DNA of 64,000 nucleotides from Selenomonas sp. AE3005. GTDB lineage: Bacteria > Bacillota > Negativicutes > Selenomonadales > Selenomonadaceae. The position numbers and the translations under genes were made by a program. The notes beneath the pieces were generated by a model, which was not told the origin of the DNA, did not search any database, and worked only from the letters and a program-made list of their open reading frames with translations. Of the stretch, positions 1 to 64,000 are shown piece by piece. How positions within the stretch are numbered: the stretch's first letter is position 1; the number at the start of each line of letters is the position of its first letter. The stretch is from the NCBI RefSeq assembly GCF_000686945.1, contig NZ_JMME01000005.1:124001-188000 (forward strand), written 5' to 3'.

Positions 1-2
1 CC

Positions 3-644
3 CTGATGGAACTGGTCAAATCCCTGATGAAAATTGCAATTATCGGTTTTTTCTTATATGATTTTCTTATTGACCACTTGATGGAAATGCCCCAGTTCAT
101 TTATTTTGATTTACCTACCAGTCTGGCGCAGATTTCTGATATAATTTTTAAGATGGCCTTTGAAGTTATCGGGGTTATCATGATAGTAGGTTTTATGGAT
201 TATGCCTATCAGAAATGGCAGACCACCCAGGATCTCAAAATGTCCAAGCAGGAAGTTAAGGACGAAATGAAACAGTCCGAAGGTGACCCGCAGATTAAAG
301 GTAAAATCAAACAGAAACAGCGGCAGATGGCCATGTCCCGCATGATGCAGGAAGTACCGAAGGCCGATGTAATCGTAACCAACCCGACACACTTTGCTGT
401 GGCCTTAAAATATGAAAAGGGCATGGTGGCCCCACAGATAGTGGCTAAAGGCCAGGACCTGGTGGCCAGGCGCATTAAGGAAATCGCCAATGAAAATCGG
501 GTGCCCATTGTGGAGAATAAACCGTTGGCCCGGGCGCTGTACGCCTCTACGCAGGTGGGGGATATGGTACCGGCCGAACTTTATCAGGCGGTGGCGGAAG
601 TGCTCGCCTATGTATATCGTCTAAAACAACGCCGTCGGGCATAA
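3..644 (+). CDS. flhB: Flagellar export switch protein FlhB, C-terminal part
   Basis: The 3' part of flhB; the reading frame is open to the left edge, so the N-terminal membrane domain is mostly missing. FlhB sits in the inner-membrane export gate of the flagellar type III secretion apparatus and switches substrate specificity from rod/hook to filament proteins. The visible part holds the last membrane helix, a charged linker rich in Lys, Gln and Glu, and the NPTH autocleavage site (Asn codon at 381) with the following FAVALKY strand, both diagnostic of the FlhB/YscU family. It is followed 19 bp later by flhA, the usual order. The C-terminus (RLKQRRR) looks complete. Confidence 0.96.
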   Translation: MMELVKSLMKIAIIGFFLYDFLIDHLMEMPQFIYFDLPTSLAQISDIIFKMAFEVIGVIMIVGFMDYAYQKWQTTQDLKMSKQEVKDEMKQSEGDPQIKGKIKQKQRQMAMSRMMQEVPKADVIVTNPTHFAVALKYEKGMVAPQIVAKGQDLVARRIKEIANENRVPIVENKPLARALYASTQVGDMVPAELYQAVAEVLAYVYRLKQRRRA

Positions 645-663
645 GCAATAAAGGAGTAACACT

Positions 664-2751
664 ATGGCTGCACAACAGGCAGCTGCCCCCAGTAATGCGT
701 TTGGCAAGGGCAGTTTTGTTCAAAAATACAGCGATGTAATGATAGCGGTAGCTATCGTCACCATCGTTGTCATGATGATTATCCCCCTGCCGACGTTGTT
801 GCTGGATATGCTTATTTGTCTGAACATCACAGTGGCACTCCTGCTGGTTATGTCGGTAATCTACAACAAAGAGGCGCTGGACTTATCCATATTCCCGTCT
901 TTGCTGCTGATAACAACTTTGTTCCGGCTGGCGCTGAATATTTCGTCCACGCGACTGATTCTGCTGGACGGCTACGCCGGGGAAGTAATCACCGCTTTCG
1001 GTAATTTCGTTGTCGGTGGTAATCCGGTTGTAGGTTTTATCATGTTTATCATTCTGGTAGCGGTAAACTTTATCGTTATCACCAAAGGTTCGGAACGTGT
1101 AGCTGAAGTATCGGCCCGTTTCACTTTGGACGCAATGCCTGGTAAGCAGATGTCCATCGATGCTGACCTCAATCAGGGCGCGATTTCTGATGCAGAGGCC
1201 AAAATCCGCCGCGAAAAGATTCAGCACGAGGCTGACTTCTTCGGCGCTATGGACGGTGCGTCCAAGTTCGTCAAAGGTGATGCCATTGCGGCTATCATCA
1301 TCATGTTTATCAATATCGGCGGCGGTTTCGTCATCGGTATGATGCAGCGTAATCTGGAGGCCATTCAGGCCCTGCAGACATACACCTTGCTGACGGTAGG
1401 TGAAGGTCTGGTCAGCCAGATTCCTGCCCTGCTGATTTCCACGGCTACAGGTCTTATTGTTACCCGTGCCGGCGCGGAAGGCAATCTTGGCAGCGACATC
1501 GTGGGCCAGCTCTTCCACAATGACCGTATCTTCTTCATTTTGGGCGGCGTGCTCATCTTCTTCTCCATCGTACCTGGCTTGCCGGGGATTCCCTTTTTGG
1601 CCTTGGCTGTATTCTGCCTGATTATCGGCCGTCTGCTCAAACAGCAGACCGAGGTCAAGACGGAGGTACAGCAGGAGGAAAAGAAGGTACAGGAAAAGAA
1701 AAAGGCAACTACGCCGGAAAATATTGTTTCCCTGCTGCAGGTTGACCCTATGGAACTCGAGATTGGTTACTCGCTGATTCCGCTGGTTGATACCGGCCAG
1801 GGCGGTGATCTCTTAGACCGTATCGTCATGATACGACGGCAATGCGCTTTGGAACTGGGCCTTGTGGTCCCGACAATCCGTATTCGCGATAACATTCAAA
1901 TCAAACCCAATGCTTATATAGTCAAGCTGAAAGGGATTGAGATAGCCAAGGGCGAACTCATGCTGGACCACTATCTGGCCATGAATTCCGGCACTGTCTT
2001 TGAAGAGGTGCCCGGCATAGAAACAACAGAACCGGCCTTTGGCCTGCCTGCTCTGTGGATTCCGGAAAATGAACGGGAACAGGCAGAATTAAACGGCTAC
2101 ACGGTAGTAGATGCAGTGTCCGTACTGGCTACGCACCTCACCGAAGTCATCAAACAGCATGCTGATGAAATCCTTGGCCGTCAGGAAACCCAGAACCTTG
2201 TCGACAATCTCAAAAAGAGCAATCAGGCTCTGGTGGACGAAGTCGTTCCCGACCTGCTCAGCATTGGCGAGATTCAAAAGGTACTGGCCAACCTCCTGCG
2301 CGAACGGATTTCCATTCGCGATATGAGCACCATACTGGAAGTGCTGGCCGATTACGCCAGAGCGACCAAAGACACGGAAATACTTACCGAGTATGTCCGT
2401 CATGCCATGTCGCGGCACATCACACAGCAGAATGTGCAGAATGGGACGCTGCCATGTATCACGCTGGACCCGGCTTTGGAAAACCGCATTGCCGGCGGTG
2501 TACAGCGCACCGAGCATGGTTCTTACGTCAGCATAGACCCGGATTCCATGCAAAAACTGGTTACGGCGCTCAATGAAGAGCTGCCGAAACTTACTAATAT
2601 GGGCTATCAGCCAATCGTGCTGACCAGCCCGGCTGTACGCCTGTATTTCCGCAAATTGGTGGAACGTTCCGTTCCGGGATTGATTATCCTGTCCCACGCG
2701 GAAATTGAACAGAGTGTAGAGATTCAAGTTCTTGGGGTGGTGAAGATTTAA
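664..2751 (+). CDS. flhA: Flagellar export gate protein FlhA
   Basis: A 695-residue protein of normal FlhA length. FlhA forms the nonameric export gate of the flagellar type III apparatus; its cytoplasmic domain docks chaperone-substrate complexes. The N-terminal half has about eight hydrophobic segments. The conserved family signature after the fourth segment is visible (ARFTLDAMPGKQMSIDADLN, then DFFGAMDGASKFVKGD). The C-terminal half, from about residue 350, is the soluble domain. The start ATG has an AAGGAG site 8 bases upstream. It lies between flhB and flhF in one operon; the stop is one base from the flhF start, so translation is probably coupled. Confidence 0.97.
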   Translation: MAAQQAAAPSNAFGKGSFVQKYSDVMIAVAIVTIVVMMIIPLPTLLLDMLICLNITVALLLVMSVIYNKEALDLSIFPSLLLITTLFRLALNISSTRLILLDGYAGEVITAFGNFVVGGNPVVGFIMFIILVAVNFIVITKGSERVAEVSARFTLDAMPGKQMSIDADLNQGAISDAEAKIRREKIQHEADFFGAMDGASKFVKGDAIAAIIIMFINIGGGFVIGMMQRNLEAIQALQTYTLLTVGEGLVSQIPALLISTATGLIVTRAGAEGNLGSDIVGQLFHNDRIFFILGGVLIFFSIVPGLPGIPFLALAVFCLIIGRLLKQQTEVKTEVQQEEKKVQEKKKATTPENIVSLLQVDPMELEIGYSLIPLVDTGQGGDLLDRIVMIRRQCALELGLVVPTIRIRDNIQIKPNAYIVKLKGIEIAKGELMLDHYLAMNSGTVFEEVPGIETTEPAFGLPALWIPENEREQAELNGYTVVDAVSVLATHLTEVIKQHADEILGRQETQNLVDNLKKSNQALVDEVVPDLLSIGEIQKVLANLLRERISIRDMSTILEVLADYARATKDTEILTEYVRHAMSRHITQQNVQNGTLPCITLDPALENRIAGGVQRTEHGSYVSIDPDSMQKLVTALNEELPKLTNMGYQPIVLTSPAVRLYFRKLVERSVPGLIILSHAEIEQSVEIQVLGVVKI

Positions 2752-2752
2752 G

Positions 2753-4108
2753 TTGCAGATAAAAGTAGTGAAGGCCTCCTCCATGAAGGAAGCCATGGAA
2801 CAAGTTAAAGAGGAGTTAGGCAGCGATGCCGTTATCCTGCATACAAAAAAATATCGTGAAGGCGGTATTATGGGCTATAAGGCCAAAGAAGTTGTGGAAG
2901 TGACTGCCGCTATTGAAGAGAGCAATGAGGACAGCCGGCTTAAAGCACGGGCTAAGCGCAGTCTGCTCCCTGATAATGACAAGGGTGCCGGCAGCCACCT
3001 GGACGTGGTTTCCCCGGCCTCCCCGGTCATGCCGCATACAGTGCTGAATCAGTACAAAACAAACGGCACGGAAACGGGCGTACGCATGGCGGAGGCGCCG
3101 ATAGCAGCGCCCAGTTTCCAGCCGTTAATGCCTGATAAGCAGAACTTAGTTACCGCAGTAGAACAACCAAAGGAAGATGCAGAAGTGATGTCAGCAACGG
3201 AAGTTTCCCCGGCAGTACAGCCGATGGCCGTGACTTCAAATCCTGAAGACGCTGAAAAGATTCAAAAGCTGGAGGCCGAACTGGCGCAGATGAAAACTTT
3301 GCTGACGCAGGTTATGAGCAAAGACCAGCCGCAGGATGAAGTATCCTTGCAGGAGGCCCTGCGCCGTCAGGAAGTCGATGAGGATATTCTTAAAGACATG
3401 GCGGCTCGAACCGCCGCCGGCGACATGCTGATGGATTGCCTTGATAAACGGGCTCCGGAGGTATTGGCTGAGTATCTCGCAGGCAAGATGAACTTTGCTG
3501 AGGGGATTACGCTAAACAAGCACGGTGTACGGATTGTGGCACTTATTGGCGCTACTGGTGTCGGCAAAACTACAACGCTGGCCAAGATTGCAGCGCGTTT
3601 TGTCCTGGAGAAAAATATCCGGGCCGCCCTGATTACTGCCGATACCTATCGTATTTCGGCGGTGGAGCAGCTGAAAACCTATTCTGATATCATCGGCCTG
3701 CCACTGGAGATAGTCTACTCTCCTGATGAACTCAAGGTGGCTATTCACAGGCATAGGGATAAGGACCTGATCCTTATTGATACAGCTGGCCGCAGTCAGC
3801 ATAACGAGTATCAGATGAAGGAATTACAGGATTTCCTGGCCGTGGATTCCCGTATTGAAAAACATCTCGTTATGAGTGCTACGACCAAGAACCGCGATGT
3901 CGCTGATATTCTGGATAAGTTCTCGGTTTGCAATCCAGGCCGGGTGATTTTCACTAAAACGGACGAAACCAGCAGCCTGGGAATGATTGTAAATCTTTTG
4001 GCCGATAAGGATATTGCCCTGTCCTTTATGACGAACGGGCAGAGTGTCCCCGATGATATTGTTCCGGCCACTGCCGATAAACTAGCTGCATTACTGTTGA
4101 GGGAATAA
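2753..4108 (+). CDS. flhF: Flagellar SRP-type GTPase FlhF
   Basis: SRP-family GTPase that sets the site and number of flagella in many bacteria. The 451-residue protein starts at a TTG (MQIKVVKASSMKEAMEQVKEEL, the usual FlhF N-terminus). A variable, probably disordered B region spans about residues 70-190. The NG domain follows, with G1 GATGVGKTTT from residue 266, the GTPase motif DTAGRSQH, and TKTDE for guanine recognition. The start is separated from the flhA stop by a single base, and its stop nearly abuts flhG, which encodes the activator of FlhF GTPase activity. Polar or controlled placement of flagella is therefore expected; this is inference from the family. Confidence 0.96.
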   Translation: MQIKVVKASSMKEAMEQVKEELGSDAVILHTKKYREGGIMGYKAKEVVEVTAAIEESNEDSRLKARAKRSLLPDNDKGAGSHLDVVSPASPVMPHTVLNQYKTNGTETGVRMAEAPIAAPSFQPLMPDKQNLVTAVEQPKEDAEVMSATEVSPAVQPMAVTSNPEDAEKIQKLEAELAQMKTLLTQVMSKDQPQDEVSLQEALRRQEVDEDILKDMAARTAAGDMLMDCLDKRAPEVLAEYLAGKMNFAEGITLNKHGVRIVALIGATGVGKTTTLAKIAARFVLEKNIRAALITADTYRISAVEQLKTYSDIIGLPLEIVYSPDELKVAIHRHRDKDLILIDTAGRSQHNEYQMKELQDFLAVDSRIEKHLVMSATTKNRDVADILDKFSVCNPGRVIFTKTDETSSLGMIVNLLADKDIALSFMTNGQSVPDDIVPATADKLAALLLRE

Positions 4109-4109
4109 T

Positions 4110-5009
4110 ATGCAAGACCAGGCAGCAAGACTGCGTCAATTAGTAGACAAAACAGAATATGAACCCCAGGCGCCGGTGGAGACCAACAGGCCATCGCTGT
4201 CGGCTTTGGGGCCCAGAGTCATTGCTATTACCAGCGGTAAGGGCGGCGTAGGCAAGACCAATATAACTGTAAATCTGGCGATTGCCTTAGGCATGACTGG
4301 TCAACGGGTACTGGTTATCGATGCTGACCTTGGCATGGCCAACGTGGATGTTGTCCTTGGGAGCATGAGTAAAAAGCACCTGCTGAATCTGCTCGAAAAA
4401 GATGTTCAGCTGCAGGATGTCCTGATAAAAGGACCCTATGGCGTGAATTACATTTCCGGCGGTTCCGGCATAGAAAAGGCGGCGGACTTCACTTATGAAG
4501 AACGGCAGCGCCTGATGCAAAAGCTCAATGGCTGCGGCCAGATGGCTGATATAATTCTCATCGATACCGGTGCCGGCCTGGGAAAAAATGTCATGGACTT
4601 TATTCTCGCGGCCGATGAGGTGCTGCTGATAACCACACCGGAACCGACAGCACTGACCGATGCGTATGCAGTGCTTAAGGCCTATAGCATGTATGCCGCT
4701 AATAAGAATATAAAACTGGTAGTCAACAGAGTTTATGATGAAGTGGAAAGCCGGGAGGTCGTTGCTAAGTTACAGCAGACGTCCACACGCTTTTTGAATA
4801 TGCCGATTGATTGTTTGGGCTACGTCTTTGAGGACAGTGCAGTTATGAAGTCGGTACGCCAGCAGCAGCCGTTCTTAGCTGCCCAGCCTGCCAGTGTAGC
4901 CTCACGCTGCATACAGGGATTGGCTAACAGCATCCTGTATGGCAGTAAAATGACTGTTAAACGTGGCTGGAAAGGATTTTTGCGACAAATTTTTAATTTT
5001 TCGCGCTAA
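4110..5009 (+). CDS. flhG: MinD-like ATPase FlhG
   Basis: ParA/MinD-superfamily ATPase (299 aa) that limits flagellar number and stimulates FlhF GTPase activity. The N-terminal activator stretch with Gln/Arg (MQDQAARLRQLV) is typical of FlhG proteins and is the part that contacts FlhF. The deviant Walker A GKGGVGKT lies at residues 43-50, followed by the DADLGMANVDVVLG segment and the DTGAGLGKNVMDF segment in the Walker B region. A C-terminal basic amphipathic stretch (KRGWKGFLRQIFNF) fits a membrane-targeting helix. It begins 2 bases after flhF and precedes the PilZ gene, an order common in Firmicutes. Confidence 0.95.
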   Translation: MQDQAARLRQLVDKTEYEPQAPVETNRPSLSALGPRVIAITSGKGGVGKTNITVNLAIALGMTGQRVLVIDADLGMANVDVVLGSMSKKHLLNLLEKDVQLQDVLIKGPYGVNYISGGSGIEKAADFTYEERQRLMQKLNGCGQMADIILIDTGAGLGKNVMDFILAADEVLLITTPEPTALTDAYAVLKAYSMYAANKNIKLVVNRVYDEVESREVVAKLQQTSTRFLNMPIDCLGYVFEDSAVMKSVRQQQPFLAAQPASVASRCIQGLANSILYGSKMTVKRGWKGFLRQIFNFSR

Positions 5010-5027
5010 ACATGGAGGAACTTGTTT

Positions 5028-5711
5028 ATGACGGGCGAATTAGTAAAAGCAGAAGAAATCTTAAAACTTGGCCAACGCGTCGAATTCTATGTAGATGCCG
5101 ACGATACGCGCTATGCCAGCCGTATCGAAGATATCACTGATGATGGCCTGGAAGTGGCTATGCCCATAAGCAGCAAGCATGTGCCGGTCATCCCCGTCAT
5201 CAATGAAAAAATATACGGTGTAGCTATTGGCAATCAGTGCCGCTATCGTTTCTTTACGGTATTCAAGGGCATCGGCCGCAAGGACGACCGTATTCCCATC
5301 TGGCATTTAACCATGCCCAAGACCGTGGAGCGGTTTCAAAACAGGGAATTCGTACGAGTAAAGGTCAACATGACCGCCAGAATCAGAATAGTTGATGAGG
5401 ATGGCACCATCAATGATACAGAAACTGTTTCCGTGGTGGATTTGAGCGGCGGTGGGATTTGTTTCTCCCTGGACCGCGAGATTCCGAACACGGCCAAGAT
5501 TGGTTTGGAATTGCTGGGCATTCCGGAAGCAGGAACAATTGATGTAATGTGTCATGTGGTACGTGTAGCACCGGTGGAGCGCAGTGACGGCTCTGTTATT
5601 TATCATGTGGGGGCAGCATTCCAGCATTTGCCCCGGGCAACCAGTAACAAAATTGTCCGGTATCTGTTCGCTGTACAGCGTGCCAACATTGCCAAAGGTA
5701 TCAAAGAGTAA
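5028..5711 (+). CDS. YcgR-like flagellar brake protein with PilZ domain
   Basis: A 227-residue two-domain protein: an N-terminal YcgR-type beta domain (about 1-95) and a C-terminal PilZ domain (about 100-215). The c-di-GMP binding motifs of PilZ are present: NREFVRVKV (RxxxR-like, with one Arg shifted) and DLSGGGICFSL (D/NxSxxG). The family binds c-di-GMP and slows or biases the flagellar motor. I chose the ATG at 5028, which has GGAGG 9 bases upstream, over a TTG at 5022 that is too close. Its place between flhG and cheB supports a role in motility control. Ligand binding is inferred from motifs only. Confidence 0.9.
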   Translation: MTGELVKAEEILKLGQRVEFYVDADDTRYASRIEDITDDGLEVAMPISSKHVPVIPVINEKIYGVAIGNQCRYRFFTVFKGIGRKDDRIPIWHLTMPKTVERFQNREFVRVKVNMTARIRIVDEDGTINDTETVSVVDLSGGGICFSLDREIPNTAKIGLELLGIPEAGTIDVMCHVVRVAPVERSDGSVIYHVGAAFQHLPRATSNKIVRYLFAVQRANIAKGIKE

Positions 5712-5766
5712 GTAAAAGTAAGTTAATGGGATAAGGAAACTTGGCCGGATAAAAGAGGTGAGCGGG

Positions 5767-7002
5767 ATGATACGTGTCGTGATTGCCGATGACTCAGCAT
5801 TCATGCGTAAAGTTCTGACGGACTTATTTACAAAACAGCCTGATTTCGAGGTGGCAGCTACGGCTGCTAACGGTAAGGATGCCATTGACAAGGTGGTTGA
5901 ATTGCAGCCAGACCTGGTGACAATGGATGTAAATATGCCGGTAATGGATGGACTGAATGCTTTGGCCGTCATCATGGAAAAGAGGCCAACCCCGGTGGTG
6001 ATGCTCAGCAGCCTCACTCAGCAGGGGACAGAGGCTACAGTGCGTGCCCTGAGTCTGGGGGCGGTGGACTTTGTCAGTAAAGCTGGTGGCAGCATATCGA
6101 AACTGGATGCCATCGAAGATGAATTGTTAGAAAAGTGCCGCAATGCTGTCAAAGCCAGAGTGCGCAAGATTACATATGTTCCGCAAAAGAAAATCACCAT
6201 GGAAACTACTGCGGCCAGCAAGCCGGCGCCACCGGTGATGAAACGTGTGGAACTGCCGGTGCGGCAGGGGCTGAAACTGGGCGGAACAGCAACGCCGCCA
6301 ACTCCGCAAAAGGAACAGCCGGCAGGCTTTGGCATCCGGCGCAACAATCCACTTTTGCAGGTTCGGGGACGTCCCCAGCCGCCAGCACCGAATAAGGTAA
6401 CGCCCGTGGTGATGGGCAGTACCGGTAATGGTGCCAATAAACTGGTGGCTATCGGGACTTCTACTGGCGGCCCACAGGCTCTGCAGCAGGTTATCACACG
6501 TCTGCCGGCGGATTTGCCCTGTGGTGTAGTCGTAGTTCAGCACATGCCGGCAGGTTTTACCAAGGCATTAGCTGACAGGCTGGATACCATCTCACAGGTT
6601 TCCGTGAAAGAAGCCGAAGATGGTGATGTGATTCAGCCAGGTCATGTATATATAGCTCCAGGCAGTCATCATTTAAAGGTAAGAGACGATGGTGGCAGCC
6701 GAAAAATAACACTTAATCAGGACCCTCCTGTAGGTAATCACCGGCCAGCAGTAAATGTCATGTATGACTCAGTGGCTCCTATAGGCAAGAACCTGGTGGC
6801 AGTCATCATGACGGGCATGGGCTGTGATGGCTGTGAAGGGATGAAAAAAATCAAGGCCTCCGGCGGTTACAGCATCGCTCAGGATGAGCCCACATGCGTA
6901 GTCTACGGTATGCCAAAAGCTGTTGTGGAGGCGGGACTTGCTGATGAAGTAAAACCCATCGAAAGCATAGCTCAGGCAATCGTGGAGGCTGTAAAGAGAT
7001 AA
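5767..7002 (+). CDS. cheB: Chemotaxis methylesterase/deamidase CheB
   Basis: Two-domain response regulator that removes methyl groups from chemoreceptors and deamidates their glutamines. The receiver domain (1-120) has the acidic pair D8-D9 and phospho-acceptor D54 in DLVTMDVNMPVMDG. A Pro-rich linker of about 80 residues follows, longer than in enteric CheB. The methylesterase domain starts near residue 215 with the nucleophile motif GTSTGG, then QHMPAGFT and TGMGCDGCEGM. The start is taken at the ATG at 5767 after GAGGTGA; a GTG at 5758 is in frame but overlaps the ribosome-binding site. cheA follows 23 bp downstream. Confidence 0.96.
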   Translation: MIRVVIADDSAFMRKVLTDLFTKQPDFEVAATAANGKDAIDKVVELQPDLVTMDVNMPVMDGLNALAVIMEKRPTPVVMLSSLTQQGTEATVRALSLGAVDFVSKAGGSISKLDAIEDELLEKCRNAVKARVRKITYVPQKKITMETTAASKPAPPVMKRVELPVRQGLKLGGTATPPTPQKEQPAGFGIRRNNPLLQVRGRPQPPAPNKVTPVVMGSTGNGANKLVAIGTSTGGPQALQQVITRLPADLPCGVVVVQHMPAGFTKALADRLDTISQVSVKEAEDGDVIQPGHVYIAPGSHHLKVRDDGGSRKITLNQDPPVGNHRPAVNVMYDSVAPIGKNLVAVIMTGMGCDGCEGMKKIKASGGYSIAQDEPTCVVYGMPKAVVEAGLADEVKPIESIAQAIVEAVKR

Positions 7003-7025
7003 ATAAGGATATAGGGGGAATACAA

Positions 7026-9122
7026 ATGGATACCAATCAGTATATGGACATGTTTTTGGATGAATCCCACGAACATTTACAGTCTTTGAACGAAGGCCTG
7101 TTAAGTTTGGAGGAGAATTCCGAGGATTTATCAGTCGTAAATGATATCTTCCGTAATGCACATACACTAAAAGGTATGTCAGCAACTATGGGATATAATA
7201 AGATTGCTGAACTTACACATGAAATGGAAGATGTACTGGACCTTATCCGTAAGGAACAGTTGAAACTGAATGAAGATATTATTGATACCCTCTTTAAATG
7301 CCTGGATTCTCTGGAGCAGATGGTAGACAGCGTAGCTAATGGCGAGTCTGAAGATGTTGTAGACGTTAGTGACCTCGTAACTAAGCTCAGTTCCATTTCC
7401 AAGGGCGAACCGGCCCCGGCTGCTGCCCCGGCGGCACCGGCAGCTGGCGAGGCTCCGGCTGCAGCCCCGGCTGCGGACGCAGCTTCACAGGCACCGGCTA
7501 TTGAGCTTACCGATACGGAAAAGGATATGCTGCGTCAGGCCAAAGAAGGCGGCATGATTGGCGTACATATTCAGGTAACCCTGTCGGAAACCTGTCTCTT
7601 GAAATCAGCCCGCTCTTACATGGTTATGAATGCGCTGGACGAGCTGGGTGATGTGATAAAATCCGTTCCGCCTGCTGAAGATTTGGAACAGGAAAAATTT
7701 GAACACAGCTTTGATATCCTGATGGTGACCGGTTCTGATAAAAAGGCCGTGGAAGATTCCTTAAGCACCATTTCGGAAATTGAAAAAATTGTGGTGGAGG
7801 TTGTAGACCCGGATAAACCCATTGCCGCAGCTCCGGCAGCTCCGGCTCCAGCCGCAGCACCAGCCCCGGCACCTGCTCCGGCTGCTGCAGCCCCGGCCCC
7901 AAAACCGGCAGCACCGAAACCTGCTGCCAAACCGGCGGCAAAACCGGCCGCCGCTGCCCAGAAGAAGGGACATCAGAGCCAGTCCGTTCGTGTAGATATC
8001 GATAAACTGGATACACTGATGAACCTCATGGGCGAGCTAGTTATCAACAAGGTACGCCTGGAGCAGATTGGTCAGGCACATCGCCTCGGTGAACTCACTG
8101 AGACGCTTGAACAGATGGACCGCGTAACCACCGATTTGCAGAACATCGTCATGAAGGTCCGCATGGTGCCGGTCAGCGCTGTATTCAACCGTTTCCCCCG
8201 CATGGTGCGCGACGTATCCAAAGAACTGAATAAAGAAATAAACCTGACCATCGAAGGTGAGGAAACAGAACTCGACCGTACCGTTATCGATGAAATCGGT
8301 GACCCGATTATGCACCTGTTGCGTAACTCTTTGGACCACGGTGTTGAACATCCTGATGAACGTGAAGCCAAAGGCAAGCCCAGAACTGGTGAAGTCGGAC
8401 TTATTGCCCGTCATGAAGGCAATAACGTAGTCATCATGGTTACTGATGACGGCAGCGGCATTGATGCCAACAAGATTCGTAAAAAGGCTATTGAAAAGGG
8501 CATGATTTCTCAGGAGGATGCAGAAAAGCTGGATGATGCAGATGCAGTCCGCTTAATCTTCCTGCCTGGTTTCTCCACAGCTGAACAGATTACAGATATT
8601 TCCGGACGCGGCGTAGGTATGGACGTTGTCCGCAGCAAGATTGAATCCCTGTCCGGTCATGTAGACGTTGAAACCAAGATTGATGAAGGCTCCGTATTTA
8701 AGATTAAATTGCCTTTGACGCTGGCTATTATCCAGGCAATGCTGGTTAAGGTTCAGGAAGAAATTTATGCTATTCCCCTGGGGTCAATCGACAGCACCAT
8801 CAATATCCAGCCCACGGATATCAAGACTGTGCGTAATCGCGAAGTCATTGTTCTTCGCGGTGAGATTATCCCCATTATCCGCATGGAAGAAACGCTGCAG
8901 ATTCCGCATGTTAAAGACCCGGATGAAATTTTCGTGGTGGTCGTACATGCTGGTGAAGCCAAGGCTGGTATCGTAGTAGATAACCTCATTGGTCAGCAGG
9001 AAATCGTTATCAAGACCCTGGGTAATCTCTTCACGGGCCTCAAGATGTTCTCCGGTGCAACAGTACTGGGCGATGGCCGCGTGGCATTGATTCTCGATGT
9101 GGCTACGATGATGCAGCAGTAA
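7026..9122 (+). CDS. cheA: Chemotaxis histidine kinase CheA
   Basis: A 698-residue kinase that phosphorylates CheY and CheB in response to receptors. Domains in order: P1 HPt with phospho-His H46 in RNAHTLKGMS; a first Ala/Pro-rich linker (about 127-155); P2 response-regulator docking domain; a second long Ala/Pro/Lys linker (about 260-318); P3 dimerisation helices (RVDIDKLDTLMNLMGELV); the HATPase domain with N box LLRNSLDHGVE, G1 DDGSGID and G2 GRGVGMDVV; and a C-terminal CheW-like domain. The linkers are GC-rich imperfect Ala-Pro repeats and could vary in length between strains. cheW starts 15 bp downstream. Confidence 0.97.
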   Translation: MDTNQYMDMFLDESHEHLQSLNEGLLSLEENSEDLSVVNDIFRNAHTLKGMSATMGYNKIAELTHEMEDVLDLIRKEQLKLNEDIIDTLFKCLDSLEQMVDSVANGESEDVVDVSDLVTKLSSISKGEPAPAAAPAAPAAGEAPAAAPAADAASQAPAIELTDTEKDMLRQAKEGGMIGVHIQVTLSETCLLKSARSYMVMNALDELGDVIKSVPPAEDLEQEKFEHSFDILMVTGSDKKAVEDSLSTISEIEKIVVEVVDPDKPIAAAPAAPAPAAAPAPAPAPAAAAPAPKPAAPKPAAKPAAKPAAAAQKKGHQSQSVRVDIDKLDTLMNLMGELVINKVRLEQIGQAHRLGELTETLEQMDRVTTDLQNIVMKVRMVPVSAVFNRFPRMVRDVSKELNKEINLTIEGEETELDRTVIDEIGDPIMHLLRNSLDHGVEHPDEREAKGKPRTGEVGLIARHEGNNVVIMVTDDGSGIDANKIRKKAIEKGMISQEDAEKLDDADAVRLIFLPGFSTAEQITDISGRGVGMDVVRSKIESLSGHVDVETKIDEGSVFKIKLPLTLAIIQAMLVKVQEEIYAIPLGSIDSTINIQPTDIKTVRNREVIVLRGEIIPIIRMEETLQIPHVKDPDEIFVVVVHAGEAKAGIVVDNLIGQQEIVIKTLGNLFTGLKMFSGATVLGDGRVALILDVATMMQQ

Positions 9123-9137
9123 GAGGAGGCAGTAACG

Positions 9138-9599
9138 ATGGCAAACGAAGAAAACAAGCAAAATGATGAAGTGCAGGTCGTGGCCTTTAAACTCCGCGAC
9201 GAAGAATATGGCGTAAGCATTTTAAACGTTCAGGAAATCCGCAATATGACGGATATAACCCGTGTACCCTTTGCCGCTGACTTCATCAAGGGTGTAATCA
9301 ACCTGCGTGGTTCGGTGCTGCCGGTTATCGACCTCAAGAAAAGACTGGGGCTGGCCGAAACTCCGTATACGGAAAATACCCGTATCGTAACGGTTACGAT
9401 TGATGAGCTGCATGTAGGCATGCTGGTAGATGCGGTTACAGAGGTATTGACCATTGGCAGCAAGACGGTGGACACGAAAAAAGCCACCAATGACCGCAGC
9501 GGTTCCCGATTCCTTAATGGTATCGGCAACGTTGACGGACGCCTGATTATCATGCTTAACCTGGAAGAAATTATAGGCGCTACTGGTGATGGAAAGTAA
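9138..9599 (+). CDS. cheW: Chemotaxis coupling protein CheW
   Basis: A 153-residue CheW scaffold that links CheA to chemoreceptors in the membrane-associated array. It has the two-lobe SH3-like beta fold signature: LRDEEYGVSILNVQEIRN near the start, then FIKGVINLRGSVLPVIDLKKRLGL. GGGS-type variation is absent and the protein is a single domain without a receiver, so it is CheW rather than CheV. A GAGGAGG site lies upstream of the ATG. It sits in the che operon between cheA and cheC. Confidence 0.96.
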   Translation: MANEENKQNDEVQVVAFKLRDEEYGVSILNVQEIRNMTDITRVPFAADFIKGVINLRGSVLPVIDLKKRLGLAETPYTENTRIVTVTIDELHVGMLVDAVTEVLTIGSKTVDTKKATNDRSGSRFLNGIGNVDGRLIIMLNLEEIIGATGDGK

Positions 9600-9620
9600 C
9601 TTTAAAATGAGGTGTCAAAT

Positions 9621-10235
9621 ATGACCGATGAATTGAATCTTTCCGCCAATCAGCTTGACGCGTTGCGCGAGATTGGTAATGTTGGTGCGGGAAATTCGGC
9701 AACAGCCCTTTCCCAGGTCATCAATAGGAGAATCGATATGAACGTGCCCAAAGTGTCCATGGTGCCATTAGAGGTAGTACCAGACCTGGTGGGCGGCCCG
9801 GATGCAGTTGTGGTCGGGATATTCATGAGGGTTTATGGCAAGGCTCCCAGCAATATTCTGTTCCTGCTGCCGCAAAAATCGGCCTTTTATCTGGTTGATA
9901 CCCTGATGGGAAAACCCCGTGGACAGACAACGAGTCTGGACTTCATGGACGAGTCAGCCCTGATGGAGATTGGCAATATACTTTCGGGCGCATACTTAAA
10001 CGCCTTCTTTACCTTTACGCAGATTACCATGCTGCCCTCAATCCCGGCTTTGGCTATGGATATGGCCGGCGCACTCTTAAATGTCGTGCTGGCTCAGCTG
10101 GGACAGATGGGTGACAGAGCCCTGGTTATTGAAACGGAATTCCTGTCTGAGGATGATGGCATTAACGGCCAGTTCTTCCTTGTGCCGGATCCAGGTTCTT
10201 TGGAGACAATAATTCATGCTGTAGGAGTTGAGTAA
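9621..10235 (+). CDS. cheC: CheY-P phosphatase CheC
   Basis: CheC/FliY-family phosphatase (204 aa) that dephosphorylates CheY-P and binds CheD to adjust receptor adaptation. The two pseudo-symmetric active-site helices are both visible: LREIGNVGAGNSATALSQ (E17, N20) and ALMEIGNILSGAYLNAF, each with the ExxN pair, so both sites look intact. An ATG at 9621 is chosen because GAGGTG lies 6 bases upstream; the in-frame GTG at 9612 is part of that site. The stop lies one base before the cheD start, which suggests translational coupling. Confidence 0.94.
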   Translation: MTDELNLSANQLDALREIGNVGAGNSATALSQVINRRIDMNVPKVSMVPLEVVPDLVGGPDAVVVGIFMRVYGKAPSNILFLLPQKSAFYLVDTLMGKPRGQTTSLDFMDESALMEIGNILSGAYLNAFFTFTQITMLPSIPALAMDMAGALLNVVLAQLGQMGDRALVIETEFLSEDDGINGQFFLVPDPGSLETIIHAVGVE

Positions 10236-10236
10236 T

Positions 10237-10722
10237 ATGGCAGATCTTATCAGAGTCGGCATGGCCGATTATAAAGTTGGCTCTGCTCCATCAACAATCA
10301 TCAGCTATGGCCTTGGATCCTGCATCGGGATTTCGCTTTATGACCCCCAGGCAAAAATCGGTGGGTTATTGCACATAATGCTTCCCGATAGTACACAGGC
10401 TCGCCCGACAGAAAACCCGGCGAAGTTTGCGGATACAGGATTACCGCTGATGCTCAAGGACGTATTGGCACTGGGAGCTAACCGCACCCGTTTAGTGGCC
10501 AAAATTGCCGGTGGAGCACAGATGTTTGCTTTTCAGAATGCTACCGATATCATGCGGGTTGGTACTCGTAATGCTGAGGCAGCCAAGAAGATACTCAAGG
10601 ATTTGAATATCAAAATTATCGCCGAGGATACGGGCGGCACTTATGGGCGCACGGTATCCATCGACCTTAATGATGGCGTGTACAAGGTTAAGACCATTGA
10701 TAAAGGCGAAAAAGAGATTTAA
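10237..10722 (+). CDS. cheD: Chemoreceptor glutamine deamidase CheD
   Basis: A 161-residue CheD, which deamidates specific glutamines in chemoreceptors and is a partner of CheC. The catalytic Cys and His are visible as C29 in YGLGSCIGISLYD and H46 in GGLLHIMLPD. The GGAxMF motif (GGAQMFAF) follows. The ATG at 10237 has TAGGAG 9 bases upstream. cheC and cheD as neighbours make a CheC-CheD-CheY adaptation branch of the Bacillus type likely, although no cheY or cheR is in the window. Confidence 0.95.
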   Translation: MADLIRVGMADYKVGSAPSTIISYGLGSCIGISLYDPQAKIGGLLHIMLPDSTQARPTENPAKFADTGLPLMLKDVLALGANRTRLVAKIAGGAQMFAFQNATDIMRVGTRNAEAAKKILKDLNIKIIAEDTGGTYGRTVSIDLNDGVYKVKTIDKGEKEI

Positions 10723-10748
10723 TAATGTGATTAGTAGGTGAACAGACT

Positions 10749-11129
10749 TTGGCTAAGTTATATGCAGCTGTGGTATTCGCTTTTATCGCCGCCCTGGTTA
10801 TCATCATAACGGGGATGTCGAGTGAGGCACGAGGAATAACGGTGTTTTTTCGCAGCGTTGTGGGCTTTATCAGCTCAGGTTTATGTGTCTATATCGTGTT
10901 AAGGATTCTAGCTGCCAATGATATTGTCGATTTCGATGATTTGTTAAGAATTCCTGACGTAGCCGAAGTAGAGAATGAGGGCTTGGAGACGGAAGGCGAA
11001 GAGCCCCAGGAAACAGAAGGCAGCCCCGAACAGGATGATGGCGAAGCGGATACGGAAAGTGAAGAAACTCAGTTCGAACCGCTGACCAGTGAAAATCTGA
11101 CCAGAATGGAGTCGCCGGAACAAATGTAG
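10749..11129 (+). CDS. Small membrane protein with acidic tail in the che operon
   Basis: Not recognised as a named family. The 126-residue product starts at a TTG and has two hydrophobic segments (about residues 4-24 and 32-52) followed by a strongly acidic, probably disordered cytoplasmic tail (repeated Glu, Asp and Thr after residue 70). It lies between cheD and the flagellar sigma factor gene with short gaps, so it is probably cotranscribed and may be motility-related. The function is unknown; the position is the only evidence. Confidence 0.7.
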   Translation: MAKLYAAVVFAFIAALVIIITGMSSEARGITVFFRSVVGFISSGLCVYIVLRILAANDIVDFDDLLRIPDVAEVENEGLETEGEEPQETEGSPEQDDGEADTESEETQFEPLTSENLTRMESPEQM

Positions 11130-11177
11130 TGCAGATTTTATGTTTTTTGATGGATGTATACGGGAGGAGGGCGTTCG

Positions 11178-11945
11178 GTGGATTCATTGCTATTAGAAGA
11201 TGAAGCGCCGGCTATAGATGTCGCTTCCCTGTGGCAAAGCTATCTTGCAAATAAAACTGTAGAGGCACGCAACCAGCTGGCTGAGTATTATTTACCCCTG
11301 GTCAAGCTGGTTGCGGGGCGGCTTGCCATCAGCCTGCCGGCCCATGTAGACCGGGACGATTTATTATCCAGTGGTTTTTTCGGGTTGTTGGATGCCATTG
11401 AACGCTATGATATCGAGCGTAAGAACAAGTTTGAAACTTATGCAGGTATTCGGATTCGTGGTGCGATGCTTGATTACCTGCGGGCAAAGGATTGGCTGCC
11501 AGTGGCGATACGTCAGCGTATTCGCCGCTATGAGCAGGCCATGTTTGACCTGGAGAATAAATTGGGACGGCCAGCTACCGATGAAGAATTGGCCACAGAA
11601 CTAGAAGTTACAGTAAAAGAATTACAGGCACTGGAGAGTCAGCTTAGTGCCGCCACGGTTATACCGTTGGATGACTACTTACGGGCGGATTCACCACTGA
11701 CTGGTGAACCCGGTCCCTCTGACCGCTTGGAAAAGGCCGAGACTAAGGAATTGCTTATGACGGCTATTGAGCGGTTGCCGGAAAAAGAAAAGAAAGTAGT
11801 GGCTCTTTACTATTATGAAGAAATGACTTTGAAAGAAATCAGCTTAGTCCTTAGTCTGTCAGAAGCGCGGATATCACAGCTCCATACGAAGGCAATTTTT
11901 CGGATGCGAGGATATCTGGCCAGGATGAAGGCGAGCTTGGTATAA
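11178..11945 (+). CDS. fliA: Flagellar sigma factor (sigma-28, FliA/SigD)
   Basis: RNA polymerase sigma factor of the FliA/WhiG class (255 aa) that transcribes late flagellar and chemotaxis genes. Visible parts: region 2 with DDLLSSGFFGLLDAIERYD and KFETYAGIRIRGAMLDYLRAKDWLP (the RGAM.D.LR signature of sigma-28), region 3, and the region 4 helix-turn-helix (LKEISLVLSLSEARISQLHTKAIFRMR). The GTG at 11178 is preferred because GGGAGGAGG lies 7 bases upstream; an ATG at 11154 is in frame without a good site. The gene stands at its usual place after cheD in Firmicute fla/che operons. Confidence 0.95.
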   Translation: MDSLLLEDEAPAIDVASLWQSYLANKTVEARNQLAEYYLPLVKLVAGRLAISLPAHVDRDDLLSSGFFGLLDAIERYDIERKNKFETYAGIRIRGAMLDYLRAKDWLPVAIRQRIRRYEQAMFDLENKLGRPATDEELATELEVTVKELQALESQLSAATVIPLDDYLRADSPLTGEPGPSDRLEKAETKELLMTAIERLPEKEKKVVALYYYEEMTLKEISLVLSLSEARISQLHTKAIFRMRGYLARMKASLV

Positions 11946-11971
11946 GATATTCAGCCTAAGGGGGACACATC

Positions 11972-13648
11972 ATGGATGACCAGAGATTACGACCGGCAGT
12001 CGGCGGCAAAGAAACAGGTTATCTCATCGAATTCCTTCAGGATGGTGTTTATGTAACCATATATCCCAACAAAGGCTCAGAGGTACTTTTTGAACTATCT
12101 GATGTCCGTCAGACCTTGCATGATAATAACGTCAATAATTATGATGTCATAGAACTTTCGAAGATAATTCGAGAGGCTGCAGGTCAGCCACGCAGGATTG
12201 CAGATGGTATTGATGAAGTGCCGGAAGAAGTGGAACGGGAAGGTACTGCTGAAGTGACGGCGGAAACGGACGTTGAGGAGCCTGTAGAGGAAACAGTTGC
12301 CGGCATTATTCTGGATATAAGCCGTGACCAAATGGTGGTTACGGTTCGTTACGACACGACACAGGGAACGAAACTGCCGACGGCAGAGGATATCAAGGCG
12401 GCGCTGGAAGAGAAGGGCGTTGTTTATGGTATAAATGAAGAGGCTATAAATGAGGGAGTAAAGAGTCTTACGCCCTTTGTGGCAGCCGAAGGGCTGCAGG
12501 TTAAGCACGGGGAAAATGCCAGGATTGAACGCAAGTTTGACTTGTCAGGCAAGGGGCGTCCCAAGATTGATGAGTTTGACCGTGCTGACTACAAGGATAT
12601 GAACCTGTTTGTTCTGGTCAAGAAGGGCGATTTGCTGGCGGTGCGTATTCCGCAGACAGAGGGCGTTCCGGGCAAGAATATCTATGGCATGGATGTTCCG
12701 GCGCGTAACGGCAGGCCTATACCTGTACCGCAGGGCAAAAATACAGAAATCCGCAATGATAATGAGCTTTATGCAACCATTGACGGCCAGATAGTGGATT
12801 CCACCCGTAAAATTGACATTGACCCGCATTTGTCCATTAACAGCAGTGTCGGGCCGGCTACAGGCAATATTGACTTTACCGGCGGCGTCACGATTAAGGG
12901 CAATGTCGAAGCCGGGTTTATGGTCAAGGCTACCGGTGATGTAGAAATTGGCGGCATGGTCAATGGTGCGCAGATAGAGGCTCGTAATGTCCTGATTAAG
13001 GGCGGCATCAACGGTCAGAACAGAGGTTATATTAAGGCTGTTGAGGACGTACAGGCTATGTTTGCAGAAAATGCCAGCATCGAGGCTGGCCGTGATGTCA
13101 GCGTAATGGATGCTATTCTGCATTCGCAGGTGCGGGCCGGAAACCGTGTCTATGCGGAAGAAAAACGCGGTACTATCACGGGCGGCAGTATCGCTGCCGG
13201 TGAGGAAATCCGCTGCAAGATTGTAGGCAGTTCTGCTGCCGTGGCGACAAAACTGTCGGTGGGTGTTGACCCGGCTTTGTATAAACAGTACACGGAACTG
13301 TGTCGTGAATGCAAGGAGGATAAAGCACGGCTGAAACAGATTACTCAGATGCTGAACACCCTGGGCAAGATTGATGTCAGCCGCCTGCCGCAGCAGCGTA
13401 TCGACCAAATCAATGCCCTGACCAGGTCGCAGTTCCCCCTGGCCGGGAAAATAAAACGGGCCGAGAAGGAAATTATGGAGTTGGAAGAGGCTATGAACCG
13501 CATGAATGACGGCAAAATTCGTGTGGCGGATACGATTTATCCCGGTACCAGAATTTCCATCAATTCTATCATCATGAATGTGCAATCCAGTATCCGGCGC
13601 TGTTTGTTGACGGTAAAGGATGAGCGTATTAACATAGGCACGTATTAA
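11972..13648 (+). CDS. FapA (DUF342) family protein
   Basis: A 558-residue FapA-like protein. The central part (about residues 170-430) contains the polymer-forming repeats of the family (VTIKGNVEAGFMVKATGDVEIGGMVNGAQIEARNVLIKGGING), predicted to make a right-handed beta-solenoid. An acidic N-terminal segment precedes it and a coiled coil follows (about 430-520: Lys/Glu-rich with KRAEKEIMELEEAM). The family often lies beside flagellar sigma factor genes in Firmicutes, as here, with 26 bp spacing; the biochemical role is poorly known. A GGGGGA ribosome site precedes the ATG. Confidence 0.85.
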   Translation: MDDQRLRPAVGGKETGYLIEFLQDGVYVTIYPNKGSEVLFELSDVRQTLHDNNVNNYDVIELSKIIREAAGQPRRIADGIDEVPEEVEREGTAEVTAETDVEEPVEETVAGIILDISRDQMVVTVRYDTTQGTKLPTAEDIKAALEEKGVVYGINEEAINEGVKSLTPFVAAEGLQVKHGENARIERKFDLSGKGRPKIDEFDRADYKDMNLFVLVKKGDLLAVRIPQTEGVPGKNIYGMDVPARNGRPIPVPQGKNTEIRNDNELYATIDGQIVDSTRKIDIDPHLSINSSVGPATGNIDFTGGVTIKGNVEAGFMVKATGDVEIGGMVNGAQIEARNVLIKGGINGQNRGYIKAVEDVQAMFAENASIEAGRDVSVMDAILHSQVRAGNRVYAEEKRGTITGGSIAAGEEIRCKIVGSSAAVATKLSVGVDPALYKQYTELCRECKEDKARLKQITQMLNTLGKIDVSRLPQQRIDQINALTRSQFPLAGKIKRAEKEIMELEEAMNRMNDGKIRVADTIYPGTRISINSIIMNVQSSIRRCLLTVKDERINIGTY

Positions 13649-13651
13649 GCA

Positions 13652-13675
13652 TGAGGGCATCGTCGGATGCCCTCA
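13652..13675 (+). terminator. Stem-loop between the FapA-like gene and next ORF
   Basis: A perfect 10-bp stem (TGAGGGCATC / GATGCCCTCA) with a GTCG loop directly after the FapA-like stop codon. It is not followed by a T-run, so it may protect or shorten the mRNA 3' end rather than act as a strong intrinsic terminator. Confidence 0.5.
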
Positions 13676-13708
13676 CTTGTGTATGAACAGCGGAAAGAAG
13701 GAAATAAT

Positions 13709-14044
13709 ATGGATGTCAGCCCGATGAGTATGCAGATGATAGTGCCGCGTTCCACGGATGCCGGACAGGTACAGCATAATCTGAATCAGGCCAGTGCCCT
13801 GCAGTCTGACTATCAGGCGCTGGAGCAGAAAAACGACGACAAGCTGAAACAAAAGCAGGTACGCGGCAAGGAAAATCCGGAGGACGGCCGCATAAAGGAT
13901 GACCCGGAACGGCAGCGCAACCGCGGCGGCAGTGAGGGCGGCGCTCGCCGGGGCGGGGAGGTTATAGAGGAACAGGCCGAAGAACCTGTAGTAAAAATGG
14001 CTCAGGACCCTTCGCGTGGGCGATTGTTGGACATCAGCCTTTAA
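13709..14044 (+). CDS. Small charged hypothetical protein
   Basis: Not recognised. The 111-residue product starts with MDVSPMSMQMIVPRSTDAGQVQHNLNQASALQSDYQAL, then becomes Lys/Arg/Glu/Gly-rich and probably disordered, ending in GRLLDISL. The ATG at 13709 has AGAAGGAA just upstream; an earlier in-frame ATG at 13667 lies in the hairpin region and is not favoured. Small proteins with an N-terminal MqMiVPRt-like stretch occur at this place in Negativicutes motility operons; that is recollection, not a verified match. It is the last gene before a small palindromic repeat. Confidence 0.6.
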   Translation: MDVSPMSMQMIVPRSTDAGQVQHNLNQASALQSDYQALEQKNDDKLKQKQVRGKENPEDGRIKDDPERQRNRGGSEGGARRGGEVIEEQAEEPVVKMAQDPSRGRLLDISL

Positions 14045-14052
14045 ACAGTGTA

Positions 14053-14142
14053 TTATAATAACGAGGCAAAAAATGTCCCCACTTCGTTGAAACGCTAAGA
14101 GAACGTTTTCCTATGGCAAAACTGAAATAACAGCGTTATAAG
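14053..14142. repeat. Small palindromic intergenic repeat, short copy
   Basis: About 90 bp beginning TTATAATAACGAGGCA and ending ACAGCGTTATAA. It is a shorter version of the element at 14949-15090: both share the left end, the segment CGTTGAAACGC, a CCTATGGCAAAACTG core and the right end, but this copy lacks about 50 bp in the middle. The ends are short inverted repeats (TTATAA-CG / CG-TTATAA). It lies between two + strand genes and encodes no protein. Confidence 0.75.
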
Positions 14143-14181
14143 CAAAGATTGTACTAGCAGGGAGGGTTTTAGTTTTACACT

Positions 14182-14955
14182 ATGATTCCAGAAGTTTTAG
14201 GTTTATTGATTATTGTAGGGGCACTTTTAGTGCTGGTCGTCAAGTTTATATCCCAGCGGCATAAAGGTGTGGATACGGAAGAGCTGCGGATATCCACCGA
14301 ACAGTTAAAGGCTGAGCTGGCCCATTCCGCTGATGCGGTCATTGCCCGTATGGGCGGCCATATAAAGCATTTGGAAGATTTGCTGCACAAGGCTGACGAA
14401 CGCAATGTCCGCCTGGAGGCCGGCCTGGAGGAATACCGCCGCTTAGCTGGCGAGCTCGAACAGCGCGCCGCCGAACTAAATCGCGATTTAAGTGAGGCTC
14501 GCAAGACGATAGCTGAGTTGTCGGCTTATCAGGCAAGAGCGATGGTGCCGCCGGCTATGCCAGTTATGACTCCCCAGATGGCACCAGCCATGCAGCAGCC
14601 GGCAGCTCCGGCCATGGAACGGGTAGACGCTCAGGATTTTGCCAGCGTGCTGCAAAACTCCCTGGAGAGAGAGACGGCAGCAGAGGCCGCCGGGACAGAA
14701 ATGGCGAGTGCCCAGCAGGCTGCCGGACTGGCTGAGGCGATGAACCGCAGTGAGGTAGTGGAAGAAACTCCCGAAATGCCTGAGCCGGAGCCGAAAGAAG
14801 AATCACAGCCGGCCGGGCCTATGCATTCACCCAATGCAGCCAAGGCCAAAGCGTTGCTGCGCAGCGGCTATACTGTGGAACAGACGGCCAGGGAAACGGG
14901 GCTGGGCCGTGGGGCTATCGAACTGCTAAAAGAAATGAACAAACGTGATTTATAA
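14182..14955 (+). CDS. Membrane-anchored coiled-coil protein with C-terminal HTH-like motif
   Basis: A 257-residue protein with an N-terminal membrane segment (about 3-23: IPEVLGLLIIVGALLVLVVKF), a long coiled coil (about 40-115, many Leu, Glu and Ala heptads), a Met/Pro/Ala and Glu/Pro-rich linker, and a C-terminal helix-turn-helix-like block (AKALLRSGYTVEQTARETGLGRGAIELLKEMNK). This layout resembles the DUF6115-type proteins of Firmicutes, which often follow motility operons; the assignment is from memory. The stop codon overlaps the left end of the repeat at 14949. Confidence 0.65.
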   Translation: MIPEVLGLLIIVGALLVLVVKFISQRHKGVDTEELRISTEQLKAELAHSADAVIARMGGHIKHLEDLLHKADERNVRLEAGLEEYRRLAGELEQRAAELNRDLSEARKTIAELSAYQARAMVPPAMPVMTPQMAPAMQQPAAPAMERVDAQDFASVLQNSLERETAAEAAGTEMASAQQAAGLAEAMNRSEVVEETPEMPEPEPKEESQPAGPMHSPNAAKAKALLRSGYTVEQTARETGLGRGAIELLKEMNKRDL

Positions 14956-15090
14956 CGAGGCAAGAAAATGTCCCCCACCTCAGCAGGTGGGGGCACGAAT
15001 ACCAAAACAGGCGGCGAGCATATCTCCCGCCTCGTTGAAACGCCAAGAGGAAGTTTTGCCTATGGCAAAACTGGAACAACGGCGTTATAA
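14949..15090. repeat. Small palindromic intergenic repeat, long copy
   Basis: About 140 bp, ends TTTATAACGAGG and GGCGTTATAA. It contains an 8-9 bp hairpin (CCCCCACCT / AGGTGGGGG) and a second inner inverted pair (GGCGGCGAG...CCCGCCTCG). It shares ends and core with 14053-14142. Its left end supplies the TAA stop of the preceding gene, so insertion at, or selection for, a stop codon is likely. No coding capacity. Confidence 0.8.
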
Positions 15091-15107
15091 AAACAAATTA
15101 TGGCAAC

Positions 15108-15140
15108 AAAAAAGCCTGCTCTTACGAGCAGGCTTTTTTC
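15108..15140. terminator. Bidirectional terminator between the coiled-coil gene and rpsT
   Basis: A 10-bp stem (AAGCCTGCTC / GAGCAGGCTT) with a 4-base loop, preceded by a run of A and followed by a run of T, so it can terminate the + strand gene and the minus-strand rpsT that converge here. Confidence 0.85.
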
Positions 15141-15158
15141 TATCTCATCTGAGAACTT

Positions 15159-15425
15159 TTACTTAGCGAGTGCGTTCACTTTGCGAGCCAGACGAGACTT
15201 CTTACGAGCAGCGCAGTTCTTGTGGAACACGTTGTTCGCAGCAGCCATATCGATAGTCTTGCAAGCAGCCGTGAGGAGGGTTTTAGCCTCTTCGGCGTTT
15301 CCAGCCTCAACAGCGTCGAGAACACGACGGGAAGCAGTGCGTACACGGGACTTCTCAGCAGCGTTCTTCGCACGGCGCTTAGCGTCAGATTTTACACTAA
15401 GAATAGATGCTTTAATATTCGGCAA
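15159..15425 (-). CDS. rpsT: 30S ribosomal protein S20
   Basis: S20 binds 16S rRNA in the body of the 30S subunit. The 88-residue product (start LPNIKASILSVKSDAKRRAKN, end SRLARKVNALAK) has the normal length and Lys/Arg/Ala-rich helical composition of S20. I place the start at a TTG (complement of 15423-15425) that has GAGGGGGG about 7 bases upstream; longer versions with extra MRGVNY residues lack a site. A UUG start is common for rpsT and is linked to its autoregulation in E. coli. It is transcribed divergently from lepA from the promoter at 15462-15490. Confidence 0.96.
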   Translation of the reverse strand: MPNIKASILSVKSDAKRRAKNAAEKSRVRTASRRVLDAVEAGNAEEAKTLLTAACKTIDMAAANNVFHKNCAARKKSRLARKVNALAK

Positions 15426-15461
15426 GTAGTTCACCCCCCTCAATTGATTCGTTACCTTGCT

Positions 15462-15490
15462 ATTTTAGCACGCCCATTTCTAAAAAGCAA
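15462..15490 (-). promoter_or_regulatory. rpsT promoter
   Basis: On the minus strand: TTGCTT, 17 bases, TAAAAT. The spacing is ideal and it points into rpsT. Confidence 0.7.
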
Positions 15491-15519
15491 TACTTTTATT
15501 TTGCCAAGGGCTATATTTC

Positions 15520-15549
15520 TTGCAGGTAAGGGGGCAAATAGGGTATAAT
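15520..15549 (+). promoter_or_regulatory. lepA promoter
   Basis: TTGCAG, 18 bases, TATAAT, ending 36 bases before the chosen lepA start. It is back-to-back with the rpsT promoter. Confidence 0.75.
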
Positions 15550-15585
15550 ATCATTTATTGAAAGACGTTGGAAAGGAAAATGAAA

Positions 15586-17382
15586 ATGCAGAACAAGAAT
15601 ATCCGCAATTTCTCGATTATCGCCCATATCGACCATGGCAAATCCACGATTGCGGACCGCTTGATTGAATATACGGGCACGTTGTCCCAGCGCGAAATGG
15701 AAGCGCAGGTGCTCGACAGCATGGACCTTGAACGGGAGCGCGGCATCACCATCAAGGCCCAGACAGTGCGCCTTGATTACAAGGGCAAAGACGGACAGCT
15801 GTACCAGCTGAACCTCATCGATACCCCGGGCCATGTGGACTTTACATACGAGGTATCACGCAGTCTGGCCGCCTGCGAAGGCGCTCTGCTCGTAGTAGAT
15901 GCGGCACAGGGCGTAGAGGCGCAGACGCTGGCCAATGTTTACATGGCACTGGAAAATGATTTGGAAATCGTGCCGGTTATCAATAAAATTGACCTGCCGA
16001 GTGCTGACCCCGAACGGGTAAAAGAAGAAATCGAAAACACCATCGGCCTCGACGCCAGCGAGGCTGTACTGGCGTCAGCCAAAACCGGGCTGGGCATTGA
16101 GGAAATTCTGGACGCCATCGTGGAAAAGATTCCTGCCCCCGAGGGCGATGAGAATGCCCCCTTGCAGGCGCTGATTTTCGATTCCTTCTTTGATTCGTAT
16201 AAAGGTGTTATTGCCCATGTACGCGTAAAGCAGGGCAAAATCAAAAAAGGTATGCGCCTGAAGATGATGGCCACCGGCAAGACTTTTGAAGTTACGGACG
16301 TGGGCTGTTTTAAGCCCCAGCCTGTGGACGTGGGTGAGCTCAACATGGGCGAGGTTGGCTTTGTGGCCGGCTCGCTGAAGGACGTGCGCGATGTGCAGGT
16401 GGGCGATACCATCACCTTTGCGGACAGACCGGCGGACAAACCATTGCCCGGCTACCGCGGAGTTACGCCGATGGTGTACTGCGGCCTCTATCCGGTAGAA
16501 AGCTCTGATTATGATAACCTCAAGGACGCTCTGGAAAAAATGCAGATTAACGATGCGGCGCTGGTGTTTGAACCGGAAACGTCGGTAGCGCTCGGCTTTG
16601 GTTTCCGCTGCGGATTCCTGGGCCTGCTGCACATGGACGTCATTCAGGAGCGTCTGGAGCGCGAATACAACTTAAAGCTCATCACAACGGCGCCGTCAGT
16701 AATCTATCATGTGTATAAGACGGACGGCAGCATGCTCAACGTCAGCAATCCGGCTGACCTGCCGCCACAGACGGAAATAGAACATATCGAAGAACCTTTT
16801 GTAAAGGCGACGGTGATTGTGCCGAATGATTTCGTCGGCGCGGTGATGGAGATTTCGCAGGAAAAACGCGGCGTATTTAAGAACATGGATTATCTGGACA
16901 CCAACCGTGTTATGATTACCTATCATATTCCGCTGAATGAGATTATCTATGATTACTTTGACAGACTGAAGTCAGCTACGCGCGGTTATGCCTCGCTGGA
17001 CTATGAACTGGCTGATTATCAGGAATCCAAGCTCGTGAAGGTGGATATCCTCCTTAATGGTGACCCGGTGGACGCACTGTCTACCATCGTCCACAAGGAC
17101 AAGGCTCCGAGCCGTGGGCGGCAGCTGGCCTCCAAGCTCAAGGAAATCATTCCGCAGCAGATGTTTGAAATTCCCATTCAGGCGGCTATTGGGTCCAAGG
17201 TTATCGCCCGCGAAAACGTCCGCGCCCGGCGCAAAGACGTGCTGGCCAAGTGCTACGGCGGCGATATCTCCCGTAAGCGTAAATTGCTGGAAAAGCAGAA
17301 GGAAGGCAAAAAGCGCATGAAGGCCGTGGGCAGTGTGGAAGTGCCGCAGGAAGCCTTTATGGCCATTCTGAAAATCGATTAA
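15586..17382 (+). CDS. lepA: Elongation factor 4 (LepA)
   Basis: Translational GTPase that can back-translocate stalled ribosomes and helps 30S biogenesis. The 598-residue protein has G1 AHIDHGKST, the switch I RGITIKA and G3 DTPGHVDF, G4 NKIDLP, and the LepA-specific C-terminal domain ([44 protein letters not shown]). The ATG at 15586 has AGGA at the right distance; ATG 15580 and TTG 15568 are in-frame alternatives. hemW follows 18 bp downstream, an order common in Firmicutes. Confidence 0.97.
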
Positions 17383-17400
17383 ATATAAAGGAAGATAATT

Positions 17401-18537
17401 ATGCAATGGGGTGTCTACATACACATACCCTTTTGCCGGCAGAAGTGTTTTTACTGTGATTTTCCCTCCTATGCCGGACGGGAACAGCAGATGAAAGCCT
17501 ATACTGAGGCCCTGTGTCAGGAGATAGCGATACAGGGCCTTTCCTATCGGCAAAAATGGGGAAGGCCGGCCACGGTTTATATCGGCGGCGGCACGCCTAC
17601 GGCTTTGCCGGCGGCATACATGACCGAAATTTTGACAGCGATAGCCGCGCACTTAGGGACTGATGTGCCGGAATTTACCGTGGAATGTAATCCTGGTACG
17701 GTGGATAGGGATTATTTTAAAGTTTTACAGGCCGGCGGTGTCAACAGACTGAGTTTTGGCGTGCAAAGTTTTAACGATAAACTGCTTAAACGCATTGGCA
17801 GGATTCATAGCGTGGAAGAGGCTGTGGCAGCCGTTCGGGCAGCGCAGCAGGCAGGTTTTACCAATCTCAGCGTTGACCTGATGTATGGCCTGCCGGGGCA
17901 GACGCTGCAGGATGTGGCCGATAGCATTGCGCAGGCGCAGACGCTGGCGGTGCAGCATATTTCCATTTATGGGCTGCAGCTTGAGGAGGGGACGGTGTTT
18001 GCCCGGCAGGAGAGTCAGGGCAGACTGGTATTGCCGGCAGATGATGAAACCGAGGCCATGTATGATTACATAAATGAAAAGCTGCCACAGCTGGGGTTTG
18101 CGCGGTATGAGGTGTCAAATTTTGCCCGGCCGGGGAAGGAGAGCCGACATAATTTAGGCTACTGGCAGGACGTACCTTATCTAGGACTGGGCGCGGCGGC
18201 TCATTCCTATCTGGAGGGACGCCGGTATGAAAATACGGCTGATATCGCGGCTTATATAAACAGGATAAATACCGGTGCCAGTGCAGGGCAGCTGGAAGAA
18301 GAACCTACTCCCCAGCATATTATGGAAGAATTTGCCTTTCTGGCTTTGCGTACGGCAGAGGGGCTGTCCCGGGAAAAATTTGCCGCTAAATTTAACAGGG
18401 AGCTCAGTGAGGTTTATGGCAGGACGATGAGCGATTTGGAAAAGAAGGGCCTGCTTACTGTGGATGAAAAGGGCTGCCGCCTGACAGCAAAGGGATTCAA
18501 GTATGGCAACTGGGTGTTTGCAGAATTTTTACTGTAA
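17401..18537 (+). CDS. hemW: Radical SAM haem chaperone HemW
   Basis: HemW-type radical SAM protein (378 aa), formerly annotated as oxygen-independent coproporphyrinogen III oxidase. The [4Fe-4S] motif is C12, C16, C19 (CRQKCFYC), followed by YIGGGTPTALP and VECNPGT for SAM binding, and the C-terminal HemN-type domain (EFAFLALRTAEGLS). The cysteine that follows the CX3CX2C in HemN (CX3CX2CXC) is replaced by Phe (YCDF), which supports HemW rather than HemN. Members bind haem and may insert it into proteins. Confidence 0.93.
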   Translation: MQWGVYIHIPFCRQKCFYCDFPSYAGREQQMKAYTEALCQEIAIQGLSYRQKWGRPATVYIGGGTPTALPAAYMTEILTAIAAHLGTDVPEFTVECNPGTVDRDYFKVLQAGGVNRLSFGVQSFNDKLLKRIGRIHSVEEAVAAVRAAQQAGFTNLSVDLMYGLPGQTLQDVADSIAQAQTLAVQHISIYGLQLEEGTVFARQESQGRLVLPADDETEAMYDYINEKLPQLGFARYEVSNFARPGKESRHNLGYWQDVPYLGLGAAAHSYLEGRRYENTADIAAYINRINTGASAGQLEEEPTPQHIMEEFAFLALRTAEGLSREKFAAKFNRELSEVYGRTMSDLEKKGLLTVDEKGCRLTAKGFKYGNWVFAEFLL

Positions 18538-18551
18538 GTTAATAATTATGC

Positions 18552-18557
18552 TATAAT
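18552..18557 (+). promoter_or_regulatory. -10 element before the polysaccharide deacetylase gene
   Basis: A perfect TATAAT 52 bases upstream of the chosen start; the -35 (TTACTG at 18529) is weak, so the promoter is only tentative. Confidence 0.45.
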
Positions 18558-18609
18558 ACAATACAGGAAATACAGGAAATTCCCAAAGATTCTCATTGGA
18601 GGCGTATTG

Positions 18610-19512
18610 TTGGTGAGGAAGGCAGTTTTTGGCAAGTTTATCAGTGTGGTGGTACTGGCAGTGGCCATCGGCGGCCTGTTTGGCTGGGCCTGGTTTGCTA
18701 ATAGTCAGGCCAAAGAACAGCCGCAGACTGAGGCTGAGCCGGGGGTTGAGTCTGAGGCTTATGTGCTGGCCAAGGGCGATTACAGCAATCTGACCGGGGA
18801 AAATCTCAGTGTGGATAAACCAGTTTATGACCGCTATACCCTTAAACAGCGTCAGGCAAAAGGCCTGCCTACCATGCTGCCGGCTCTGCCGCATTATAAT
18901 AAGGAAAAGATTGCGTATCTGACTTTTGATGATGGCCCCGATGATGTCAATACGCCGGCTATTTTGGACGTGCTGAAAGCCCATGGTATACATGCGACCT
19001 TCTACGTGCTGGGCGCTATGGCAGAAAAGCATCCTGAGGTGCTGAAACGGATATTTACAGAAGGTCATGCGATTGGCAACCATAGTTACGACCATAAGTA
19101 TCAGGAACTTTATCAGAGTAAGGATACATTTATCGCCCAGATGCAGCATACCGACGATGTTATCTTTAATATTCTGGGCGTACGTCCCTTTATCATCCGT
19201 GCCCCTGGTGGTACGGTGGGAATGTTTGAAGGAGACTATTACAACGCGTTAAATCTTTTGGGCTATGTAGAGCATGACTGGAATGTGCTGACTGAGGACG
19301 CCACGCCGGAACATCCTTCGGCTGAACGGCAGATTCAGTATGTGGATAGGCGCACGCAGGGCAGTCTGAAGGATAACATGGCGCTGATACTCATGCACAG
19401 CAACGGTGGCAAGGAGGAAACTGTACGGGCTTTGCCGGGCATAATTGCCACGCTCAAGGCCAAGGGCTATCGTTTTGGTGTGGTATCGCCGATAACTCCG
19501 CAGCCCTGGTGA
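18610..19512 (+). CDS. Exported polysaccharide deacetylase (NodB/CE4)
   Basis: Membrane-anchored CE4-type deacetylase of about 300 residues. An N-terminal membrane helix (about 10-28) is followed by a linker and the NodB domain: metal/base motif TFDDGP, metal-binding HSYDH, RAPGG, and the C-terminal LILMHSNGGKEETVRALPGII. These match peptidoglycan or chitooligosaccharide deacetylases, and an exported role in cell-wall modification is likely. TTG 18610 is 7 bases after GGAGG; TTG 18607 and GTG 18613 are alternatives. It is followed closely by a beta-lactamase-fold gene. Confidence 0.88.
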   Translation: MVRKAVFGKFISVVVLAVAIGGLFGWAWFANSQAKEQPQTEAEPGVESEAYVLAKGDYSNLTGENLSVDKPVYDRYTLKQRQAKGLPTMLPALPHYNKEKIAYLTFDDGPDDVNTPAILDVLKAHGIHATFYVLGAMAEKHPEVLKRIFTEGHAIGNHSYDHKYQELYQSKDTFIAQMQHTDDVIFNILGVRPFIIRAPGGTVGMFEGDYYNALNLLGYVEHDWNVLTEDATPEHPSAERQIQYVDRRTQGSLKDNMALILMHSNGGKEETVRALPGIIATLKAKGYRFGVVSPITPQPW

Positions 19513-19537
19513 TATAGCAAAGGAAAGGTCAGGTCGT

Positions 19538-20470
19538 TTGGTGACGGGAAAGCGGTTTACGACATTTATAGCCTTGCTGCTGATTTTGCAGCTGGGGGCG
19601 TTGTCCTCCGTGACGCTGTGGCAGCGTTATGGTGATGGGGCGGCAGCCAGTGCCGCCGAAATGACAGCACAGCATAATATAAAGTCCGGCCAGCCGGCTG
19701 ATTTGGCTGCGCTGGCCCAAAACACCCAAAGTATTTTGGGAACGGAAAGCAAAGGCTTTTCCGTGTATTTTTTGCGGCCGGAAAGGGAAGTTGAACCATA
19801 TATTCACAATCAGCGGGCCATGATGCCGGCCAGTATGATAAAACTCTTTGTCATGGCCAAGGTCATGCAGGATGTGCATGACAAGCGGTTGTTCCTCGAT
19901 GAACAGCTGACCATCAAGCGCAAGGACGTTGTCGGCGGTGCCGGAGTCATCACCTGGTATAATGCCGGGGAGCGGCGCACTATTTTGCAGCTGGTAAAGC
20001 TGATGATTACCGACAGTGATAATACCGCCACCAATATGCTGATAGACCGCGTTGGGCTTACACAGCTGAATGCCTATCTTTCGCAGCAGGGGTTTAAGGA
20101 TACGGTCATTGCCAACAAAATGATGACAGGCAACCGGGGACGCAAGAATTTTTCTTCCGTACGGGATATCGGCCATCTGCTGACCAGAATGTATTATCGG
20201 GAGCTGGTAGCTGAGGAGGAGGACAGCATTATGCTGGATATTCTCCTGGAACAGAATGATAAGGAGTGTTTCCCCAAGGCGCTGCCGGCTTATAAAATCG
20301 CCCATAAAACCGGGGAAATCGACGGTGTGTTTGCTGACGGCGGCATTTTCTTTGGGCCGCAGGGCACGTTTATTCTCGTGGCCATAAACGAGCATTATGC
20401 AGAAAGAATGGACGCGATTACCAAAATGCAGAAACTGGCGCAGTATTATGCAGGGACCTTGGGGGAGTAA
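19538..20470 (+). CDS. Beta-lactamase-fold serine hydrolase (class A-like)
   Basis: A 310-residue exported protein of the penicillin-binding/beta-lactamase fold. A membrane or signal segment lies at about 8-26. The three family motifs are present: S99-M-I-K102 (SxxK), DSDNTATN (SDN) and AHKTGEIDG (KTG). The omega-loop ExxLN with the deacylating Glu of true class A beta-lactamases is not visible; the corresponding stretch reads MTGNRGRKNFSSVRD. It could be a slow lactamase, a D,D-peptidase-like enzyme or a cell-wall hydrolase. It starts 25 bp after the deacetylase gene, so the two may act together on the cell wall (inference). Confidence 0.82.
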   Translation: MVTGKRFTTFIALLLILQLGALSSVTLWQRYGDGAAASAAEMTAQHNIKSGQPADLAALAQNTQSILGTESKGFSVYFLRPEREVEPYIHNQRAMMPASMIKLFVMAKVMQDVHDKRLFLDEQLTIKRKDVVGGAGVITWYNAGERRTILQLVKLMITDSDNTATNMLIDRVGLTQLNAYLSQQGFKDTVIANKMMTGNRGRKNFSSVRDIGHLLTRMYYRELVAEEEDSIMLDILLEQNDKECFPKALPAYKIAHKTGEIDGVFADGGIFFGPQGTFILVAINEHYAERMDAITKMQKLAQYYAGTLGE

Positions 20471-20474
20471 GTTA

Positions 20475-21084
20475 AAATTGCAGTTTGTTGTTTAGTTCGT
20501 GCTAAAAATTATCCCGTTAATACGTGCAAGGGGTTCACGGGGGAGTAATTTTTCTGCCTCCGCTAAACGACACACCTCGGAAAATATAGCTGTCCAGTTA
20601 CCTGCGCCGGGCGGGCCAACGGCGCTCCTTTCAGCGTAGTTGCTTAGCTGCGTACTACAGTGTGCCGGCCTTCGCTGCGCTCAGGCAGTCGCTCCCCGCA
20701 TAAAAATCACTCCCCCGTTCGCCCCCACAAACGACCTGTGCAATTGCCACGAACTCGTTGCTCCCGTAACAAGAACATCGATGTACTTGTTCCCTGTCAC
20801 AGCGAAATAATCATTTTACACGGACGCCGCTTAGGGCGGAGGTGGTGATGCTTTTCGCAGTGGAACGACTGTCCGAACGCAGTGAGGACTGGCCCACAAA
20901 CAATAGTCCCTGGATATTGAGATGAACAATCGCGCCGCTGGCCTGCCCGGCGCAAGGTAGCTAAAAAGTGCTGTCGTTTGCTAGTGGGACATTCAGTGCA
21001 ACAGCGAAAAGTATTACCACCTCCACCCGACTGAGCTGTAACAAAAAAATTTCAGAACGCATTGACCTACAACCTGCATTTTAA
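20475..21084. repeat. Large palindromic intergenic element, copy 1 (long form)
   Basis: About 610 bp that fills the gap between the hydrolase gene and rpsF. It matches 34699-35104 and 49172-49778 in the same orientation. The left ~200 bp recurs as a diverged inverted copy in the right ~200 bp (for example 20834-20858 against the complement of 21004-21028), around a central hairpin at 20768-20791 with core ACATCGATGT. The left end is AAATTGCAGTTTG; the right end is diverged in this copy. Short ORFs inside it (e.g. 20660-20848) are conserved only because the DNA repeats. Confidence 0.9.
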
Positions 21085-21130
21085 GTAAGTGTTTTATTTG
21101 GGGGCGCTGGGGAAATCCGCGAAAAAACTC

Positions 21131-21159
21131 TTGCAATGCGTGGTAGTTAATGGTATACT
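21131..21159 (+). promoter_or_regulatory. rpsF-ssb-rpsR promoter
   Basis: TTGCAA, 17 bases, TATACT, about 100 bases before rpsF, just outside the repeat. Confidence 0.75.
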
Positions 21160-21204
21160 TTTTAAGTCGTGAGACAAATAATGTTTTGAGTTGAAATGCT
21201 ATTT

Positions 21205-21248
21205 CAACCTCTGCTCCTGTGCGAGCAGGAGCCAAAGACCAGAGAGGG
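21205..21248 (+). promoter_or_regulatory. Possible S6:S18 leader hairpin
   Basis: A two-tier stem-loop in the rpsF 5' UTR: outer CCTCT/AGAGG and inner GCTCCTG/CAGGAGC with a small loop and a one-sided internal bulge. Bacterial rpsF leaders often carry a structure that binds the S6:S18 complex for autoregulation; this one has the right place, but I could not confirm the conserved bulge. Confidence 0.45.
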
Positions 21249-21258
21249 AGGTGATTTC

Positions 21259-21546
21259 GTGAGAAAGTACGAAGTCATTTTTATCGTGAAACCGATGGAA
21301 GAGGAAGCTACGAACGCTGTTATCAGCAAGTTCACTAAGCTCATCACCGAAAACGGCGGTACTATCGATAAAGAAGATCGTTGGGGTAAGAAGCGTCTTG
21401 CCTATGAGATCAAAGACTGCACTGAGGGTTTCTATGAACTGCTCTACGTTACTTGCGAACCTGCATGCGTAGCAGAGTGTGACCGTGTAATGAAGATTAC
21501 TGACGGTATCCTCAAGCACATGATCGTGAAAAACGACGAAGAATAA
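21259..21546 (+). CDS. rpsF: 30S ribosomal protein S6
   Basis: S6 (95 aa) binds with S18 to the central domain of 16S rRNA. The sequence MRKYEVIFIVKPMEEEATNAVI...GTIDKEDRWGKKRLAYEIKDCTEGFYELLYV is typical. I choose the GTG at 21259, which is preceded by GGGAGGTGA; a longer frame from 21196 would be non-homologous and overlap the leader hairpin. It begins the standard rpsF-ssb-rpsR operon. Confidence 0.97.
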   Translation: MRKYEVIFIVKPMEEEATNAVISKFTKLITENGGTIDKEDRWGKKRLAYEIKDCTEGFYELLYVTCEPACVAECDRVMKITDGILKHMIVKNDEE

Positions 21547-21585
21547 TTTAGAAGTACACCATTTTGGTGTCAGGGAGGATGTACC

Positions 21586-22017
21586 ATGAATAAGGCTATA
21601 CTGATTGGCAGACTTACCCGTGACCCGGAAGTGCGTTATACGCAGTCTGGTACGGCAGTTTGTACTTTTACTTTGGCTGTAGACCGTCGCTTTGCCCGTA
21701 AGGACGCAAATGATGGTCAGCCGACCGCGGATTTTATTCCCATTGTTGTGTGGAGCAAGCTGGCTGAAGTTTGCGGCAACAATCTGGTAAAGGGACGCCG
21801 TATTTCAGTAGAAGGCCGTATTCAGGTGCGCAGTTACGATGCACAGGATGGCTCGAAGCGTTATGTGACAGAAATCGTAGCTAATGAAGTTGAGTTCTTG
21901 GATTCCAAGGGCGCAGCTCCGCAGGCTGGCGGCTTTGGTGCTCCGGCACCGGCAGCTCCGGCCGCACCTAGTGATGGTTTTGGTCCGTCCATCCCTGACG
22001 AAGAAATCCCATTTTAA
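21586..22017 (+). CDS. ssb: Single-stranded DNA-binding protein
   Basis: SSB of 143 residues: an N-terminal OB fold ([34 protein letters not shown]), a short Gly/Ala/Pro linker and the acidic C-terminal tip ([10 protein letters not shown]) that recruits replication and repair partners. It is the middle gene of rpsF-ssb-rpsR, with a GGGAGG ribosome site upstream. Confidence 0.97.
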
Positions 22018-22037
22018 GACAGGAGGGAATTACTTTG

Positions 22038-22268
22038 ATGAGACGTGACAGAGGCAGAAGACCTCGTAGAAAAGTCTGCTCGTTCTGCGTAGACAAGGTC
22101 GAGCATATCGATTATAAAGACGTAGCAAAACTCCGCCGCTTCATTACGGAGCGCGGTAAGATTTTACCCCGTCGTATCTCCGGCAACTGCGCTAAGCATC
22201 AGCGTCAGGTGACCGTTGCTATCAAGCGTGCACGCAATATCGCATTGCTGCCGTTCACTGCTGAATAA
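22038..22268 (+). CDS. rpsR: 30S ribosomal protein S18
   Basis: S18 (76 aa) with the expected core ([50 protein letters not shown]). The N-terminal part has Cys residues (VCSFCVDK) that with a later Cys could make a zinc site, as in C+ type S18. The start is ATG 22038, with AGGAGGG upstream. It ends the operon, followed by a strong terminator. Confidence 0.97.
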
Positions 22269-22275
22269 GAGTAGT

Positions 22276-22305
22276 AAAATCCTCCCTTCGGGGAGGATTT
22301 TTTTT
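22276..22305 (+). terminator. Terminator after rpsR
   Basis: Stem AATCCTCCC / GGGAGGATT with a TTCG loop and a run of T. Confidence 0.92.
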
Positions 22306-22315
22306 GTAAAAGTAT

Positions 22316-22344
22316 TTGAAATTTTAGAGTCAGTGTGATAAACT
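22316..22344 (+). promoter_or_regulatory. Promoter of the T-box/ileS transcript
   Basis: TTGAAA, 17 bases, TAAACT, placed immediately before the T-box leader. Confidence 0.6.
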
Positions 22345-22354
22345 ACTACTTGTT

Positions 22355-22602
22355 AATGTGTAAATGCGTTGAGGAAGAGAGTATCCGTCAAAGAAAACTT
22401 TAGCGAGCTGGGGCCGGTGAAAGCCAGTAGTGAGTAGGGGACGGTGAAAATCACTTCGGAGCAGCAGGCTGAAATCCCTTGGGGACAGTAAGCTTCGCCG
22501 GTATTCCCCGTTACGGAATAGCGTATGTTGGTACGTGAAAAATAGGTGGTTTATAAGTGTAGGTATACCTGCATCCTGTTTTTAGGATGCAGGTTTTTTT
22601 AT
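22355..22602 (+). promoter_or_regulatory. T-box leader of ileS (tRNA-Ile sensing)
   Basis: A complete T-box riboswitch. Stem I features are seen in order: the GAAGAGAGTA start, AGCGAGCTGGGGCCGGTGAAAG, and CACTTCGGAGCAGCAGGCTGAAATC. The specifier is read as AUC (22474-22476), an isoleucine codon, matching the downstream gene. The T-box bulge is TAGGTGGTTT with UGGU at 22547-22550 to pair with the ACCA end of uncharged tRNA. The terminator is CCTGCATCCT / AGGATGCAGG (22568-22593) with a T-run. Uncharged tRNA-Ile should favour the antiterminator and raise ileS expression. Confidence 0.93.
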
Positions 22603-22620
22603 TTTGGAGGAGGAGTTCGT

Positions 22621-25600
22621 TTGTACAGCAAGGTTGACACCAATTTGAACTTCGTGGAGAGAGAAAAGGAAGTTCTGGATTTCTGGAAGAAAAATAACAT
22701 CGCGCAGAAGGCAATTGACCAGCGTGAAGGCTGCGATACCTTTACGTTCTATGATGGCCCGCCGACGGCTAACGGCAAGCCGCATATCGGTCACGTGCTG
22801 ACGCGTGTTATCAAGGATATGCTGCCGCGTTATCAGTCTATGAAGGGCAAGAAGGTACTGCGCAAGGCTGGCTGGGATACGCACGGCCTGCCGGTAGAGC
22901 TCGAAGTCGAAAAGCTCGTGGGCATCAACGGCAAGGAACAGATTGAAGAATACGGCATTGAGCCGTTCATCAAGAAGTGCCGTGAGTCTGTTTGGAAATA
23001 CAAAGGCATGTGGGAAGAATTCTCCGATGTCGTTGGTTTCTGGGCTGACATGGAACATCCCTACATCACCTATGAAAATGACTTCATTGAATCCGAATGG
23101 TGGGCGCTCAAGGAAATCTGGAAGAAGGGCCTGCTCTACAAGGGCCATAAGGTTGTTCCTTACTGCCCGCGCTGCGGCACCCCGCTGTCTTCCCACGAAG
23201 TAGCCCAGGGCTATAAGGACGTTAAAGAACGTTCTGCCATGGTCAAGTTCAAGGTAAAAGACGAGGACGCTTACTTCCTCGCCTGGACGACGACTCCCTG
23301 GACGCTGCCCTCCAACCTCGGCCTCTGCGTTAATCCGGAAGTGGATTACGTGAAAATCAAGGTTGACGGCACAGTTTACTACATGGCCGAGGCCCTTGTG
23401 GATACGGTCTTTGAAGGTGTCGAAGGCGAACGTGAAGTCCTTGAAAAATACAAGGGCAAGGACCTCGAATACCGTGAATATGAACCGCTTTATGACTATG
23501 CTGTCGGCAAACTCAAGAAAAAAGCGTTCTATGTGGTTTGCGATGACTATGTTACGACTTCCGATGGTACGGGTATCGTTCATATTGCCCCGGCTTTCGG
23601 TGAGGACGATAACCGCGTTTGCCGCAAGTACGATATGCCGTTCGTGCAGTTCGTAAACAACAAGGGCGAAATGACGGAAGAAACCGACTGGGCTGGCGTA
23701 TTCGTCAAGGACGCAGACCCCCTGATTATCGACGACCTCAAAAAGAGCGGCAAGCTCTTCAAGGCGCCGAAGTTTGAGCACAGCTATCCGCACTGCTGGC
23801 GCTGCGACACGCCGCTCATCTACTATGCGCGTGAAACCTGGTTTATCAAGATGACGGATGTCAAAGATAAACTTATTGCCAACAACAACAAGGTTAACTG
23901 GATTCCGAAATCCATCGGTGAAGGCCGTTTCGGTGACTGGCTCGAACATGTGCAGGATTGGGGCCTGTCCCGTAACCGTTACTGGGGTACGCCGCTGCCG
24001 GTTTGGGAATGTGAATGCGGCCATCAGCACACGATTGGCTCCATTGCTGAACTCAAGGAAATGAGCGACAACTGCCCGGACGATATCGAACTGCACCGTC
24101 CGTACATTGACGCCGTGACCATCAAGTGCCCGGAATGCGGCAAGGAAATGCACCGTGTACCGGAAGTTATCGACTGCTGGTTTGATTCCGGTTCCATGCC
24201 GTTTGCTCAGTGGCATTATCCGTTTGAGAACAAGGAAATCTTTGAAAAGCGTTTCCCGGCTGACTTCATTTCCGAGGCCGTTGACCAGACGCGCGGCTGG
24301 TTCTATTCGCTGATTGCCATCTCCACGCTGCTCTTTGATGAGGCACCGTACAAGAATGTCATCGTGCTCGGCCATGTACAGGATAAGGACGGCCGCAAGA
24401 TGAGTAAGTCCAAGGGCAACGCTGTTGACCCCATGCAGGCACTCGGTCAGCATGGCGCTGACGCTATCCGCTGGTACTTCTACGAAAACAGTGCGCCGTG
24501 GCTGCCGAACCGTTTCCATGATGATGCAGTACAGGAAGGCCAGCGCAAGTTCATGGGCACGCTCTGGAATACTTATGCGTTCTTCGTGCTCTATGCCAAT
24601 ATCGACAATTTCGATGCGACCAAGTACACGCTCGACTACGACAAACTGTCGGTCATGGATAAATGGGTGCTGAGCCGCCTCAATACCATGGTCAAGGAAG
24701 TGGACAGCGACCTGGGCAGCTACAAGGTTACCGAGGCTGCCAAGGCATTGCAGGCTTTCACGGACGAACTGTCCAACTGGTATGTTCGCCGCAGCCGTGC
24801 CCGTTTCTGGGCCAAGGGCATGGAGCAGGATAAGATTAACGCTTACATGACTCTCTGGACGGCACTCGTGACCACGGCCAAGGCTGCCGCTCCGCTGGTA
24901 CCGTTCATCACCGAATCCATCTACCGCAACCTCGTTTGCAGCATTGATAAATCTGCTCCGGAATCCGTACATCTGGCTGATTATCCGGTGGTCAACGAGG
25001 CCTGGATTGATGAAGAACTCGAAAAGAACATGGAACTCGTGCTCGAAATCGTGGTACTGGGCCGTGCGTCCCGTAACGAAACCAACATCAAGAACCGCCA
25101 GCCGGTGGCTCACATGTATGTGAACGCAGAACGCGAGCTCTCCGACTTCTTCAAGGAAATTGTCGAAGACGAACTCAACGTCAAGGAAGTTGTCTTTAAG
25201 GAAGATATGGAAGAATACCTCTCCTACAGCTTTAAACCGAACTTCCGCGTGCTCGGCCCGAAGGTCGGCAAGCAGATTGGCGCAGTGAAAGCTGCTCTTT
25301 CCAAGCTCAACGGCTCCAAGGCCAAGACCGAACTTGACTCCACGGGCAAGCTGGTCATCGCCCTGTCGGATGGGGATGTAGCGCTCACGACTGAAGATGT
25401 GGAAGTTTCCATGGCTCAGACGGAAGGCTTTAACTGCCAGCGTTACAATGGTGTGACCATTGCGCTTGACACCACGCTGACGGAAGAACTTCTGGCAGAA
25501 GGCTTTGTCCGCGAAATCATCAGCAAGGTACAGACCATGCGCAAGGAAAATGGCTTTGAAGTCACTGACCACATCAAGGTCAGCCTGGCCGGCAATGAAA

Positions 25601-25740
25601 AACTGCAGGCTATCGTAGCGCAGAATGAGGATTACCTTAAAGAAATCACGCTGGCTGATGCTGTGGCATACGGCACGCTTTCCGGTACGGAAAAAGAATG
25701 GAATATCAATGGGGAAACTGTAACTATCGCCGTTGAATAA
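22621..25740 (+). CDS. ileS: Isoleucyl-tRNA synthetase
   Basis: Class I aminoacyl-tRNA synthetase (1039 aa). It has the HIGH motif (GKPHIGHVL), the KMSKS motif (KMSKSKGN), the editing CP1 domain (TTTPWTLPSNLGL), the WFDSGSMPFAQWHYPFEN region and a C-terminal anticodon-binding domain. It lacks the C-terminal Zn-ribbon of E. coli IleS and looks like the second, eukaryote-like class of bacterial IleS (long, ending in a DUF5915-like domain); this class is often less sensitive to mupirocin, but that cannot be judged here. Start TTG 22621 follows GGAGGAGG. A >1000-residue antisense ORF is a codon-bias shadow. Confidence 0.97.
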   Translation: MYSKVDTNLNFVEREKEVLDFWKKNNIAQKAIDQREGCDTFTFYDGPPTANGKPHIGHVLTRVIKDMLPRYQSMKGKKVLRKAGWDTHGLPVELEVEKLVGINGKEQIEEYGIEPFIKKCRESVWKYKGMWEEFSDVVGFWADMEHPYITYENDFIESEWWALKEIWKKGLLYKGHKVVPYCPRCGTPLSSHEVAQGYKDVKERSAMVKFKVKDEDAYFLAWTTTPWTLPSNLGLCVNPEVDYVKIKVDGTVYYMAEALVDTVFEGVEGEREVLEKYKGKDLEYREYEPLYDYAVGKLKKKAFYVVCDDYVTTSDGTGIVHIAPAFGEDDNRVCRKYDMPFVQFVNNKGEMTEETDWAGVFVKDADPLIIDDLKKSGKLFKAPKFEHSYPHCWRCDTPLIYYARETWFIKMTDVKDKLIANNNKVNWIPKSIGEGRFGDWLEHVQDWGLSRNRYWGTPLPVWECECGHQHTIGSIAELKEMSDNCPDDIELHRPYIDAVTIKCPECGKEMHRVPEVIDCWFDSGSMPFAQWHYPFENKEIFEKRFPADFISEAVDQTRGWFYSLIAISTLLFDEAPYKNVIVLGHVQDKDGRKMSKSKGNAVDPMQALGQHGADAIRWYFYENSAPWLPNRFHDDAVQEGQRKFMGTLWNTYAFFVLYANIDNFDATKYTLDYDKLSVMDKWVLSRLNTMVKEVDSDLGSYKVTEAAKALQAFTDELSNWYVRRSRARFWAKGMEQDKINAYMTLWTALVTTAKAAAPLVPFITESIYRNLVCSIDKSAPESVHLADYPVVNEAWIDEELEKNMELVLEIVVLGRASRNETNIKNRQPVAHMYVNAERELSDFFKEIVEDELNVKEVVFKEDMEEYLSYSFKPNFRVLGPKVGKQIGAVKAALSKLNGSKAKTELDSTGKLVIALSDGDVALTTEDVEVSMAQTEGFNCQRYNGVTIALDTTLTEELLAEGFVREIISKVQTMRKENGFEVTDHIKVSLAGNEKLQAIVAQNEDYLKEITLADAVAYGTLSGTEKEWNINGETVTIAVE

Positions 25741-25756
25741 TTGCATATTTTGGCAG

Positions 25757-25795
25757 CAGCCGTCCTGTTTGGGGGCGGCTGTTGTTATGTTGTTT
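25757..25795 (+). terminator. Terminator after ileS
   Basis: Stem CAGCCGTCC / GGGCGGCTG (one G-T pair) followed by a T-rich tract (TTGTTATGTTGTTTT). Confidence 0.75.
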
Positions 25796-25888
25796 TATTT
25801 AGCCTGCAGACAGGAAAAATTCTCATTTGCTAGAATATATAAAATGTGTACGTTAAAATCAAACGATAAAGGGAGATTGTATAAATAT

Positions 25889-26230
25889 ATGGAACAGCAT
25901 ACGCATGTATTAGAAGATGGGACGGTAGTAACCCATAGCCACGATGAACACCATCATGGACATACCCATAGTCATGCCCATACGAAAATGGTGCTGAACC
26001 GCATGTCGCGGCTTATCGGACATTTGGAGTCCATCAAGGGCATGGTGGAAAGCGGCCGGGACTGCAGTGAGGTGCTTATCCAGTTGTCCGCAGTAAAGAG
26101 TGCGATAAACGGCGTCAGTAAAATTATCCTCAAAGACCACATGGAGCACTGTATTGTGGATGCTGTCCGGGATAATGATAAAGAGGCCATTGACCAGTTG
26201 AATAAAGCTATTGACCAGTTTTTTAAATAA
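25889..26230 (+). CDS. CsoR-family metal-sensing repressor with His-rich N-terminus
   Basis: All-helical CsoR/RcnR (DUF156) repressor of 113 residues. The Cu(I) fingerprint of CsoR is intact: C59, H84 and C88, with the same 25- and 4-residue spacing as in characterised CsoR. An extra N-terminal stretch (residues 4-32) contains about a dozen His residues (THSHDEHHHGHTHSHAH), as in some Ni or Zn binding proteins, so the cognate metal is uncertain. The gene has its own upstream region and lies 45 bp before an RND permease gene, which it may regulate (inference). Confidence 0.85.
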   Translation: MEQHTHVLEDGTVVTHSHDEHHHGHTHSHAHTKMVLNRMSRLIGHLESIKGMVESGRDCSEVLIQLSAVKSAINGVSKIILKDHMEHCIVDAVRDNDKEAIDQLNKAIDQFFK

Positions 26231-26269
26231 AAGCCTGAAACGGGAAAAAATAAGGCAGGTGTTTCGTAA

Positions 26270-29200
26270 GTGGCAATGTATTTTATCAGACATCCTCTGC
26301 AGGCCGTGGTGCTGGCGATATTACTCACCTTGTTGGGAGTAGTGGCGGCATTTCAGCTGCCGGTGGCTGAATATCCCCGTATCATGCCGCCGATGGTGTC
26401 GGTATCAGCAACGTATCATGGGGCTGACGCCGCAGTGGTGCAGGATACGGTGGCCAATATCATTGAGGCGGAAATCCGTGGGATGGAAGGTCTGCGCACC
26501 ATGTCGTCCAATTCTGATGCCGCCGGGAATTATTCCTTGAATATCGAATTTGCCCCGGGGATTGACGGTGAGGTGGCAACGGCCAGTGTGCAAAATAGGA
26601 TTGCGACGGCTCTGCCCAATTTGCCACAGTCCGTGCAAAACTTTGGTGTGACTACCAGCCGGTCCATGCCGGGGATGGTGTTTGCTATGTCGCTATGCTC
26701 GCCCAAGGGTTCATACGACAGCATTTTTTTGCAGAACTATGCCAAAAAATATTTTTTGGATAAGGTGAAACGTGTTCCCGGTGTCGGCAATGTCGAAGAA
26801 TACACAGAAGACTATGCTATGCGTATTTGGCTGCAGCCGGACAAACTGGCTGCAAAAAAAATGGCTGTGTCTGATGTGCTGGCGGCCGTACAGGAGCAGA
26901 ATGCCCAGCCGGCTGCCGGAGCGCTGGGGAAAATGCCGACCAGCCGGCAGCAGGAGCAGCAGCTGACGGGCCGGATAACGAACCGCCGTCATACACCGGA
27001 GGATTTTGGCAATATTGTTTTAAATGCTGACAAAGGTAATTTTGTCAGACTTAAAGATGTGGCCAAAGTGGAGGAAGGCCGCCGGGATACCCGTTATGTA
27101 TCCTATCAGGATGGTCTGGAGGCCGCGACTTACAGTATTTCCCTGACCGATAGTGCCAACGCTCTGGAAACCATCGGTGAGGTGAAAAAAATTCTGGCAG
27201 AGGCGCAGAAATTCTTCCCTCCCGACATGGAATATCGCATTGTCGTTGACCAGACCAGCTTTATCAAAAAATCCATGGAGGAAGTGGCTTATACCTTTGG
27301 GGAGGCCCTGCTGCTGGTGGTCCTCATTGTGTATCTTTTCCTGGGCAGCGCCAGGGCTACCCTCATAACTTTGCTGGCGGTGCCGGTTTCTTTGATAGCT
27401 ACCTTTTTTGTCTTTTACCTATGTGACTACTCACTTAATCTGCTGACCTTGTTTGCCCTGATTTTGGCTATTGGCCTGGTAGTGGACGACGCCATTGTCA
27501 TCATTGAAAGTGTGTTCCGGCATACGGAAAAAGGACTGCCCGTAAAAGAGGCGGCCGCAGCAGCGATGCAGGAAGTGCAGGCGCCGATTTTAGCGATAGC
27601 TTTTGTCCTGGCGGCGGTTTTTGTGCCGGTGGCGTTTTTATCCGGCATGACAGGTGTGCTTTACCGTCAGTTTGCCCTGACACTTGTGGCGTCCATGAGC
27701 ATTTCGGCCTTTACGGCTTTGACGTTGACGCCAGCTTTATGCGTGCTGCTGCTCAAAGGACAGGAGCATAAAACAGAATCTAACAGGCTGTTGTTATGCT
27801 TTGCCCGGCTGCTGGGCTGGCTGGGGCGTAAATATCAGCAGTGTCTGGGAAACTGCCTGCGGCGCGGACGGCTGACATTGGCAGTCCTGGCGCTGCTGAC
27901 CGCAGGTACGGCCGCGTTGTATATGGTTATGCCGCAGGAATTTCTGCCGGAGGAGGACCAGGGCTATGTGATGGCCAGTATTTCCTTGCCAGCTGGCAGT
28001 TCCCTGAACCGTACCACTGAATCGATGAACCGCCTGTCGGAAAAAATAAAAAGCCATGCGGCTGTAAGGGGCGTCATTGGTATCGGCGGTGTGGATTTGC
28101 TGGCGGACAACACCTGTTCTAATGCCGCGGTGCTTTTTGTGGCCCTGAATGACTGGTCAGAACGGCTGGCGGCCGGACAAAGCCTGGATGATTTGCTTGC
28201 CTGGGTGGACGCGGAGGCCAAGCAGGTTGTTCCCGAGGCGGCCGTGATGGCTATGAATCCCCCGGCCTTGCCGGAACTGGGAATGACGGGCGGCGCGTCC
28301 CTGCATTTACAGGACGTAGCCGGTCATTCTGAAGAAGAATTGCAGGCGGTAGTTGGAAAAATTATGGCCAAGGCCACGGAACACCCGGCGATAGATACCA
28401 TTGAGGTTAATTTTGACATTGGCTCGCCCTATGCAGATTTTACGGTTGACGAAGATAAAGCCAAGCTGCTGGGGGTTAGCCTGACTGATGTGTACAGCGC
28501 CATGCAGGTGAATTTCGGCGGTGAGGAATTAAATGATTTTACCCGGTTCGGGAAGGTTTACAAGGTCGTATTGCAGGCCGATACTGCTTACCGTGATGAA
28601 ATGAGTGCCCTGCGTTTCCTGCATGTCCGCAACAATGAGGGTACCATGGTACCGCTGGACGCGCTGGTGCATACGCAAAATTCATCGGGACCTGCTGCTA
28701 TAAGCCGTTATGATGGTGTGCGCAGTATCCATTTTGACCTGACACCCGGCGAAGGTTATGCTGCCAGCGAGGCGATGTCGGCTATGGAAGATATTGTCAG
28801 GGAGGCTGCTCCCAATGGCTTTAGTATGGCCTGGGCAGGCGTCAGCCGGCAGGCCCGTGAGGCTGAGACTGATGCGGCAGTGCTGCTGGGGTTGTCACTG
28901 GTGTTTGTATTCCTGTGCCTGACCTTTATTTATGAATCCTGGCGGCTGCCCTGGGCCGTGCTCTTTTCCGTGCCTGTGGGGATTGGCGGCGCCTTGCTGG
29001 CGGAAATGGCTGCCGGCCAGCCTGGCAGCTTGTATATGCAGATAGGTATACTGCTCGTCGTGGCCCTGGCGGCCAAAAATGCCATTTTGATTGTGGAGTT
29101 TGCCCGGGAAAGGCAGCTACGGGGTATATCGTCAGTCCGGGCAGCCCTGACAGCAGCCCGTCTGCGCCTGCGTCCGATACTTATGACGTCGGTGGCCTTC

Positions 29201-29377
29201 ATTGCCGGCTGTCTGCCCTTGGCTTTGGCTGAGGGGGCAGGTTCCGGGGCACGCAGCAGCATGGGAATCGCCGTAGTGGGCGGTATGCTGCTGGCCACTG
29301 TACTGGGCGTTTTGGTGGTGCCCGTGCTCTATGTGGCCGTGGCTAAACGTAAAACAAACGTCAATGAGGGGAGATAA
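26270..29377 (+). CDS. RND efflux permease (HAE1-like), without adaptor gene
   Basis: A 1035-residue RND transporter with the usual 12 membrane segments in two halves and two large periplasmic loops. The proton-relay residues are present (GLVVDDAIVII in TM4; AAKNAILIVEFA in TM10). Family order is typical (start RHPLQAVVLAILLTLLGVVAAFQLPVAEYP). GTG 26270 or ATG 26276 are possible starts. Substrate pumps of this class need a membrane-fusion protein and an outer-membrane channel, but neither is nearby. It is flanked by csoR and two polytopic genes. The Asp pair argues for the HAE1 drug family rather than the HME metal family; the substrate is unknown. Confidence 0.9.
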   Translation: MAMYFIRHPLQAVVLAILLTLLGVVAAFQLPVAEYPRIMPPMVSVSATYHGADAAVVQDTVANIIEAEIRGMEGLRTMSSNSDAAGNYSLNIEFAPGIDGEVATASVQNRIATALPNLPQSVQNFGVTTSRSMPGMVFAMSLCSPKGSYDSIFLQNYAKKYFLDKVKRVPGVGNVEEYTEDYAMRIWLQPDKLAAKKMAVSDVLAAVQEQNAQPAAGALGKMPTSRQQEQQLTGRITNRRHTPEDFGNIVLNADKGNFVRLKDVAKVEEGRRDTRYVSYQDGLEAATYSISLTDSANALETIGEVKKILAEAQKFFPPDMEYRIVVDQTSFIKKSMEEVAYTFGEALLLVVLIVYLFLGSARATLITLLAVPVSLIATFFVFYLCDYSLNLLTLFALILAIGLVVDDAIVIIESVFRHTEKGLPVKEAAAAAMQEVQAPILAIAFVLAAVFVPVAFLSGMTGVLYRQFALTLVASMSISAFTALTLTPALCVLLLKGQEHKTESNRLLLCFARLLGWLGRKYQQCLGNCLRRGRLTLAVLALLTAGTAALYMVMPQEFLPEEDQGYVMASISLPAGSSLNRTTESMNRLSEKIKSHAAVRGVIGIGGVDLLADNTCSNAAVLFVALNDWSERLAAGQSLDDLLAWVDAEAKQVVPEAAVMAMNPPALPELGMTGGASLHLQDVAGHSEEELQAVVGKIMAKATEHPAIDTIEVNFDIGSPYADFTVDEDKAKLLGVSLTDVYSAMQVNFGGEELNDFTRFGKVYKVVLQADTAYRDEMSALRFLHVRNNEGTMVPLDALVHTQNSSGPAAISRYDGVRSIHFDLTPGEGYAASEAMSAMEDIVREAAPNGFSMAWAGVSRQAREAETDAAVLLGLSLVFVFLCLTFIYESWRLPWAVLFSVPVGIGGALLAEMAAGQPGSLYMQIGILLVVALAAKNAILIVEFARERQLRGISSVRAALTAARLRLRPILMTSVAFIAGCLPLALAEGAGSGARSSMGIAVVGGMLLATVLGVLVVPVLYVAVAKRKTNVNEGR

Positions 29378-29382
29378 ATGGA

Positions 29383-30894
29383 ATGAATTTGTGGGCTGAC
29401 AGGCTGTACGGCCTGTGGCAGGCTCTATGGCAGCGCTTGAGCTGGCAGTTGTTATTCGGTTTGGCTGCGGGGGTATTCCTCTGGCGTAATATCCTGATGC
29501 CGCTCGTGGGAGATGATTATTCCTATGCTTTTATCTGGGATGGGGCAAATGCCGGTAATCTCATGGATGATATAGGGCCGCGGCAGCGAATTACTTCGCT
29601 AAGTGATATCGTTGTCTCGCAATGGTCGCATTATTTTACCTGGGGCGGACGGGTGCCGGCATTGTTTGCGGTGCAGTTTTTCTGTTGGCAGCATAGCCTC
29701 TTATTTGACTTGTTTAATACGGTGTTCTTTGTGCTGCTGGTGTTAGTGCTTTACTGGCTGGCAGCCGGCCGGACAGAGCATGTGCGCACTAATAAAACCG
29801 CATTGTGGTGGCTGCTTTTGGGCTTGTTTTTTGCTGTTCCCTCATATATCTACACCATGGTATGGCGGACGGGAGCTTGTGTCTATCTTTGGACAGCAGT
29901 GGTGACATGTATTTTTTTGCTGCCCTTTGCGCTGACTTACTGGCAGGATGATTTGCCGCTTGATAAGTCCGCCGGGGCGGTGCCGCTGATGCTGTTCGTG
30001 GGCCTTTTGGCCGGGTGGTCAATGGAACCTGCCAGTATTGTTACCTTGCTGTTGACGGCGGCCTTTATGGTCATATTTTATCAGCAGAAAAAACTGCGGA
30101 GCTGGCAGTGGGCGGGCCTGACCGGTCTGGTTATTGGCTTGCTCCTGCTGATGCTGGCACCCGGCAATATGGAGCGGTTAAAGCTCATGCAGGAGCTGGC
30201 GCCTGATTATACCATGCCGCCGGAACTTTTATGGACACCGGTAATGTTCCTGTATAATTTTGTGTCCGGCTTTTTGCCGGTATTTATCGGAGAACTGCCG
30301 CTGTTTGTGCCGATTGTGCTCTGTCTGCGGTATGGGCTGTGCAGCAGGCAGGAGAAACGCTACATGCTGCTGTTTACGGCAGGCAGCGTTCTGGTTCTGT
30401 GTGCGATGATGTTTTCCCCGGATTTTCGTGCGCATGGTGCTTATCATAGTGTGATTTTCCTGTTGGCAGCCTCAACAGCTGCCCTGCGTGCACTCATGCC
30501 GCTGCTGGCAGAAAAATGTATGCAGGTGCCGAAAATTCGGCTGGGCGCAGCGGTGCTGGGATTCACGGCGTTGGGCGCGTGGCTGGTGGCAATGGCCCTG
30601 TGCCTGACGATAGAAACATCGTACAGCCAGCAGTGGGCCGAACGGGAAAAGATTATCAGTGAACACCGGCAGGATGACCCTGTGGTGGTGCCCGCGATTG
30701 AAATCCCCTGGCATTTGGACAAAATCACCGGCAATCGTTCCCTGACAGAAAGTCTGTTGATATTTGGCGCTGATTTGGAAAGCAACCCCAGGGACAATCG
30801 TTCCAATGTTTATGCGCAATATCATGGGCTGAAGGGGATTGTCATTGATAAACAAATTGACTGGGGAAAATATGGGGAGACATTTGAATGGTAA
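29383..30894 (+). CDS. Polytopic membrane protein, DUF6056/GT-C-like, copy A
   Basis: A 503-residue protein with about ten hydrophobic segments and a signature just after the first one (LVGDDYSYAFIWDG...GPRQRITSLSDIVVSQWSHYFTWGGR). Paired acidic residues in the first external loop followed by WxGR resemble GT-C glycosyltransferase-like families such as DUF6056; activity is not proven. It is a clear paralogue of the next gene: the same motif order and the ending NVYAQYHGLKGIV/LMYAQYYGWKKVM. It begins 5 bp after the RND gene and overlaps its paralogue by 7 bases. Confidence 0.72.
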   Translation: MNLWADRLYGLWQALWQRLSWQLLFGLAAGVFLWRNILMPLVGDDYSYAFIWDGANAGNLMDDIGPRQRITSLSDIVVSQWSHYFTWGGRVPALFAVQFFCWQHSLLFDLFNTVFFVLLVLVLYWLAAGRTEHVRTNKTALWWLLLGLFFAVPSYIYTMVWRTGACVYLWTAVVTCIFLLPFALTYWQDDLPLDKSAGAVPLMLFVGLLAGWSMEPASIVTLLLTAAFMVIFYQQKKLRSWQWAGLTGLVIGLLLLMLAPGNMERLKLMQELAPDYTMPPELLWTPVMFLYNFVSGFLPVFIGELPLFVPIVLCLRYGLCSRQEKRYMLLFTAGSVLVLCAMMFSPDFRAHGAYHSVIFLLAASTAALRALMPLLAEKCMQVPKIRLGAAVLGFTALGAWLVAMALCLTIETSYSQQWAEREKIISEHRQDDPVVVPAIEIPWHLDKITGNRSLTESLLIFGADLESNPRDNRSNVYAQYHGLKGIVIDKQIDWGKYGETFEW

Positions 30895-32345
30895 AAAAAT
30901 TACAATCATGGCCAATGATTTTACTGGTGTTTTTGGGCTTGTTTTTTGTGCGTAACAGTATGCTGCCCCTTGTATCTGATGATATACCCTATGCCTTTAT
31001 TTGGGATGGGGCCGACAGGGGCAACCTTTTGGACGGTGTAGGGCCGCGGCAGCGCATTACATCATTTTATGATATTGTAATCAGCCAGTGGTCACATTAT
31101 ATGACCTGGGGCGGACGGATTTTAGGTATCGGCCTTACGCAGTTCTTCGCCTGGCAGGGCAAGGAAATCTTTAATGTGCTGAACACGCTCGTATTCGGCG
31201 GACTGCTGTTGCTGTTGTTCCGCATTGGTACAGGTTTGTCCATGAAAGCGATGAATAGTACGTATATGCTCTGGCTGGTGCTGGCTTTTTGGTTTCTCCT
31301 GCCGGACCCTTTCCTGACGACACTGTGGATGTGCGGCAGCTGTGTTTTTCTCTGGATGGGCCTGCTGGAATTCCTGTTCCTGCTGCCTTTTGCCTTAAAG
31401 TACTGGCACGCTGATTTCTGGGAAAAGCCCCCGCAGTGGACAGTTCCTTTGATGGCTGTAAGCGGTCTGTGTGCTGGCTGGTCGGTGGAAACCGGCGCGG
31501 CGGCAGCCGGTTTTATAACGTTGTTTGCCCTGTGGTACTTCAAACGGCAAAAACAGCTGCAGCCCTGGATGGTGGCCGGCTTTATCTGCTTGTGCATTGG
31601 CGGAATCATGCTCGTGAAGGCCCCGGGGGAAATGGTGCGGCTGGAATTGCAGCGTCTGTATGAATATAATCCCGGCCTGCCGGCAGATATGTACTGGACA
31701 CCGCTCATGTTTAAGATAAATTTCGTGGAATGTTTCTGGCCGGTGACGAAAATGTGGCTGCCACTATTGGCCTTGCTGGGCATTTATGTCTGGCAGCTGC
31801 CGGCAGGACAGCGTTGGAACAAATTCACCAGATTTCAGGCGGTCATGGTGGGCGGCGCTTTGAGCGTGATGATTGTTATGCTTTTTGTGCCGGTAGCTCC
31901 AGCCCGGGCAGGCTTTTTCTCCACCGCAGCGGTGATAGCTGCGTCAGTGACGTCATTAAAGGAACTGCTGCCCCGTAAGGATGAATTCTATCAGCGGTAT
32001 AAGACTGCCTGCCGGGCGGCACTTTCTGCCTGCCTGGCCTTGTGGCTGGTTACGGCCGCGCTTTACTGTACGGTGGAATGGGATGTACGCCAGCAATGGC
32101 TGGGCCGTATTGATTATATCAATGCGCATAGAGAGCAGGATTTGGTCGTGGTGCATCAGATAGACGTAATGCCCATGGCTGACGAGCTTTGCGAGTACCT
32201 CGGCTGCGTGACCTGGAATACGGATATTCTGGCCTGGGGTTCGGATTTGGAACCGCGTCCCGAGGGCAGTCATAATCTAATGTACGCGCAGTATTACGGC
32301 TGGAAAAAAGTCATGACTGATGGTGAGGACCGCCGCGTAGAATAA
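30888..32345 (+). CDS. Polytopic membrane protein, DUF6056/GT-C-like, copy B
   Basis: A 485-residue tandem paralogue of the preceding gene, with the same first-loop motif (LVSDDIPYAFIWDGADRGNLLDGVGPRQRITSFYDIVISQWSHYMTWGGR), about ten membrane segments and a soluble C-terminal tail. Moderate identity over the full length indicates an old duplication. Overlap with copy A implies cotranslation. Possible role: transfer of a sugar or other group to an envelope polymer (inference from fold resemblance only). Confidence 0.72.
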   Translation: MVKKLQSWPMILLVFLGLFFVRNSMLPLVSDDIPYAFIWDGADRGNLLDGVGPRQRITSFYDIVISQWSHYMTWGGRILGIGLTQFFAWQGKEIFNVLNTLVFGGLLLLLFRIGTGLSMKAMNSTYMLWLVLAFWFLLPDPFLTTLWMCGSCVFLWMGLLEFLFLLPFALKYWHADFWEKPPQWTVPLMAVSGLCAGWSVETGAAAAGFITLFALWYFKRQKQLQPWMVAGFICLCIGGIMLVKAPGEMVRLELQRLYEYNPGLPADMYWTPLMFKINFVECFWPVTKMWLPLLALLGIYVWQLPAGQRWNKFTRFQAVMVGGALSVMIVMLFVPVAPARAGFFSTAAVIAASVTSLKELLPRKDEFYQRYKTACRAALSACLALWLVTAALYCTVEWDVRQQWLGRIDYINAHREQDLVVVHQIDVMPMADELCEYLGCVTWNTDILAWGSDLEPRPEGSHNLMYAQYYGWKKVMTDGEDRRVE

Positions 32346-32440
32346 ATAACTTTATTTTTTAAATGGCAGGAAAACACAGGGGCTTACGAGAATAATAGCA
32401 GTAGAAGATGCAGCAGCAATGACGAAAGGATGCGAAACAG

Positions 32441-32806
32441 ATGGATCAGCTGGAAATAAAGCAAGTTCTCTGTGATGTTGGTGTTGACTACAATAAGGGA
32501 TTGGAACGGTTCATGGGCAATGTTGCCCTGTATCACAAATTCCTCCTGAAATTCCTGGATGATGGCTCGTATGCAGACTTTGCTCAGGCCTTTGCTGATG
32601 GTGATATGGAAAAAGCTGGGAAATGCGTCCATACACTGAAGGGGACGGCAGGAAATCTTAGTCTGATGAGTCTGTTCAAGGCGGCCGACAATACAGTGAA
32701 GGCAATTAAGCAGCATAAGAGTCGTGCGGAGATTGAACCTTTGGCGCAGGAGGTGCAGCGCCTTTATGAGGAAAACTGCACAGCTATTCGCAATACGGTT
32801 GGCTGA
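32441..32806 (+). CDS. Solo HPt phosphotransfer protein
   Basis: A 121-residue four-helix HPt domain with phospho-accepting H64 in CVHTLKGTAGNLSL, the expected helix pattern, and no other domain. It would shuttle phosphate between a hybrid kinase and a response regulator, but no two-component partners are in the window. AAAGGATG lies upstream of the ATG. It stands alone, about 95 bp after the paralogue pair and 172 bp before leuA. Confidence 0.85.
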   Translation: MDQLEIKQVLCDVGVDYNKGLERFMGNVALYHKFLLKFLDDGSYADFAQAFADGDMEKAGKCVHTLKGTAGNLSLMSLFKAADNTVKAIKQHKSRAEIEPLAQEVQRLYEENCTAIRNTVG

Positions 32807-32854
32807 CAGGCTCTGACGCTTAGATATGGAAGTTTACATAATTACATAATTTAC

Positions 32855-32883
32855 TTGCAAAAAATGGCTCTGTGTGTTATTGT
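32855..32883 (+). promoter_or_regulatory. Possible leuA promoter and leader hairpin
   Basis: TTGCAA, 17 bases, TATTGT, about 95 bases before the start. The leader then contains an imperfect stem-loop at about 32915-32950 (GCCTT..CTCCTC-AGC-AGGAG..AAGGC) followed by TATTATTTTA, which could be an attenuator or a simple mRNA structure. No leucine-rich leader peptide or T-box was seen. Confidence 0.45.
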
Positions 32884-32977
32884 AGTATACGACACAGGGA
32901 AATGCGTAATGCATGGCCTTTCGTCTCCTCAGCAGGAGGAGGGGGAAGGCTATTATTTTATGGAGGGGAAGAAGTCG

Positions 32978-34648
32978 ATGATGAACTATCAAAAGTATAG
33001 CAAAGGCTATTTCATGCCGCCGGAAATTGATTTGGAATGGGCAAAGAAGGACGCGCCGGATAAAGCACCCGTTTGGTGCAGTGTCGATATGCGTGACGGT
33101 AATCAGGCGCTGATTATTCCCATGAATCTGGATGAAAAGCTGGAGTTTTACAAAATGCTGCTGAAAGTCGGCTTCAAGGAGATTGAAGTTGGTTTCCCGG
33201 CGGCCTCGGAAACTGAATATGAGTTTCTGCGCCGGCTGGTGGAAGATGACCTCATTCCCGACGATGTGACCATTCAGGTACTGACGCAGGCGCGTGAACA
33301 TATCATTCGTAAGACGTTTGAGGCGCTCAAAGGTGTAAAGAATGCCATCGTGCATGTTTACAATTCCACTTCCGTGGCGCAGCGTGAACAGGTGTTCCGC
33401 AAGTCCAAGGAAGAAATCAAGGAAATTGCCGTGGAAGGTGCCAAGCTTCTCAAAAAGCTCACGGAAGAGGCCGGAGCAAACTATCGTTTCGAGTATTCGC
33501 CGGAGTCCTTCACGGGGACAGAACCGGAATATGCGCTGGAAGTCTGCAATGCTGTGCTTGATGTCTGGCAGCCGACTGCTGACCGCAAGGCCATCATCAA
33601 CCTGCCGGTAACGGTGGAAATGTCCATGCCGCATGTTTATGCTATGCAGGTGGCGTACATAAATAAAAACTTGAAGTACCGTGACAATGTGGTGCTGTCC
33701 CTCCATCCCCACAATGACCGCGGCTGTGGTGTAGCCGATACGGAAATGGGCCTGTTGGCAGGTGCTGACCGCGTGGAAGGCACGCTGTTTGGCAATGGCG
33801 AGCGCACGGGTAATGTGGATATCGTGACCGTGGGCATGAATATGTTTGCATTGGGCGTGGACCCGGGCCTGAATTTCTCCAATATGGCAGAGCTGGTTGA
33901 CACTTATGAACGTCTGACGCGTATGCAGGTCAGCTATCGTCAGCCCTATGCCGGCAAACTCGTCTTTGCGGCGTTCTCGGGTTCACATCAGGACGCTATT
34001 GCCAAGGGCATGAAGTGGAAGGAAGAAAAGAATCCCGACAAATGGACGCTGCCGTATCTTTATATCGACCCGCAGGACGTGGGACGGGAATACGATGGCG
34101 ATGTTATCCGTATCAACAGCCAGTCCGGCAAGGGCGGCGTGGGTTTCATCATGGAACAGAAATACGGTATCGACATGCCCAAGAAAATGCGCGAGGACTT
34201 CGGTTATTGCGTCAAGTCGGTTTCTGACCACAAGCATAAAGAGCTTATGCCGGATGAAATCTATCAGATTTTCCAGCATGAGTATGTAAATGTGGTTGAG
34301 CCGTATGAACTGGTGGACTTCCTGCTGAAAAAAGCACCGGACGGCACGCGTTCTGGTACTGTGGATATCAAGGTCAATGGCGAGCAGGAAACGTTTGTGG
34401 CCAAGGGCAACGGCCGACTGGACGCTGTGTCCAATGCCCTGCAGAAAAATCTCGGCATAAAGTACAAAGACCTCACATACAGCGAGCATGCTTTGGAAAT
34501 TGGCCAGCATTCGAAGGCTATTGCTTATATTGGTATCAAGGATGAACAGGATAAGATTCACTGGGGTGCCGGTATGGATACGGATATTATCACCGCGTCG
34601 ATTCAGGCATTGGTCAGTGCGATTAACCGCATGCAGGCCGGAAAATAA
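32978..34648 (+). CDS. leuA: 2-isopropylmalate synthase (LeuA type 2)
   Basis: First enzyme of leucine synthesis: condenses acetyl-CoA with 2-oxoisovalerate. The 556-residue protein is of the long LeuA type seen in actinobacteria and yeast: KAPVWCSVDMRDGNQAL near the N-terminus (residues of the HMGL-like barrel), the metal motif HPHNDRGCGVAD, GTLFGNGERTGNVD, and a C-terminal allosteric LeuA dimer domain from about residue 440. ATG 32978 follows GGAGGGG; ATG 32981 is an alternative and a longer frame from 32855 lacks support. It stands alone, without leuBCD. Confidence 0.93.
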   Translation: MMNYQKYSKGYFMPPEIDLEWAKKDAPDKAPVWCSVDMRDGNQALIIPMNLDEKLEFYKMLLKVGFKEIEVGFPAASETEYEFLRRLVEDDLIPDDVTIQVLTQAREHIIRKTFEALKGVKNAIVHVYNSTSVAQREQVFRKSKEEIKEIAVEGAKLLKKLTEEAGANYRFEYSPESFTGTEPEYALEVCNAVLDVWQPTADRKAIINLPVTVEMSMPHVYAMQVAYINKNLKYRDNVVLSLHPHNDRGCGVADTEMGLLAGADRVEGTLFGNGERTGNVDIVTVGMNMFALGVDPGLNFSNMAELVDTYERLTRMQVSYRQPYAGKLVFAAFSGSHQDAIAKGMKWKEEKNPDKWTLPYLYIDPQDVGREYDGDVIRINSQSGKGGVGFIMEQKYGIDMPKKMREDFGYCVKSVSDHKHKELMPDEIYQIFQHEYVNVVEPYELVDFLLKKAPDGTRSGTVDIKVNGEQETFVAKGNGRLDAVSNALQKNLGIKYKDLTYSEHALEIGQHSKAIAYIGIKDEQDKIHWGAGMDTDIITASIQALVSAINRMQAGK

Positions 34649-34698
34649 AATTAAAGTTCAAAAATCCGATGGCTACATTGTCATCGGATTTTTGTTGT

Positions 34699-35104
34699 AA
34701 ATTGCAGTTTGACGGTCAATACGTTCTTAAAAATATCTCGTTCATGCGAGCCTGGGGTTCACGGGAGAGTAATTTTTCTGCCTCCGCTGAACGACACACC
34801 TCGGGAAATAATCTTGTCCAGTTACCTGCGCCGGGCAGGCCAACGGCGCTCCTTTCAACGTAGTTGCTTAGCGATTGACTACAGTGTGCCGGCCTTCGCT
34901 GCGCTCAGGCAGTCGCTCCCCGCATAAAAATCACTCCCCCGTTCGCCCCCAGCTACGGTATTTACAATTGCTACGAACCCGTTGCTCCCGTTACAAGAAC
35001 ATCGATGTGCTTGTTCCCTGTCACAGCGAAAAGTATTACCACCTCCACACCACTGAGCTGTAACAAATAAAAATAAGCACGCACCAAACGTCAAACTGCA
35101 ATTT
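34699..35104. repeat. Large palindromic intergenic element, copy 2 (short form)
   Basis: About 405 bp. The ends are a perfect 16-bp inverted repeat (AAATTGCAGTTTGACG at 34699-34714, complement at 35089-35104). It matches the left and far-right parts of the other two copies but lacks about 200 bp. The junction lies in ACAGCGAAA at about 35024-35032; in copy 1 the same 9 bases occur at both edges of the extra segment (20799-20807 and 21001-21009). The remaining 145 bp before the next gene are AT-rich with a promoter. Confidence 0.92.
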
Positions 35105-35190
35105 ATCTGCATTTAAAATGATTGTGTTTTATATAAATGTTCAACAAAATGAATTTAAACGGGAATAAAACAGTTGGAAAAATGACTAAT

Positions 35191-35220
35191 TTGTAATATA
35201 GTAAGATGTATGCCTATATA
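35191..35220 (+). promoter_or_regulatory. Promoter of the STAS-condensation/MATE-ATPase unit
   Basis: TTGTAA, 18 bases, TATATA (with TATAAT overlapping at 35217-35222), in an AT-rich stretch 30 bases before the start codon. The region 35105-35250 shows nothing else. Confidence 0.55.
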
Positions 35221-35250
35221 ATGCTATATAGATTAAGGGAGTGATTCATT

Positions 35251-36843
35251 ATGAGTCTTGAAATAATAAAGAAAATAAATGGTAAGCAATTATTTGTGAC
35301 GTTGTCGGGGAGCTTGGATGCTCTGACGGTGGATGATTTTGACCGGGAATTTATGGAGCTGCCGGAAGAGGTAGAGTCAGCCGAACTTGATTTTTCCGAT
35401 GTTGAATATATTTCCTCGGCTGGGCTGCGTTCGCTGCTGCTGGCTAAAAAACAGGCTGTTAAGCAGGATAAAAAGCTCGTGATTAAGGACCCGCAGCAGT
35501 CCCTGGTGGAAGTTTTTAAAGTTACCGGCTTTGTAAATCTGCTGGAAATAGTATACAGTAACCAGACGGAAAGCGATGTGTCTGCCCCGGCTGACGGTTT
35601 TTATCCTTTGCGCCCTGTGCAGCGCTGGCTGGTGGATACGCATTTCCGCAAGGCGGATTCTACAATGATGAATAATGGTGCCCTGATGAAACTGGATGAG
35701 GCCATTGACCTGGAACGTCTGGCTGTGGCACTTAATGACTTGCTGACAGCTTATGATATTTTCCGCTGCCGGCTGTGCTTCCATCCCGATACGGGGGAGA
35801 TTTGCCAGCGTTTTGATGGTGATGTGCCTAAGGTACGGGTGGAAATACTTTCGGAGCAGGCTTTTGAACAGCGCAAACAGGAACTGAAAATGCCCTATAC
35901 GCTTATCAATAGTCCTCTCTATCGTATTTATCTCATGCTGACGCCATCGGGAAAATATATTTACGCGGATTTCTATCATGCCATTATGGATGGACTGGCC
36001 ATTGTGGTGTTGTTCTGGCGTGAATTGAATAAACGCTATCAGGGCAAAAATGTCAGCCGCAAACGGGCCAGCTATGCTGAGTACGTGTGGGAGGAGGCCA
36101 AGGAACTGGCCGCCGGGCAGGAGGAGGCTCATCGCTACTGGCAGAATGTGCTGGCCGGCTTTGACGTGCAAAAGCACCTGCCGCCTGTGGACCAACAGCA
36201 GCATGATAACTGGCAGCAGGGCTGTGTACAGTGTCAGCTCGGCAATATTCATAAGGACTTCTTCACCAACAAGCAAGCCTATAGCGAAAATACCTTTATG
36301 CTGGCGGCGTCCATGCTGGCGATGGCTAAGGTGACAGGTGAGAAGGATGTTATTATGAGCTGGGTGCATAATGCCCGGACGACAGTTCAGGAAATGCGTA
36401 TTATGGGACTGATGCTTAATCAATATCCTATCAGATGGGATTTTAGTCAGGATATGCAGGTTGGTCAGTTCCTGACCGGACTGGAAGAACGTATCAACGA
36501 AGGTATATCCTATGGCAAAGGTCTGGATGAAGTTTATAGGGACGACCTCGAAGGGGAATGTGCCAGCTTTATCCTGCAGAAGGATACGGATATCAATGCG
36601 GCGTACTCCCTGGACGGGACGACCAGTCAGATTGTGGAAATGCCGGCCAACAAGCGGTCAGCGGCGGAGAATGTTTTGGATATAGTTGTATCTGTGCTGC
36701 ATGATGGCAACTATCAGCTGACACTGGCCTTTGATGGCAGCCGTTATACCGATGAATCTATGGAACGCTATGCCGCGCTCATCGATGAAATGGTGCTGGC
36801 CTTGCAGGCTGAAGACCGCAGCATAGCGGAGATTTTGGCGTGA
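35251..36843 (+). CDS. STAS domain fused to an NRPS-type condensation domain
   Basis: A 530-residue two-domain protein. Residues 1-105 form a STAS domain of the anti-sigma-antagonist type; in LDFSDVEYISSAGLRSLLLAKK, S56 aligns with the Ser phosphorylated in SpoIIAA/RsbV. Residues from about 113 form a full condensation/acyltransferase-like domain: YPLRPVQRWLVDTHF, the catalytic motif H243-AIM-D247-G248 (the first His of HHxxxDG is Tyr), and the later MSWVHNARTTVQEMRIMGLMLNQYPIRWDF segment. No adenylation or carrier domain is attached or nearby. The stop overlaps the GTG start of the MATE-ATPase gene (GTGA), so the two are coupled. Likely an acyl- or aminoacyl-transferring enzyme controlled or localised by STAS (inference). 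Confidence 0.82.
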   Translation: MSLEIIKKINGKQLFVTLSGSLDALTVDDFDREFMELPEEVESAELDFSDVEYISSAGLRSLLLAKKQAVKQDKKLVIKDPQQSLVEVFKVTGFVNLLEIVYSNQTESDVSAPADGFYPLRPVQRWLVDTHFRKADSTMMNNGALMKLDEAIDLERLAVALNDLLTAYDIFRCRLCFHPDTGEICQRFDGDVPKVRVEILSEQAFEQRKQELKMPYTLINSPLYRIYLMLTPSGKYIYADFYHAIMDGLAIVVLFWRELNKRYQGKNVSRKRASYAEYVWEEAKELAAGQEEAHRYWQNVLAGFDVQKHLPPVDQQQHDNWQQGCVQCQLGNIHKDFFTNKQAYSENTFMLAASMLAMAKVTGEKDVIMSWVHNARTTVQEMRIMGLMLNQYPIRWDFSQDMQVGQFLTGLEERINEGISYGKGLDEVYRDDLEGECASFILQKDTDINAAYSLDGTTSQIVEMPANKRSAAENVLDIVVSVLHDGNYQLTLAFDGSRYTDESMERYAALIDEMVLALQAEDRSIAEILA

Positions 36844-38561
36844 GCAGCTGGCTTTTGCCGGGGAAGAGGACAGTGATATCCACCAGATTCTGGCTGGTGT
36901 TTAAAGCCGCGATGTTTTCCATGATGAGTGCCTATCTGCTGATACTGACGGACAATGTAGCGGCCGGCCAGCTGGTCGGGGAAGGGGCCGTTATGGGGAT
37001 AACCCTCGTGTTTCCCCTGGTCACCTTCATCATCTTCATGAGCTATATAATAGCTGATGGCCTGGTGATGAAACTGTCCTATGCGCAGGGGCGCGGTGAC
37101 CGCCGGCAGGTAGACCGGCTGTTCAGCATGGGGGTAATGCTGGCGCTGGTCACAGGATTTTTATTTACCATTGGTATGTACTGTTTCCGTGACGAGCTCC
37201 TGTCCTTTTGGCGTATTTCACCACAGTTGCTCGATTTCGCCGGCGCTTATTACGATGGCCTTTATCTTTACGCGCCGTTTATGTTTCTGAATGTCTTTTT
37301 TTACACGGTGTTTGTGGCAGAAGGGCAGGAACAGGTTTGTGTAATCGGCGCTGTCTGCACCTTTGTGGTCAATTTTGTGCTGGATATTGTTCTCTGCCTG
37401 CAAATCGGCGTTATGGGCGTAGGCATTGCCAGCACCAGCGGCCTGGCAGCGTCGGTGGTGGTGCAGCTTTACTACCTGCGCGGCGGCCGCAGCCGGGTAC
37501 ATTTTTGTTGGTATCTGAACGTCAAAGAGGTTTTGTGGGGAATCTGGTACAGCTGCTATCATTCCATGGATACGCTGCTGCTGGCCCTGCTCCCCGTGGC
37601 TTTGTCCTCCTGTGTGCTGTCGCATTTTGGGGAGGCGCATATCATTGTGGTCACGGTGGTGGTGAACCTGTTGACGCTTATTGTGGCGCTCTATACGGGC
37701 GTGGTGGACTGCTTGCAGCCCATGGTTTGCCAGTATTATGCCGAGCAAAACCTGCATAGTATTCAAAAGACCATGGATATCGGCATAAAAATGACGGTGT
37801 TTATCAGCCTGCTGGTAACTGTCCTGGGCATGGCCCTGGCCGAAGTTCTGCCGCTGCTGTTCGGTGTCAGGGAGCAGGTCATGGTACAGGAAACTGCGGC
37901 CGCTATACGTTGTTTCCTGCTGTTTACGGCCTTTTTGGGCACGACGCTCATGTACAGTAACTACTACATCTATATAGAAAAACGTAATTATGGTGCCTTG
38001 GTGAAACTCATGCTGCTGCTGGGGCTGCCTTATATCGGTATGCAATGCGGTGCAGCCCATTCGTTAAATGGCATGTGGCTGGGGACGGGCGGCGCGTTTT
38101 TAGCGGCTTGGGGACTGAATTACCTGCTGGCAGGCCGCAGCGGCTGGCTGTTTTTGGACAAGGAACAGCTCGCTCGGCAGTATTCTTATGATATTGATTC
38201 TGTTAAGGAAGAGGTTATGGAGATTTCCAGGCAGGTGGCGGAAGTGCTGGCGGCGAGAAATATCCCATCCTCGCGGTGCATGCTGCTGTCCCTGTGTGTG
38301 GAAGAAATTGGTCTGCATGCGGCAGAACGGGCAGCAGGGCAAAACTTCCAGCTGGAAATATCCCTGCTTTTAGACCGTAATCCCAACGGTAAAATAACCC
38401 TGCTGGTCCGCGACAACGGCCAGCCTTATGATATACTCAAAACAGCGCAGTCAGGCAGCTATTCCTTTAGAGAGTACTTTATCGAGTCTGTGACAGCAAA
38501 CCTGCCCTACCGCCGCTATCTGGCCAGCGGTGATGAAAACCGGCTGACGTTAGTGATTTAG
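36840..38561 (+). CDS. MATE-family transporter fused to a degenerate RsbW-like HATPase domain
   Basis: A 573-residue fusion. Residues 1-440 are a MATE-type flippase with about twelve hydrophobic segments (start KAAMFSMMSAYLLILTDNVAAGQLVGEGAVMGITLVFPLV). Residues from about 453 are a GHKL/HATPase domain of the anti-sigma kinase type: LCVEEIGLHAAERA as N box and RDNGQPYDI as G1 (D525-N-G-Q-P-Y-D531). The N-box Asn that binds Mg is replaced: ExxxN reads E489-I-G-L-H493, and the ATP lid is poorly conserved, so kinase activity is doubtful. It may serve to bind the STAS domain of the partner protein. Export of the partner's product is the obvious hypothesis. Confidence 0.82.
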   Translation: MSSWLLPGKRTVISTRFWLVFKAAMFSMMSAYLLILTDNVAAGQLVGEGAVMGITLVFPLVTFIIFMSYIIADGLVMKLSYAQGRGDRRQVDRLFSMGVMLALVTGFLFTIGMYCFRDELLSFWRISPQLLDFAGAYYDGLYLYAPFMFLNVFFYTVFVAEGQEQVCVIGAVCTFVVNFVLDIVLCLQIGVMGVGIASTSGLAASVVVQLYYLRGGRSRVHFCWYLNVKEVLWGIWYSCYHSMDTLLLALLPVALSSCVLSHFGEAHIIVVTVVVNLLTLIVALYTGVVDCLQPMVCQYYAEQNLHSIQKTMDIGIKMTVFISLLVTVLGMALAEVLPLLFGVREQVMVQETAAAIRCFLLFTAFLGTTLMYSNYYIYIEKRNYGALVKLMLLLGLPYIGMQCGAAHSLNGMWLGTGGAFLAAWGLNYLLAGRSGWLFLDKEQLARQYSYDIDSVKEEVMEISRQVAEVLAARNIPSSRCMLLSLCVEEIGLHAAERAAGQNFQLEISLLLDRNPNGKITLLVRDNGQPYDILKTAQSGSYSFREYFIESVTANLPYRRYLASGDENRLTLVI

Positions 38562-38566
38562 CAAGC

Positions 38567-38596
38567 GGCTGACAAGTCAAAAGTCAGCCACTTTTA
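38567..38596 (+). terminator. Weak terminator after the MATE fusion gene
   Basis: Stem GGCTGAC / GTCAGCC with a short loop containing TGACAAGTCA, then ACTTTT. The T-tract is poor. Confidence 0.5.
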
Positions 38597-38618
38597 AATT
38601 GTCGTGTTGAAATGCAGA

Positions 38619-38664
38619 TTTGCATATTTTGCTAGTGGCAAAATATGTACTATAGCGTTATAAT
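38619..38664 (+). promoter_or_regulatory. Hairpin-promoter repeat before the hydrolase gene
   Basis: A 10-bp perfect inverted repeat (CATATTTTGC / GCAAAATATG) runs into a -10 box TATAAT at 38659-38664; the -35 TGGCAA lies 17 bases upstream inside the right arm. The last 27 bases differ at only about 4 positions from 60665-60691, which is the promoter of an ABC transporter gene. Confidence 0.6.
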
Positions 38665-38701
38665 GGATTCATGTTTCTTGACGAAGATAGGATAGAGTGT
38701 C

Positions 38702-39685
38702 ATGAAAGGTGATTCCATGCATAAGATATTGTTATCCTGTCTCGTGACAGCTGTTTTCACTACTATTGTAGTGCTGGCGGCTTTTGTCATGGGGACAGGA
38801 TATTTTGTTGGCAATTATGCCGTGCATTTTGGTTTGGAGCGTGGTACGGTGGACAATCCGCAGGAGCCGCCCCGGGCCTATGCTTTGATTATGCCGCCGG
38901 AGGCCAGGCATTACGATAAGCCGGATTTTACCAATGAAGAATGGACTTTGACCGCGAGGGACAAGCTGCAGCTTAAAGCTACGCATTTTTATCCCGAAGA
39001 GGGCAAGGCCAGCAACAAATGGGTGATTATTGCCCATGGTTACGGCTGTACGCAGGAAAATTCCTACTATCTGGCCACGCATTACCTGCGGCAGGGCTAT
39101 CATGTGCTGACGCCTGACTTACGGGCGTCCGGCAAAAGTGAGGGGCGTTATCTGACTTTAGGCTATCGGGAAAGCGTTGATGTGGTGGACTGGGCCAAAC
39201 GGATAGCGCTTTATTATCCGGAGGCCAAAATCATTCTGCATGGTGTGTCCATGGGGGCGGCCACGGTGATGATGGCCTGCGATGATGATGATTTGCCGGA
39301 AAATGTTGTGGCCTGTGTGGAGGAAAGCGGTTATACCAGCGCCTTTGACCTGTTGGTACACCAAATTCAGGAATCCTTGGGCCTGCCGGCATTCCCGGCC
39401 ATGAACCTTTTGGACTGGCGCTGCCAGCAGGTGGCCGGTTTCAGTCTTAACCGGGCTGTGCCGGAGGTAGCAGTAATGCACTCCCGGGTGCCGCTGTTGT
39501 TCATTCATGGCACTAAGGACGCTTTAGTGCCGCCGGCCATGTGCGAACAGTTGTACCGCAATGCCAAGGCCCCGGACAAAATGATGCTGCTTATCCATGA
39601 CGCGGTGCATGGAGTGGCCTGTCAGAAGGATGAAAAACTCTATTTTAAAACAGTGCGCGAGTTTACCGCGCCGTATATGCAGTAG
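38702..39685 (+). CDS. Membrane-anchored alpha/beta hydrolase
   Basis: A 327-residue hydrolase with an N-terminal membrane helix (about 9-32). The catalytic triad can be seen: nucleophile Ser in HGVSMGAA, Asp in IHGTKDALVP and His in IHDAVHG. It also has the HGYGCTQENSYYLA oxyanion region. It resembles the BAAT/DUF-like alpha/beta hydrolases found in Firmicutes; the substrate is unknown. ATG 38717, behind AGGTGA, is an alternative start. The dtd gene follows 19 bp later. Confidence 0.85.
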   Translation: MKGDSMHKILLSCLVTAVFTTIVVLAAFVMGTGYFVGNYAVHFGLERGTVDNPQEPPRAYALIMPPEARHYDKPDFTNEEWTLTARDKLQLKATHFYPEEGKASNKWVIIAHGYGCTQENSYYLATHYLRQGYHVLTPDLRASGKSEGRYLTLGYRESVDVVDWAKRIALYYPEAKIILHGVSMGAATVMMACDDDDLPENVVACVEESGYTSAFDLLVHQIQESLGLPAFPAMNLLDWRCQQVAGFSLNRAVPEVAVMHSRVPLLFIHGTKDALVPPAMCEQLYRNAKAPDKMMLLIHDAVHGVACQKDEKLYFKTVREFTAPYMQ

Positions 39686-39704
39686 TGATTGAGGAGGAAC
39701 GAGT

Positions 39705-40148
39705 TTGCGTTCAGTAGTGACACGGGTTAAATCAGCCTCCGTCAGCATTGACGGAGAAGTAAAGGGAGCCATCGGCCAGGGCTTTTTGGTGCTGTTGGGC
39801 GTTGGCCCGGAAGATACAGAGGCCACGGCGGATAAGCTGGCGGAAAAAATCTGCAATGTGCGCGTTTTTTCTGATGAGGCCGGCAAAATGAATCTGAGCC
39901 TTGACCAGGTGCAGGGGGATATGCTGGTGATTTCCCAGTTTACCCTGTATGCGGATTTAAAAAAGCGCCGTCCGGGATTTAGCCATGCCGCACCGCCGGA
40001 CCAGGCGAACAGACTCTATGAGTATTTTATGGAGCAGCTGCGGGAAAAAGGCGTCAAAGTTGAACATGGTGAGTTTGGTGCCGATATGCAGGTGGCCTCG
40101 GTAAATGACGGCCCGGTGACGTTGTGTTTCGATACGGAGGCGTTGTAA
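39705..40148 (+). CDS. dtd: D-aminoacyl-tRNA deacylase
   Basis: DTD (147 aa) removes D-amino acids, and glycine from tRNA-Ala, by hydrolysis of misacylated tRNA. The cross-subunit active-site motifs are present: SQFTLYAD and NDGPVTLCFD (SQxTL and GPVT). The TTG start is preceded by GAGGAGG. The stop TAA overlaps the ATG of the next gene (TAATG), so they are translationally coupled. Confidence 0.96.
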   Translation: MRSVVTRVKSASVSIDGEVKGAIGQGFLVLLGVGPEDTEATADKLAEKICNVRVFSDEAGKMNLSLDQVQGDMLVISQFTLYADLKKRRPGFSHAAPPDQANRLYEYFMEQLREKGVKVEHGEFGADMQVASVNDGPVTLCFDTEAL

Positions 40149-41386
40149 TGCAGCAGTTATTAAAAAAATATGCCGAGCTGGTAGTCAGCGTCGGCGTTAA
40201 TATTCAAAAAGACCAGATTTTAGTCATCAATTCCCCGATTGAGTGTGCGGAATTTGCCAGGGAAATCAGCGCGGCGGCTTTTGCGGCCGGGGCGCATGAT
40301 GTCGTAATCAGCTGGGGGGACGAACTGGCTGCGCATATCCGCTTTGAGCACGGCAAAAAGGAATTATTTACGGAATTTCCGGAGTGGCGCGTGCGTTTCT
40401 ATCAGGATTATGCTGAGCAGGGCGCAGCCTTTGTGTCCATTGCGGCGCGCGACCCGCAGATTTTCAGCGATATTGACCCGGAAAAACTGAAACTTGCCAA
40501 TCAGGCAGCCGGCGCGGCCCTGCTCGAATACCGCCAGCGGCTGATGAGCAATAAGAATACCTGGTGTGTGGTATCTGTACCGACCAAAAGCTGGGCAGCC
40601 AAGGTGTTCCCCACTGTGTCGGAGGAAGAGGCCGTGGACAAACTCTGGCAGGCCATCTTTAAGACGGTGCGCATTGGCGAAGGTATTGATACCGTGGCCG
40701 AGTGGCGCAAGCATATTGCTTTCCTGCAGCAGGCGGCTGCCTATCTCAATGCACAGCAGTTTGTCAGTCTTCACTATAAGAATTCCCTGGGCACTGATTT
40801 GTTCATCGAACTGCCGGCAGGTCATATCTGGGCCGGCGGTGCGGAAAAATCGGAGCTTGGGACGGAGTTTGCCGCCAATATGCCGACAGAGGAAGTCTAC
40901 ACCCTGCCTAAGCGCGATGGCGTAAACGGCACGGTCGTGGCAGCCAAGCCCTTGAACTACAATGGCAATCTCATTGAGGGCTTTAAGCTGACTTTTAAAG
41001 ACGGCAAGGTAGTAGATTATACAGCCGCTAAGGGCGAAGAAATCTTAAAGGGGCTGCTGTCTACGGACGAGGGGGCCAGTTTCTTAGGGGAAGTGGCTTT
41101 GGTGCCGTATGACTCGCCGATTTCCCAGAGCGGTATTCTCTTTTATAACACCCTGTTTGATGAAAATGCGTCCTGCCATCTGGCCCTGGGCAAAGCCTAT
41201 CCTACCTGTATCGAGGGCGGCGAGGATATGGACAGCGTGACGCTCTTGCAGCATGGTGTCAATGATTCGCTGGTGCATGAGGATTTTATGATTGGCACGC
41301 GTGATTTAGAGATTGTCGGTACCCGGGCTGATGGCAGTCAGGTACAGATTTTTGCGCAGGGAAACTTCAGGAGGGATTTATGGTAA
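40148..41386 (+). CDS. M29-family aminopeptidase (AmpS/PepS-like)
   Basis: A 412-residue thermophilic-type metallo-aminopeptidase of family M29. Typical elements are INSPIECAEFAREISAAAFAAGAHDV near the N-terminus and the C-terminal metal-binding region (FNTLFDENASCHLALGKAYPTCIEGG, VHEDFMIGTRDLEIVGTRADGS). The family releases N-terminal residues from peptides in the cytoplasm. It starts one base inside the dtd stop and overlaps the next gene by 7 bases. Confidence 0.93.
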   Translation: MQQLLKKYAELVVSVGVNIQKDQILVINSPIECAEFAREISAAAFAAGAHDVVISWGDELAAHIRFEHGKKELFTEFPEWRVRFYQDYAEQGAAFVSIAARDPQIFSDIDPEKLKLANQAAGAALLEYRQRLMSNKNTWCVVSVPTKSWAAKVFPTVSEEEAVDKLWQAIFKTVRIGEGIDTVAEWRKHIAFLQQAAAYLNAQQFVSLHYKNSLGTDLFIELPAGHIWAGGAEKSELGTEFAANMPTEEVYTLPKRDGVNGTVVAAKPLNYNGNLIEGFKLTFKDGKVVDYTAAKGEEILKGLLSTDEGASFLGEVALVPYDSPISQSGILFYNTLFDENASCHLALGKAYPTCIEGGEDMDSVTLLQHGVNDSLVHEDFMIGTRDLEIVGTRADGSQVQIFAQGNFRRDLW

Positions 41387-42018
41387 AGATAGCCCGTAAA
41401 CTCGGGGTGAGTATAATAATCTGCCTGTTTATGCTCAGTGCGACGGTCCTGGCGGCAGGCAAGGTCATAGATGAAGATTTTTCCTGTCAGGGCGTTATGC
41501 TCGGAGACAGTGAAAGCGTCCTCCAAAGCAAATGGGGCGAGCCCCTGTATGATAAGACAGCTGTTAAACAAGGCGTCACCATAAAGACTTATGTTTACAA
41601 AAATGGCTACGAGGCCAGCGTTTCTCCGAAAACGGGGAAGGTTGTGGACTTTGTCGTGGATATGGAAAAATACGAGGCCCGCGACGGCGTGCGCAAAGGG
41701 GCGACCAAATACTGGCTGGAAAAGGTCTATGGCAAACAGCAGCGTCAGTATATTGAGGGCAACTGCTATTTGATTTTTAACCGGCCGGGTTTTCCCCATC
41801 AGCATTTAATGCTGCTGATTGACCCTGAGGACGGCCAGCTGCGTGAGCTGAAGATTACCGCCCTGCCGGTGAATGACGCCGAGGCGGAGGCTATGGAGGC
41901 AGAAGGCGATCCTCTGCTGAGAGAGGACGAGGGCCGTGATAATAATGCGATGCTGAGCATTGATACTTCGGCGCTGCCCCAGGATAAAGAAGTGCGTTGG
42001 GGAGGCTTGCGCAGATGA
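41380..42018 (+). CDS. Exported hypothetical protein
   Basis: Not recognised. The 212-residue product has a signal peptide (KLGVSIIICLFMLSATVLAAG), a mature N-terminal domain with GVMLGDSESVLQSKWGEPLYDK that resembles the SmpA/BamE-like or DUF4309-like fold of envelope proteins (weak judgement), and an acidic C-terminal tail. It overlaps the genes on both sides and so belongs to the dtd-aminopeptidase-YitT operon. Confidence 0.7.
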   Translation: MVKIARKLGVSIIICLFMLSATVLAAGKVIDEDFSCQGVMLGDSESVLQSKWGEPLYDKTAVKQGVTIKTYVYKNGYEASVSPKTGKVVDFVVDMEKYEARDGVRKGATKYWLEKVYGKQQRQYIEGNCYLIFNRPGFPHQHLMLLIDPEDGQLRELKITALPVNDAEAEAMEAEGDPLLREDEGRDNNAMLSIDTSALPQDKEVRWGGLRR

Positions 42019-42923
42019 TACAGCTGAGGCTGCTGGAACACCGGCTGCTGCGGTATGCAGGCATTACGGCCGGGTGTCTTATTGCCAGCTCGTCCATCAA
42101 TCTTTTCCTCGTGCCTTCCCATCTGCTCACGGGCGGTGCTACGGGCATTGCCATGATTGTTTATTATCTTACCCATCTGCCCATCGGTGCCCAGACGTTT
42201 GCCTATAACATTCCTTTGCTGATGGCTGCCTGGCGCCTGCTCGGCCGCGGTTACACCTTTGATGTGATTATCGGTACGGCGATTTTTTCCTTTTGTCTGG
42301 ATATCACCAGGCCGCTGAATGCTTATGCGCCGGTCAATGATTACATGCTGGCGTCTATCTTTGGCGGTGTGTTTAACGGTATCGGCTACGGGATTGTATT
42401 CCGTATGAACGGCAGCACCGGTGGTTTTGATATTGTCGGGGCGATTGCCAAGAAGTTTTATTCCTTCAACATGGGCGGCGTAATTTTCGGCTTTAACTGC
42501 CTGGTTATGCTGGCGGCGGCCTTTATGTTCGGGGTGGCACCGGCGATGTTTACGCTGATTTGCATGTTTATGAATGCCATGGTGACGGATAAGGTCATTG
42601 CCGGTTTCAACAGCCGCAAGGCGCTGCTTATCGTGTCCAATCAGGCCGAGGCCATTGCTGAAGGTATTATGGAAGTGGGGCGCGGCGTTACCTTCCTGCA
42701 TGGACAGGGGGCGTTTACGCGCCGGGAACGCAATGTGGTGTTCGTCGTGGTGACGCTGACACAGGTGGCCAAGATGAAGATGATTATAAACGCCATCGAC
42801 CCGGACGCCTTTGTGATTATCATGTCGGCCAATGAAGTCATGGGGCATGGTTTCAGCTCGCCGGGCGTCAAGCAGGGGGCTGTGGTACACCGCTACAGCT
42901 CCAACAGCACTACGGGACGGTAA
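42015..42923 (+). CDS. YitT-family membrane protein (DUF161/DUF2179)
   Basis: A 302-residue YitT-type protein: five hydrophobic segments in the N-terminal part (SSSINLFLVPSHLLTGGATGIAMIVYYLTHLPIGAQTFAYNIPLL and the GSTGGFDIVGAI motif) and a C-terminal DUF2179 domain (residues about 200-290, GRGVTFLHGQGAFTRRERNVVFVVVT). The family is common in Firmicutes, with unknown transport function. ATG 42015 overlaps the previous stop (ATGA) and has GGAGG 9 bases upstream. Confidence 0.92.
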   Translation: MIQLRLLEHRLLRYAGITAGCLIASSSINLFLVPSHLLTGGATGIAMIVYYLTHLPIGAQTFAYNIPLLMAAWRLLGRGYTFDVIIGTAIFSFCLDITRPLNAYAPVNDYMLASIFGGVFNGIGYGIVFRMNGSTGGFDIVGAIAKKFYSFNMGGVIFGFNCLVMLAAAFMFGVAPAMFTLICMFMNAMVTDKVIAGFNSRKALLIVSNQAEAIAEGIMEVGRGVTFLHGQGAFTRRERNVVFVVVTLTQVAKMKMIINAIDPDAFVIIMSANEVMGHGFSSPGVKQGAVVHRYSSNSTTGR

Positions 42924-42957
42924 ATTATTGTTGCAATAGAGAGGGGAATTTTGTACA

Positions 42958-43524
42958 ATGAAAAAGATATTGATTATGATGCTGGTGTTAATGACAGCAC
43001 TTACGGCTGGCTGTATCGCCGGCGGCAAAGATAATGGAGGCAAAAAAGTGGCTAATCGCATTGCAGTTTTTGAAACCAACAAGGGAACCTTTGAAATCGA
43101 ACTTTTTGAGGACAAGACGCCGATTACGACGAAGAATTTTATCGACCTGACGGAAAAAGGTTTTTACAATGGCGTTATTTTCCATCGCGTGATTGACGGC
43201 TTTATGATTCAGGGCGGCGACCCGGATGGCACGGGCATGGGCGGCCCGGGCTACACCATCGAAGATGAATTCCTGTCTGACCTGCAGTTCACGGGCGAAG
43301 GCATTCTGGCTATGGCCAACACGGGTATGCCCCACACGGGCGGCAGCCAGTTCTTCATCACGCTCGATAAGACTCCCTGGCTCAACGGCAAGCACACCAT
43401 CTTCGGCAAGGTTGTGAAGGGCATGGACGTTGTCCGCGCTATCGGCCACAGCGAAACGGATTTCCGTGACCGTCCGCTGGAAAAAGTGGTAATGGAAAAA
43501 GTAACGATTAAAAATGCCGAGTAA
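42958..43524 (+). CDS. Cyclophilin-type peptidyl-prolyl isomerase, lipoprotein
   Basis: A 188-residue lipoprotein: signal peptide with lipobox LTAGC (Cys19), a short Gly/Lys linker and a cyclophilin domain with FHRVIDGFMIQGGDPDGTGMGGPGY and MANTGMPHTGGSQFFITL. It would assist folding of exported proteins at the membrane. It overlaps the next gene by 11 bases. Confidence 0.94.
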   Translation: MKKILIMMLVLMTALTAGCIAGGKDNGGKKVANRIAVFETNKGTFEIELFEDKTPITTKNFIDLTEKGFYNGVIFHRVIDGFMIQGGDPDGTGMGGPGYTIEDEFLSDLQFTGEGILAMANTGMPHTGGSQFFITLDKTPWLNGKHTIFGKVVKGMDVVRAIGHSETDFRDRPLEKVVMEKVTIKNAE

Positions 43525-43780
43525 GGGCGAAAACTGTACCTACATTTTGGAGTGCAGTGATGGCAGCTTTTACACAGGCTGGACAAATGACCTGGAAAAA
43601 CGGGTCAGGACGCACAATGCAGGCCGCGGGGGTAAATACACCCGGGCGCGCCTGCCTGTGCGTCTTGTCTATTTTGAGACTTTTGCCGATAAACGGGAGG
43701 CGCAAAGCCGGGAATGGCATATTAAACAGCTGACTCATGAGCAAAAGCAGAAACTGATAAGTAATAGTGAGAGGGAGTAG
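43514..43780 (+). CDS. GIY-YIG nuclease-domain protein (YhbQ/UPF0213-like)
   Basis: An 88-residue single-domain GIY-YIG protein: [66 protein letters not shown]. The motif tyrosines, the Arg in EKRVR and the Glu-containing helix are as in the UPF0213 family. Its physiological role is unsettled. It overlaps the cyclophilin gene at its start. Confidence 0.93.
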
Positions 43781-43784
43781 TACG

Positions 43785-44633
43785 GTGGATTTAAGCATAG
43801 TGGAACTGCTGAAAGTAGTGGTTCTCGGTATCGTAGAAGGCTTGACGGAATGGCTGCCGGTATCCAGTACCGGCCATATGATTCTGGTGGATGAATTTAT
43901 CAGGCTCGACGTCAGCAAGGATTTCATGGATATGTTCCTGGTGGTAATTCAGCTTGGGGCAATCCTCGCAGTTGTGGCCTTGAACTTTGAAAAGCTCAAT
44001 CCCTGGTCCAGTTGGAAAACGCGGCAGGAAAAACGTGATACGGTAAGTCTTTGGTGTAAGGTTATCGTGGCCTGCGTACCGGCGGCCGTAATTGGATTGG
44101 CTTTCAATAAGTACATGGAAGAACATTTTATGACGGCACCAGTAGTGGTGACGACACTTATCTTCTACGGGCTGCTCTTTATCTGGATTGAAAACTACAA
44201 CAAACACCGCCGGCCGCGGATTAACGATTTGGCCAGACTTGACTACCGTACGGCGTTTATTATCGGTATGTTCCAGGTGCTCTCGTTAGTGCCGGGAACC
44301 AGCCGTTCCGGGGCGACCATCATCGGTGGTATCCTCTTTGGCACCAGCCGTATCGTGGCTGCAGAGTTCACTTTCTTCCTGGCTATCCCCGTTATGTTTG
44401 GGGCGAGCCTCCTGAAAATGGTAAAATTCGGCCTGCACTATACAGGCGCGGAAATCGTTATTCTGGTGGTAGGTATGGTGACGGCCTTTATCGTTTCCAT
44501 CATGTCCATCAAGTTCCTGCTCAGCTATATTAAGACCAACGATTTCAAGGCCTTCGGCTGGTATCGCATCGTACTGGGCATTGTCGTTATCGCTTATCTG
44601 TTCCTGGTGGGCGACCCCACGGCAGATAAATAA
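43785..44633 (+). CDS. uppP: Undecaprenyl-diphosphatase UppP (BacA)
   Basis: Integral membrane phosphatase (282 aa) that recycles undecaprenyl pyrophosphate for cell-wall synthesis and can give bacitracin resistance. The two conserved motifs are [17 protein letters not shown] and [13 protein letters not shown], with about eight hydrophobic segments. GTG 43785 follows GAGGGAG at the right distance; an upstream in-frame GTG 43767 has no site. A terminator follows. Confidence 0.95.
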
Positions 44634-44653
44634 GCAGACAGAAGTTTTAAAGG

Positions 44654-44683
44654 GCCTTCCCTCAAGGGGAAGGCTATTTTCTT
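44654..44683 (+). terminator. Terminator after uppP
   Basis: Stem GCCTTCCC / GGGGAAGGC with a TCAA loop and a TATTTTCTT tract. Confidence 0.8.
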
Positions 44684-44694
44684 AGGAGGACGTT

Positions 44695-45333
44695 ATGAAA
44701 ATAATTGCAGGTCTGGGCAATCCCGGCAGTGAGTATGCCGCTACCAAGCACAACGTGGGCTTTATGCTGGTGGACGCTCTGGCTGACAAGCTGGGTATAG
44801 ATAGCTGGCAGGATAAATTTGACGCCAAGGTGGCGCAGGGCTTTATGGGCACGGAAAAGATTTTGCTTGTTAAGCCGCTGACTTATATGAATGAAAGCGG
44901 CCGGGCAATCGGGCCGCTGCTGAATTTTTACAAACTGGAGACAGAGGATTTAATCGTTGTCCATGATGATATGGATATCCCGGCTGGTACTGTGCGGATT
45001 CGTAAAAAAGGCAGTGCCGGCGGCCACAATGGCATTAAATCCGTCCTGGCGCATGTGGGTGATGAACATTTTGCCCGGGTGCGGATTGGCATTGGCCGTC
45101 CTCTGCCGGGCTGGACGGTGGTCAATCATGTACTGGCCCCGTTTACGGACGAGGACAAGCCCAAAATCAAGGAGGCCATCGACTACCTGCTGCCAGCTGT
45201 CGAGTGCATTGTAAAAGACGATGTGGATATGGCCATGAATAAGTTTAACCCTAAGAAACAGAAGAAAAAGAAAGCTGTGGCCGGAGAGGAACAGGCGGAA
45301 GGAGGCACGGAAAATGTCGCAGAAAACAAATGA
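44695..45333 (+). CDS. pth: Peptidyl-tRNA hydrolase
   Basis: Pth (212 aa) releases tRNA from peptidyl-tRNA. Conserved: AGLGNPGSEYAATKHNVGF with the catalytic His, KPLTYMNESG, VVHDDMDIPAGTVRIRKKGSAGGHNG. The C-terminal Lys/Gln tail (about 185-212) is longer than usual and probably disordered. The last 20 bases overlap the next gene, which starts in another frame. Confidence 0.96.
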   Translation: MKIIAGLGNPGSEYAATKHNVGFMLVDALADKLGIDSWQDKFDAKVAQGFMGTEKILLVKPLTYMNESGRAIGPLLNFYKLETEDLIVVHDDMDIPAGTVRIRKKGSAGGHNGIKSVLAHVGDEHFARVRIGIGRPLPGWTVVNHVLAPFTDEDKPKIKEAIDYLLPAVECIVKDDVDMAMNKFNPKKQKKKKAVAGEEQAEGGTENVAENK

Positions 45334-46567
45334 GCTGATTACGGCTGTCTATGCCGATGAGGACGGCAATATCTTGGACGCGCCCGGTATGCAGGGCATG
45401 GGGCGCACCGGCCGGGAGAACATTCTCTTAAAGCCGGAGGATTTGATTCCCCTGCCGGAAAGTGCTGACCTTATGCTGCTGCCGGACCATCTGGCTGTGG
45501 GAATGGCCAGTGACGGTGAGGTTATGCCCATCAGCGGTCTGGCGGTGGCTGCTATTCTGCCGGCTGGCTACACGCGTCTTTATATGCCTGCCTATGAACG
45601 GGCAGAAGAGGCTGAGCGTCTGCCGCTTTACGGCTACACGGCTGTGGTCGTCTACAAGGACGAACTTTACTGTGCGGCGGTCTACACTGATGAAAATGAC
45701 AAGTGGGACCCCGTGCATTACAATACGAAGGAACTTAAAAATCTCGTCAAGCGTACGAAAAAGGACCTGCCGGGCAACCGCATTGTGGAGCAGGTCGCAG
45801 GCTGTTCGCTCAAATGGCATTGCTGCACGGCACAGAACCTTTTCTACCGCCGCTGGGAGTGCGGGATTCCGACCTCTCCTGTCTGCAATGCCAACTGCTT
45901 TGGCTGTATTTCCCTGCAGCCGGCGGAGTGCTGCCCCTCGCCGCAGCAGCGCATTACCTTCCGGCCGACACCGGAGGAAATTGCTGAGGTTGGCGTGTAC
46001 CACCTGCAGGTGGCCCCGGACGGCATTATCAGTTTCGGTCAGGGCTGTGAAGGTGAGCCGAGTCTGGCCGCAGATAATATTGCGGCCGGCATTAAACTAA
46101 TCCGCCAGCAGACCAGCAAGGGGCAGATAAATATGAACTCCAACGTGGGCTGGACGGAAGGTGTAAAGAAAATTGTCGACGCTGGCCTCGATTCCCTGCG
46201 CGTGTCCATTATCAGTGCCCGTGAAGAAGGCTATGACGCCTATTACCGGGCCAGCTATCATCTGGCCAATGTGAAGGAATCCATTCGCTATGCACTTGAC
46301 AAGGGCGTTTATGTATCATTGAATCTCCTGTATTTCCCCGGCTTTAACGACCGCGAAGAAGAACTGCAGGCCTGGCAGGAATTTTTCCGGGAGCTGCCGG
46401 TGCAGATGATTCAGGTGCGCAATCTCAATATTGACCCGGACGCGTTCCTCGATATCATGCCGGAACCGCAGGGCAAAGCCGTAGGGACGCGCAAGTTTAT
46501 CGAAACCCTGCATGCCGAGTTCCCCCAGCTGGTTATCGGCAGTTTCAGTCATTATGTAGAAGATTAA
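45314..46567 (+). CDS. Radical SAM protein with long N-terminal domain
   Basis: A 417-residue radical SAM enzyme. The [4Fe-4S] motif CX3CX2C is at C191, C195, C198 (CNANCFGC), unusually far from the N-terminus, so a separate ~185-residue domain of unknown function precedes it. SAM-binding elements follow (FGQGCEGEP, NMNSNVGW, GLDSLRVSIISA). The substrate is unknown. ATG 45314 has GGAGG upstream; it overlaps pth, implying coupling. nagA begins 19 bp downstream. Confidence 0.85.
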   Translation: MSQKTNELITAVYADEDGNILDAPGMQGMGRTGRENILLKPEDLIPLPESADLMLLPDHLAVGMASDGEVMPISGLAVAAILPAGYTRLYMPAYERAEEAERLPLYGYTAVVVYKDELYCAAVYTDENDKWDPVHYNTKELKNLVKRTKKDLPGNRIVEQVAGCSLKWHCCTAQNLFYRRWECGIPTSPVCNANCFGCISLQPAECCPSPQQRITFRPTPEEIAEVGVYHLQVAPDGIISFGQGCEGEPSLAADNIAAGIKLIRQQTSKGQINMNSNVGWTEGVKKIVDAGLDSLRVSIISAREEGYDAYYRASYHLANVKESIRYALDKGVYVSLNLLYFPGFNDREEELQAWQEFFRELPVQMIQVRNLNIDPDAFLDIMPEPQGKAVGTRKFIETLHAEFPQLVIGSFSHYVED

Positions 46568-46585
46568 GGAAGAGGCGTTTAGCTG

Positions 46586-47737
46586 ATGTTAGCAATTAAA
46601 AACGGCAGGTTTATCGTGCCCGGGGCACAGGGAAATTTTGTTTTCCGCACGGATGGGGCGTTGCTCTGTGACGGTGAAAAGATACAGGGCTTTGTGCCGG
46701 TGCAGGATATTCCGGAGGCGGCAGAGGTAATCGACGCGCAGGGGCAGTACGTGGCGCCTGGCTTTATAAATGTGCATATCCATGGCTGTGCCGGTTATGA
46801 CACGATGGACGCTGATATGGACGGGCTGGTGCAAATGGCCAAAATGCAGGCCAAGACCGGCGTTACGGGCTTTTTGCCCACGACCATGACCTGCAAATGG
46901 TATCAGGTGGAGGACGCCCTGCTGACCTTGCGGGAAACGATGAGAAGTCAGACGGGCGGCGCACGGATACTGGGCGCACACATGGAAGGCCCGTTCATCA
47001 GCCCCGCGAAAAAAGGCGCGCAGGCCGAGGAAAATATCCGTCAGGCTGATTACAAACTGGTAAAGCCGTGGGAAGATATTGTAAAAATCATTACGCTTGC
47101 GCCCGAAGAATTGCCGGACAATACGTTTGCTGCCAAGTGCCGGCAGGCCGGGATTATCGTGTCCATCGGTCACACGGCGGCCGATTACGATACGGCTGTT
47201 AAGGCGGTGAAGGAGCAGGGAATCCATCATTTTACGCACGTGTATAATGCCATGACAGGCTTTACCCATCGCAGCCCCGGCGTGGTGGGCGCGGCTTTGG
47301 ATACGGACGCTGCTTGTGAGATTATCGCTGACAATGTGCATTCTCATCCTATGGCGCAAAGACTTTTATACCGTGCCAAAGGCGGCCATAATATCGTTTT
47401 GATTACCGACAGCCTCAGGGCCTGCGGTTTAGGTGACGGCCCTTCGGAACTTGGCGGTCAGGAAGTCTTTGTCAAGGGCGAACTGGCAACGCTGAAGGAT
47501 GGTACCATTGCCGGCAGCGTGGCGACGATGAACCGCTGTGTTAAAATTTTCTGGGAAAACACTGGCGCGCAGCTGCCACAGATTATCGAAATGGTGACAA
47601 AGACACCGGCCCAGGATTTGTCGCTGTATGAGGAAATTGGCTCATTGGAAAGCGGCAAACGGGCGGATATTGTAATCTTTGATGAAGATGTGCAGGTAAA
47701 GCAGACGATTATCGGCGGACGTTTGTTTCGTGGCTAA
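46586..47737 (+). CDS. nagA: N-acetylglucosamine-6-phosphate deacetylase
   Basis: NagA (383 aa), an amidohydrolase-superfamily enzyme that converts GlcNAc-6-P to GlcN-6-P, used in wall recycling and amino-sugar use. Seen: NVHIHGCAGYDTMDAD, the metal-binding GAHMEGPFISPAKKGAQ, the second metal/substrate motifs SIGHTAADYD and HVYNAMTG, and catalytic Asp in LITDSLRACG. nagB is not adjacent, so the operon is split compared with many bacteria. Confidence 0.94.
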   Translation: MLAIKNGRFIVPGAQGNFVFRTDGALLCDGEKIQGFVPVQDIPEAAEVIDAQGQYVAPGFINVHIHGCAGYDTMDADMDGLVQMAKMQAKTGVTGFLPTTMTCKWYQVEDALLTLRETMRSQTGGARILGAHMEGPFISPAKKGAQAEENIRQADYKLVKPWEDIVKIITLAPEELPDNTFAAKCRQAGIIVSIGHTAADYDTAVKAVKEQGIHHFTHVYNAMTGFTHRSPGVVGAALDTDAACEIIADNVHSHPMAQRLLYRAKGGHNIVLITDSLRACGLGDGPSELGGQEVFVKGELATLKDGTIAGSVATMNRCVKIFWENTGAQLPQIIEMVTKTPAQDLSLYEEIGSLESGKRADIVIFDEDVQVKQTIIGGRLFRG

Positions 47738-47741
47738 AGGC

Positions 47742-47846
47742 GCGGCTGACGTTCAGCTGGCGGCCCTTCGCTGAGATGCGGAACTAAAAATATTTTCTTT
47801 ACGTTCCGCACCTCGCGCTGCTGTCCACCAGCTGACCGTCAGCCGC
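47742..47846. repeat. 105-bp palindrome after nagA
   Basis: Outer arms GCGGCTGACGTTCAGCTGG and its complement with one mismatch, plus an inner inverted pair GAGATGCGGAAC/GTTCCGCACCTC, around an AT-rich loop at 47785-47802. It is a near-complete hairpin; it could end nagA transcription, but the outer arms have no T-tract. It does not clearly match the other repeat families here. Confidence 0.75.
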
Positions 47847-47902
47847 TTAGTGCGAGCTTTTATGAGTAACTATTGCAACAGACACAAGGGTAGTATATTG
47901 GT

Positions 47903-47908
47903 TATAAT
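47903..47908 (+). promoter_or_regulatory. -10 element of the DUF438 gene
   Basis: TATAAT 40 bases before the start; TTGCAA at 47873-47878 is too far (24 bases) to be a normal -35, so the promoter assignment is tentative. Confidence 0.4.
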
Positions 47909-47947
47909 GAGGTTACATTTTTAATATGTTTGTTGAAGGAGTTGCAC

Positions 47948-49165
47948 ATGAAGAAGATAGATTTTTACCTGACTGTTGCGGAATTAGTAAAGGATAATCC
48001 TGAAGTGAGGAAGATTTTGTCGGCCTTGGGTATGGGCAAGTTAATCACTCCGGAGGCCCTGCAGGTAATGGGAAATATCATGACCATTCCGCGGGCGGCT
48101 GTTATACAGGGAGTGGCGCTGGCAGATGTCGTGCAGGCGTTTACGGACGCAGGTTTTGCGGTAGTAAATGGCGAGCCGTCACCGGCAGAAAACTTGACTT
48201 GTCAGTTGACGAGTCAAGTTGACAGGTCAATTGGGCTGCCGCAAGGGCACCCTGTCAGCCTGCTGCGGGCGGAAAATGCCGGGCTGGGAGCAGTTTTGGA
48301 CAGTATTGCGGCACAGTTGAGCGGCCGTGGTGTGCCTGACGCTGCCATTGTTATCAAGGCTTTGCAGGACTTTAATGGCGTGCGTGCCCATTATGCCAAG
48401 AAGGAAGAACTGCTGATGGCGCAGCTGTATAAATACGGTGTAACGGGGCCGTCGCAGGTAATGTGGGACGAGGACGATGAAATCAAAAAGGAATTGGGGA
48501 CGCTTACCCGTGCAGTTATGGATGACGCTGACAATGTACTCATCTATAAGGGGCGCATTGCCGCACTGGTGGAAAAGGCACGCGGCATGATGGCCAAGGA
48601 GGAAAAGATTTTATTCCCCTTGTGCCTGCGTTTTTTCACGGCGGAAGAATGGAAAAAAATCTATCGGGATTTCCCGGAAATGGGCATGGCTTTTGTGGAA
48701 AAGCCGGCGAAATGGGAAGAAGGAGAAAACTGGGCGGCGGACGAACTGGGTAAGGTTAAGGGGCTGGATATTCTGGCAGGAAAAATCCTTTTGCCTACAG
48801 GCGAATTGACTGTCAAACAGTTAAGCGCGCTGCTTGCCCTGCTGCCGCTCGATTTGACATTTATTGACGCGGAGGAAAAACTACGGTTCTTTATCAACGA
48901 AGGCCGGGTATTTCCGCGTCCGCTGGCGGCTTTAGGCCGTGATGTCGCAGAATGTCATCCGCCGCATATTGTACCCGTGGTGCGTAATCTCGTGGCAGAT
49001 TTCAAGGCGAAAAAACGCAGCTCACTCGAAGTCGCCCGTTATATCATGGGTAAGCCCATCTTGGTGAAGTATATGGCGGTGTATGGTGATGACGGGGAAT
49101 ATATGGGGACACTCGAGGTCGTGCAGAACTGCGAGCATATACTGGAAAAATTTGGACAGCAGTGA
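47948..49165 (+). CDS. DUF438/hemerythrin-type sensor-like protein
   Basis: A 405-residue protein. Residues about 1-65 match a DUF1858/DUF438-type helical domain (VAELVKDNPEVRKILSALGMGKLITPEALQVMGNIMTIPRAA). The middle (about 95-220) resembles a hemerythrin-like bundle (HPVSLLRAENAGL, FNGVRAHYAKKEELLMAQL, MMAKEEKILFPLC). The C-terminus (about 300-405) is PAS-like (DLTFIDAEEKLRFFINEGRVFPRP...GEYMGTLEVVQNCEHI). Such proteins may bind iron and sense oxygen or redox; ligands were not verified. ATG 47948 has AAGGAG upstream. The link between domain 1 and the bundle contains a repeat-like run of TTGAC/GTCAA. Confidence 0.75.
   Translation: MKKIDFYLTVAELVKDNPEVRKILSALGMGKLITPEALQVMGNIMTIPRAAVIQGVALADVVQAFTDAGFAVVNGEPSPAENLTCQLTSQVDRSIGLPQGHPVSLLRAENAGLGAVLDSIAAQLSGRGVPDAAIVIKALQDFNGVRAHYAKKEELLMAQLYKYGVTGPSQVMWDEDDEIKKELGTLTRAVMDDADNVLIYKGRIAALVEKARGMMAKEEKILFPLCLRFFTAEEWKKIYRDFPEMGMAFVEKPAKWEEGENWAADELGKVKGLDILAGKILLPTGELTVKQLSALLALLPLDLTFIDAEEKLRFFINEGRVFPRPLAALGRDVAECHPPHIVPVVRNLVADFKAKKRSSLEVARYIMGKPILVKYMAVYGDDGEYMGTLEVVQNCEHILEKFGQQ
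48192..48232. repeat. Palindromic TTGAC/GTCAA cluster inside the DUF438 gene
   Basis: About 40 bp with TTGACTTGTCA at the left, a TTGACGAGTCAAGTTGAC middle and GACAGGTCAA at the right, i.e. three TTGAC and interleaved GTCAA half sites. It encodes the interdomain stretch LTCQLTSQVDRSI and may be a small in-frame insertion. The 10-mer TGACTTGTCA also occurs at 12538, 59794 and, inverted, at 38570 and 61608. Confidence 0.6.
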
Positions 49166-49171
49166 AGAGGA

Positions 49172-49778
49172 AAATTGCTGTTTGAAGGTCAAAGAGTTCT
49201 TAAAAGTATCCCGTTCATACGTGCATGGGGTTCACGGGGGAGTAATTTTTCTGCCTCCGCTAAACGACACACTTCGGAAAATATCATTGTCCAGTTACCT
49301 GCGCCGGGCAGGCCAACGGCGCTCCTTTCAGCGTAGTTGCTTAGCTGCGTACTAAAGTGTGCCGGCCTTCGCTGCGCTCAGGCAGTCGCTCCCCGCATAA
49401 AAATCACTCCCCCGTTCGCCCCCACAAGCGGTCTGTACTGTTGCCACGAACTCGTTGCTCCCGCAACAAGAACATCGATGTACTTGTTACCTGTCACTGC
49501 GAAAAAATCATTTTAAACGGACGTTTCTTAGGGCGGAGGTGGTGATGCTTTTCGCAGTGTAACGACTGTCCGAACGTAGTGAGGACTGGCCCACAAACAA
49601 CAGTCACTGTATACTATGATGAATAATCGCGCCGCTGGCCTGCCCGGCGCAAGGTCGCTAAAAAGCCTAGTCATTTGCTGGTGGGACATTTAGTGAAACA
49701 GCGAAAAGTATTACCACCTCCACCCGATTGAGCTGTAACAAATAAAAGTAAGCACGAACTAACCATCAAACTGCAATA
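49172..49778. repeat. Large palindromic intergenic element, copy 3 (long form)
   Basis: About 607 bp, same orientation and layout as copy 1 (20475-21084), and most complete. Ends ATTGCTGTTTGA and TCAAACTGCAAT form an imperfect inverted repeat. It includes the inverted internal duplication and the central ATCGAT hairpin. It fills the gap between the DUF438 gene and a terminator. Short ORFs inside (49357-49545) are repeat-encoded, not genes. Confidence 0.92.
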
Positions 49779-49779
49779 A

Positions 49780-49817
49780 AAAAGAATCCGTTGACATTTT
49801 CGTCAACGGATTCTTTT
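49780..49817 (-). terminator. Terminator of the acrA-acrB-SYLF operon
   Basis: Stem GAATCCGTTGAC / GTCAACGGATTC (49784-49795 with 49802-49813) flanked by A- and T-runs, usable in both directions; it lies just after the SYLF gene stop. Confidence 0.88.
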
Positions 49818-49827
49818 GCTTTACATA

Positions 49828-50409
49828 TCAGTATTGATTTAATTTCTTATCGGCGTAAATCTTTGTCCCATTTATGGAGGCCTCTAGCGCCAGGCCTTTT
49901 TTCGTCATCTGGTATACCCAGACGCCGTTGGCGGCAATGGAGGCACCTTCTATGGCACCGCCGGCCTCGCCGTCGCTGGCGGAGGCGTCAGCGGAGCTGG
50001 CGAATTTGATATCGCCGGCGATAAAAGCATTCCAGGCCTTTTCCGTGCCAATGACGAAAATCAGGTCGTATTCTTTAACGCCGAGCCCCAGACCTACACC
50101 CATTTCCTGCATACGCATATAAACCTTTTCACCGGTATGATTGTTCACGGCCAGGCCGCGTCCGTGGGCACTGCCGAAGAGTCCTAGTTTCATACCTGTG
50201 TTGCTTAAAGTCGCATAAGCGTAGCAGCTGTTGATAACATTTTCGGCTGAGGGAACTTTGTTATAGAGACGGTGCAGGGCCTGTACAGACAGATTGTCGA
50301 TTTCGGCCCGTTCTTTGTTGATTTTCTCCTGACTGGTCGCCGCAAAGGCGGTGGCTGTCAGCATACAGACCAATAATGCTGCCGTCAGCAAGGTTAGTAT
50401 TTTTTTCAT
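49828..50409 (-). CDS. Exported SYLF/Ysc84-domain lipid-binding protein
   Basis: A 193-residue secreted protein with a signal peptide (KKILTLLTAALLVCMLTATAFAA) and a SYLF (Ysc84) domain: VPSAENVINSCYAYATLSNTGMKLGLFGSAHGRGLAV, then GVGLGLGVKEYDLIFVIG and AWNAFIAGDIKFASSADASAS. The domain binds phosphoinositides in eukaryotes; in bacteria the role is envelope-related and unclear. ATG (complement of 50407-50409) is 7 bases after GAGGTG; ATG 50415 is too near. It is the last gene of the RND operon, 16 bp after acrB. Confidence 0.88.
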   Translation of the reverse strand: MKKILTLLTAALLVCMLTATAFAATSQEKINKERAEIDNLSVQALHRLYNKVPSAENVINSCYAYATLSNTGMKLGLFGSAHGRGLAVNNHTGEKVYMRMQEMGVGLGLGVKEYDLIFVIGTEKAWNAFIAGDIKFASSADASASDGEAGGAIEGASIAANGVWVYQMTKKGLALEASINGTKIYADKKLNQY

Positions 50410-50424
50410 AAGCATACACCTCAG

Positions 50425-53400
50425 TTATTCATTTACAGTGCTCTCCGGCAACGGTGCAGGGGCTTTTTTCTTACCGGTAAGTTTCATAGCTACCCAAGCA
50501 ACGACAACGTAGAGTACCGGAATAAGGAAAATACCCAGACAGGTTGCAAAGAGCATACCACCGACAACGGCCGTGCCCATGCTGTTTCTGGCAGCGGCGC
50601 CGGCACCGTGGGCCATGGCCAGTGGCAGACAGCCGATGATGAAGGCCAGGGACGTCATGATGATGGGCCGCAGGCGCAGGCCGGCAGCCTCGATAGCTGC
50701 TTTTACCGGTTCCATGCCCTGGTCTACACGTACCTTGGCAAACTCGACGATGAGGATGGCGTTTTTAGCCGCCAGGCCCATAATCATGATGACACCAATC
50801 TGCATGTAGACGGTGTTCTGCAGGCCGGGGTTAAACTTGCCAAAGCTGAGCTCGAGCATCAGCAGGGCCAGCTGGACGAAGAAGGCACCGAACAGGCCTG
50901 TGGGAATCGTCATAAGTACGGCGAAGGGCACGCTCCAGCTTTCGTAGAGAGCTGCCAGACAGAGGAAAACAAACACAATGGCTAAGCCCATAACCTGACC
51001 GGTGGAATTAGCGGATTTCTTTTCCTCGCGGCTCTGACCGGACCATTCGATGTTAAAGCCGGCAGGCGCGGTGGTCTTTACTACTTCTTCCATGGCAGCG
51101 ATGGCCTGACCGGAGCTGTAACCGTCACCTACACTGCCCTGAATACTGATACTGCGCGTACCATTAAACCGGGAGATAATGGAGGTGGAGGTCGAAAGTT
51201 TCGGCGTGAGCAGGCTGTCCAAAGGAACCATGTTGCCCTCGCTGTTGCGGACATAATTGAACTTCAAGGCCTCTTTTTCGCTGCGGTACTGGGTATCAGA
51301 CTGCATTATAACCTTGTAGTTGCGGCCGAACTGCATGAAGTCATTGATTTGGCTGCCGCCGTAATTTACCTGCAGGGCCGTAAATACATCAGAGAGATTT
51401 ACACCCAGCTGTTTAACCTTTTCACGATTCACATCGAATTTGCAGATGGGGGATTCAATGGAATAGGTGGTATATACGTTGGCCAGTTCCGGCCGTTTAT
51501 TGGCTGCTGCCAGGATTTCCTTGGTGATGTTATCAAGTTCCTTGTCCGTATGACCGGTCATGTCCAAAAGTTCCATGCTCCAGCCGCCGACCATGCCTAA
51601 GCCGGGCAGTGACGGAGTCGGGAAGGCCATAACCTTGGCCTCCGGATGATTGGCCTGCAGCTTGTTGGCTTTGATGACAATCGGGAATATGCCCAGCTCT
51701 TCACTGGTTCGCTGGCTCCAAGAATCAAGACTGACAAAGAAGGTGCCGGCATTGGCCTTGTTGCCGTTGGACAGTACATCAAAACCGGCAATTTTCATGA
51801 CATTCTTGACACCGGGAATATCACTCAGCTCGGTACTCATTGTATCCATGGTCTCCAACGTACGGTTTAGGGATGTGCCCTCGGGCATGGTAACCGAAAC
51901 GAGGAAATATCCCTGGTCCTCATCGGGGACAAAGGTCGAGGGGAGCAGTTTGAAACATACACCGGCCAAAACGCAGATGACCAGTAGTGAGGCTACGCTG
52001 ACCTTGGCATGGTCGATAAACCAGCCCACTTTTCCCGTGTAACGGTTCTGAGTGCGTTCAAACCAGTCATTGAAACGGTCAAAGAACCGGTCAAGAATGT
52101 TTTTCTTCTTGTTCGGGTCATGCGGTTTCATTAACAGCGCACATAAAGCCGGCGTCAGCGTCAGCGCGATGAAAGCCGAAAGCGCCATGGAAACGGCAAT
52201 GGTCAGAGCGAACTGGCGGTAGAGAACACCAGTCGTGCCGCCCAAAAAGGCACAGGGAATGAATACTGCCGACAGCACGAAGGCGATGGCCACAACCGGC
52301 CCTTGTACTTCGTCCATGGCAACTTCGGTGGCCTCGACCGGCCCTAAGCCGTCTTTTTTCATGTGGGATTCCACATTCTCGATAACGACTATGGCGTCAT
52401 CGACGACGAGGCCGATGGCCAGTACCATGGCAAATAGTGTCAGCGTGTTGATACTGAATCCGAGCACGATGAAACTGGCAAAGGTACCTACCAGGGAAAC
52501 CGGAATAGCCAGCACCGGAATGAGTGTGGCACGCCAGCTCTGCAGGAAGAGGAATACAATGAGGATAACCAGCATCAGGGCTTCTTTAAAGGTATTTACA
52601 ACTTCCTTAATGGATTCGTTGATATATTCCGTATTGTCGATAACCGGCTCAAACACGAGGTCGTCCGGGAATTCCTTGGCGGCCTCCGCCAGTACCTTTT
52701 TGACTTCGCTGATAGTTTCCACGGCATTGGCATCATCCGTCAGCTTGACACCAAATCCGGCACAGGGAGCACCATTGGCATCGGCAACCATGTTCGTGGA
52801 CTTGGCACCTGTTTCTATACGGGCAACATCCCGGAGAAATACATAGGAGCCATCCGGTTTGGCTTTTAAGATGACATTGCCAAATTCCTGCGGTGTGGTA
52901 AGTCTGCCCTGCACACTGCCGGTATACTGTTTTTCCTGATTGGCTGGCGTGGGCATTTGGCCGATAGTACCGGCCGGGGCCTGCACATTCTGTTCGCGGA
53001 TGGCCCGTTCCACATCACCGACGGTCAGACCTAAATCAGACAGGCGGTCGGGATTCAGCCAGACGCGCATGGCGTATTGTGAACCAAAAGTACTAACGTC
53101 ACCTACACCTTTGATACGTTTGAGCGCGTCAATGATGTAGATACTGGCATAGTTCATGATAAAGGTACGCTTGAATGTCCCGTTAGGAGAATAAATGGCA
53201 AACATGTAGGACATATCACTGGAGGCCTTTTTGGTCGTAACGCCTACAGTCTGCACATCGGAAGGCAGGCTGGAAGTGGCAATGGAAACATTGTTCTGCA
53301 CCAGTACCGCGTCCATATCACCGTTGGTGCCCAGGTCAAATTTTACATCAAGATTGTAAGAACCGGTATCATCGGAACTGGAATTCATGTAGGCCATGCC

Positions 53401-53619
53401 CTGTGTGCCGTTGACCTGCTGCTCGATGACTTGCGCTACCGTCTGGTTAATGACGCTGGCATTGGCCCCGGTGTAGATGGTGCTAACGTTGATTGTGGGC
53501 TGGGTAATCTGCGGATACTGGGCCACGGGCAGGCTCAGACCGGAAATTACACCCAGAATGACGATGATAATCGAGATAACGATGGCGAAGATGGGACGAT
53601 GAATAAAGAATCGTGACAC
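50425..53619 (-). CDS. AcrB-type RND multidrug efflux transporter
   Basis: A 1064-residue HAE1-family inner-membrane proton antiporter. Starts SRFFIHRPIFAIVISIIIVILGVISGLSLPVAQYP; TM4 has VVDDAIVVIENV with the proton-relay Asp pair, TM10 has AAKNAILIVEFA with the Lys. Two large periplasmic loops are of normal size. The GTG start lies 13 bp after acrA and follows GGAGGCGAGG. With the adaptor gene upstream it should form an efflux complex; no outer-membrane channel gene is in the operon. Confidence 0.96.
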   Translation of the reverse strand: MSRFFIHRPIFAIVISIIIVILGVISGLSLPVAQYPQITQPTINVSTIYTGANASVINQTVAQVIEQQVNGTQGMAYMNSSSDDTGSYNLDVKFDLGTNGDMDAVLVQNNVSIATSSLPSDVQTVGVTTKKASSDMSYMFAIYSPNGTFKRTFIMNYASIYIIDALKRIKGVGDVSTFGSQYAMRVWLNPDRLSDLGLTVGDVERAIREQNVQAPAGTIGQMPTPANQEKQYTGSVQGRLTTPQEFGNVILKAKPDGSYVFLRDVARIETGAKSTNMVADANGAPCAGFGVKLTDDANAVETISEVKKVLAEAAKEFPDDLVFEPVIDNTEYINESIKEVVNTFKEALMLVILIVFLFLQSWRATLIPVLAIPVSLVGTFASFIVLGFSINTLTLFAMVLAIGLVVDDAIVVIENVESHMKKDGLGPVEATEVAMDEVQGPVVAIAFVLSAVFIPCAFLGGTTGVLYRQFALTIAVSMALSAFIALTLTPALCALLMKPHDPNKKKNILDRFFDRFNDWFERTQNRYTGKVGWFIDHAKVSVASLLVICVLAGVCFKLLPSTFVPDEDQGYFLVSVTMPEGTSLNRTLETMDTMSTELSDIPGVKNVMKIAGFDVLSNGNKANAGTFFVSLDSWSQRTSEELGIFPIVIKANKLQANHPEAKVMAFPTPSLPGLGMVGGWSMELLDMTGHTDKELDNITKEILAAANKRPELANVYTTYSIESPICKFDVNREKVKQLGVNLSDVFTALQVNYGGSQINDFMQFGRNYKVIMQSDTQYRSEKEALKFNYVRNSEGNMVPLDSLLTPKLSTSTSIISRFNGTRSISIQGSVGDGYSSGQAIAAMEEVVKTTAPAGFNIEWSGQSREEKKSANSTGQVMGLAIVFVFLCLAALYESWSVPFAVLMTIPTGLFGAFFVQLALLMLELSFGKFNPGLQNTVYMQIGVIMIMGLAAKNAILIVEFAKVRVDQGMEPVKAAIEAAGLRLRPIIMTSLAFIIGCLPLAMAHGAGAAARNSMGTAVVGGMLFATCLGIFLIPVLYVVVAWVAMKLTGKKKAPAPLPESTVNE

Positions 53620-53632
53620 TGTCCTCGCCTCC

Positions 53633-54823
53633 TTACGATTTATCCGTGATTTCTGTTGATTCCTTAGTGGAGAAACCCATATCCTCAGGTGTCACCATGG
53701 TGACGTCAATTTCCTGTCCGGCGCGCAGGCTGGTCAGACCTTCCACTATGACGACATCAGAGGGGGAAATTCCCTTCTCAATAATATAGTAGCTGCCTAC
53801 TTTTTCACCGAGCTTGACGTTTTTGGAGACGGACTTGCCATCTTCACCGACAACCAGCACAAAGGATTCATCCAACAGCTGCTGTACAGCACGCTGGGGA
53901 ACAAGCAGGGCGTTGTTCGTCTTGACACCTACCAGATGTACCTGCACGAACATGCCGGGCAGCAAAATTCCCTGCGGATTGGGGATGGTGGCCTTGATGG
54001 TCAGGGAGCCGGAGTTGGTGGACAAGGCTCTGTCGGCAGTAACGATATCGCCTTCAAAGGGATATTCCTTGCCGTTGCTCAAATTGATTTTGACCTTGGG
54101 CAGCGGGGTATTATCATGGCGGATATCCGTGCCTTTTTCCATAGCGTCAGCCAAAAGATTAAGGTATTCTGTTTCACTGACACTGAACTGGATATTGATG
54201 GGGTCCATGGTGCCGATGGTGACAAGGTTAGTCGAACCGGCAGTGGCATACGTGCCGATGGCCACATCATCCACAGATACGCGGCCGCTCATGGGAGCGT
54301 AAACAACTGTATCATCAAGATTTTCCTGTGCCTTGCGCACGGCGGCGCGCTGCGCGGCCACTGTTGACAGATGGCCTTCCACATCGGAACGCTTGTTGGT
54401 GAGCGTCTGCTCCGATACAGCTCTGTCTACCCACAGCCGTTCATAGCGGCCCAGTTCCTCCTGAGCATTCCGCAGATTAGACTCGGCTTTGCTGAGTTCT
54501 GCCTGTGCGGAAATTACGGCCGTCTCATACTGCCGGGAATCCAGTTTGTAAAGCGGCTGACCGGCGTAGACATAATCACCGCCATTGAAGTACTTTTCGA
54601 TAACACTGCCTGATACCTTGGAATGTACATGTACTTCTTCTTTTCCTTGCAAATGGCCGGGATAGCCGAAAGCTATAGGCGTATCCTGCCGCAAAACCTG
54701 CATGGCCTTGACGGGCGTCTTGCCGGCCTGCGGAGCTTGCTGCGGTCCGCAGCCGCCTACAAAGACGCTGGCCAGCAGCGCTGTGGCAGCAAGTATACTG
54801 CCAGCTTTTTTCCATGAATACAT
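53633..54823 (-). CDS. RND periplasmic adaptor (AcrA-like lipoprotein)
   Basis: A 396-residue membrane-fusion protein: signal peptide with lipobox VGGC, barrel-sandwich (lipoyl) half motifs (VHVHSKVSGSVIEKYFNGGDYVYAGQPLYKLD and VVYAPMSGRV), a helical hairpin (SAQAELSKAESNLRNAQEELGRYERL) and C-terminal beta-barrel parts (LLPGMFVQVHLVGVKTNNALLVPQRAVQQL). It bridges the AcrB-like pump to an outer-membrane channel. It starts the minus-strand operon; GAGGGAGG precedes the ATG. Confidence 0.95.
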   Translation of the reverse strand: MYSWKKAGSILAATALLASVFVGGCGPQQAPQAGKTPVKAMQVLRQDTPIAFGYPGHLQGKEEVHVHSKVSGSVIEKYFNGGDYVYAGQPLYKLDSRQYETAVISAQAELSKAESNLRNAQEELGRYERLWVDRAVSEQTLTNKRSDVEGHLSTVAAQRAAVRKAQENLDDTVVYAPMSGRVSVDDVAIGTYATAGSTNLVTIGTMDPINIQFSVSETEYLNLLADAMEKGTDIRHDNTPLPKVKINLSNGKEYPFEGDIVTADRALSTNSGSLTIKATIPNPQGILLPGMFVQVHLVGVKTNNALLVPQRAVQQLLDESFVLVVGEDGKSVSKNVKLGEKVGSYYIIEKGISPSDVVIVEGLTSLRAGQEIDVTMVTPEDMGFSTKESTEITDKS

Positions 54824-55045
54824 ATATTAGTCCCTCCCTCAATAATATAAAGACTGTCTAAAGGATAGGAGCCTGCAGTATATACAGAATATTATTAAAA
54901 CTCCTTAAATTATAGACATACTAATATTTTTGAATTTCAACAATAAAACGCTAATTCCTGCTATGGGCTGTAGATTTTGCCGAGTAAAATGGCAAATGAG
55001 GCAGCCTGGCCTGTTCCTGCCGCGCTTGCCTTAAAGAAGGGCATC
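54824..55045. other. Noncoding region between the RND operon and the riboswitch unit
   Basis: About 220 bases. The left part (54840-54955) is AT-rich and must contain the operon promoter: a TATAAT on the minus strand at 54909-54914, but TTGAAA is 20 bases away, so no good -35. A short palindrome TTGAATTTCAA lies at 54930-54940 and could be an operator. I see nothing convincing in 54956-55045. Confidence 0.5.
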
Positions 55046-55074
55046 TTGACAGTGGAATTATGAGATGATATGAT
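55046..55074 (+). promoter_or_regulatory. Near-consensus promoter of the riboswitch unit
   Basis: TTGACA, 17 bases, TATGAT: one mismatch from consensus. Transcription should begin near 55081, exactly where the riboswitch structure starts. Confidence 0.85.
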
Positions 55075-55080
55075 GAAACT

Positions 55081-55216
55081 ACCATAGAGAGTGCGCGAGG
55101 GACAGTCCCGATGACCGCACAGCAACCTACCGGAGGGCAAGGTGCTAAGGACTGAACGATGGGTCATGCTTCTTTAAGAGATAAAAGGCTCATCGAAACG
55201 ATGGGTCTTTTCTTTA
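55081..55216 (+). promoter_or_regulatory. S-box-like SAM riboswitch with terminator
   Basis: The core matches the SAM-I family in order: AGAG, P2 arms GTGCG/CGCAC enclosing GGGAC-AGTCCCGATGA, then AGCAACC, a P3 CCT/AGG stem, and AAGGTGCTAA. P1 is short (ACCAT with ATGGGT, one bulge), and the usual P4 is not obvious, so a SAM-I/IV-like variant is possible. The segment CGATGGGTC occurs twice (55157-55165, 55199-55207); both can pair with GGCTCATCG (55187-55195). The second pairing, followed by TTTT, is a terminator; the first would be the antiterminator. SAM binding should therefore switch the gene off (inference). Confidence 0.72.
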
Positions 55217-55247
55217 TGAGTAAAATCATAAAAGGAGCGGACAACTC

Positions 55248-56240
55248 ATGGGAAAGGAAAATAGGTATATCTATGAAGTGAAGGCAGAGGCGTTTCTCGT
55301 TTACGACAAATCACTCTGCGAAATGGATTCCCCTTTTGTGCAATGGCTGAGGTCAGAGGGGTTCAGCTATGCAGGGAGGGATGGAAATTATGGCATATGC
55401 AGCTGGGCTTATGTCAACATCACCCACAAGATGTATGCATATGGCAAGCCATTTATCCCTATCGTAAAGGAAACAGGAAACCATGCCATAACGATTGATG
55501 AATTCAAAACCATTTATGCCATCTACAAAAAATACGAAGGGAAGAAGATATTCAGCTTTGGCGATGAGCAGGATGAGGAAACTGAGGAAACCTTGGAGAT
55601 GAAAGACCCTTATAAGCCTAATGTACTGAATATGTTAAAGTTTATATGGGAATTGAAGGACAAGCTGAATCAGGAGGAAAGAAAACTCTGCGAACTGAAA
55701 CGGGACTACACGCTGGAGGAATTCAGGGATGTGGTTGCAAAACATATGGGGAAAATAGAATTCTTTCAGCAGACGGCAGAAAAGGCTGGCGTTCCCCTGG
55801 ACCAATATTGCAGGGAATATTTCGACCGCAAGCAGGTGACAGCCGCAAATAGGAACGAGAGTGTTCGGGAGTATTACAGGACTGTATTGAAGAACAGGAG
55901 TCTTTTAGAGGATTGTGCGGAGAACCTTGCTCGTAATTGGTATGCGGCAGAAATGAATTACACGCTGGAGGAATTCAAGGCAGCACTCGCCAAGAAAATG
56001 GAGAAATATGGCGAATTCCAATACCAAGCCAAGGAACTGGGTATCCCCCTCGACAGATTTTGCAGGGCTTATGTGGATTACAAGGAGGCGGAGGACGATG
56101 ATAAGGATGTTCAGCATTCTTATGAGGACCTCTTTTCCAGTGGACACTCTTTTGCCTATCTGGCAGATAATCTGGCCTACACCTGGGATATGATAGGGGA
56201 TAGAGTTTCAGGCGAGAAAATCTCGCAATACTTGAAATAG
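55248..56240 (+). CDS. Unrecognised protein with internal duplication, riboswitch-controlled
   Basis: I do not recognise this 330-residue protein. Residues 1-115 are an unknown domain (YIYEVKAEAFLVYDKSLCEMDSPF, then SWAYVNITHKMYAYGKPFIPIVKE). Residues about 150-320 contain two tandem copies of an ~80-residue unit: DYTLEEFRDVVAKHMGKIEF...GVPLDQYCREYFDRK...LLEDCAENLARNW and NYTLEEFKAALAKKMEKYGEF...GIPLDRFCRAYVDYK...FAYLADNLAYTW. It has no signal peptide or membrane segment. By my count 12 of 16 Arg codons are AGG/AGA, whereas neighbours use mainly CGC/CGT, which suggests horizontal transfer. AAGGAG precedes the ATG. A link to methionine or SAM is suggested only by the leader. Confidence 0.75.
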   Translation: MGKENRYIYEVKAEAFLVYDKSLCEMDSPFVQWLRSEGFSYAGRDGNYGICSWAYVNITHKMYAYGKPFIPIVKETGNHAITIDEFKTIYAIYKKYEGKKIFSFGDEQDEETEETLEMKDPYKPNVLNMLKFIWELKDKLNQEERKLCELKRDYTLEEFRDVVAKHMGKIEFFQQTAEKAGVPLDQYCREYFDRKQVTAANRNESVREYYRTVLKNRSLLEDCAENLARNWYAAEMNYTLEEFKAALAKKMEKYGEFQYQAKELGIPLDRFCRAYVDYKEAEDDDKDVQHSYEDLFSSGHSFAYLADNLAYTWDMIGDRVSGEKISQYLK

Positions 56241-56277
56241 GATTTACGGGCAGGTTTTTCTGTGGAGGAGATTTTGA

Positions 56278-56724
56278 ATGATTAAGATACTTTTTGTTTG
56301 TCATGGCAATATCTGCCGGTCGACAATGGCTGAGTTTGTCATGAAGGAATTAGTGCGCCGGGCGGGGCGGGAACAGGAGATTATGGTGGCGTCCAAGGCT
56401 TGCCGTACTGATGAACTGGGCAGCGATACCCACCCGGGGACAAAAGCGGCTTTGCGTAATCATGGCATACCGTTTACCAGGCGTCAGGCCCGGCAGATAC
56501 AGAGGGCTGATTATGAGGAGTTTGACTACATCGTCGCTATGGATGAGGAAAATATGCGTGACCTGCAGCGGCTGACGGGCGGCGATTCCCGGCATAAGTG
56601 CCAGCTATTGTTGAGCTTTGCCGGGGAGAAACAGGAAGTAGCTGACCCGTGGTACACGGGCAATTTTGAAGTGACTTATCAGGACGTTATGAAAGGTTGT
56701 CAAGCATTACTGGCCAAAATTTGA
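56278..56724 (+). CDS. Low-molecular-weight protein tyrosine phosphatase
   Basis: A 148-residue LMW-PTP: the P-loop C8-HGNIC-R14-S in FVCHGNICRST and the general-acid motif DPWYTG. An ArsC-type role is unlikely because the PTP motifs are standard. Relatives act on tyrosine kinases of capsule export or on other phosphoproteins. It stands before a methyltransferase-like gene and two glycosyltransferase genes. Confidence 0.94.
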   Translation: MIKILFVCHGNICRSTMAEFVMKELVRRAGREQEIMVASKACRTDELGSDTHPGTKAALRNHGIPFTRRQARQIQRADYEEFDYIVAMDEENMRDLQRLTGGDSRHKCQLLLSFAGEKQEVADPWYTGNFEVTYQDVMKGCQALLAKI

Positions 56725-56761
56725 TATAATGTTAGGAAAAGACTTTTAAGGGGGGAGCATA

Positions 56762-57706
56762 TTGCCGGAAAAAATAAAGCCGGAGCTGCTGCAATTTTTG
56801 CAGCCCGGGGAACTGCCACTTAAAATTTTGGTGGTGGAAGATTTGGGATATCTGCCCCGGCTGCGGCAAATGTTTCCCTGTGCGGAACTTTATGCAGCGA
56901 CTGCTGACAGTGACGCCATGCTCGACTATCAGGATTTAGGCGTCCACTTTCAGCTGGTGAATTATCTGGCCGAGCGCCTGCCCTATGCGCAGGAATTTTT
57001 TGATTACATTATTTCAGATTTGACTCTGGAACAGGCCGGCAACCCTCAGGATATTGCTGCCGGCTTTTCGCGTTATTTAAAGGAAACGGGCTCGCTGCTC
57101 ACGAGTTTCCGTAATATCCGCCACTACAGCCAGCTCACGGATTTGCGTGACGGCCATTATTACAATGTGGTGGCGCGCCTGTTTGCCCGGGAGGAATTTG
57201 AACGTCTGCTGTATGCCTCCTATTATAAGATGGTCTTTATGGAGCCGCAAAAGCGGCCGGCTGATGAAAAAACTCTGCAGCAATTTTTAGCGGCAGGTTT
57301 TGCCAATGACAGGGACGATCTCAATACGGAGTTCTGGCTGGTGCGGGCTGACCGGTCAATGCCGGAAATGGCCCTGCTTAAATCCATGTATAGCAAAGAG
57401 GAGCGCCGGCAGTTTTCCACTTATCTGCACCGGATTGAGTACGATGTGGACACTGCGCAGCAGTGCCGCCTGCTTTGGGATTTTTACCAGCAGCATGGTT
57501 TCTTTGCTGACTATGCGGCGGCGTTTATCAAGCAGGCGGTTTTCCACCCGGCGCGTTTTTACCGGCGGCTTATGCAATATTCGCCGGCAGAGATGGCGGA
57601 GATAGGGCTGATGCTGCAGGGGGCACTTAACAACGCCACCACGGCGGAGGAGCAGGAAATGTTGCAGAGCTTATGGCAGGAGTGGCAGGTGAAACAAAAT
57701 GGCTGA
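56762..57706 (+). CDS. Methyltransferase-like protein
   Basis: A 314-residue protein starting at a TTG after GGGGGGAG. The N-terminal 150 residues look like a class I SAM-dependent methyltransferase fold (LKILVVEDLGYLPRLRQMFPCAELYAATADSDAML, then FDYIISDLTLEQAGNPQDIAAGFSRYLKETGSLLTSFRN), although the glycine motif I is degenerate (VVEDLG). The rest is helical. It overlaps the GT2 gene by 8 bases; in this setting it may modify a glycan (inference). Confidence 0.68.
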   Translation: MPEKIKPELLQFLQPGELPLKILVVEDLGYLPRLRQMFPCAELYAATADSDAMLDYQDLGVHFQLVNYLAERLPYAQEFFDYIISDLTLEQAGNPQDIAAGFSRYLKETGSLLTSFRNIRHYSQLTDLRDGHYYNVVARLFAREEFERLLYASYYKMVFMEPQKRPADEKTLQQFLAAGFANDRDDLNTEFWLVRADRSMPEMALLKSMYSKEERRQFSTYLHRIEYDVDTAQQCRLLWDFYQQHGFFADYAAAFIKQAVFHPARFYRRLMQYSPAEMAEIGLMLQGALNNATTAEEQEMLQSLWQEWQVKQNG

Positions 57707-58388
57707 TTTGGCTGATAATAAAATTGCTTTTATTACCTGTGTTAATAGTGATGACTGGTATAGTGAGTGCCGGCTGTATTTGGAAAGCCTTAATATTCCT
57801 GAGGGCATGACTGCAGAATTCATTCCCGTGCAGGGGGCGGCCTCGATGTGCGCCGGTTACAATCAGGGCATGCAGATGAGCAATGCCCGCTATAAGGTAT
57901 ACCTGCATCAGGACACACTGGTGGTCAATAAAAATCTCGTGATGGATTTGCTGAATATATTTGCTGATGAATCTGTCGGCGCGGTCGGGGTGATTGGCTG
58001 CCGCAGCCTGCCGCGCAGCGGTGTATGGTGGGACGGCCTGCGGACTTATGGCCGGGTGCTGCACGCCTGTGAGCCGGAAAGTGTGGTGGATTCCCATTGC
58101 CGGGAGCCGGAGGGCGCATATCAGGAGGTTGAGGCTGTGGACGGCCTCTTTATTGCCACGCAGTACGATGTGCCCTGGCGTGAGGATATTTTTACCGGCT
58201 GGCACCTGTATGATACTTCTATATGTAAGGAAATGCAGCGCCGAGGGTACAAGGTAGTGGTTCCCAATCAGGAACAGGATTTCTGGTGTATCCATTGTCC
58301 GAAAGAAAAGCCCTTGGCAGCAGAGTATAAGGGTTATCAAAAGGCCTTTATCAGGGAATATGGCAGGGAACTTAACCCGGAAGTTTGA
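57699..58388 (+). CDS. Glycosyltransferase, GT2-like (StrF-type domain)
   Basis: A 229-residue single-domain GT-A protein: IAFITCVNSDDWYSECRLYLESL at the start, VYLHQDTLVVNKNLVMDLL (DxD replaced by HQDT, as in PF13712-type proteins), and a terminal WHLYDTSICKEMQRRGYKVVVPNQ. This resembles the StrF-like glycosyltransferase family. It overlaps the preceding gene and precedes a GT41 gene. Confidence 0.8.
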   Translation: MADLADNKIAFITCVNSDDWYSECRLYLESLNIPEGMTAEFIPVQGAASMCAGYNQGMQMSNARYKVYLHQDTLVVNKNLVMDLLNIFADESVGAVGVIGCRSLPRSGVWWDGLRTYGRVLHACEPESVVDSHCREPEGAYQEVEAVDGLFIATQYDVPWREDIFTGWHLYDTSICKEMQRRGYKVVVPNQEQDFWCIHCPKEKPLAAEYKGYQKAFIREYGRELNPEV

Positions 58389-58477
58389 GAACTTTGCGCT
58401 GCATACAGGAAAAAGATACACAGCGTAGAATAGTTTATGAAGATATTACGATATGAGATGTGGGAGTTAGTCTATTT

Positions 58478-60196
58478 ATGGAGCAGGAGACTTTAAACTG
58501 GATAAATCTGGCGGATAAGTTCGCTCGTGAAGGTGACCCGAAGGGAATGCGCGCCTGTGCACGGGAATTATGGAATATAGATGCAGGCAGTATGGACGGG
58601 CCGGCGATAATGGCTGAGGCGGCCATGTATATGGGGAGCTATGAGGAATCGCATGCTCTGGTGTATGAGATTTTGCAGAAAAAGCCGGCGCATCTGCGGG
58701 GACGGCTGGTAGCGGCAGCTCTCGCAGCTATGGAATTTAAGCTCGATGAAGAATTACCCCTGCTGACCAGATTGCTGGAGGAATTAAAAACAAAACTGCT
58801 GGCGCTGACACCGGACGATTTAAGTTACAATGACTATATCTATATGTCTCAGCGTGCCCAGGCGTTAATGGCTGATGCCTGTTATCTGGCTGCCCGTCCC
58901 GAGACAGCAGCGGAAATGCTGCTGGCTTATAGCAAACAGGCGCAGGACGAAGAGGAAAAGGCGGAAACCTACAGCAAGTATTTATTCATGCGGAACTACC
59001 GTGATGTAGGGGCTATTGAAGGACGGCAGCTGGCGGAACGTTACGGAAAGATGCTGACGATTAAACCTTATCAGCATGAACATAAGAAAAAATTGCCGCA
59101 TAAAAAATTGCGCGTGGGCTATGTATCGCCGGATTTCCGGCAGCATGCAGTGGCCAATTTTGTGGCACCGCTTTTGCGTAATTTTAATAGCGACCGTTTT
59201 TCCGTGTATGTATATTCCACGGGCCAGAAGGACGCGGTGACAAGACGTCTGATGTCCAGCCCGGTTACCTGGCGTGACCTGCGGGGACGCAATTCGCGGA
59301 CGGCCGCGCGGCTGATAGCGGAAGATAACATAGATATTCTGGTGGATTTGTCCGGTCACAGCCAGAACAACTGTATGCCCATTATGGCCTACCGCCCGGC
59401 ACCGGTGCAGGTGGCCGGCATTGGCTATATGAATACGACAGGGCTCAGCACCGTTGATTATTTTTTGTCAGATGAGATATGCCTGCCCACGGGCAATATT
59501 GCTGCTGATGGCTTTACCGAACAGATTCTGCGCCTGCCACATTCACACCTGTGCTATACGCCGGGGGCGGTGCGGGAGATTCCCGAGGCCGGGGTGGAGG
59601 CACCGTGTATCAATAACGGTTATGTGACCTTTGGTTCCTTTAACAATCTGGCCAAGATAACCGATGAAACCCTGCTCTTATGGCGCGGTATTCTCGAACA
59701 GGTCCGCAGCTCCAAGCTGGTGCTGAAGGGCAAGACGCTCAGTATTCCTTCCGGCAAGGCCATCATGCGCGACAGGCTGAAACGGCTTAATTTTGACTTG
59801 TCAAAAGTGGAAATGCGCCCGTATAGCCCTGACTATATGGAGGAGTACCGTGATATTGACATAGCACTGGATACCATGCCCTATAACGGCGGCGTGACCA
59901 CCTGTGAGGCTTTGCTGATGGGCGTGCCCGTGATAAGCTTGCGCGGCCAGCGGCATGGTTCCCGGTTCGGTGCGTCGATTCTGGCCAATGCCGGTGTCAG
60001 CGAACTCGTGGTAGAAAATGATATCAACTATGTGCGACGCGCGGTGCAGCTCGGGAGCAATCAGGAACTCATCGCGGCATATCATTCCGGCTTGCGGGCC
60101 AATCTTGTAAAATCTCCTTTGATGGACGCCAAAAATTACATGCAGGAGCTGGAAAATGGCTATGCAGGGATATGGGAGAATTTTTGCACAATATAA
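58478..60196 (+). CDS. OGT/SPINDLY-type glycosyltransferase (GT41)
   Basis: A 572-residue protein: an N-terminal TPR-like helical region (about 1-190) and a GT41 catalytic part: KKLRVGYVSPDFRQHAVANFV, DILVDLSGHSQNNCMPIMAYRPAPVQVAGIGYMNTTGLSTVDYFLSDE, FGSFNNLAKITDETLLLWRGIL and DIALDTMPYNGGVTTCEALLMGVPVI. Family members add GlcNAc (or similar) to Ser/Thr of proteins in the cytoplasm. With flagellar genes in the window, flagellin is a possible substrate, but not shown. ATG 58478 is 11 bases after GGGAG; GTG 58460 is an alternative. Confidence 0.85.
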   Translation: MEQETLNWINLADKFAREGDPKGMRACARELWNIDAGSMDGPAIMAEAAMYMGSYEESHALVYEILQKKPAHLRGRLVAAALAAMEFKLDEELPLLTRLLEELKTKLLALTPDDLSYNDYIYMSQRAQALMADACYLAARPETAAEMLLAYSKQAQDEEEKAETYSKYLFMRNYRDVGAIEGRQLAERYGKMLTIKPYQHEHKKKLPHKKLRVGYVSPDFRQHAVANFVAPLLRNFNSDRFSVYVYSTGQKDAVTRRLMSSPVTWRDLRGRNSRTAARLIAEDNIDILVDLSGHSQNNCMPIMAYRPAPVQVAGIGYMNTTGLSTVDYFLSDEICLPTGNIAADGFTEQILRLPHSHLCYTPGAVREIPEAGVEAPCINNGYVTFGSFNNLAKITDETLLLWRGILEQVRSSKLVLKGKTLSIPSGKAIMRDRLKRLNFDLSKVEMRPYSPDYMEEYRDIDIALDTMPYNGGVTTCEALLMGVPVISLRGQRHGSRFGASILANAGVSELVVENDINYVRRAVQLGSNQELIAAYHSGLRANLVKSPLMDAKNYMQELENGYAGIWENFCTI

Positions 60197-60212
60197 ACAA
60201 TATAAAAAACAC

Positions 60213-60241
60213 TTGCATTTGCGAAAGAAATAATATACAAT
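60213..60241 (+). promoter_or_regulatory. Promoter of the zinc-ribbon gene
   Basis: TTGCAT, 17 bases, TACAAT; about 100 bases upstream of the start codon. Confidence 0.65.
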
Positions 60242-60347
60242 GATAAACATAGGCGTTCTTTTCTCGGCGTATTCTATACAAAAATGGGGACACAGGGAAC
60301 ATAGGGACATCTAAATTCTATTTTTTTCTAGGTAAGGGGATTATCGT

Positions 60348-60638
60348 ATGGCTTTCGAAGACAAAACATTGACTTGCAAGGAATGTGGTAAGGAATTTAC
60401 GTTCACCGCTGGTGAGCAGGAATTCTACGCTGAGAAGGGTTTTGAGAACGAACCGGCTCGTTGCCGTGACTGCCGTGACAAGCGCCGTCGTAGCCGTGAT
60501 GGTGGCGAACAGCGCCAGATGTTTAAGGTTGTTTGCGCTGAATGCGGCAAGGAAACTGAAGTTCCTTTTGAGCCGAAAAATGACCGTCCGGTATACTGCC
60601 GTGACTGCTTCAATCAGAAGAGAGGCGAAGCAATGTAA
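60348..60638 (+). CDS. Zinc-ribbon protein with two CxxC-CxxC sets
   Basis: A 96-residue protein with two zinc-ribbon modules: CKECGKEF...CRDCRDK (zf-trcl-like) and CAECGKET...CRDCFNQK (CxxC_CxxC type), separated by an Arg-rich stretch (KRRRSRDGGEQRQ). Zinc binding and nucleic-acid contact are likely from composition. The family is widespread in Firmicutes, without an agreed function. Confidence 0.85.
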   Translation: MAFEDKTLTCKECGKEFTFTAGEQEFYAEKGFENEPARCRDCRDKRRRSRDGGEQRQMFKVVCAECGKETEVPFEPKNDRPVYCRDCFNQKRGEAM

Positions 60639-60639
60639 T

Positions 60640-60692
60640 TATACGCTCCGCAAATTTTGCCTTTGCAAAATTTGTACAACGGCGTTATAATA
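60640..60692 (+). repeat. Mini-palindrome carrying the ABC-transporter promoter
   Basis: A 53-bp near-palindrome: ATTATACGCTCCG / CGGCGTTATAAT ends and inner GCAAATTTTGC / GCAAAATTTG arms. The right half includes a promoter: TTGCAA (60663-60668), 17 bases, TATAAT (60686-60691). Its right end matches 38638-38664 and the ends of the repeats at 14142 and 15090. Confidence 0.72.
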
Positions 60693-60709
60693 GCATTGTG
60701 CGTGACGAG

Positions 60710-60744
60710 TGGAGTTTGAGCGAAACGCTCAGACTCCATTTTTG
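60710..60744 (+). terminator. Hairpin with T-tract in the 5' UTR of the binding-protein gene
   Basis: Stem TGGAGTTTGAGCG / CGCTCAGACTCCA with one mismatch and an AAA loop, then ATTTTTGTTT. It starts only about 12 bases after the expected transcription start (about 60698). It would stop most transcripts at about 45 nt unless relieved, so it looks like an attenuator or an mRNA-stabilising structure. Confidence 0.7.
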
Positions 60745-60781
60745 TTTCACTGTAAATTTAATTCGAGGATGGGGATTATCT

Positions 60782-61561
60782 ATGAACATGAAAAAAATTA
60801 TGTCTCTTGTAGCAGCCAGCGCTTTTGCTGTGTTTGCTCTGGCAGGCTGCGGCGGCGACAATGGTGCCGGCAAGGCCGAGGCTCCGAAGGTTTTGAAGGT
60901 CGGTTCTTCCATCGACTTTCCGCCGTTCGAGTTCCAGGATGAGGGACAGAAGGAATATCAGGGTTTTGATATGGATCTTATTCGCGCCATTGCCAAAGAA
61001 ATGGGCCGCGATGTGGAAATTCAGAACCTGGGCTTTGACGGTCTGATTCCGGCACTGCAGGGCAAGAGCATTGACCTGGCTATCTCCGGTATGACCATCA
61101 ATGACGAACGCAAGGCTAATGTACGTTTCTCTGAACCGTATTATCAGTCCGGTCTCACCATGGTTGTCCGTGAAGATGAAACGGCCATCACGCGCTTTGC
61201 TGACCTGAAGGGCAAGAAAGTAGCTGTGCAGATTGGTACGACCAGCGCTGCAGAAGTGAAGAAAATCGATGGTGTGGAGATAACGGAACTCAATACGCCG
61301 GCTGACTGCTTTATGGAACTCAAAGCCCGTGGCGTAGACGCTGTGGTCAACGACCGCCCGGTTAATGATTACTTCATCACCAAGAATGCTGCTAAAGGCG
61401 TAAAAACGCTGGAAGAAAAACTGACAGCTGAAGATTACGGCATTGCCATCAACAAGGACAATGAAAAACTGCAGAATGATGTCAACGCTGCTCTGAAGAA
61501 ACTCAAGGAGAACGGCGAATACGACAAGATTTATGCTAAATGGTTCGGCGCCAAGAAGTAA
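60782..61561 (+). CDS. Polar amino-acid ABC transporter, substrate-binding lipoprotein
   Basis: A 259-residue family 3 solute-binding lipoprotein: lipobox LAGC after the signal peptide, then KVGSSIDFPPFEFQDEGQKEYQGFDMDLIRAIAKEMG, LGFDGLIPALQGKSIDLAISGMT, and the usual GTTSAAEVK. It delivers a polar amino acid (glutamine, or arginine/lysine-like) to the permease encoded next. ATG 60782 is taken, with GGGG upstream; ATG 60788 is an alternative. A terminator and a separate promoter divide it from the permease gene. Confidence 0.92.
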   Translation: MNMKKIMSLVAASAFAVFALAGCGGDNGAGKAEAPKVLKVGSSIDFPPFEFQDEGQKEYQGFDMDLIRAIAKEMGRDVEIQNLGFDGLIPALQGKSIDLAISGMTINDERKANVRFSEPYYQSGLTMVVREDETAITRFADLKGKKVAVQIGTTSAAEVKKIDGVEITELNTPADCFMELKARGVDAVVNDRPVNDYFITKNAAKGVKTLEEKLTAEDYGIAINKDNEKLQNDVNAALKKLKENGEYDKIYAKWFGAKK

Positions 61562-61571
61562 TGTAAGACTT

Positions 61572-61606
61572 GCAAGCCTTCCCCTCGGAGGGGGAGGCTT
61601 TTTGTA
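61572..61606 (+). terminator. Terminator after the binding-protein gene
   Basis: Stem AAGCCTTCCCC / GGGGGAGGCTT (one G-T pair) followed by TTTTT. It would reduce read-through into the permease gene. Confidence 0.88.
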
Positions 61607-61635
61607 TTGACAAGTCAGGCTGGTTGCTCTATAAT
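61607..61635 (+). promoter_or_regulatory. Consensus promoter of the permease-ATPase genes
   Basis: TTGACA, 17 bases, TATAAT: perfect consensus for the housekeeping sigma factor, and it overlaps the 10-mer TGACAAGTCA. Expression of the transport core would therefore be independent of the binding protein. Confidence 0.85.
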
Positions 61636-61675
61636 TATACATGTTTTTTGAATAAATATAAGTAGGGTGAAGGAA

Positions 61676-62341
61676 ATGGATTTTAATTTTGACTTGGTTG
61701 TACAGTCTTTTCCCCTGCTCTTGCTGGGGGCAGGGATTACCATTAAGATTACGGCTCTTTCGGTGGCTGTAGGTATTATTATCGGTTTATTTATGGGTAT
61801 TGCCCGTATCGGTAAAATAAAAATTTTCCGTATGCTGGCCGCTGTATATGTAGACTTTTTCCGGGGCACGCCGCTGCTCGTGCAGATTTTTCTGGTGTAT
61901 TTTGCCCTGCCGCTTATGACGGGACAGCGCAGTGACCCGTATGTGGCCGCTATCAGTGCCTGTGGTCTGAACTCCGGTGCTTACGTGGCGGAAATTTTCC
62001 GTTCCGGCATTCAGTCCATTGACAAAGGGCAGATGGAGGCCGGCCGTTCTCTGGGCATGACGTGGCTGCAGACCATGCGCTACATCGTTGTGCCGCAGGC
62101 TTTTAAACGGGTTATTCCCCAGCTGGGCAATGAGTTTATTGCCCTCTTGAAGGATTCCTCGCTGGTGTCGGTTATCGGTTTTGAGGAACTTACCCGTCGT
62201 GGTCAGCTGATTATTGCCAAGACGTATGCCTCGGTGGAAATTTGGACCTGTGTGGCCATAATCTATCTGATTATGACCTTGACGATTTCCCGGTTCGTGG
62301 CATTCTTGGAGTGGAGGTTTGCAAAAGATGATCGTCATTGA
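61676..62341 (+). CDS. Polar amino-acid ABC transporter, permease
   Basis: A 221-residue HisM/GlnP-type permease: [10 protein letters not shown], the EAA-type coupling loop [43 protein letters not shown], and about five hydrophobic segments. ATG 61676 follows AGGGTGAAGGA. It overlaps the ATPase gene by 14 bases. Confidence 0.95.
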
Positions 62342-63047
62342 AAATTTACATAAAGCCTTTGGCGAGGTGGAAGTCATCAAAGGCGTCAATCTGCATATCG
62401 AGCCTCAGGAAGTTGTGGCGCTGATTGGTCCTTCCGGTTCCGGTAAGAGCACCTTGCTCCGCTGCATGAATTATCTGGAAGAACCTACTGCTGGCAAAGT
62501 CACGGTGGCCGGCACGCCGCTCGATGGCGAGGCCAATATCAACAAAGTGCGTGAAGAAGTCGGCATGGTGTTCCAGCGGTTTAATTTGTTTCCGCATATG
62601 ACGGCTTTGGAAAATATCATGCTGGCACCTATGAAGGTGAAAAAGGTCAGCCGTGACGATGCTGCCAAGAAAGCCAAAGAACTGTTGGCGAGAGTTGGCC
62701 TGGCTGATAAGGCGGAGAGCTTCCCCAGCCAGCTTTCCGGCGGCCAGCAGCAGCGCGTGGCCATTGCCCGGGCCCTGGCCATGGAACCAAAGGTTATGCT
62801 GTTTGACGAACCGACCTCGGCTTTAGATCCGGAGATGGTCGGTGAGGTTCTGGATGTTATGCGTTCCCTGGCGAAAGAGGGCATGACCATGGTCATCGTC
62901 ACGCATGAAATGGGTTTTGCCCGGGAAGTGGCCGACAGGGTACTGTTTGTGGATGACGGTCAGGTGCTGGAACAGGGCGCACCGCAGGATTTGTTTGAAC
63001 ATCCGCAGCAGGAGAGAACTAAGCTCTTCCTCTCCAAGGTGTTATAA
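62328..63047 (+). CDS. Polar amino-acid ABC transporter, ATPase
   Basis: A 239-residue GlnQ-type ATPase: Walker [11 protein letters not shown]-loop [16 protein letters not shown], signature [15 protein letters not shown], Walker [16 protein letters not shown]-loop [18 protein letters not shown] 62328 lies 10 bases after GGAGG; TTG 62319 is too near. A terminator follows. Confidence 0.96.
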
Positions 63048-63064
63048 ACTCTTAATGTCAGATG

Positions 63065-63099
63065 AAACTGTCCCCGTCTGCACATGGGGACAGTTTTTA
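63065..63099 (+). terminator. Terminator after the ABC ATPase gene
   Basis: Stem AAACTGTCCCC / GGGGACAGTTT with a 10-base loop and TTTTT. Confidence 0.9.
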
Positions 63100-63149
63100 T
63101 CTTCAGAAAAATTTTTTCCTTGATAATTGTACACATATATATGAATTGG

Positions 63150-63178
63150 TTGACAGTTACATAATCAGGATTTATAAT
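63150..63178 (+). promoter_or_regulatory. Consensus promoter of the cold-shock gene
   Basis: TTGACA, 17 bases, TATAAT; transcription would start near 63185, leaving a ~47-base 5' UTR. Confidence 0.85.
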
Positions 63179-63231
63179 TATTGTTAGGTCGTGTTTGAGC
63201 GACTGGGAAGTTTCAAGTAGGAGGAATCTCG

Positions 63232-63432
63232 ATGGTAGGTAAAGTTAAATGGTTCAGCGCTGAAAAAGGTTATGGCTTTATTGCTCGTGAAGATGGCGAC
63301 GATGTATTTGTACATTTCTCCGCTATCAATGACGAAGGTTTCAAGACGCTTAACGAAGGTCAGGATGTAGAATTCGACATCGTGGAAGGTGCTCGTGGCC
63401 CGCAGGCGTCTAACGTTGTAAAGACGGCATAA
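63232..63432 (+). CDS. Cold-shock protein (CspA family)
   Basis: A 66-residue OB-fold RNA/DNA chaperone: RNP1 [10 protein letters not shown] and RNP2 VFVHFSAI, start [16 protein letters not shown] and end [11 protein letters not shown]. It binds single-stranded RNA and melts secondary structure. AGGAGGAA precedes the ATG and a terminator follows. Confidence 0.97.
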
Positions 63433-63454
63433 TTTTCTTTATACGCGAAAATGA

Positions 63455-63488
63455 GTCTTCCCCTGAAAAAAGGGGAAGGCTTTTTTTA
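63455..63488 (+). terminator. Terminator after the cold-shock gene
   Basis: Stem GTCTTCCCC / GGGGAAGGC (one G-T pair) with a TGAAAAAA loop and TTTTTTT. Confidence 0.92.
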
Positions 63489-63610
63489 TTTTTACGCAAA
63501 TAAAAGAAGGGATTTTCTTCGGGGGCGCGAATATATAGAGTATAAACCTCATAAGTTGCTAATTATCCGCAGGCATTGTCCTGTGGCATCAAAGAAAGGG
63601 GATGTGTCGT

Positions 63611-64000
63611 ATGGCAACATTCACTGTAAGAGGCAAGAACATCGAGATTACTCCTTCCCTGCGTGAATATGTAGAAAAGCGCGTAGGCAAAGTCACCAAG
63701 TATTTTGATAATGTTGGTGATATTTCGGTCCTGCTGACCGTATCGAAGGGGCGGCACATTGTTGAGGTGACGGTTCCCGTGCAAAATGGCATCCTGCTGC
63801 GCGGCGAGGAAGCTACGATGGATATGTACACGTCGATTGACCTGGTTGTGGAAAAACTCGAGCGCCAGATTCATAAACAGAAGACGAAACTGGCCCGCCG
63901 TTTCCGTGGTGGCGGCTTTAAGGCAGAGGCCTTCAAGGCTGCACCGGTAGATGCACCTGCTGATGATGAAGAGTATCAGGTAGTTAAGACCAAACGTTTT
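63611..64000 (+). CDS. hpf: Ribosome hibernation promoting factor, 5' part
   Basis: The N-terminal 130 residues; the gene runs off the right edge without a stop. It starts MATFTVRGKNIEITPSLREYVEKRVGKVTKYFD, then VEVTVPVQNGILLRGEEATMDMYTSIDLVVEKLERQIHKQKTKLARRFR, typical of HPF/YfiA. A linker follows and EEYQVVKTKRF begins the C-terminal domain of the long-form HPF (dimerising ribosomes to 100S), so this is the long form. GGGG lies about 9 bases upstream of the ATG. Confidence 0.95.
   Translation, partial: MATFTVRGKNIEITPSLREYVEKRVGKVTKYFDNVGDISVLLTVSKGRHIVEVTVPVQNGILLRGEEATMDMYTSIDLVVEKLERQIHKQKTKLARRFRGGGFKAEAFKAAPVDAPADDEEYQVVKTKRF

Follow-up and report, generated by a model that had tools for sequence, protein, structure and literature searches.

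A candidate sigma-free partner switch linking a STAS-condensation enzyme to a MATE exporter in Selenomonas

Introduction

Best known for freeing sigma factors, partner switching also has a few enzyme targets, such as SiaD. Among biosynthetic enzymes that are paired with transporters, those of the PapA group operate next to a member of the RND superfamily. The SiaABCD system of Pseudomonas aeruginosa uses a PP2C phosphatase, a GHKL kinase and an anti-sigma-antagonist-like partner to control a diguanylate cyclase, with no sigma factor involved (PMC7647112, PMC8457831). A STAS domain attached to a biosynthetic enzyme, the STAS-glycosyltransferase all4160 of Anabaena, is named in a review of STAS domains (PMC8256260).

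Here we describe a two-gene unit within a 64,000-nucleotide stretch of DNA from Selenomonas sp. AE3005 (the window). Its first gene encodes a STAS domain fused to a condensation enzyme (STAS-C), and its second encodes a MATE transporter that ends in an RsbW-like HATPase domain. We propose, with about even confidence, that it forms a sigma-free partner switch: whether the STAS domain is phosphorylated would determine if the enzyme docks on a pseudokinase domain of the exporter.

Results and Discussion

Architecture of the two-gene unit

The unit and its immediate surroundings comprise the following features.
About 34666-34695: hairpin-plus-T-run of leuA, read by eye
35174..35202, forward strand: possible promoter of sigma-70 type for the operon, TTGGAA-17-TATAGT (consensus match only)
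35251..36843, forward strand: STAS-Condensation fusion protein P0001, 530 amino acids (Pfam/NCBIfam; AlphaFold2 and Foldseek)
36840..36843, forward strand: four-base-pair GTGA overlap of the STAS-C and MATE-HATPase genes, with the same 4-bp overlap in every class A locus with full flanks
36840..38561, forward strand: MATE transporter P0002, 573 amino acids, with a C-terminal RsbW-like (GHKL) domain that is probably a pseudokinase (Pfam; AlphaFold2 and Foldseek; motif alignment)

The two open reading frames and their overlap lie exactly where the preliminary description had placed them. P0001 consists of a STAS domain (residues 1-103), a linker (approximately 104-115) and a condensation domain (116-530). 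Its STAS region matches STAS_2 of Pfam at residues 16-94 (E = 1.3e-12) and scores 54.9 bits against the NCBIfam anti-sigma antagonist profile TIGR00377, above the cut-off of 53.45. The candidate phosphoserine, S56, aligns with S56 of RsbV and S58 of SpoIIAA through a D/S-S-x-G motif, and this residue is invariant in all 30 distinct STAS-C proteins. The remainder of P0001 gives a full-length match to PF00668 (E = 5.9e-43; residues 116-518, profile positions 3-433 of 456), and the top Foldseek matches of its AlphaFold2 model are NRPS C domains (E = 2e-23). Sequence and fold therefore agree that residues 113-530 are condensation-like. The active site H243-x3-D247-G248 is intact (DFYHAIMDG), and DFYHxxxDG is likewise kept in 30 of 30 STAS-C proteins. 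Across these proteins and 31 homologues that have the C domain only, the second His, the Asp and the Gly of the HHxxxDG motif are invariant, and Tyr stands in place of the first His, except for one Phe. Profiles and residues thus bear out the original reading of a STAS domain with a phosphoserine candidate joined to a complete condensation domain. The suggestion that the enzyme acts as PapA or wax-ester synthases do fared less well, since Pfam gives Condensation only and the profiles of those two families do not match P0001.

In P0002, the MATE portion extends over residues ∼1-438 and the HATPase portion over ∼445-573. MatE is matched in two stretches that correspond to the two MatE repeats (E = 6.6e-24), and the transporter part also matches MurJ above cut-off. 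The Pfam match to HATPase_c_2 (E = 3.3e-4) falls under the cut-off. However, the last 144 residues yield an AlphaFold model with a pLDDT of 85, whose 18 top-ranking PDB structures are without exception anti-sigma kinases of the RsbW/SpoIIAB/UsfX type (E = 8.6e-7 to 7.7e-5), with SiaB also among the structural matches. The structure search rules out the interpretation of the weak profile score as noise, and the RsbW-like fold that had been assigned to the MATE C-terminus holds.

Conservation of the pair

Class A STAS-C and class A MATE-HATPase proteins, the type found in the window, occur in the identical 10 of 101 related genomes and are adjacent every time. When all distinct STAS-C loci with full flanks are counted, a MATE protein of 540-645 amino acids lies downstream on the same strand in 27 of 27, so the expectation that both fusions would recur together in other genomes proved correct. 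These MATE partners form two subfamilies with a mutual identity of only ∼20%, each ending in a HATPase-type C-terminus. Of the 399 genomes covered by a phylum-wide search extending outside the family, 395 lack STAS-C, and the four positives all come from the same family.

Close pairs give dN/dS values of 0.05-0.27, which indicates purifying selection on each of the four domains. With the rest of the proteins partialled out, STAS and HATPase distances correlate with r = 0.33 (p = 0.02) in class A and r = 0.27 (p = 0.017) in class B, which are weak signals uncorrected for phylogeny. STAS and MATE distances do not track each other (partial r of 0.09 in class A and 0.06 in class B). The residual correlation of the condensation and HATPase domains in class A (0.51) is as strong as that of STAS and HATPase. 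In a related clade, a condensation enzyme without a STAS domain adjoins a MATE-HATPase protein, and STAS docking is therefore not indispensable there.

Conserved neighbors and the nature of the product

Beyond the two genes at 35251-38561, three further conserved genes are present at 26270-32345.
26270..29377, forward strand: AcrB-type RND transporter, conserved neighbor of class A units (PF00873, 1027.8 bits; synteny)
29383..30894, forward strand: DUF6056 integral membrane protein, first of a tandem pair (PF19528, 7.1e-104; synteny; distribution)
30888..32345, forward strand: DUF6056 integral membrane protein, second of the pair (PF19528, 3e-108; synteny; distribution)

The AcrB neighborhood is syntenic with class A units in L040-L043, L103 and L104. 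The gene order RND-DUF6056-DUF6056-STAS-C-MATE is found in several species and is uninterrupted in Z108 and also in a different genus. In a sample of 61 genomes, the tandem DUF6056 pair is present in all eight adequately assembled class A genomes and in only one other. Judged by gene order and distribution, the two DUF6056 proteins and the RND pump belong to the STAS-C/MATE-HATPase unit. STAS-C is also the sole intact Condensation protein in four near-complete genomes, two of class A (G002 and G012) and two of SpoIIE type without an NRPS (G027 and G040), which rules out an obligatory NRPS partner for class A.

These observations, together with the MurJ match of the transporter, favor a different emphasis, according to which the condensation enzyme would transfer acyl groups in a pathway for cell-surface glycolipids, made up of the two DUF6056 proteins, the RND pump and a flippase-like MATE. 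The STAS and HATPase domains would then only tune the enzyme, and the system would be better described as envelope modification than as a natural-product exporter. We regard this as a possible but somewhat unlikely account. A profile search of solved structures found no structural relative of DUF6056, and with no paper found either, assignment of a known glycosyltransferase fold to this family is a guess. Moreover, class B units carry the same enzyme and sit with an NRPS instead. This account overlaps with the partner switch, and the two may both apply to class A. In class A the product probably forms part of a (glyco)lipid or amide, located at the cell surface or exported, whose handling would also involve the two DUF6056 proteins and the RND pump.

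The class B units are paralogous loci in rumen relatives that encode a Cache-HAMP-SpoIIE phosphatase (E ∼1e-47), a stand-alone STAS protein, STAS-C, an A-T-C NRPS and a MATE-HATPase protein; ATCC 12561 provides an example. In most of them the NRPS lies within the operon, and we propose that their product is a short nonribosomal one. The earlier statement that no adenylation or carrier domains are close is consequently correct for the class A locus of the window and fails for most paralogous operons. The SpoIIE gene lies directly 5' of STAS-C in most class B loci, and the partner-switch reading is strengthened because these loci also encode the phosphatase.

The exporter-borne domain and its presumed regulators

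The HATPase domain of P0002 retains the N-box Glu and the DNG of the G1 box. However, His replaces the N-box Asn and the G2, or ATP-lid, box is missing, in agreement with the first impression that this anti-sigma kinase domain is degenerate. The Asn, a Mg ligand, is absent from 19 of 20 aligned MATE proteins, the exception being the class A member L103, and the lid box is lost in classes A and C. Motif comparison thus indicates that the domain in P0002 is probably not a kinase, and the kinase must therefore act in trans. Two free RsbW-like kinases with intact EEIFVN, G1 and GGxGIF boxes are encoded elsewhere in the genome, one of 147 amino acids on contig C1 and one of 136 on contig C8, as are several SpoIIE phosphatases. 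Neither type of gene is present in the contig region of the window, where a PP2C phosphatase, a kinase and a STAS protein are not encoded together. Because class A loci in general have no SpoIIE or free kinase gene nearby, we assume that their regulators act in trans.

The sigma factors identified in the genome are RpoD-sized, FliA, SigH and ECF proteins; none is of SigB/F/G type, and a sigma factor was accordingly rejected as the output of the switch.

The degenerate kinase motifs and the lack of phosphatase and free kinase genes near the window unit would also suit constitutive docking or oligomerization modules without a phospho-switch, for example if the STAS domain brings a carrier protein or an acyl donor to the enzyme, or simply bolts the enzyme to the pump. 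The STAS domains of SLC26/SulP transporters function without a phospho-switch, and that of E. coli YchM reportedly binds acyl carrier protein. We nonetheless find this explanation unlikely, as the phosphoacceptor serine is invariant and, unless STAS is phosphorylated, there is no ready reason for SpoIIE to lie directly upstream in the majority of class B loci.

Still less probable is that the MATE-borne domain is an active kinase that phosphorylates STAS-C by RsbW-RsbV logic and frees the enzyme from the exporter. The retained Glu and G1 box (DNG/DxG) are compatible with this, the His of class A might still bind metal, and L103 has the Asn itself. Class B domains pass or come near the Pfam cut-off, some with a G2-like GIGLHMVK. 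Against this, the Mg ligand and the lid are gone as described, and the free kinases of the same genome retain every box. Chance adjacency of an isolated NRPS domain and a drug pump, with STAS and HATPase calls that reflect noise, is scarcely credible, as the structural match, exact co-occurrence, conserved order and purifying selection contradict what the subthreshold HATPase_c_2 score might suggest.

A model for the switch

In the partner-switch model, S56 would be phosphorylated by the free RsbW-type kinases. Membrane-bound Cache-HAMP-SpoIIE phosphatases would remove the phosphate upon an outside signal, acting in trans on the window unit and from the same operon in paralogous loci. By analogy to RsbV and RsbW, dephosphorylated STAS would then dock on the pseudokinase domain of the exporter, bringing the condensation enzyme to the cytoplasmic entrance of the pump, opening the pump, or both. 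An acylated or aminoacylated product would be made and exported only upon signal, such that the switch probably ties synthesis to export.

Other transporters in this genome carry HATPase domains: a second MATE fusion adjoins SpoIIE and kinase genes, and one of two SDF symporters with a fused HATPase adjoins SpoIIE. We tentatively suggest a Negativicutes class of sigma-free "transporter partner switches". RsbW-type pseudokinase domains on secondary transporters (MATE, SDF) would serve as phospho-regulated docking sites into which STAS-tagged biosynthetic enzymes plug, allowing a Cache-SpoIIE sensor to assemble a synthesis-plus-export complex directly, with no transcriptional step.

If true, small-molecule synthesis and export would be linked directly and post-translationally, with the halves of the switch built into the enzyme and its likely exporter. 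Regulation of secondary transporters by RsbW-like domains might be a general rule. The unit also offers a route to a product of rumen Selenomonas and Succiniclasticum relatives, and genome mining on NRPS modules alone would probably overlook class A units.

Comparison with known systems

Open-licence papers yielded no description of a STAS domain with a condensation domain and MATE, of partner switching with nonribosomal peptides, or of HATPase-transporter fusions, and the arrangement is apparently undescribed. VibH (structure 1l5a), a free-standing NRPS condensation enzyme, resembles P0001 as a stand-alone C-domain enzyme. Unlike P0001, neither VibH nor the acyltransferases of PapA/MmpL transporter pairs have a regulatory STAS domain, and P0001 matches no PapA profile in Pfam. 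The all4160 protein likewise has an N-terminal STAS domain on a biosynthetic enzyme, but the enzyme is of another class and the portion of the review drawn on here describes no transporter partner. SLC26/SulP proteins share a partner-switch-type domain on a secondary transporter; there the transporter carries the STAS half at its C-terminus, whereas here it carries the kinase-like half and the enzyme carries STAS.

SiaABCD is similar in that an enzyme, rather than a sigma factor, is the target of a partner switch. However, SiaABCD consists of four individual proteins: the partner and the enzyme are distinct polypeptides, and no transporter bears a kinase domain. With the RsbV/RsbW/RsbU and SpoIIAA/SpoIIAB/SpoIIE systems of Bacillus, the unit shares the STAS phosphoserine site, the RsbW fold and, in paralogous loci, a SpoIIE-type phosphatase. 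It differs in that the RsbW domain borne by the exporter is degenerate and the output would be the condensation enzyme and the transporter in place of a sigma factor.

Domain architecture and conservation of the gene pair

Both open reading frames placed here by the preliminary description, and the GTGA overlap that couples them, are present:

35251..36843 (+), STAS-Condensation fusion (STAS-C), 530 aa
36840..38561 (+), MATE-HATPase transporter, 573 aa

STAS-C matches STAS_2 (1.3e-12) and lies barely above the cut-off of TIGR00377; a full Condensation domain follows (residues 116-518, 5.9e-43). Its model (pLDDT 86) finds NRPS C domains as structure matches. The transporter carries a MATE domain with two repeats, then a sub-threshold match to HATPase_c_2 (3.3e-4). 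An AlphaFold model of its C-terminal 144 residues, built on an alignment of 11 sequences, has a pLDDT of 85, and Foldseek against the PDB ranks RsbW, SpoIIAB and UsfX first (18 hits at E <= 1e-4), above other GHKL proteins. The sole match in a profile search of PDB sequences is RsbW 6m36, and it is weak (E 0.058).

Homologues reside in Selenomonas, Schwartzia, Succiniclasticum/Acidaminococcaceae and other rumen Selenomonadaceae, with two more on oddly binned MAG contigs of Lachnospiraceae (L082) and Fretibacterium (L051). They occur in three arrangements:

Class A (the window): STAS-C and MATE-HATPase with a 4-bp overlap, accompanied by two DUF6056 genes and an AcrB RND pump
Class B: Cache-HAMP-SpoIIE phosphatase and frequently a solo STAS, together with STAS-C, an A-T-C NRPS (~1210 aa) and MATE-HATPase
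Class C: Condensation enzyme lacking STAS, frequently present as tandem copies and in many cases preceded by a MATE-HATPase that resembles the class A one

The class B MATE belongs to a different subfamily, ~20% identical to that of class A. The NRPS is missing from some class B-type loci, among which L099 and L100 keep SpoIIE, L048 keeps the solo STAS and L044 has neither. Two or three Condensation-only enzymes stand in tandem in rumen Selenomonadaceae (L060:2197-7964, accompanied by a MATE-HATPase, and L064:6655-9236), in what looks like a local expansion of the enzyme family.

Class A STAS-C is found in 10 of 101 related genomes, and the identical ten carry the class A MATE-HATPase, adjacent in all. 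Among 30 distinct STAS-C proteins, every one of the 27 loci with full flanks has the MATE downstream; in two others a contig or locus boundary truncates it, and the L058 sequence stops within the NRPS. The candidate phospho-Ser and DFYHxxxDG are kept in 30/30. On a condensation-domain tree these 30 proteins form one group (one change, support 65/84), neighboured by the Condensation-only enzymes and separate from NRPS C domains; this topology fits one fusion event. The anatomy and conservation of the pair are solid.

A degenerate kinase domain under selection

The transporter's HATPase motifs were compared by alignment to B. subtilis RsbW, to SpoIIAB and to two free kinases that this genome encodes. 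The free kinases read VVEEIFVN ... DEG/DKG ... GGxGIFLVKK. The transporter retains Glu in the N-box and DNG in G1, while the N-box Asn is replaced by His and the G2/lid is missing. This His is almost invariant in class A and C relatives, with Asn kept in L103; class B domains also lack the Asn, yet their Pfam scores are better (up to 3.8e-7). We read the domain as a putative pseudokinase or receiver, not a kinase.

Values of dN/dS of 0.05-0.27 across all four domains in close class A pairs argue that neither the STAS nor the pseudokinase domain is decaying. Between the two genes, domain distances show a positive partial correlation for STAS-HATPase (0.33, p 0.02 in class A; 0.27, p 0.017 in class B), another for Condensation-MATE (0.54, 0.49) and a near-zero one for STAS-MATE; Condensation-HATPase in class A is correlated as strongly as STAS-HATPase. 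With small samples and statistics that ignore phylogeny, STAS-HATPase co-evolution is suggestive only. Separately, STAS dS in L042 (7992-9587), measured against L039, L040, L041 and L057, is ~3-fold the Condensation dS of the same gene, a hint that this STAS domain has recombined or been replaced by another allele.

The larger class A unit and its chemistry

The class A unit extends beyond the two-gene finding. Upstream in the window lie:

26270..29377, AcrB RND pump
29383..30894 and 30888..32345, tandem DUF6056 membrane proteins
32441-32806, small Hpt phosphotransfer protein, followed by leuA
34700-35103, ~400-bp segment between leuA and STAS-C

L043/L104 carry RND, DUF6056, DUF6056, STAS-C and MATE-HATPase in that order, and 22 bp separate STAS-C from the gene before it; L103, from another genus, also has these five genes side by side, in a different order. 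In the window, Hpt and leuA separate the DUF6056 pair from STAS-C. Because leuA ends in a hairpin and T-run (read by eye), the STAS-C/MATE-HATPase pair may have its own promoter, for which the candidate is a weak consensus match. Hpt, which lies between the DUF6056 pair and leuA, is conserved in L040-L042 and missing from this position in L043/L104. The 34700-35103 segment, flanked by perfect 15-bp inverted repeats (AATTGCAGTTTGACG), is possibly a MITE-like element; near-matches to the repeat occur at 20476, 49173 and 49764 (5 hits versus 0.16 expected).

In a 61-genome sample, the DUF6056 tandem pair occurs in 8/8 adequately assembled class A genomes and one other (G024); G006, 68% complete, has a single DUF6056 gene. 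The window's two proteins (29383-32345) carry an invariant DD...W...GGR motif, by eye reminiscent of GT-C glycosyltransferases; a search for structural relatives of DUF6056 proteins found none.

A genome search of four near-complete genomes, two of class A (G002, G012) and two with SpoIIE, STAS-C and MATE at a locus without NRPS (G027, G040), returned no intact Condensation protein besides STAS-C. In these genomes the enzyme must therefore draw its donor from a source that is not a C-domain-bearing NRPS. A function like that of PapA, acting on a surface lipid alongside the RND pump and the DUF6056 pair, is an appealing hypothesis.

Partner-switch components elsewhere in the genome

The genome encodes several SpoIIE phosphatases and two intact free kinases. 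On contig C1 (L096:10106-16027; also L106), a Condensation-like protein that lacks the HHxxxDG motif and has a cNMP-binding C-terminus precedes genes for a free kinase, a solo STAS protein and a Na/alanine symporter with a fused SBP domain. Of the class A/B genomes searched, nearly all have a Condensation protein of similar size (~620 aa). Contig C8 (L124:10602-15976) carries a third MATE-HATPase type, then SpoIIE and an intact RsbW-like kinase; relatives (L151, L152, L153, L154) have a GNAT-like 342-aa gene and SpoIIE after this transporter, and the GNAT gene is seemingly absent or broken in the window's genome, where the gap holds only a 79-aa ORF.

A second kind of transporter-HATPase fusion has a HATPase-like domain at the N-terminus of an SDF dicarboxylate symporter. 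Such genes lie on C2 (L125:7697-9394; called by a custom profile, not Pfam) and C3 (L128:8193-9821), and one of the two immediately follows a SpoIIE gene. Above the TIGR02937 cut-off, the genome has one RpoD-sized sigma factor, FliA, SigH and three ECF-sized ones; the targets of the switch components are therefore probably not SigB/F-type sigma factors but other proteins. Contig C5 (L097:7385-16136, L098:7618-12086) encodes two NRPSs with a terminal Condensation domain, each directly before a MATE without HATPase; a terminal C domain next to a MATE is a wider pairing in this genome.

Proposed switch and nearest precedents

A phospho-switch is the most economical reading, given that the Ser is invariant, most paralogous loci encode SpoIIE and the RsbW fold persists despite the lost kinase boxes; the interaction, the phosphorylation and the product are all putative. 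We found no description of this system in the open-licence literature. Its nearest precedents are SiaABCD (PMC7647112, PMC8457831), the STAS-glycosyltransferase all4160, as cited in PMC8256260, and, third, the SLC26/SulP transporters.

Follow-up and report, generated by a model that had tools for sequence, protein, structure and literature searches.

What does an S-box-like leader RNA control when the gene behind it belongs to no recognised family? This question is raised by positions 55,046 to 56,240 of a 64,000-nucleotide stretch of DNA from Selenomonas sp. AE3005 (the window, i.e. the whole stretch that was analysed). An earlier note, made without database searches, had read the locus as a SAM riboswitch, perhaps of a variant class without an obvious helix P4, in front of an unrecognised and probably acquired gene; the elements that it had named (AGAG, GGGAC-AGTCCCGATGA, GCAACC, AAGGTGCTAA, the duplicated CGATGGGTC and the ORF) were all found where it had placed them. 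Based on sequence comparison we propose, with a probability of roughly three in four, that the RNA is a SAM-responsive OFF riboswitch, a P4-less variant of SAM-I, and that it controls an acquired accessory gene.

The aptamer and its missing helix

The aptamer is built from the following parts.

55079-55165, forward strand: P4-less SAM-I-type aptamer (RF00162, 49.0 bits; own model R2; pair counts on 69 aptamers)
55082-55085/55159-55162, forward strand: helix P1, only 4 Watson-Crick pairs
55091-55095/55116-55120, forward strand: helix P2a, followed by the K-turn
55099-55101/55107-55109, forward strand: helix P2b
55121-55127/55141-55146, forward strand: helix P3
55103-55106, forward strand: pseudoknot strand 1, CAGU, in the P2b loop, 4/4 pairs with 55151-55154
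55151-55154, forward strand: pseudoknot strand 2, ACUG, in J3/4, with only AA between the strand and P1

The identification as an S-box RNA was upheld by the Rfam covariance search that the earlier note had suggested, in which the SAM family RF00162 scored above its gathering value (44.4 bits; E 3.3e-8 in the 64 kb window) and the SAM-I/IV family RF01725 remained below it (34.5 bits, gathering 41.1), and the pair counts on 69 aptamers agree with it. Our own model R2, to the training set of which the window sequence belongs, gives 95.8 bits. P4 is a standard helix of SAM-I and is peripheral to the binding pocket. In the Rfam alignment of the window aptamer its place is left empty, and the helix cannot fit because only the AA separates the pseudoknot strand ACUG from P1. 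Judged from the sequence, P4 is truly absent and not just hard to see, and for this reason the aptamer is filed as a variant and not as a plain SAM-I member. The loss may weaken the binding of the ligand.

The variant is widespread

Genome contigs were scanned with a pattern that describes an S-box lacking space for P4; the sampling is bound to that pattern and consists mostly of metagenome-assembled genomes. The scan returned at least 128 matches including the window, and in at least 96 of them J3/4 has a fitting length. With one exception, the latter pair J3/4 with the P2 loop at 4/4 positions, via differing sequences: among the matches listed, CAAG/CUUG occurs 63 times and CAGC/GCUG 10 times, with others besides, and the CAGU/ACUG of the window is unique. 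About 30 of the 128 listed matches were dropped as ordinary P4-bearing SAM RNAs, other SAM RNAs or chance hits, and some 20 more, mostly actinobacterial forms, were left outside the core set. The lack of an obvious P4 that had been noticed in the window is thereby extended to at least about 75 aptamers of one build with compensatory changes, which have retained the K-turn and all SAM-contact nucleotides and have lost P4. All 17 P4-less loci that were tested exceed the gathering score of RF00162 (49.0-65.4 bits).

When 69 aptamers are aligned, 97% of the cells are paired and both-sided changes occur at 16 of the 25 pairs; the covariation amounts to 0.369, whereas shuffles give 0.137 and slid alignments no more than 0.074. 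The pseudoknot (4 bp) pairs in 100% of the cells, and 3 of its 4 pairs show compensatory changes; P2 is paired in 100% and P1 in 99.6% of the cells, and the base of P3 is invariant or covarying. The K-turn-type internal loop GAG...GAUGA is present in the sequence, and an internal loop in P2 was found in 69/69 aptamers. The motifs AU, AGAG, GCAACC, GGUGC and GAU are invariant or nearly so, and the SAM-contact columns (J1/2 AU and G11; P3 AA/C and UG; P1 AU) are invariant. Contact positions were assigned in part from the SAM-I crystal structure. The contact list was also drawn from the 5-A residues (PMC6890682). The alignment demonstrates the predicted aptamer fold, the invariant contacts and the covariation of the pseudoknot.

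Alternatively, the window RNA might be an ordinary SAM-I riboswitch that was captured together with its gene. In that case P4 would be missing through a local deletion of no consequence, and the complementarity behind the second switch described below would be due to chance. The score above the RF00162 gathering value and the peripheral position of P4 are in line with this explanation. Nevertheless, we consider it unlikely, as the R2 scores in the Negativicutes are split between P4-less members (82-99 bits, about 15 genomes) and ordinary S-boxes (at most 72 bits), and the P4-less build recurs across many gut phyla with a common expression platform; the statistics of the second switch, given below, also speak against it. 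A strict test recovered, in 44 of 93 leaders, a second copy of the P1 strand as terminator arm and, between the two copies, a fully paired complement.

Some Negativicutes genomes hold at least five P4-less SAM aptamers each. In one genus of that class (g87, loci L208-L252), with at least five per genome, they precede N-formylglutamate amidohydrolase genes, the gene of a small HTH-like protein and several orphan ORFs.

Relation to the known SAM riboswitch classes

The window RNA shares with SAM-I (RF00162) P1, P2 with its K-turn, P3, the pseudoknot, all SAM-contact nucleotides and transcription attenuation through an antiterminator and a terminator. It differs in that SAM-I has P4, whereas here J3/4 passes from the pseudoknot to P1 via AA, and in an extra segment behind the terminator that is complementary to the 5' strand of the aptamer. 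The SAM-I/IV family, with which the SAM core is shared, lacks an internal loop in P2 (PMC2864571), which the window variant has. SAM-IV shares the core and the absence of P4, but is described with a shorter turn, with hairpin P5 and with PK-2, a second pseudoknot that involves the P3 loop (PMC6890682); the window variant has a K-turn-like turn, and the P3 loop of the P4-less set is variable in length and sequence (the SAM-IV model was scanned at gathering score with clan competition only). Spermidine-sensing variants of SAM-I, also OFF switches that act by termination, depart from SAM-I in J1/2 and in the internal loop of P3 and are found before polyamine genes (PMC10853860), whereas the P4-less set keeps the SAM-I consensus at both sites; no polyamine genes were seen under P4-less aptamers among the loci listed. 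Since the features of SAM-I/IV and the spermidine variants, and probably those of SAM-IV, differ from those in the window, the RNA, which probably works like SAM-I, is best called a P4-less variant of SAM-I. Within our partial coverage of the literature we found no relevant earlier description of a P4-less SAM-I, and a prior description is possible.

Promoter, terminator and antiterminator

The aptamer is embedded in a compact leader.

55046-55074, forward strand: sigma-70 type promoter TTGACA-17-TATGAT with TG before the -10 (11/12 consensus, extended -10)
55157-55165, forward strand: CGAUGGGUC, 3' strand of P1 and 5' arm of the antiterminator (fold of -12.9 kcal/mol with 55187-55195)
55183-55211, forward strand: intrinsic terminator of 13 bp with loop AAA and a U-rich tail behind (-14.5 kcal/mol)

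The promoter had been described as near-consensus, as it is, and the transcript is expected to start with the first base of P1, at about 55081. The sequence CGATGGGTC is present twice (55157-55165 and 55199-55207), and its complement GGCTCATCG at 55187-55195, able to pair with either copy, doubles as 5' arm of the terminator and as partner of the antiterminator. The repeat-driven switch suspected before thus takes the form of a perfect swap: compared to dinucleotide shuffles, the antiterminator (9/9 complementary) has a z of -3.6 and the terminator, computed for 55184-55213, a z of -5.9. The two predicted structures are mutually exclusive and both stable, and the arrangement is, on their folding, the classic OFF logic of the S-box.

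A predicted second switch behind the terminator

Two further elements separate the terminator from the gene.

55210-55222, forward strand: segment S3, pairs with 55080-55091 (12 bp, one bulge; -10.8 kcal/mol) or with the start-codon region
55230-55237, forward strand: Shine-Dalgarno sequence AAAAGGAG

In many leaders a motif such as CUCUUUAUAGGU lies 3' of the terminator and is complementary to the 5' strand of the aptamer (S5), that is, to the P1 strand, J1/2 and the start of P2. For 67 distinct leaders the duplex of S5 with the leader's own S3 has a mean energy of -11.6 kcal/mol versus -9.3 kcal/mol for permuted pairs (sd 0.28), a difference of 8 sd, and 0 of 20,000 permutations were as low, in a test that ignores relatedness. 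Taken singly, 40 of the 67 leaders reach p<=0.05 against dinucleotide shuffles, as do 34 of the 45 that have a long enough spacer, whereas 0 of 22 ordinary metK leaders from the genus of the window do so. Both results argue against chance complementarity in an ordinary SAM-I leader. The complementarity between S5 and S3 across the P4-less variant is, at the level of pairing energies, well established; for the window itself the duplex is moderately significant (p 0.03 against shuffles).

In many leaders the motif behind the terminator is also able to pair with the Shine-Dalgarno region. The unpaired fraction of the Shine-Dalgarno sequence is on average 0.26 versus 0.35 in shuffles, significantly so in 14 of 52 leaders; in this test the window itself, with a significance value of 0.08, falls short of significance, and a hairpin over its start codon, behind the terminator, is moderately significant (z -2.8). 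A second, translational switch is therefore predicted for the read-through RNA.

The ordinary metK leaders (L001, L004-L024) show a pattern of their own. A conserved GCUGAAUAUG just 5' of P1 complements a segment behind the terminator, at p<=0.05 in 14 of 22 leaders, and might act as a 5' clamp outside the aptamer.

Genes under P4-less aptamers

The first gene of each locus was chosen by rule, and the choice may err. Among the matches listed, metK follows in 13 of the 73 core loci with a gene; in the other 60, about four fifths, the first gene is a different one, and 43 of these 60 encode proteins of at most 160 residues. Small orphan genes make up most of these other targets. Named target families are N-formylglutamate amidohydrolase (also in Negativicutes), ADP-ribosylglycohydrolase, SseB, MORN and MoxR-type ATPase, as well as PriA, named by eye. 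Some P4-less aptamers sit in phages or in an ICE. Nine contigs of a viral collection match a second, related pattern, and a contig from the first viral scan (L156) bears phage tail-type genes. At two loci (L109 and L157) P4-less SAM aptamers lie directly upstream of IS1595-type transposases. Two other targets encode SAM-degrading enzymes, an S-AdoMet lyase (PF23780, L130) and a SAM hydroxide adenosyltransferase (PF01887, L049), which is odd because they degrade SAM while the switch would be a SAM-sensing OFF switch.

These targets bear on the identity of the ligand. The P4-less variant could have exchanged its ligand, for instance for SAH, methylthioadenosine or a polyamine, as has happened in the spermidine variants. 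That the majority of the associated genes lie outside methionine and SAM biosynthesis, that two targets degrade SAM and that spermidine is the ligand of a published variant class of SAM-I (PMC10853860) would all agree with such a change. On the other hand, J1/2 and the P3 internal loop, altered in the spermidine class (PMC10853860), are kept in the 69 aptamers, and we consider a changed ligand improbable. SAM as the ligand fits, because the same variant drives metK in 13 of the 73 listed loci.

The orphan protein ORF330 and its homologues

55248-56240, forward strand: ORF330, orphan protein of 330 residues, with homologues of its N-terminal domain

ORF330 is predicted to consist of an N-terminal alpha/beta domain (about residues 13-97) and a helical remainder with two repeats (residues 153-231 and 237-313, 38% identical). 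The view that the gene is unrecognised stands: Pfam and NCBIfam gave nothing above cut-off, PHROGs and PADLOC gave no match, and neither did tblastn against the records of phages and plasmids; its exact peptides were not found in genome and viral contigs, and no relative was present among 21 congeners and 200 relatives. Scattered Pfam matches to DIX, NikA, NusB and TniQ were below cut-off, and these families were rejected. AlphaFold modelled the full-length protein poorly (pLDDT 51) and the domain alone with moderate confidence as a small alpha/beta fold (pLDDT 78, pTM 0.75). With the domain model, nothing beyond noise was found in the PDB (E 2.8, Z 2.2), and elsewhere only weak matches to small uncharacterised phage proteins (best E 0.07).

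The profile search of the protein proposed in the earlier note led to no known unrelated family, and homologues of the N-terminal domain were found. Two of these lie directly under a P4-less aptamer: L128, from a MAG of the Erysipelotrichaceae, shares about 52% identity, and L057 comes from a Clostridiales MAG. At a third locus, in a Bacilli MAG (L047), the homologue is the third ORF under such an aptamer. Homologues of the domain occur in the Erysipelotrichaceae, Clostridiales and Bacilli. A protein-profile search independent of the RNA yielded seven further homologues, two of them weak. Two of the seven (L240 and L258) are immediately preceded by a P4-less aptamer (79 bits each), and for a third (L260) a SAM aptamer of 46 bits lies one gene upstream; the remaining four have no such RNA within 1.5 kb. 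Across these loci the RNA is associated with the gene. L240 is surrounded by conjugation genes resembling the VirB4, VirB6 and VirD4 types, and L239 adjoins a serine recombinase (all named by eye), and by their sequence context the relatives of ORF330 look like accessory proteins of mobile elements. The suggestion that the protein has a role in SAM, methionine or methylation found no support in the sequence, and its relatives resemble mobile-element accessory proteins.

A common superfamily of the different small proteins under P4-less RNAs was also considered but is not claimed; the profile alignments of 60-70 columns were collinear, and only those between clusters B and C were significant (84%).

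Acquisition and neighbourhood

54964-56747: stretch that has no counterpart in congeners at either flank; the left flank is conserved up to 54963 and the right one from about 56748
56278-56724, forward strand: low-molecular-weight protein-tyrosine phosphatase (PF01451, E 2.7e-35), missing at this site in congeners

The genome of the window has two SAM aptamers, the one in the window and an ordinary one before metK (90.7 bits). The 21 congeners have the metK-type aptamer only. To the left of this segment lies an efflux operon and to the right are methyltransferase-like and glycosyltransferase genes; in congeners these flanks are apart. At 44.5%, the G+C content of ORF330 is below the 50-53% of the neighbouring genes, and none of the other genes compared has a codon fit as low; among 380 genomes of the Negativicutes its domain was found in that of the window only. 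The supposition that the gene was acquired is strengthened by the absence of ORF and aptamer from the 21 congeners and of the domain from the rest of the class. The lower G+C content and poorer codon fit point the same way, as do the relatives found outside the phylum and on mobile elements.

In principle, the switch could have arrived with the gene and be a relict that no longer works in this host. It is a single copy in the genus, its P1 is weak and its pseudoknot is unique among the matches listed. Yet promoter (11/12), antiterminator (9/9) and 13-bp terminator are all intact, the pseudoknot is fully paired with a compensatory change of its own, and the ORF is open and has a ribosome site, which makes a relict very unlikely.

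Behind ORF330, at 56278-58388, the tyrosine phosphatase, a methyltransferase-like gene and a glycosyltransferase follow on the same strand with gaps of less than 40 nt. Because of this layout the riboswitch may also govern read-through into these three genes, and the phosphatase is possibly co-transcribed with ORF330. Two observations concern the surroundings. In congeners (loci L185 and L188), the place that the acquired segment occupies in the window, upstream of the efflux operon, is taken by several small ORFs with VAGG-type leader peptides, possibly bacteriocin-like, and at 63140-63484 of the window the cspA thermoregulator family (RF01766, 84.2 bits) matches over a cold-shock-type gene.

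Proposed mechanism and meaning

The preferred reading, a SAM-responsive OFF switch in front of an acquired gene, can be put into a mechanism. Transcription would begin at P1. When SAM is scarce, CGAUGGGUC (55157-55165) would pair with GGCUCAUCG (55187-55195), so that the terminator is blocked and the gene is transcribed; when SAM is bound, P1 (ACCAU/AUGG) would be held, the 13-bp terminator would form and transcription would halt. In the read-through RNA, S3 on the start-codon region would turn translation off, and S3 on the free 5' strand of the unfolded aptamer would turn it on. The SAM-free aptamer would thus also open the ribosome site, because its 5' strand takes S3 away from the start site. 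ORF330 would then be mobile-element cargo that is used at low SAM. From the comparisons above we infer that SAM is the ligand, that control runs in this direction, that there is a step at translation and that the cargo has this role.

More tentatively, and with considerable doubt on our part, the P4-less aptamers may constitute a separate lineage of SAM riboswitches that is found in gut bacteria, phages and conjugative elements and has a platform of two levels (a terminator, then a switch from 5' strand to ribosome site). The accessory proteins under their control would form a SAM-depletion regulon, and some of them would deal with the loss of SAM, for instance after the action of SAM-degrading phage enzymes.

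Relatives of the RNA and the gene recur together in other gut bacteria and on one or more mobile elements, which points to a little-noticed branch of SAM switches on accessory genes. A natural and widespread P4-less form would test the purpose of P4 in the well-studied SAM-I, and the RNA offers a handle for finding new families of accessory proteins. Moreover, a SAM switch that resides mostly on orphan and mobile genes would extend SAM sensing past the supply of methionine.
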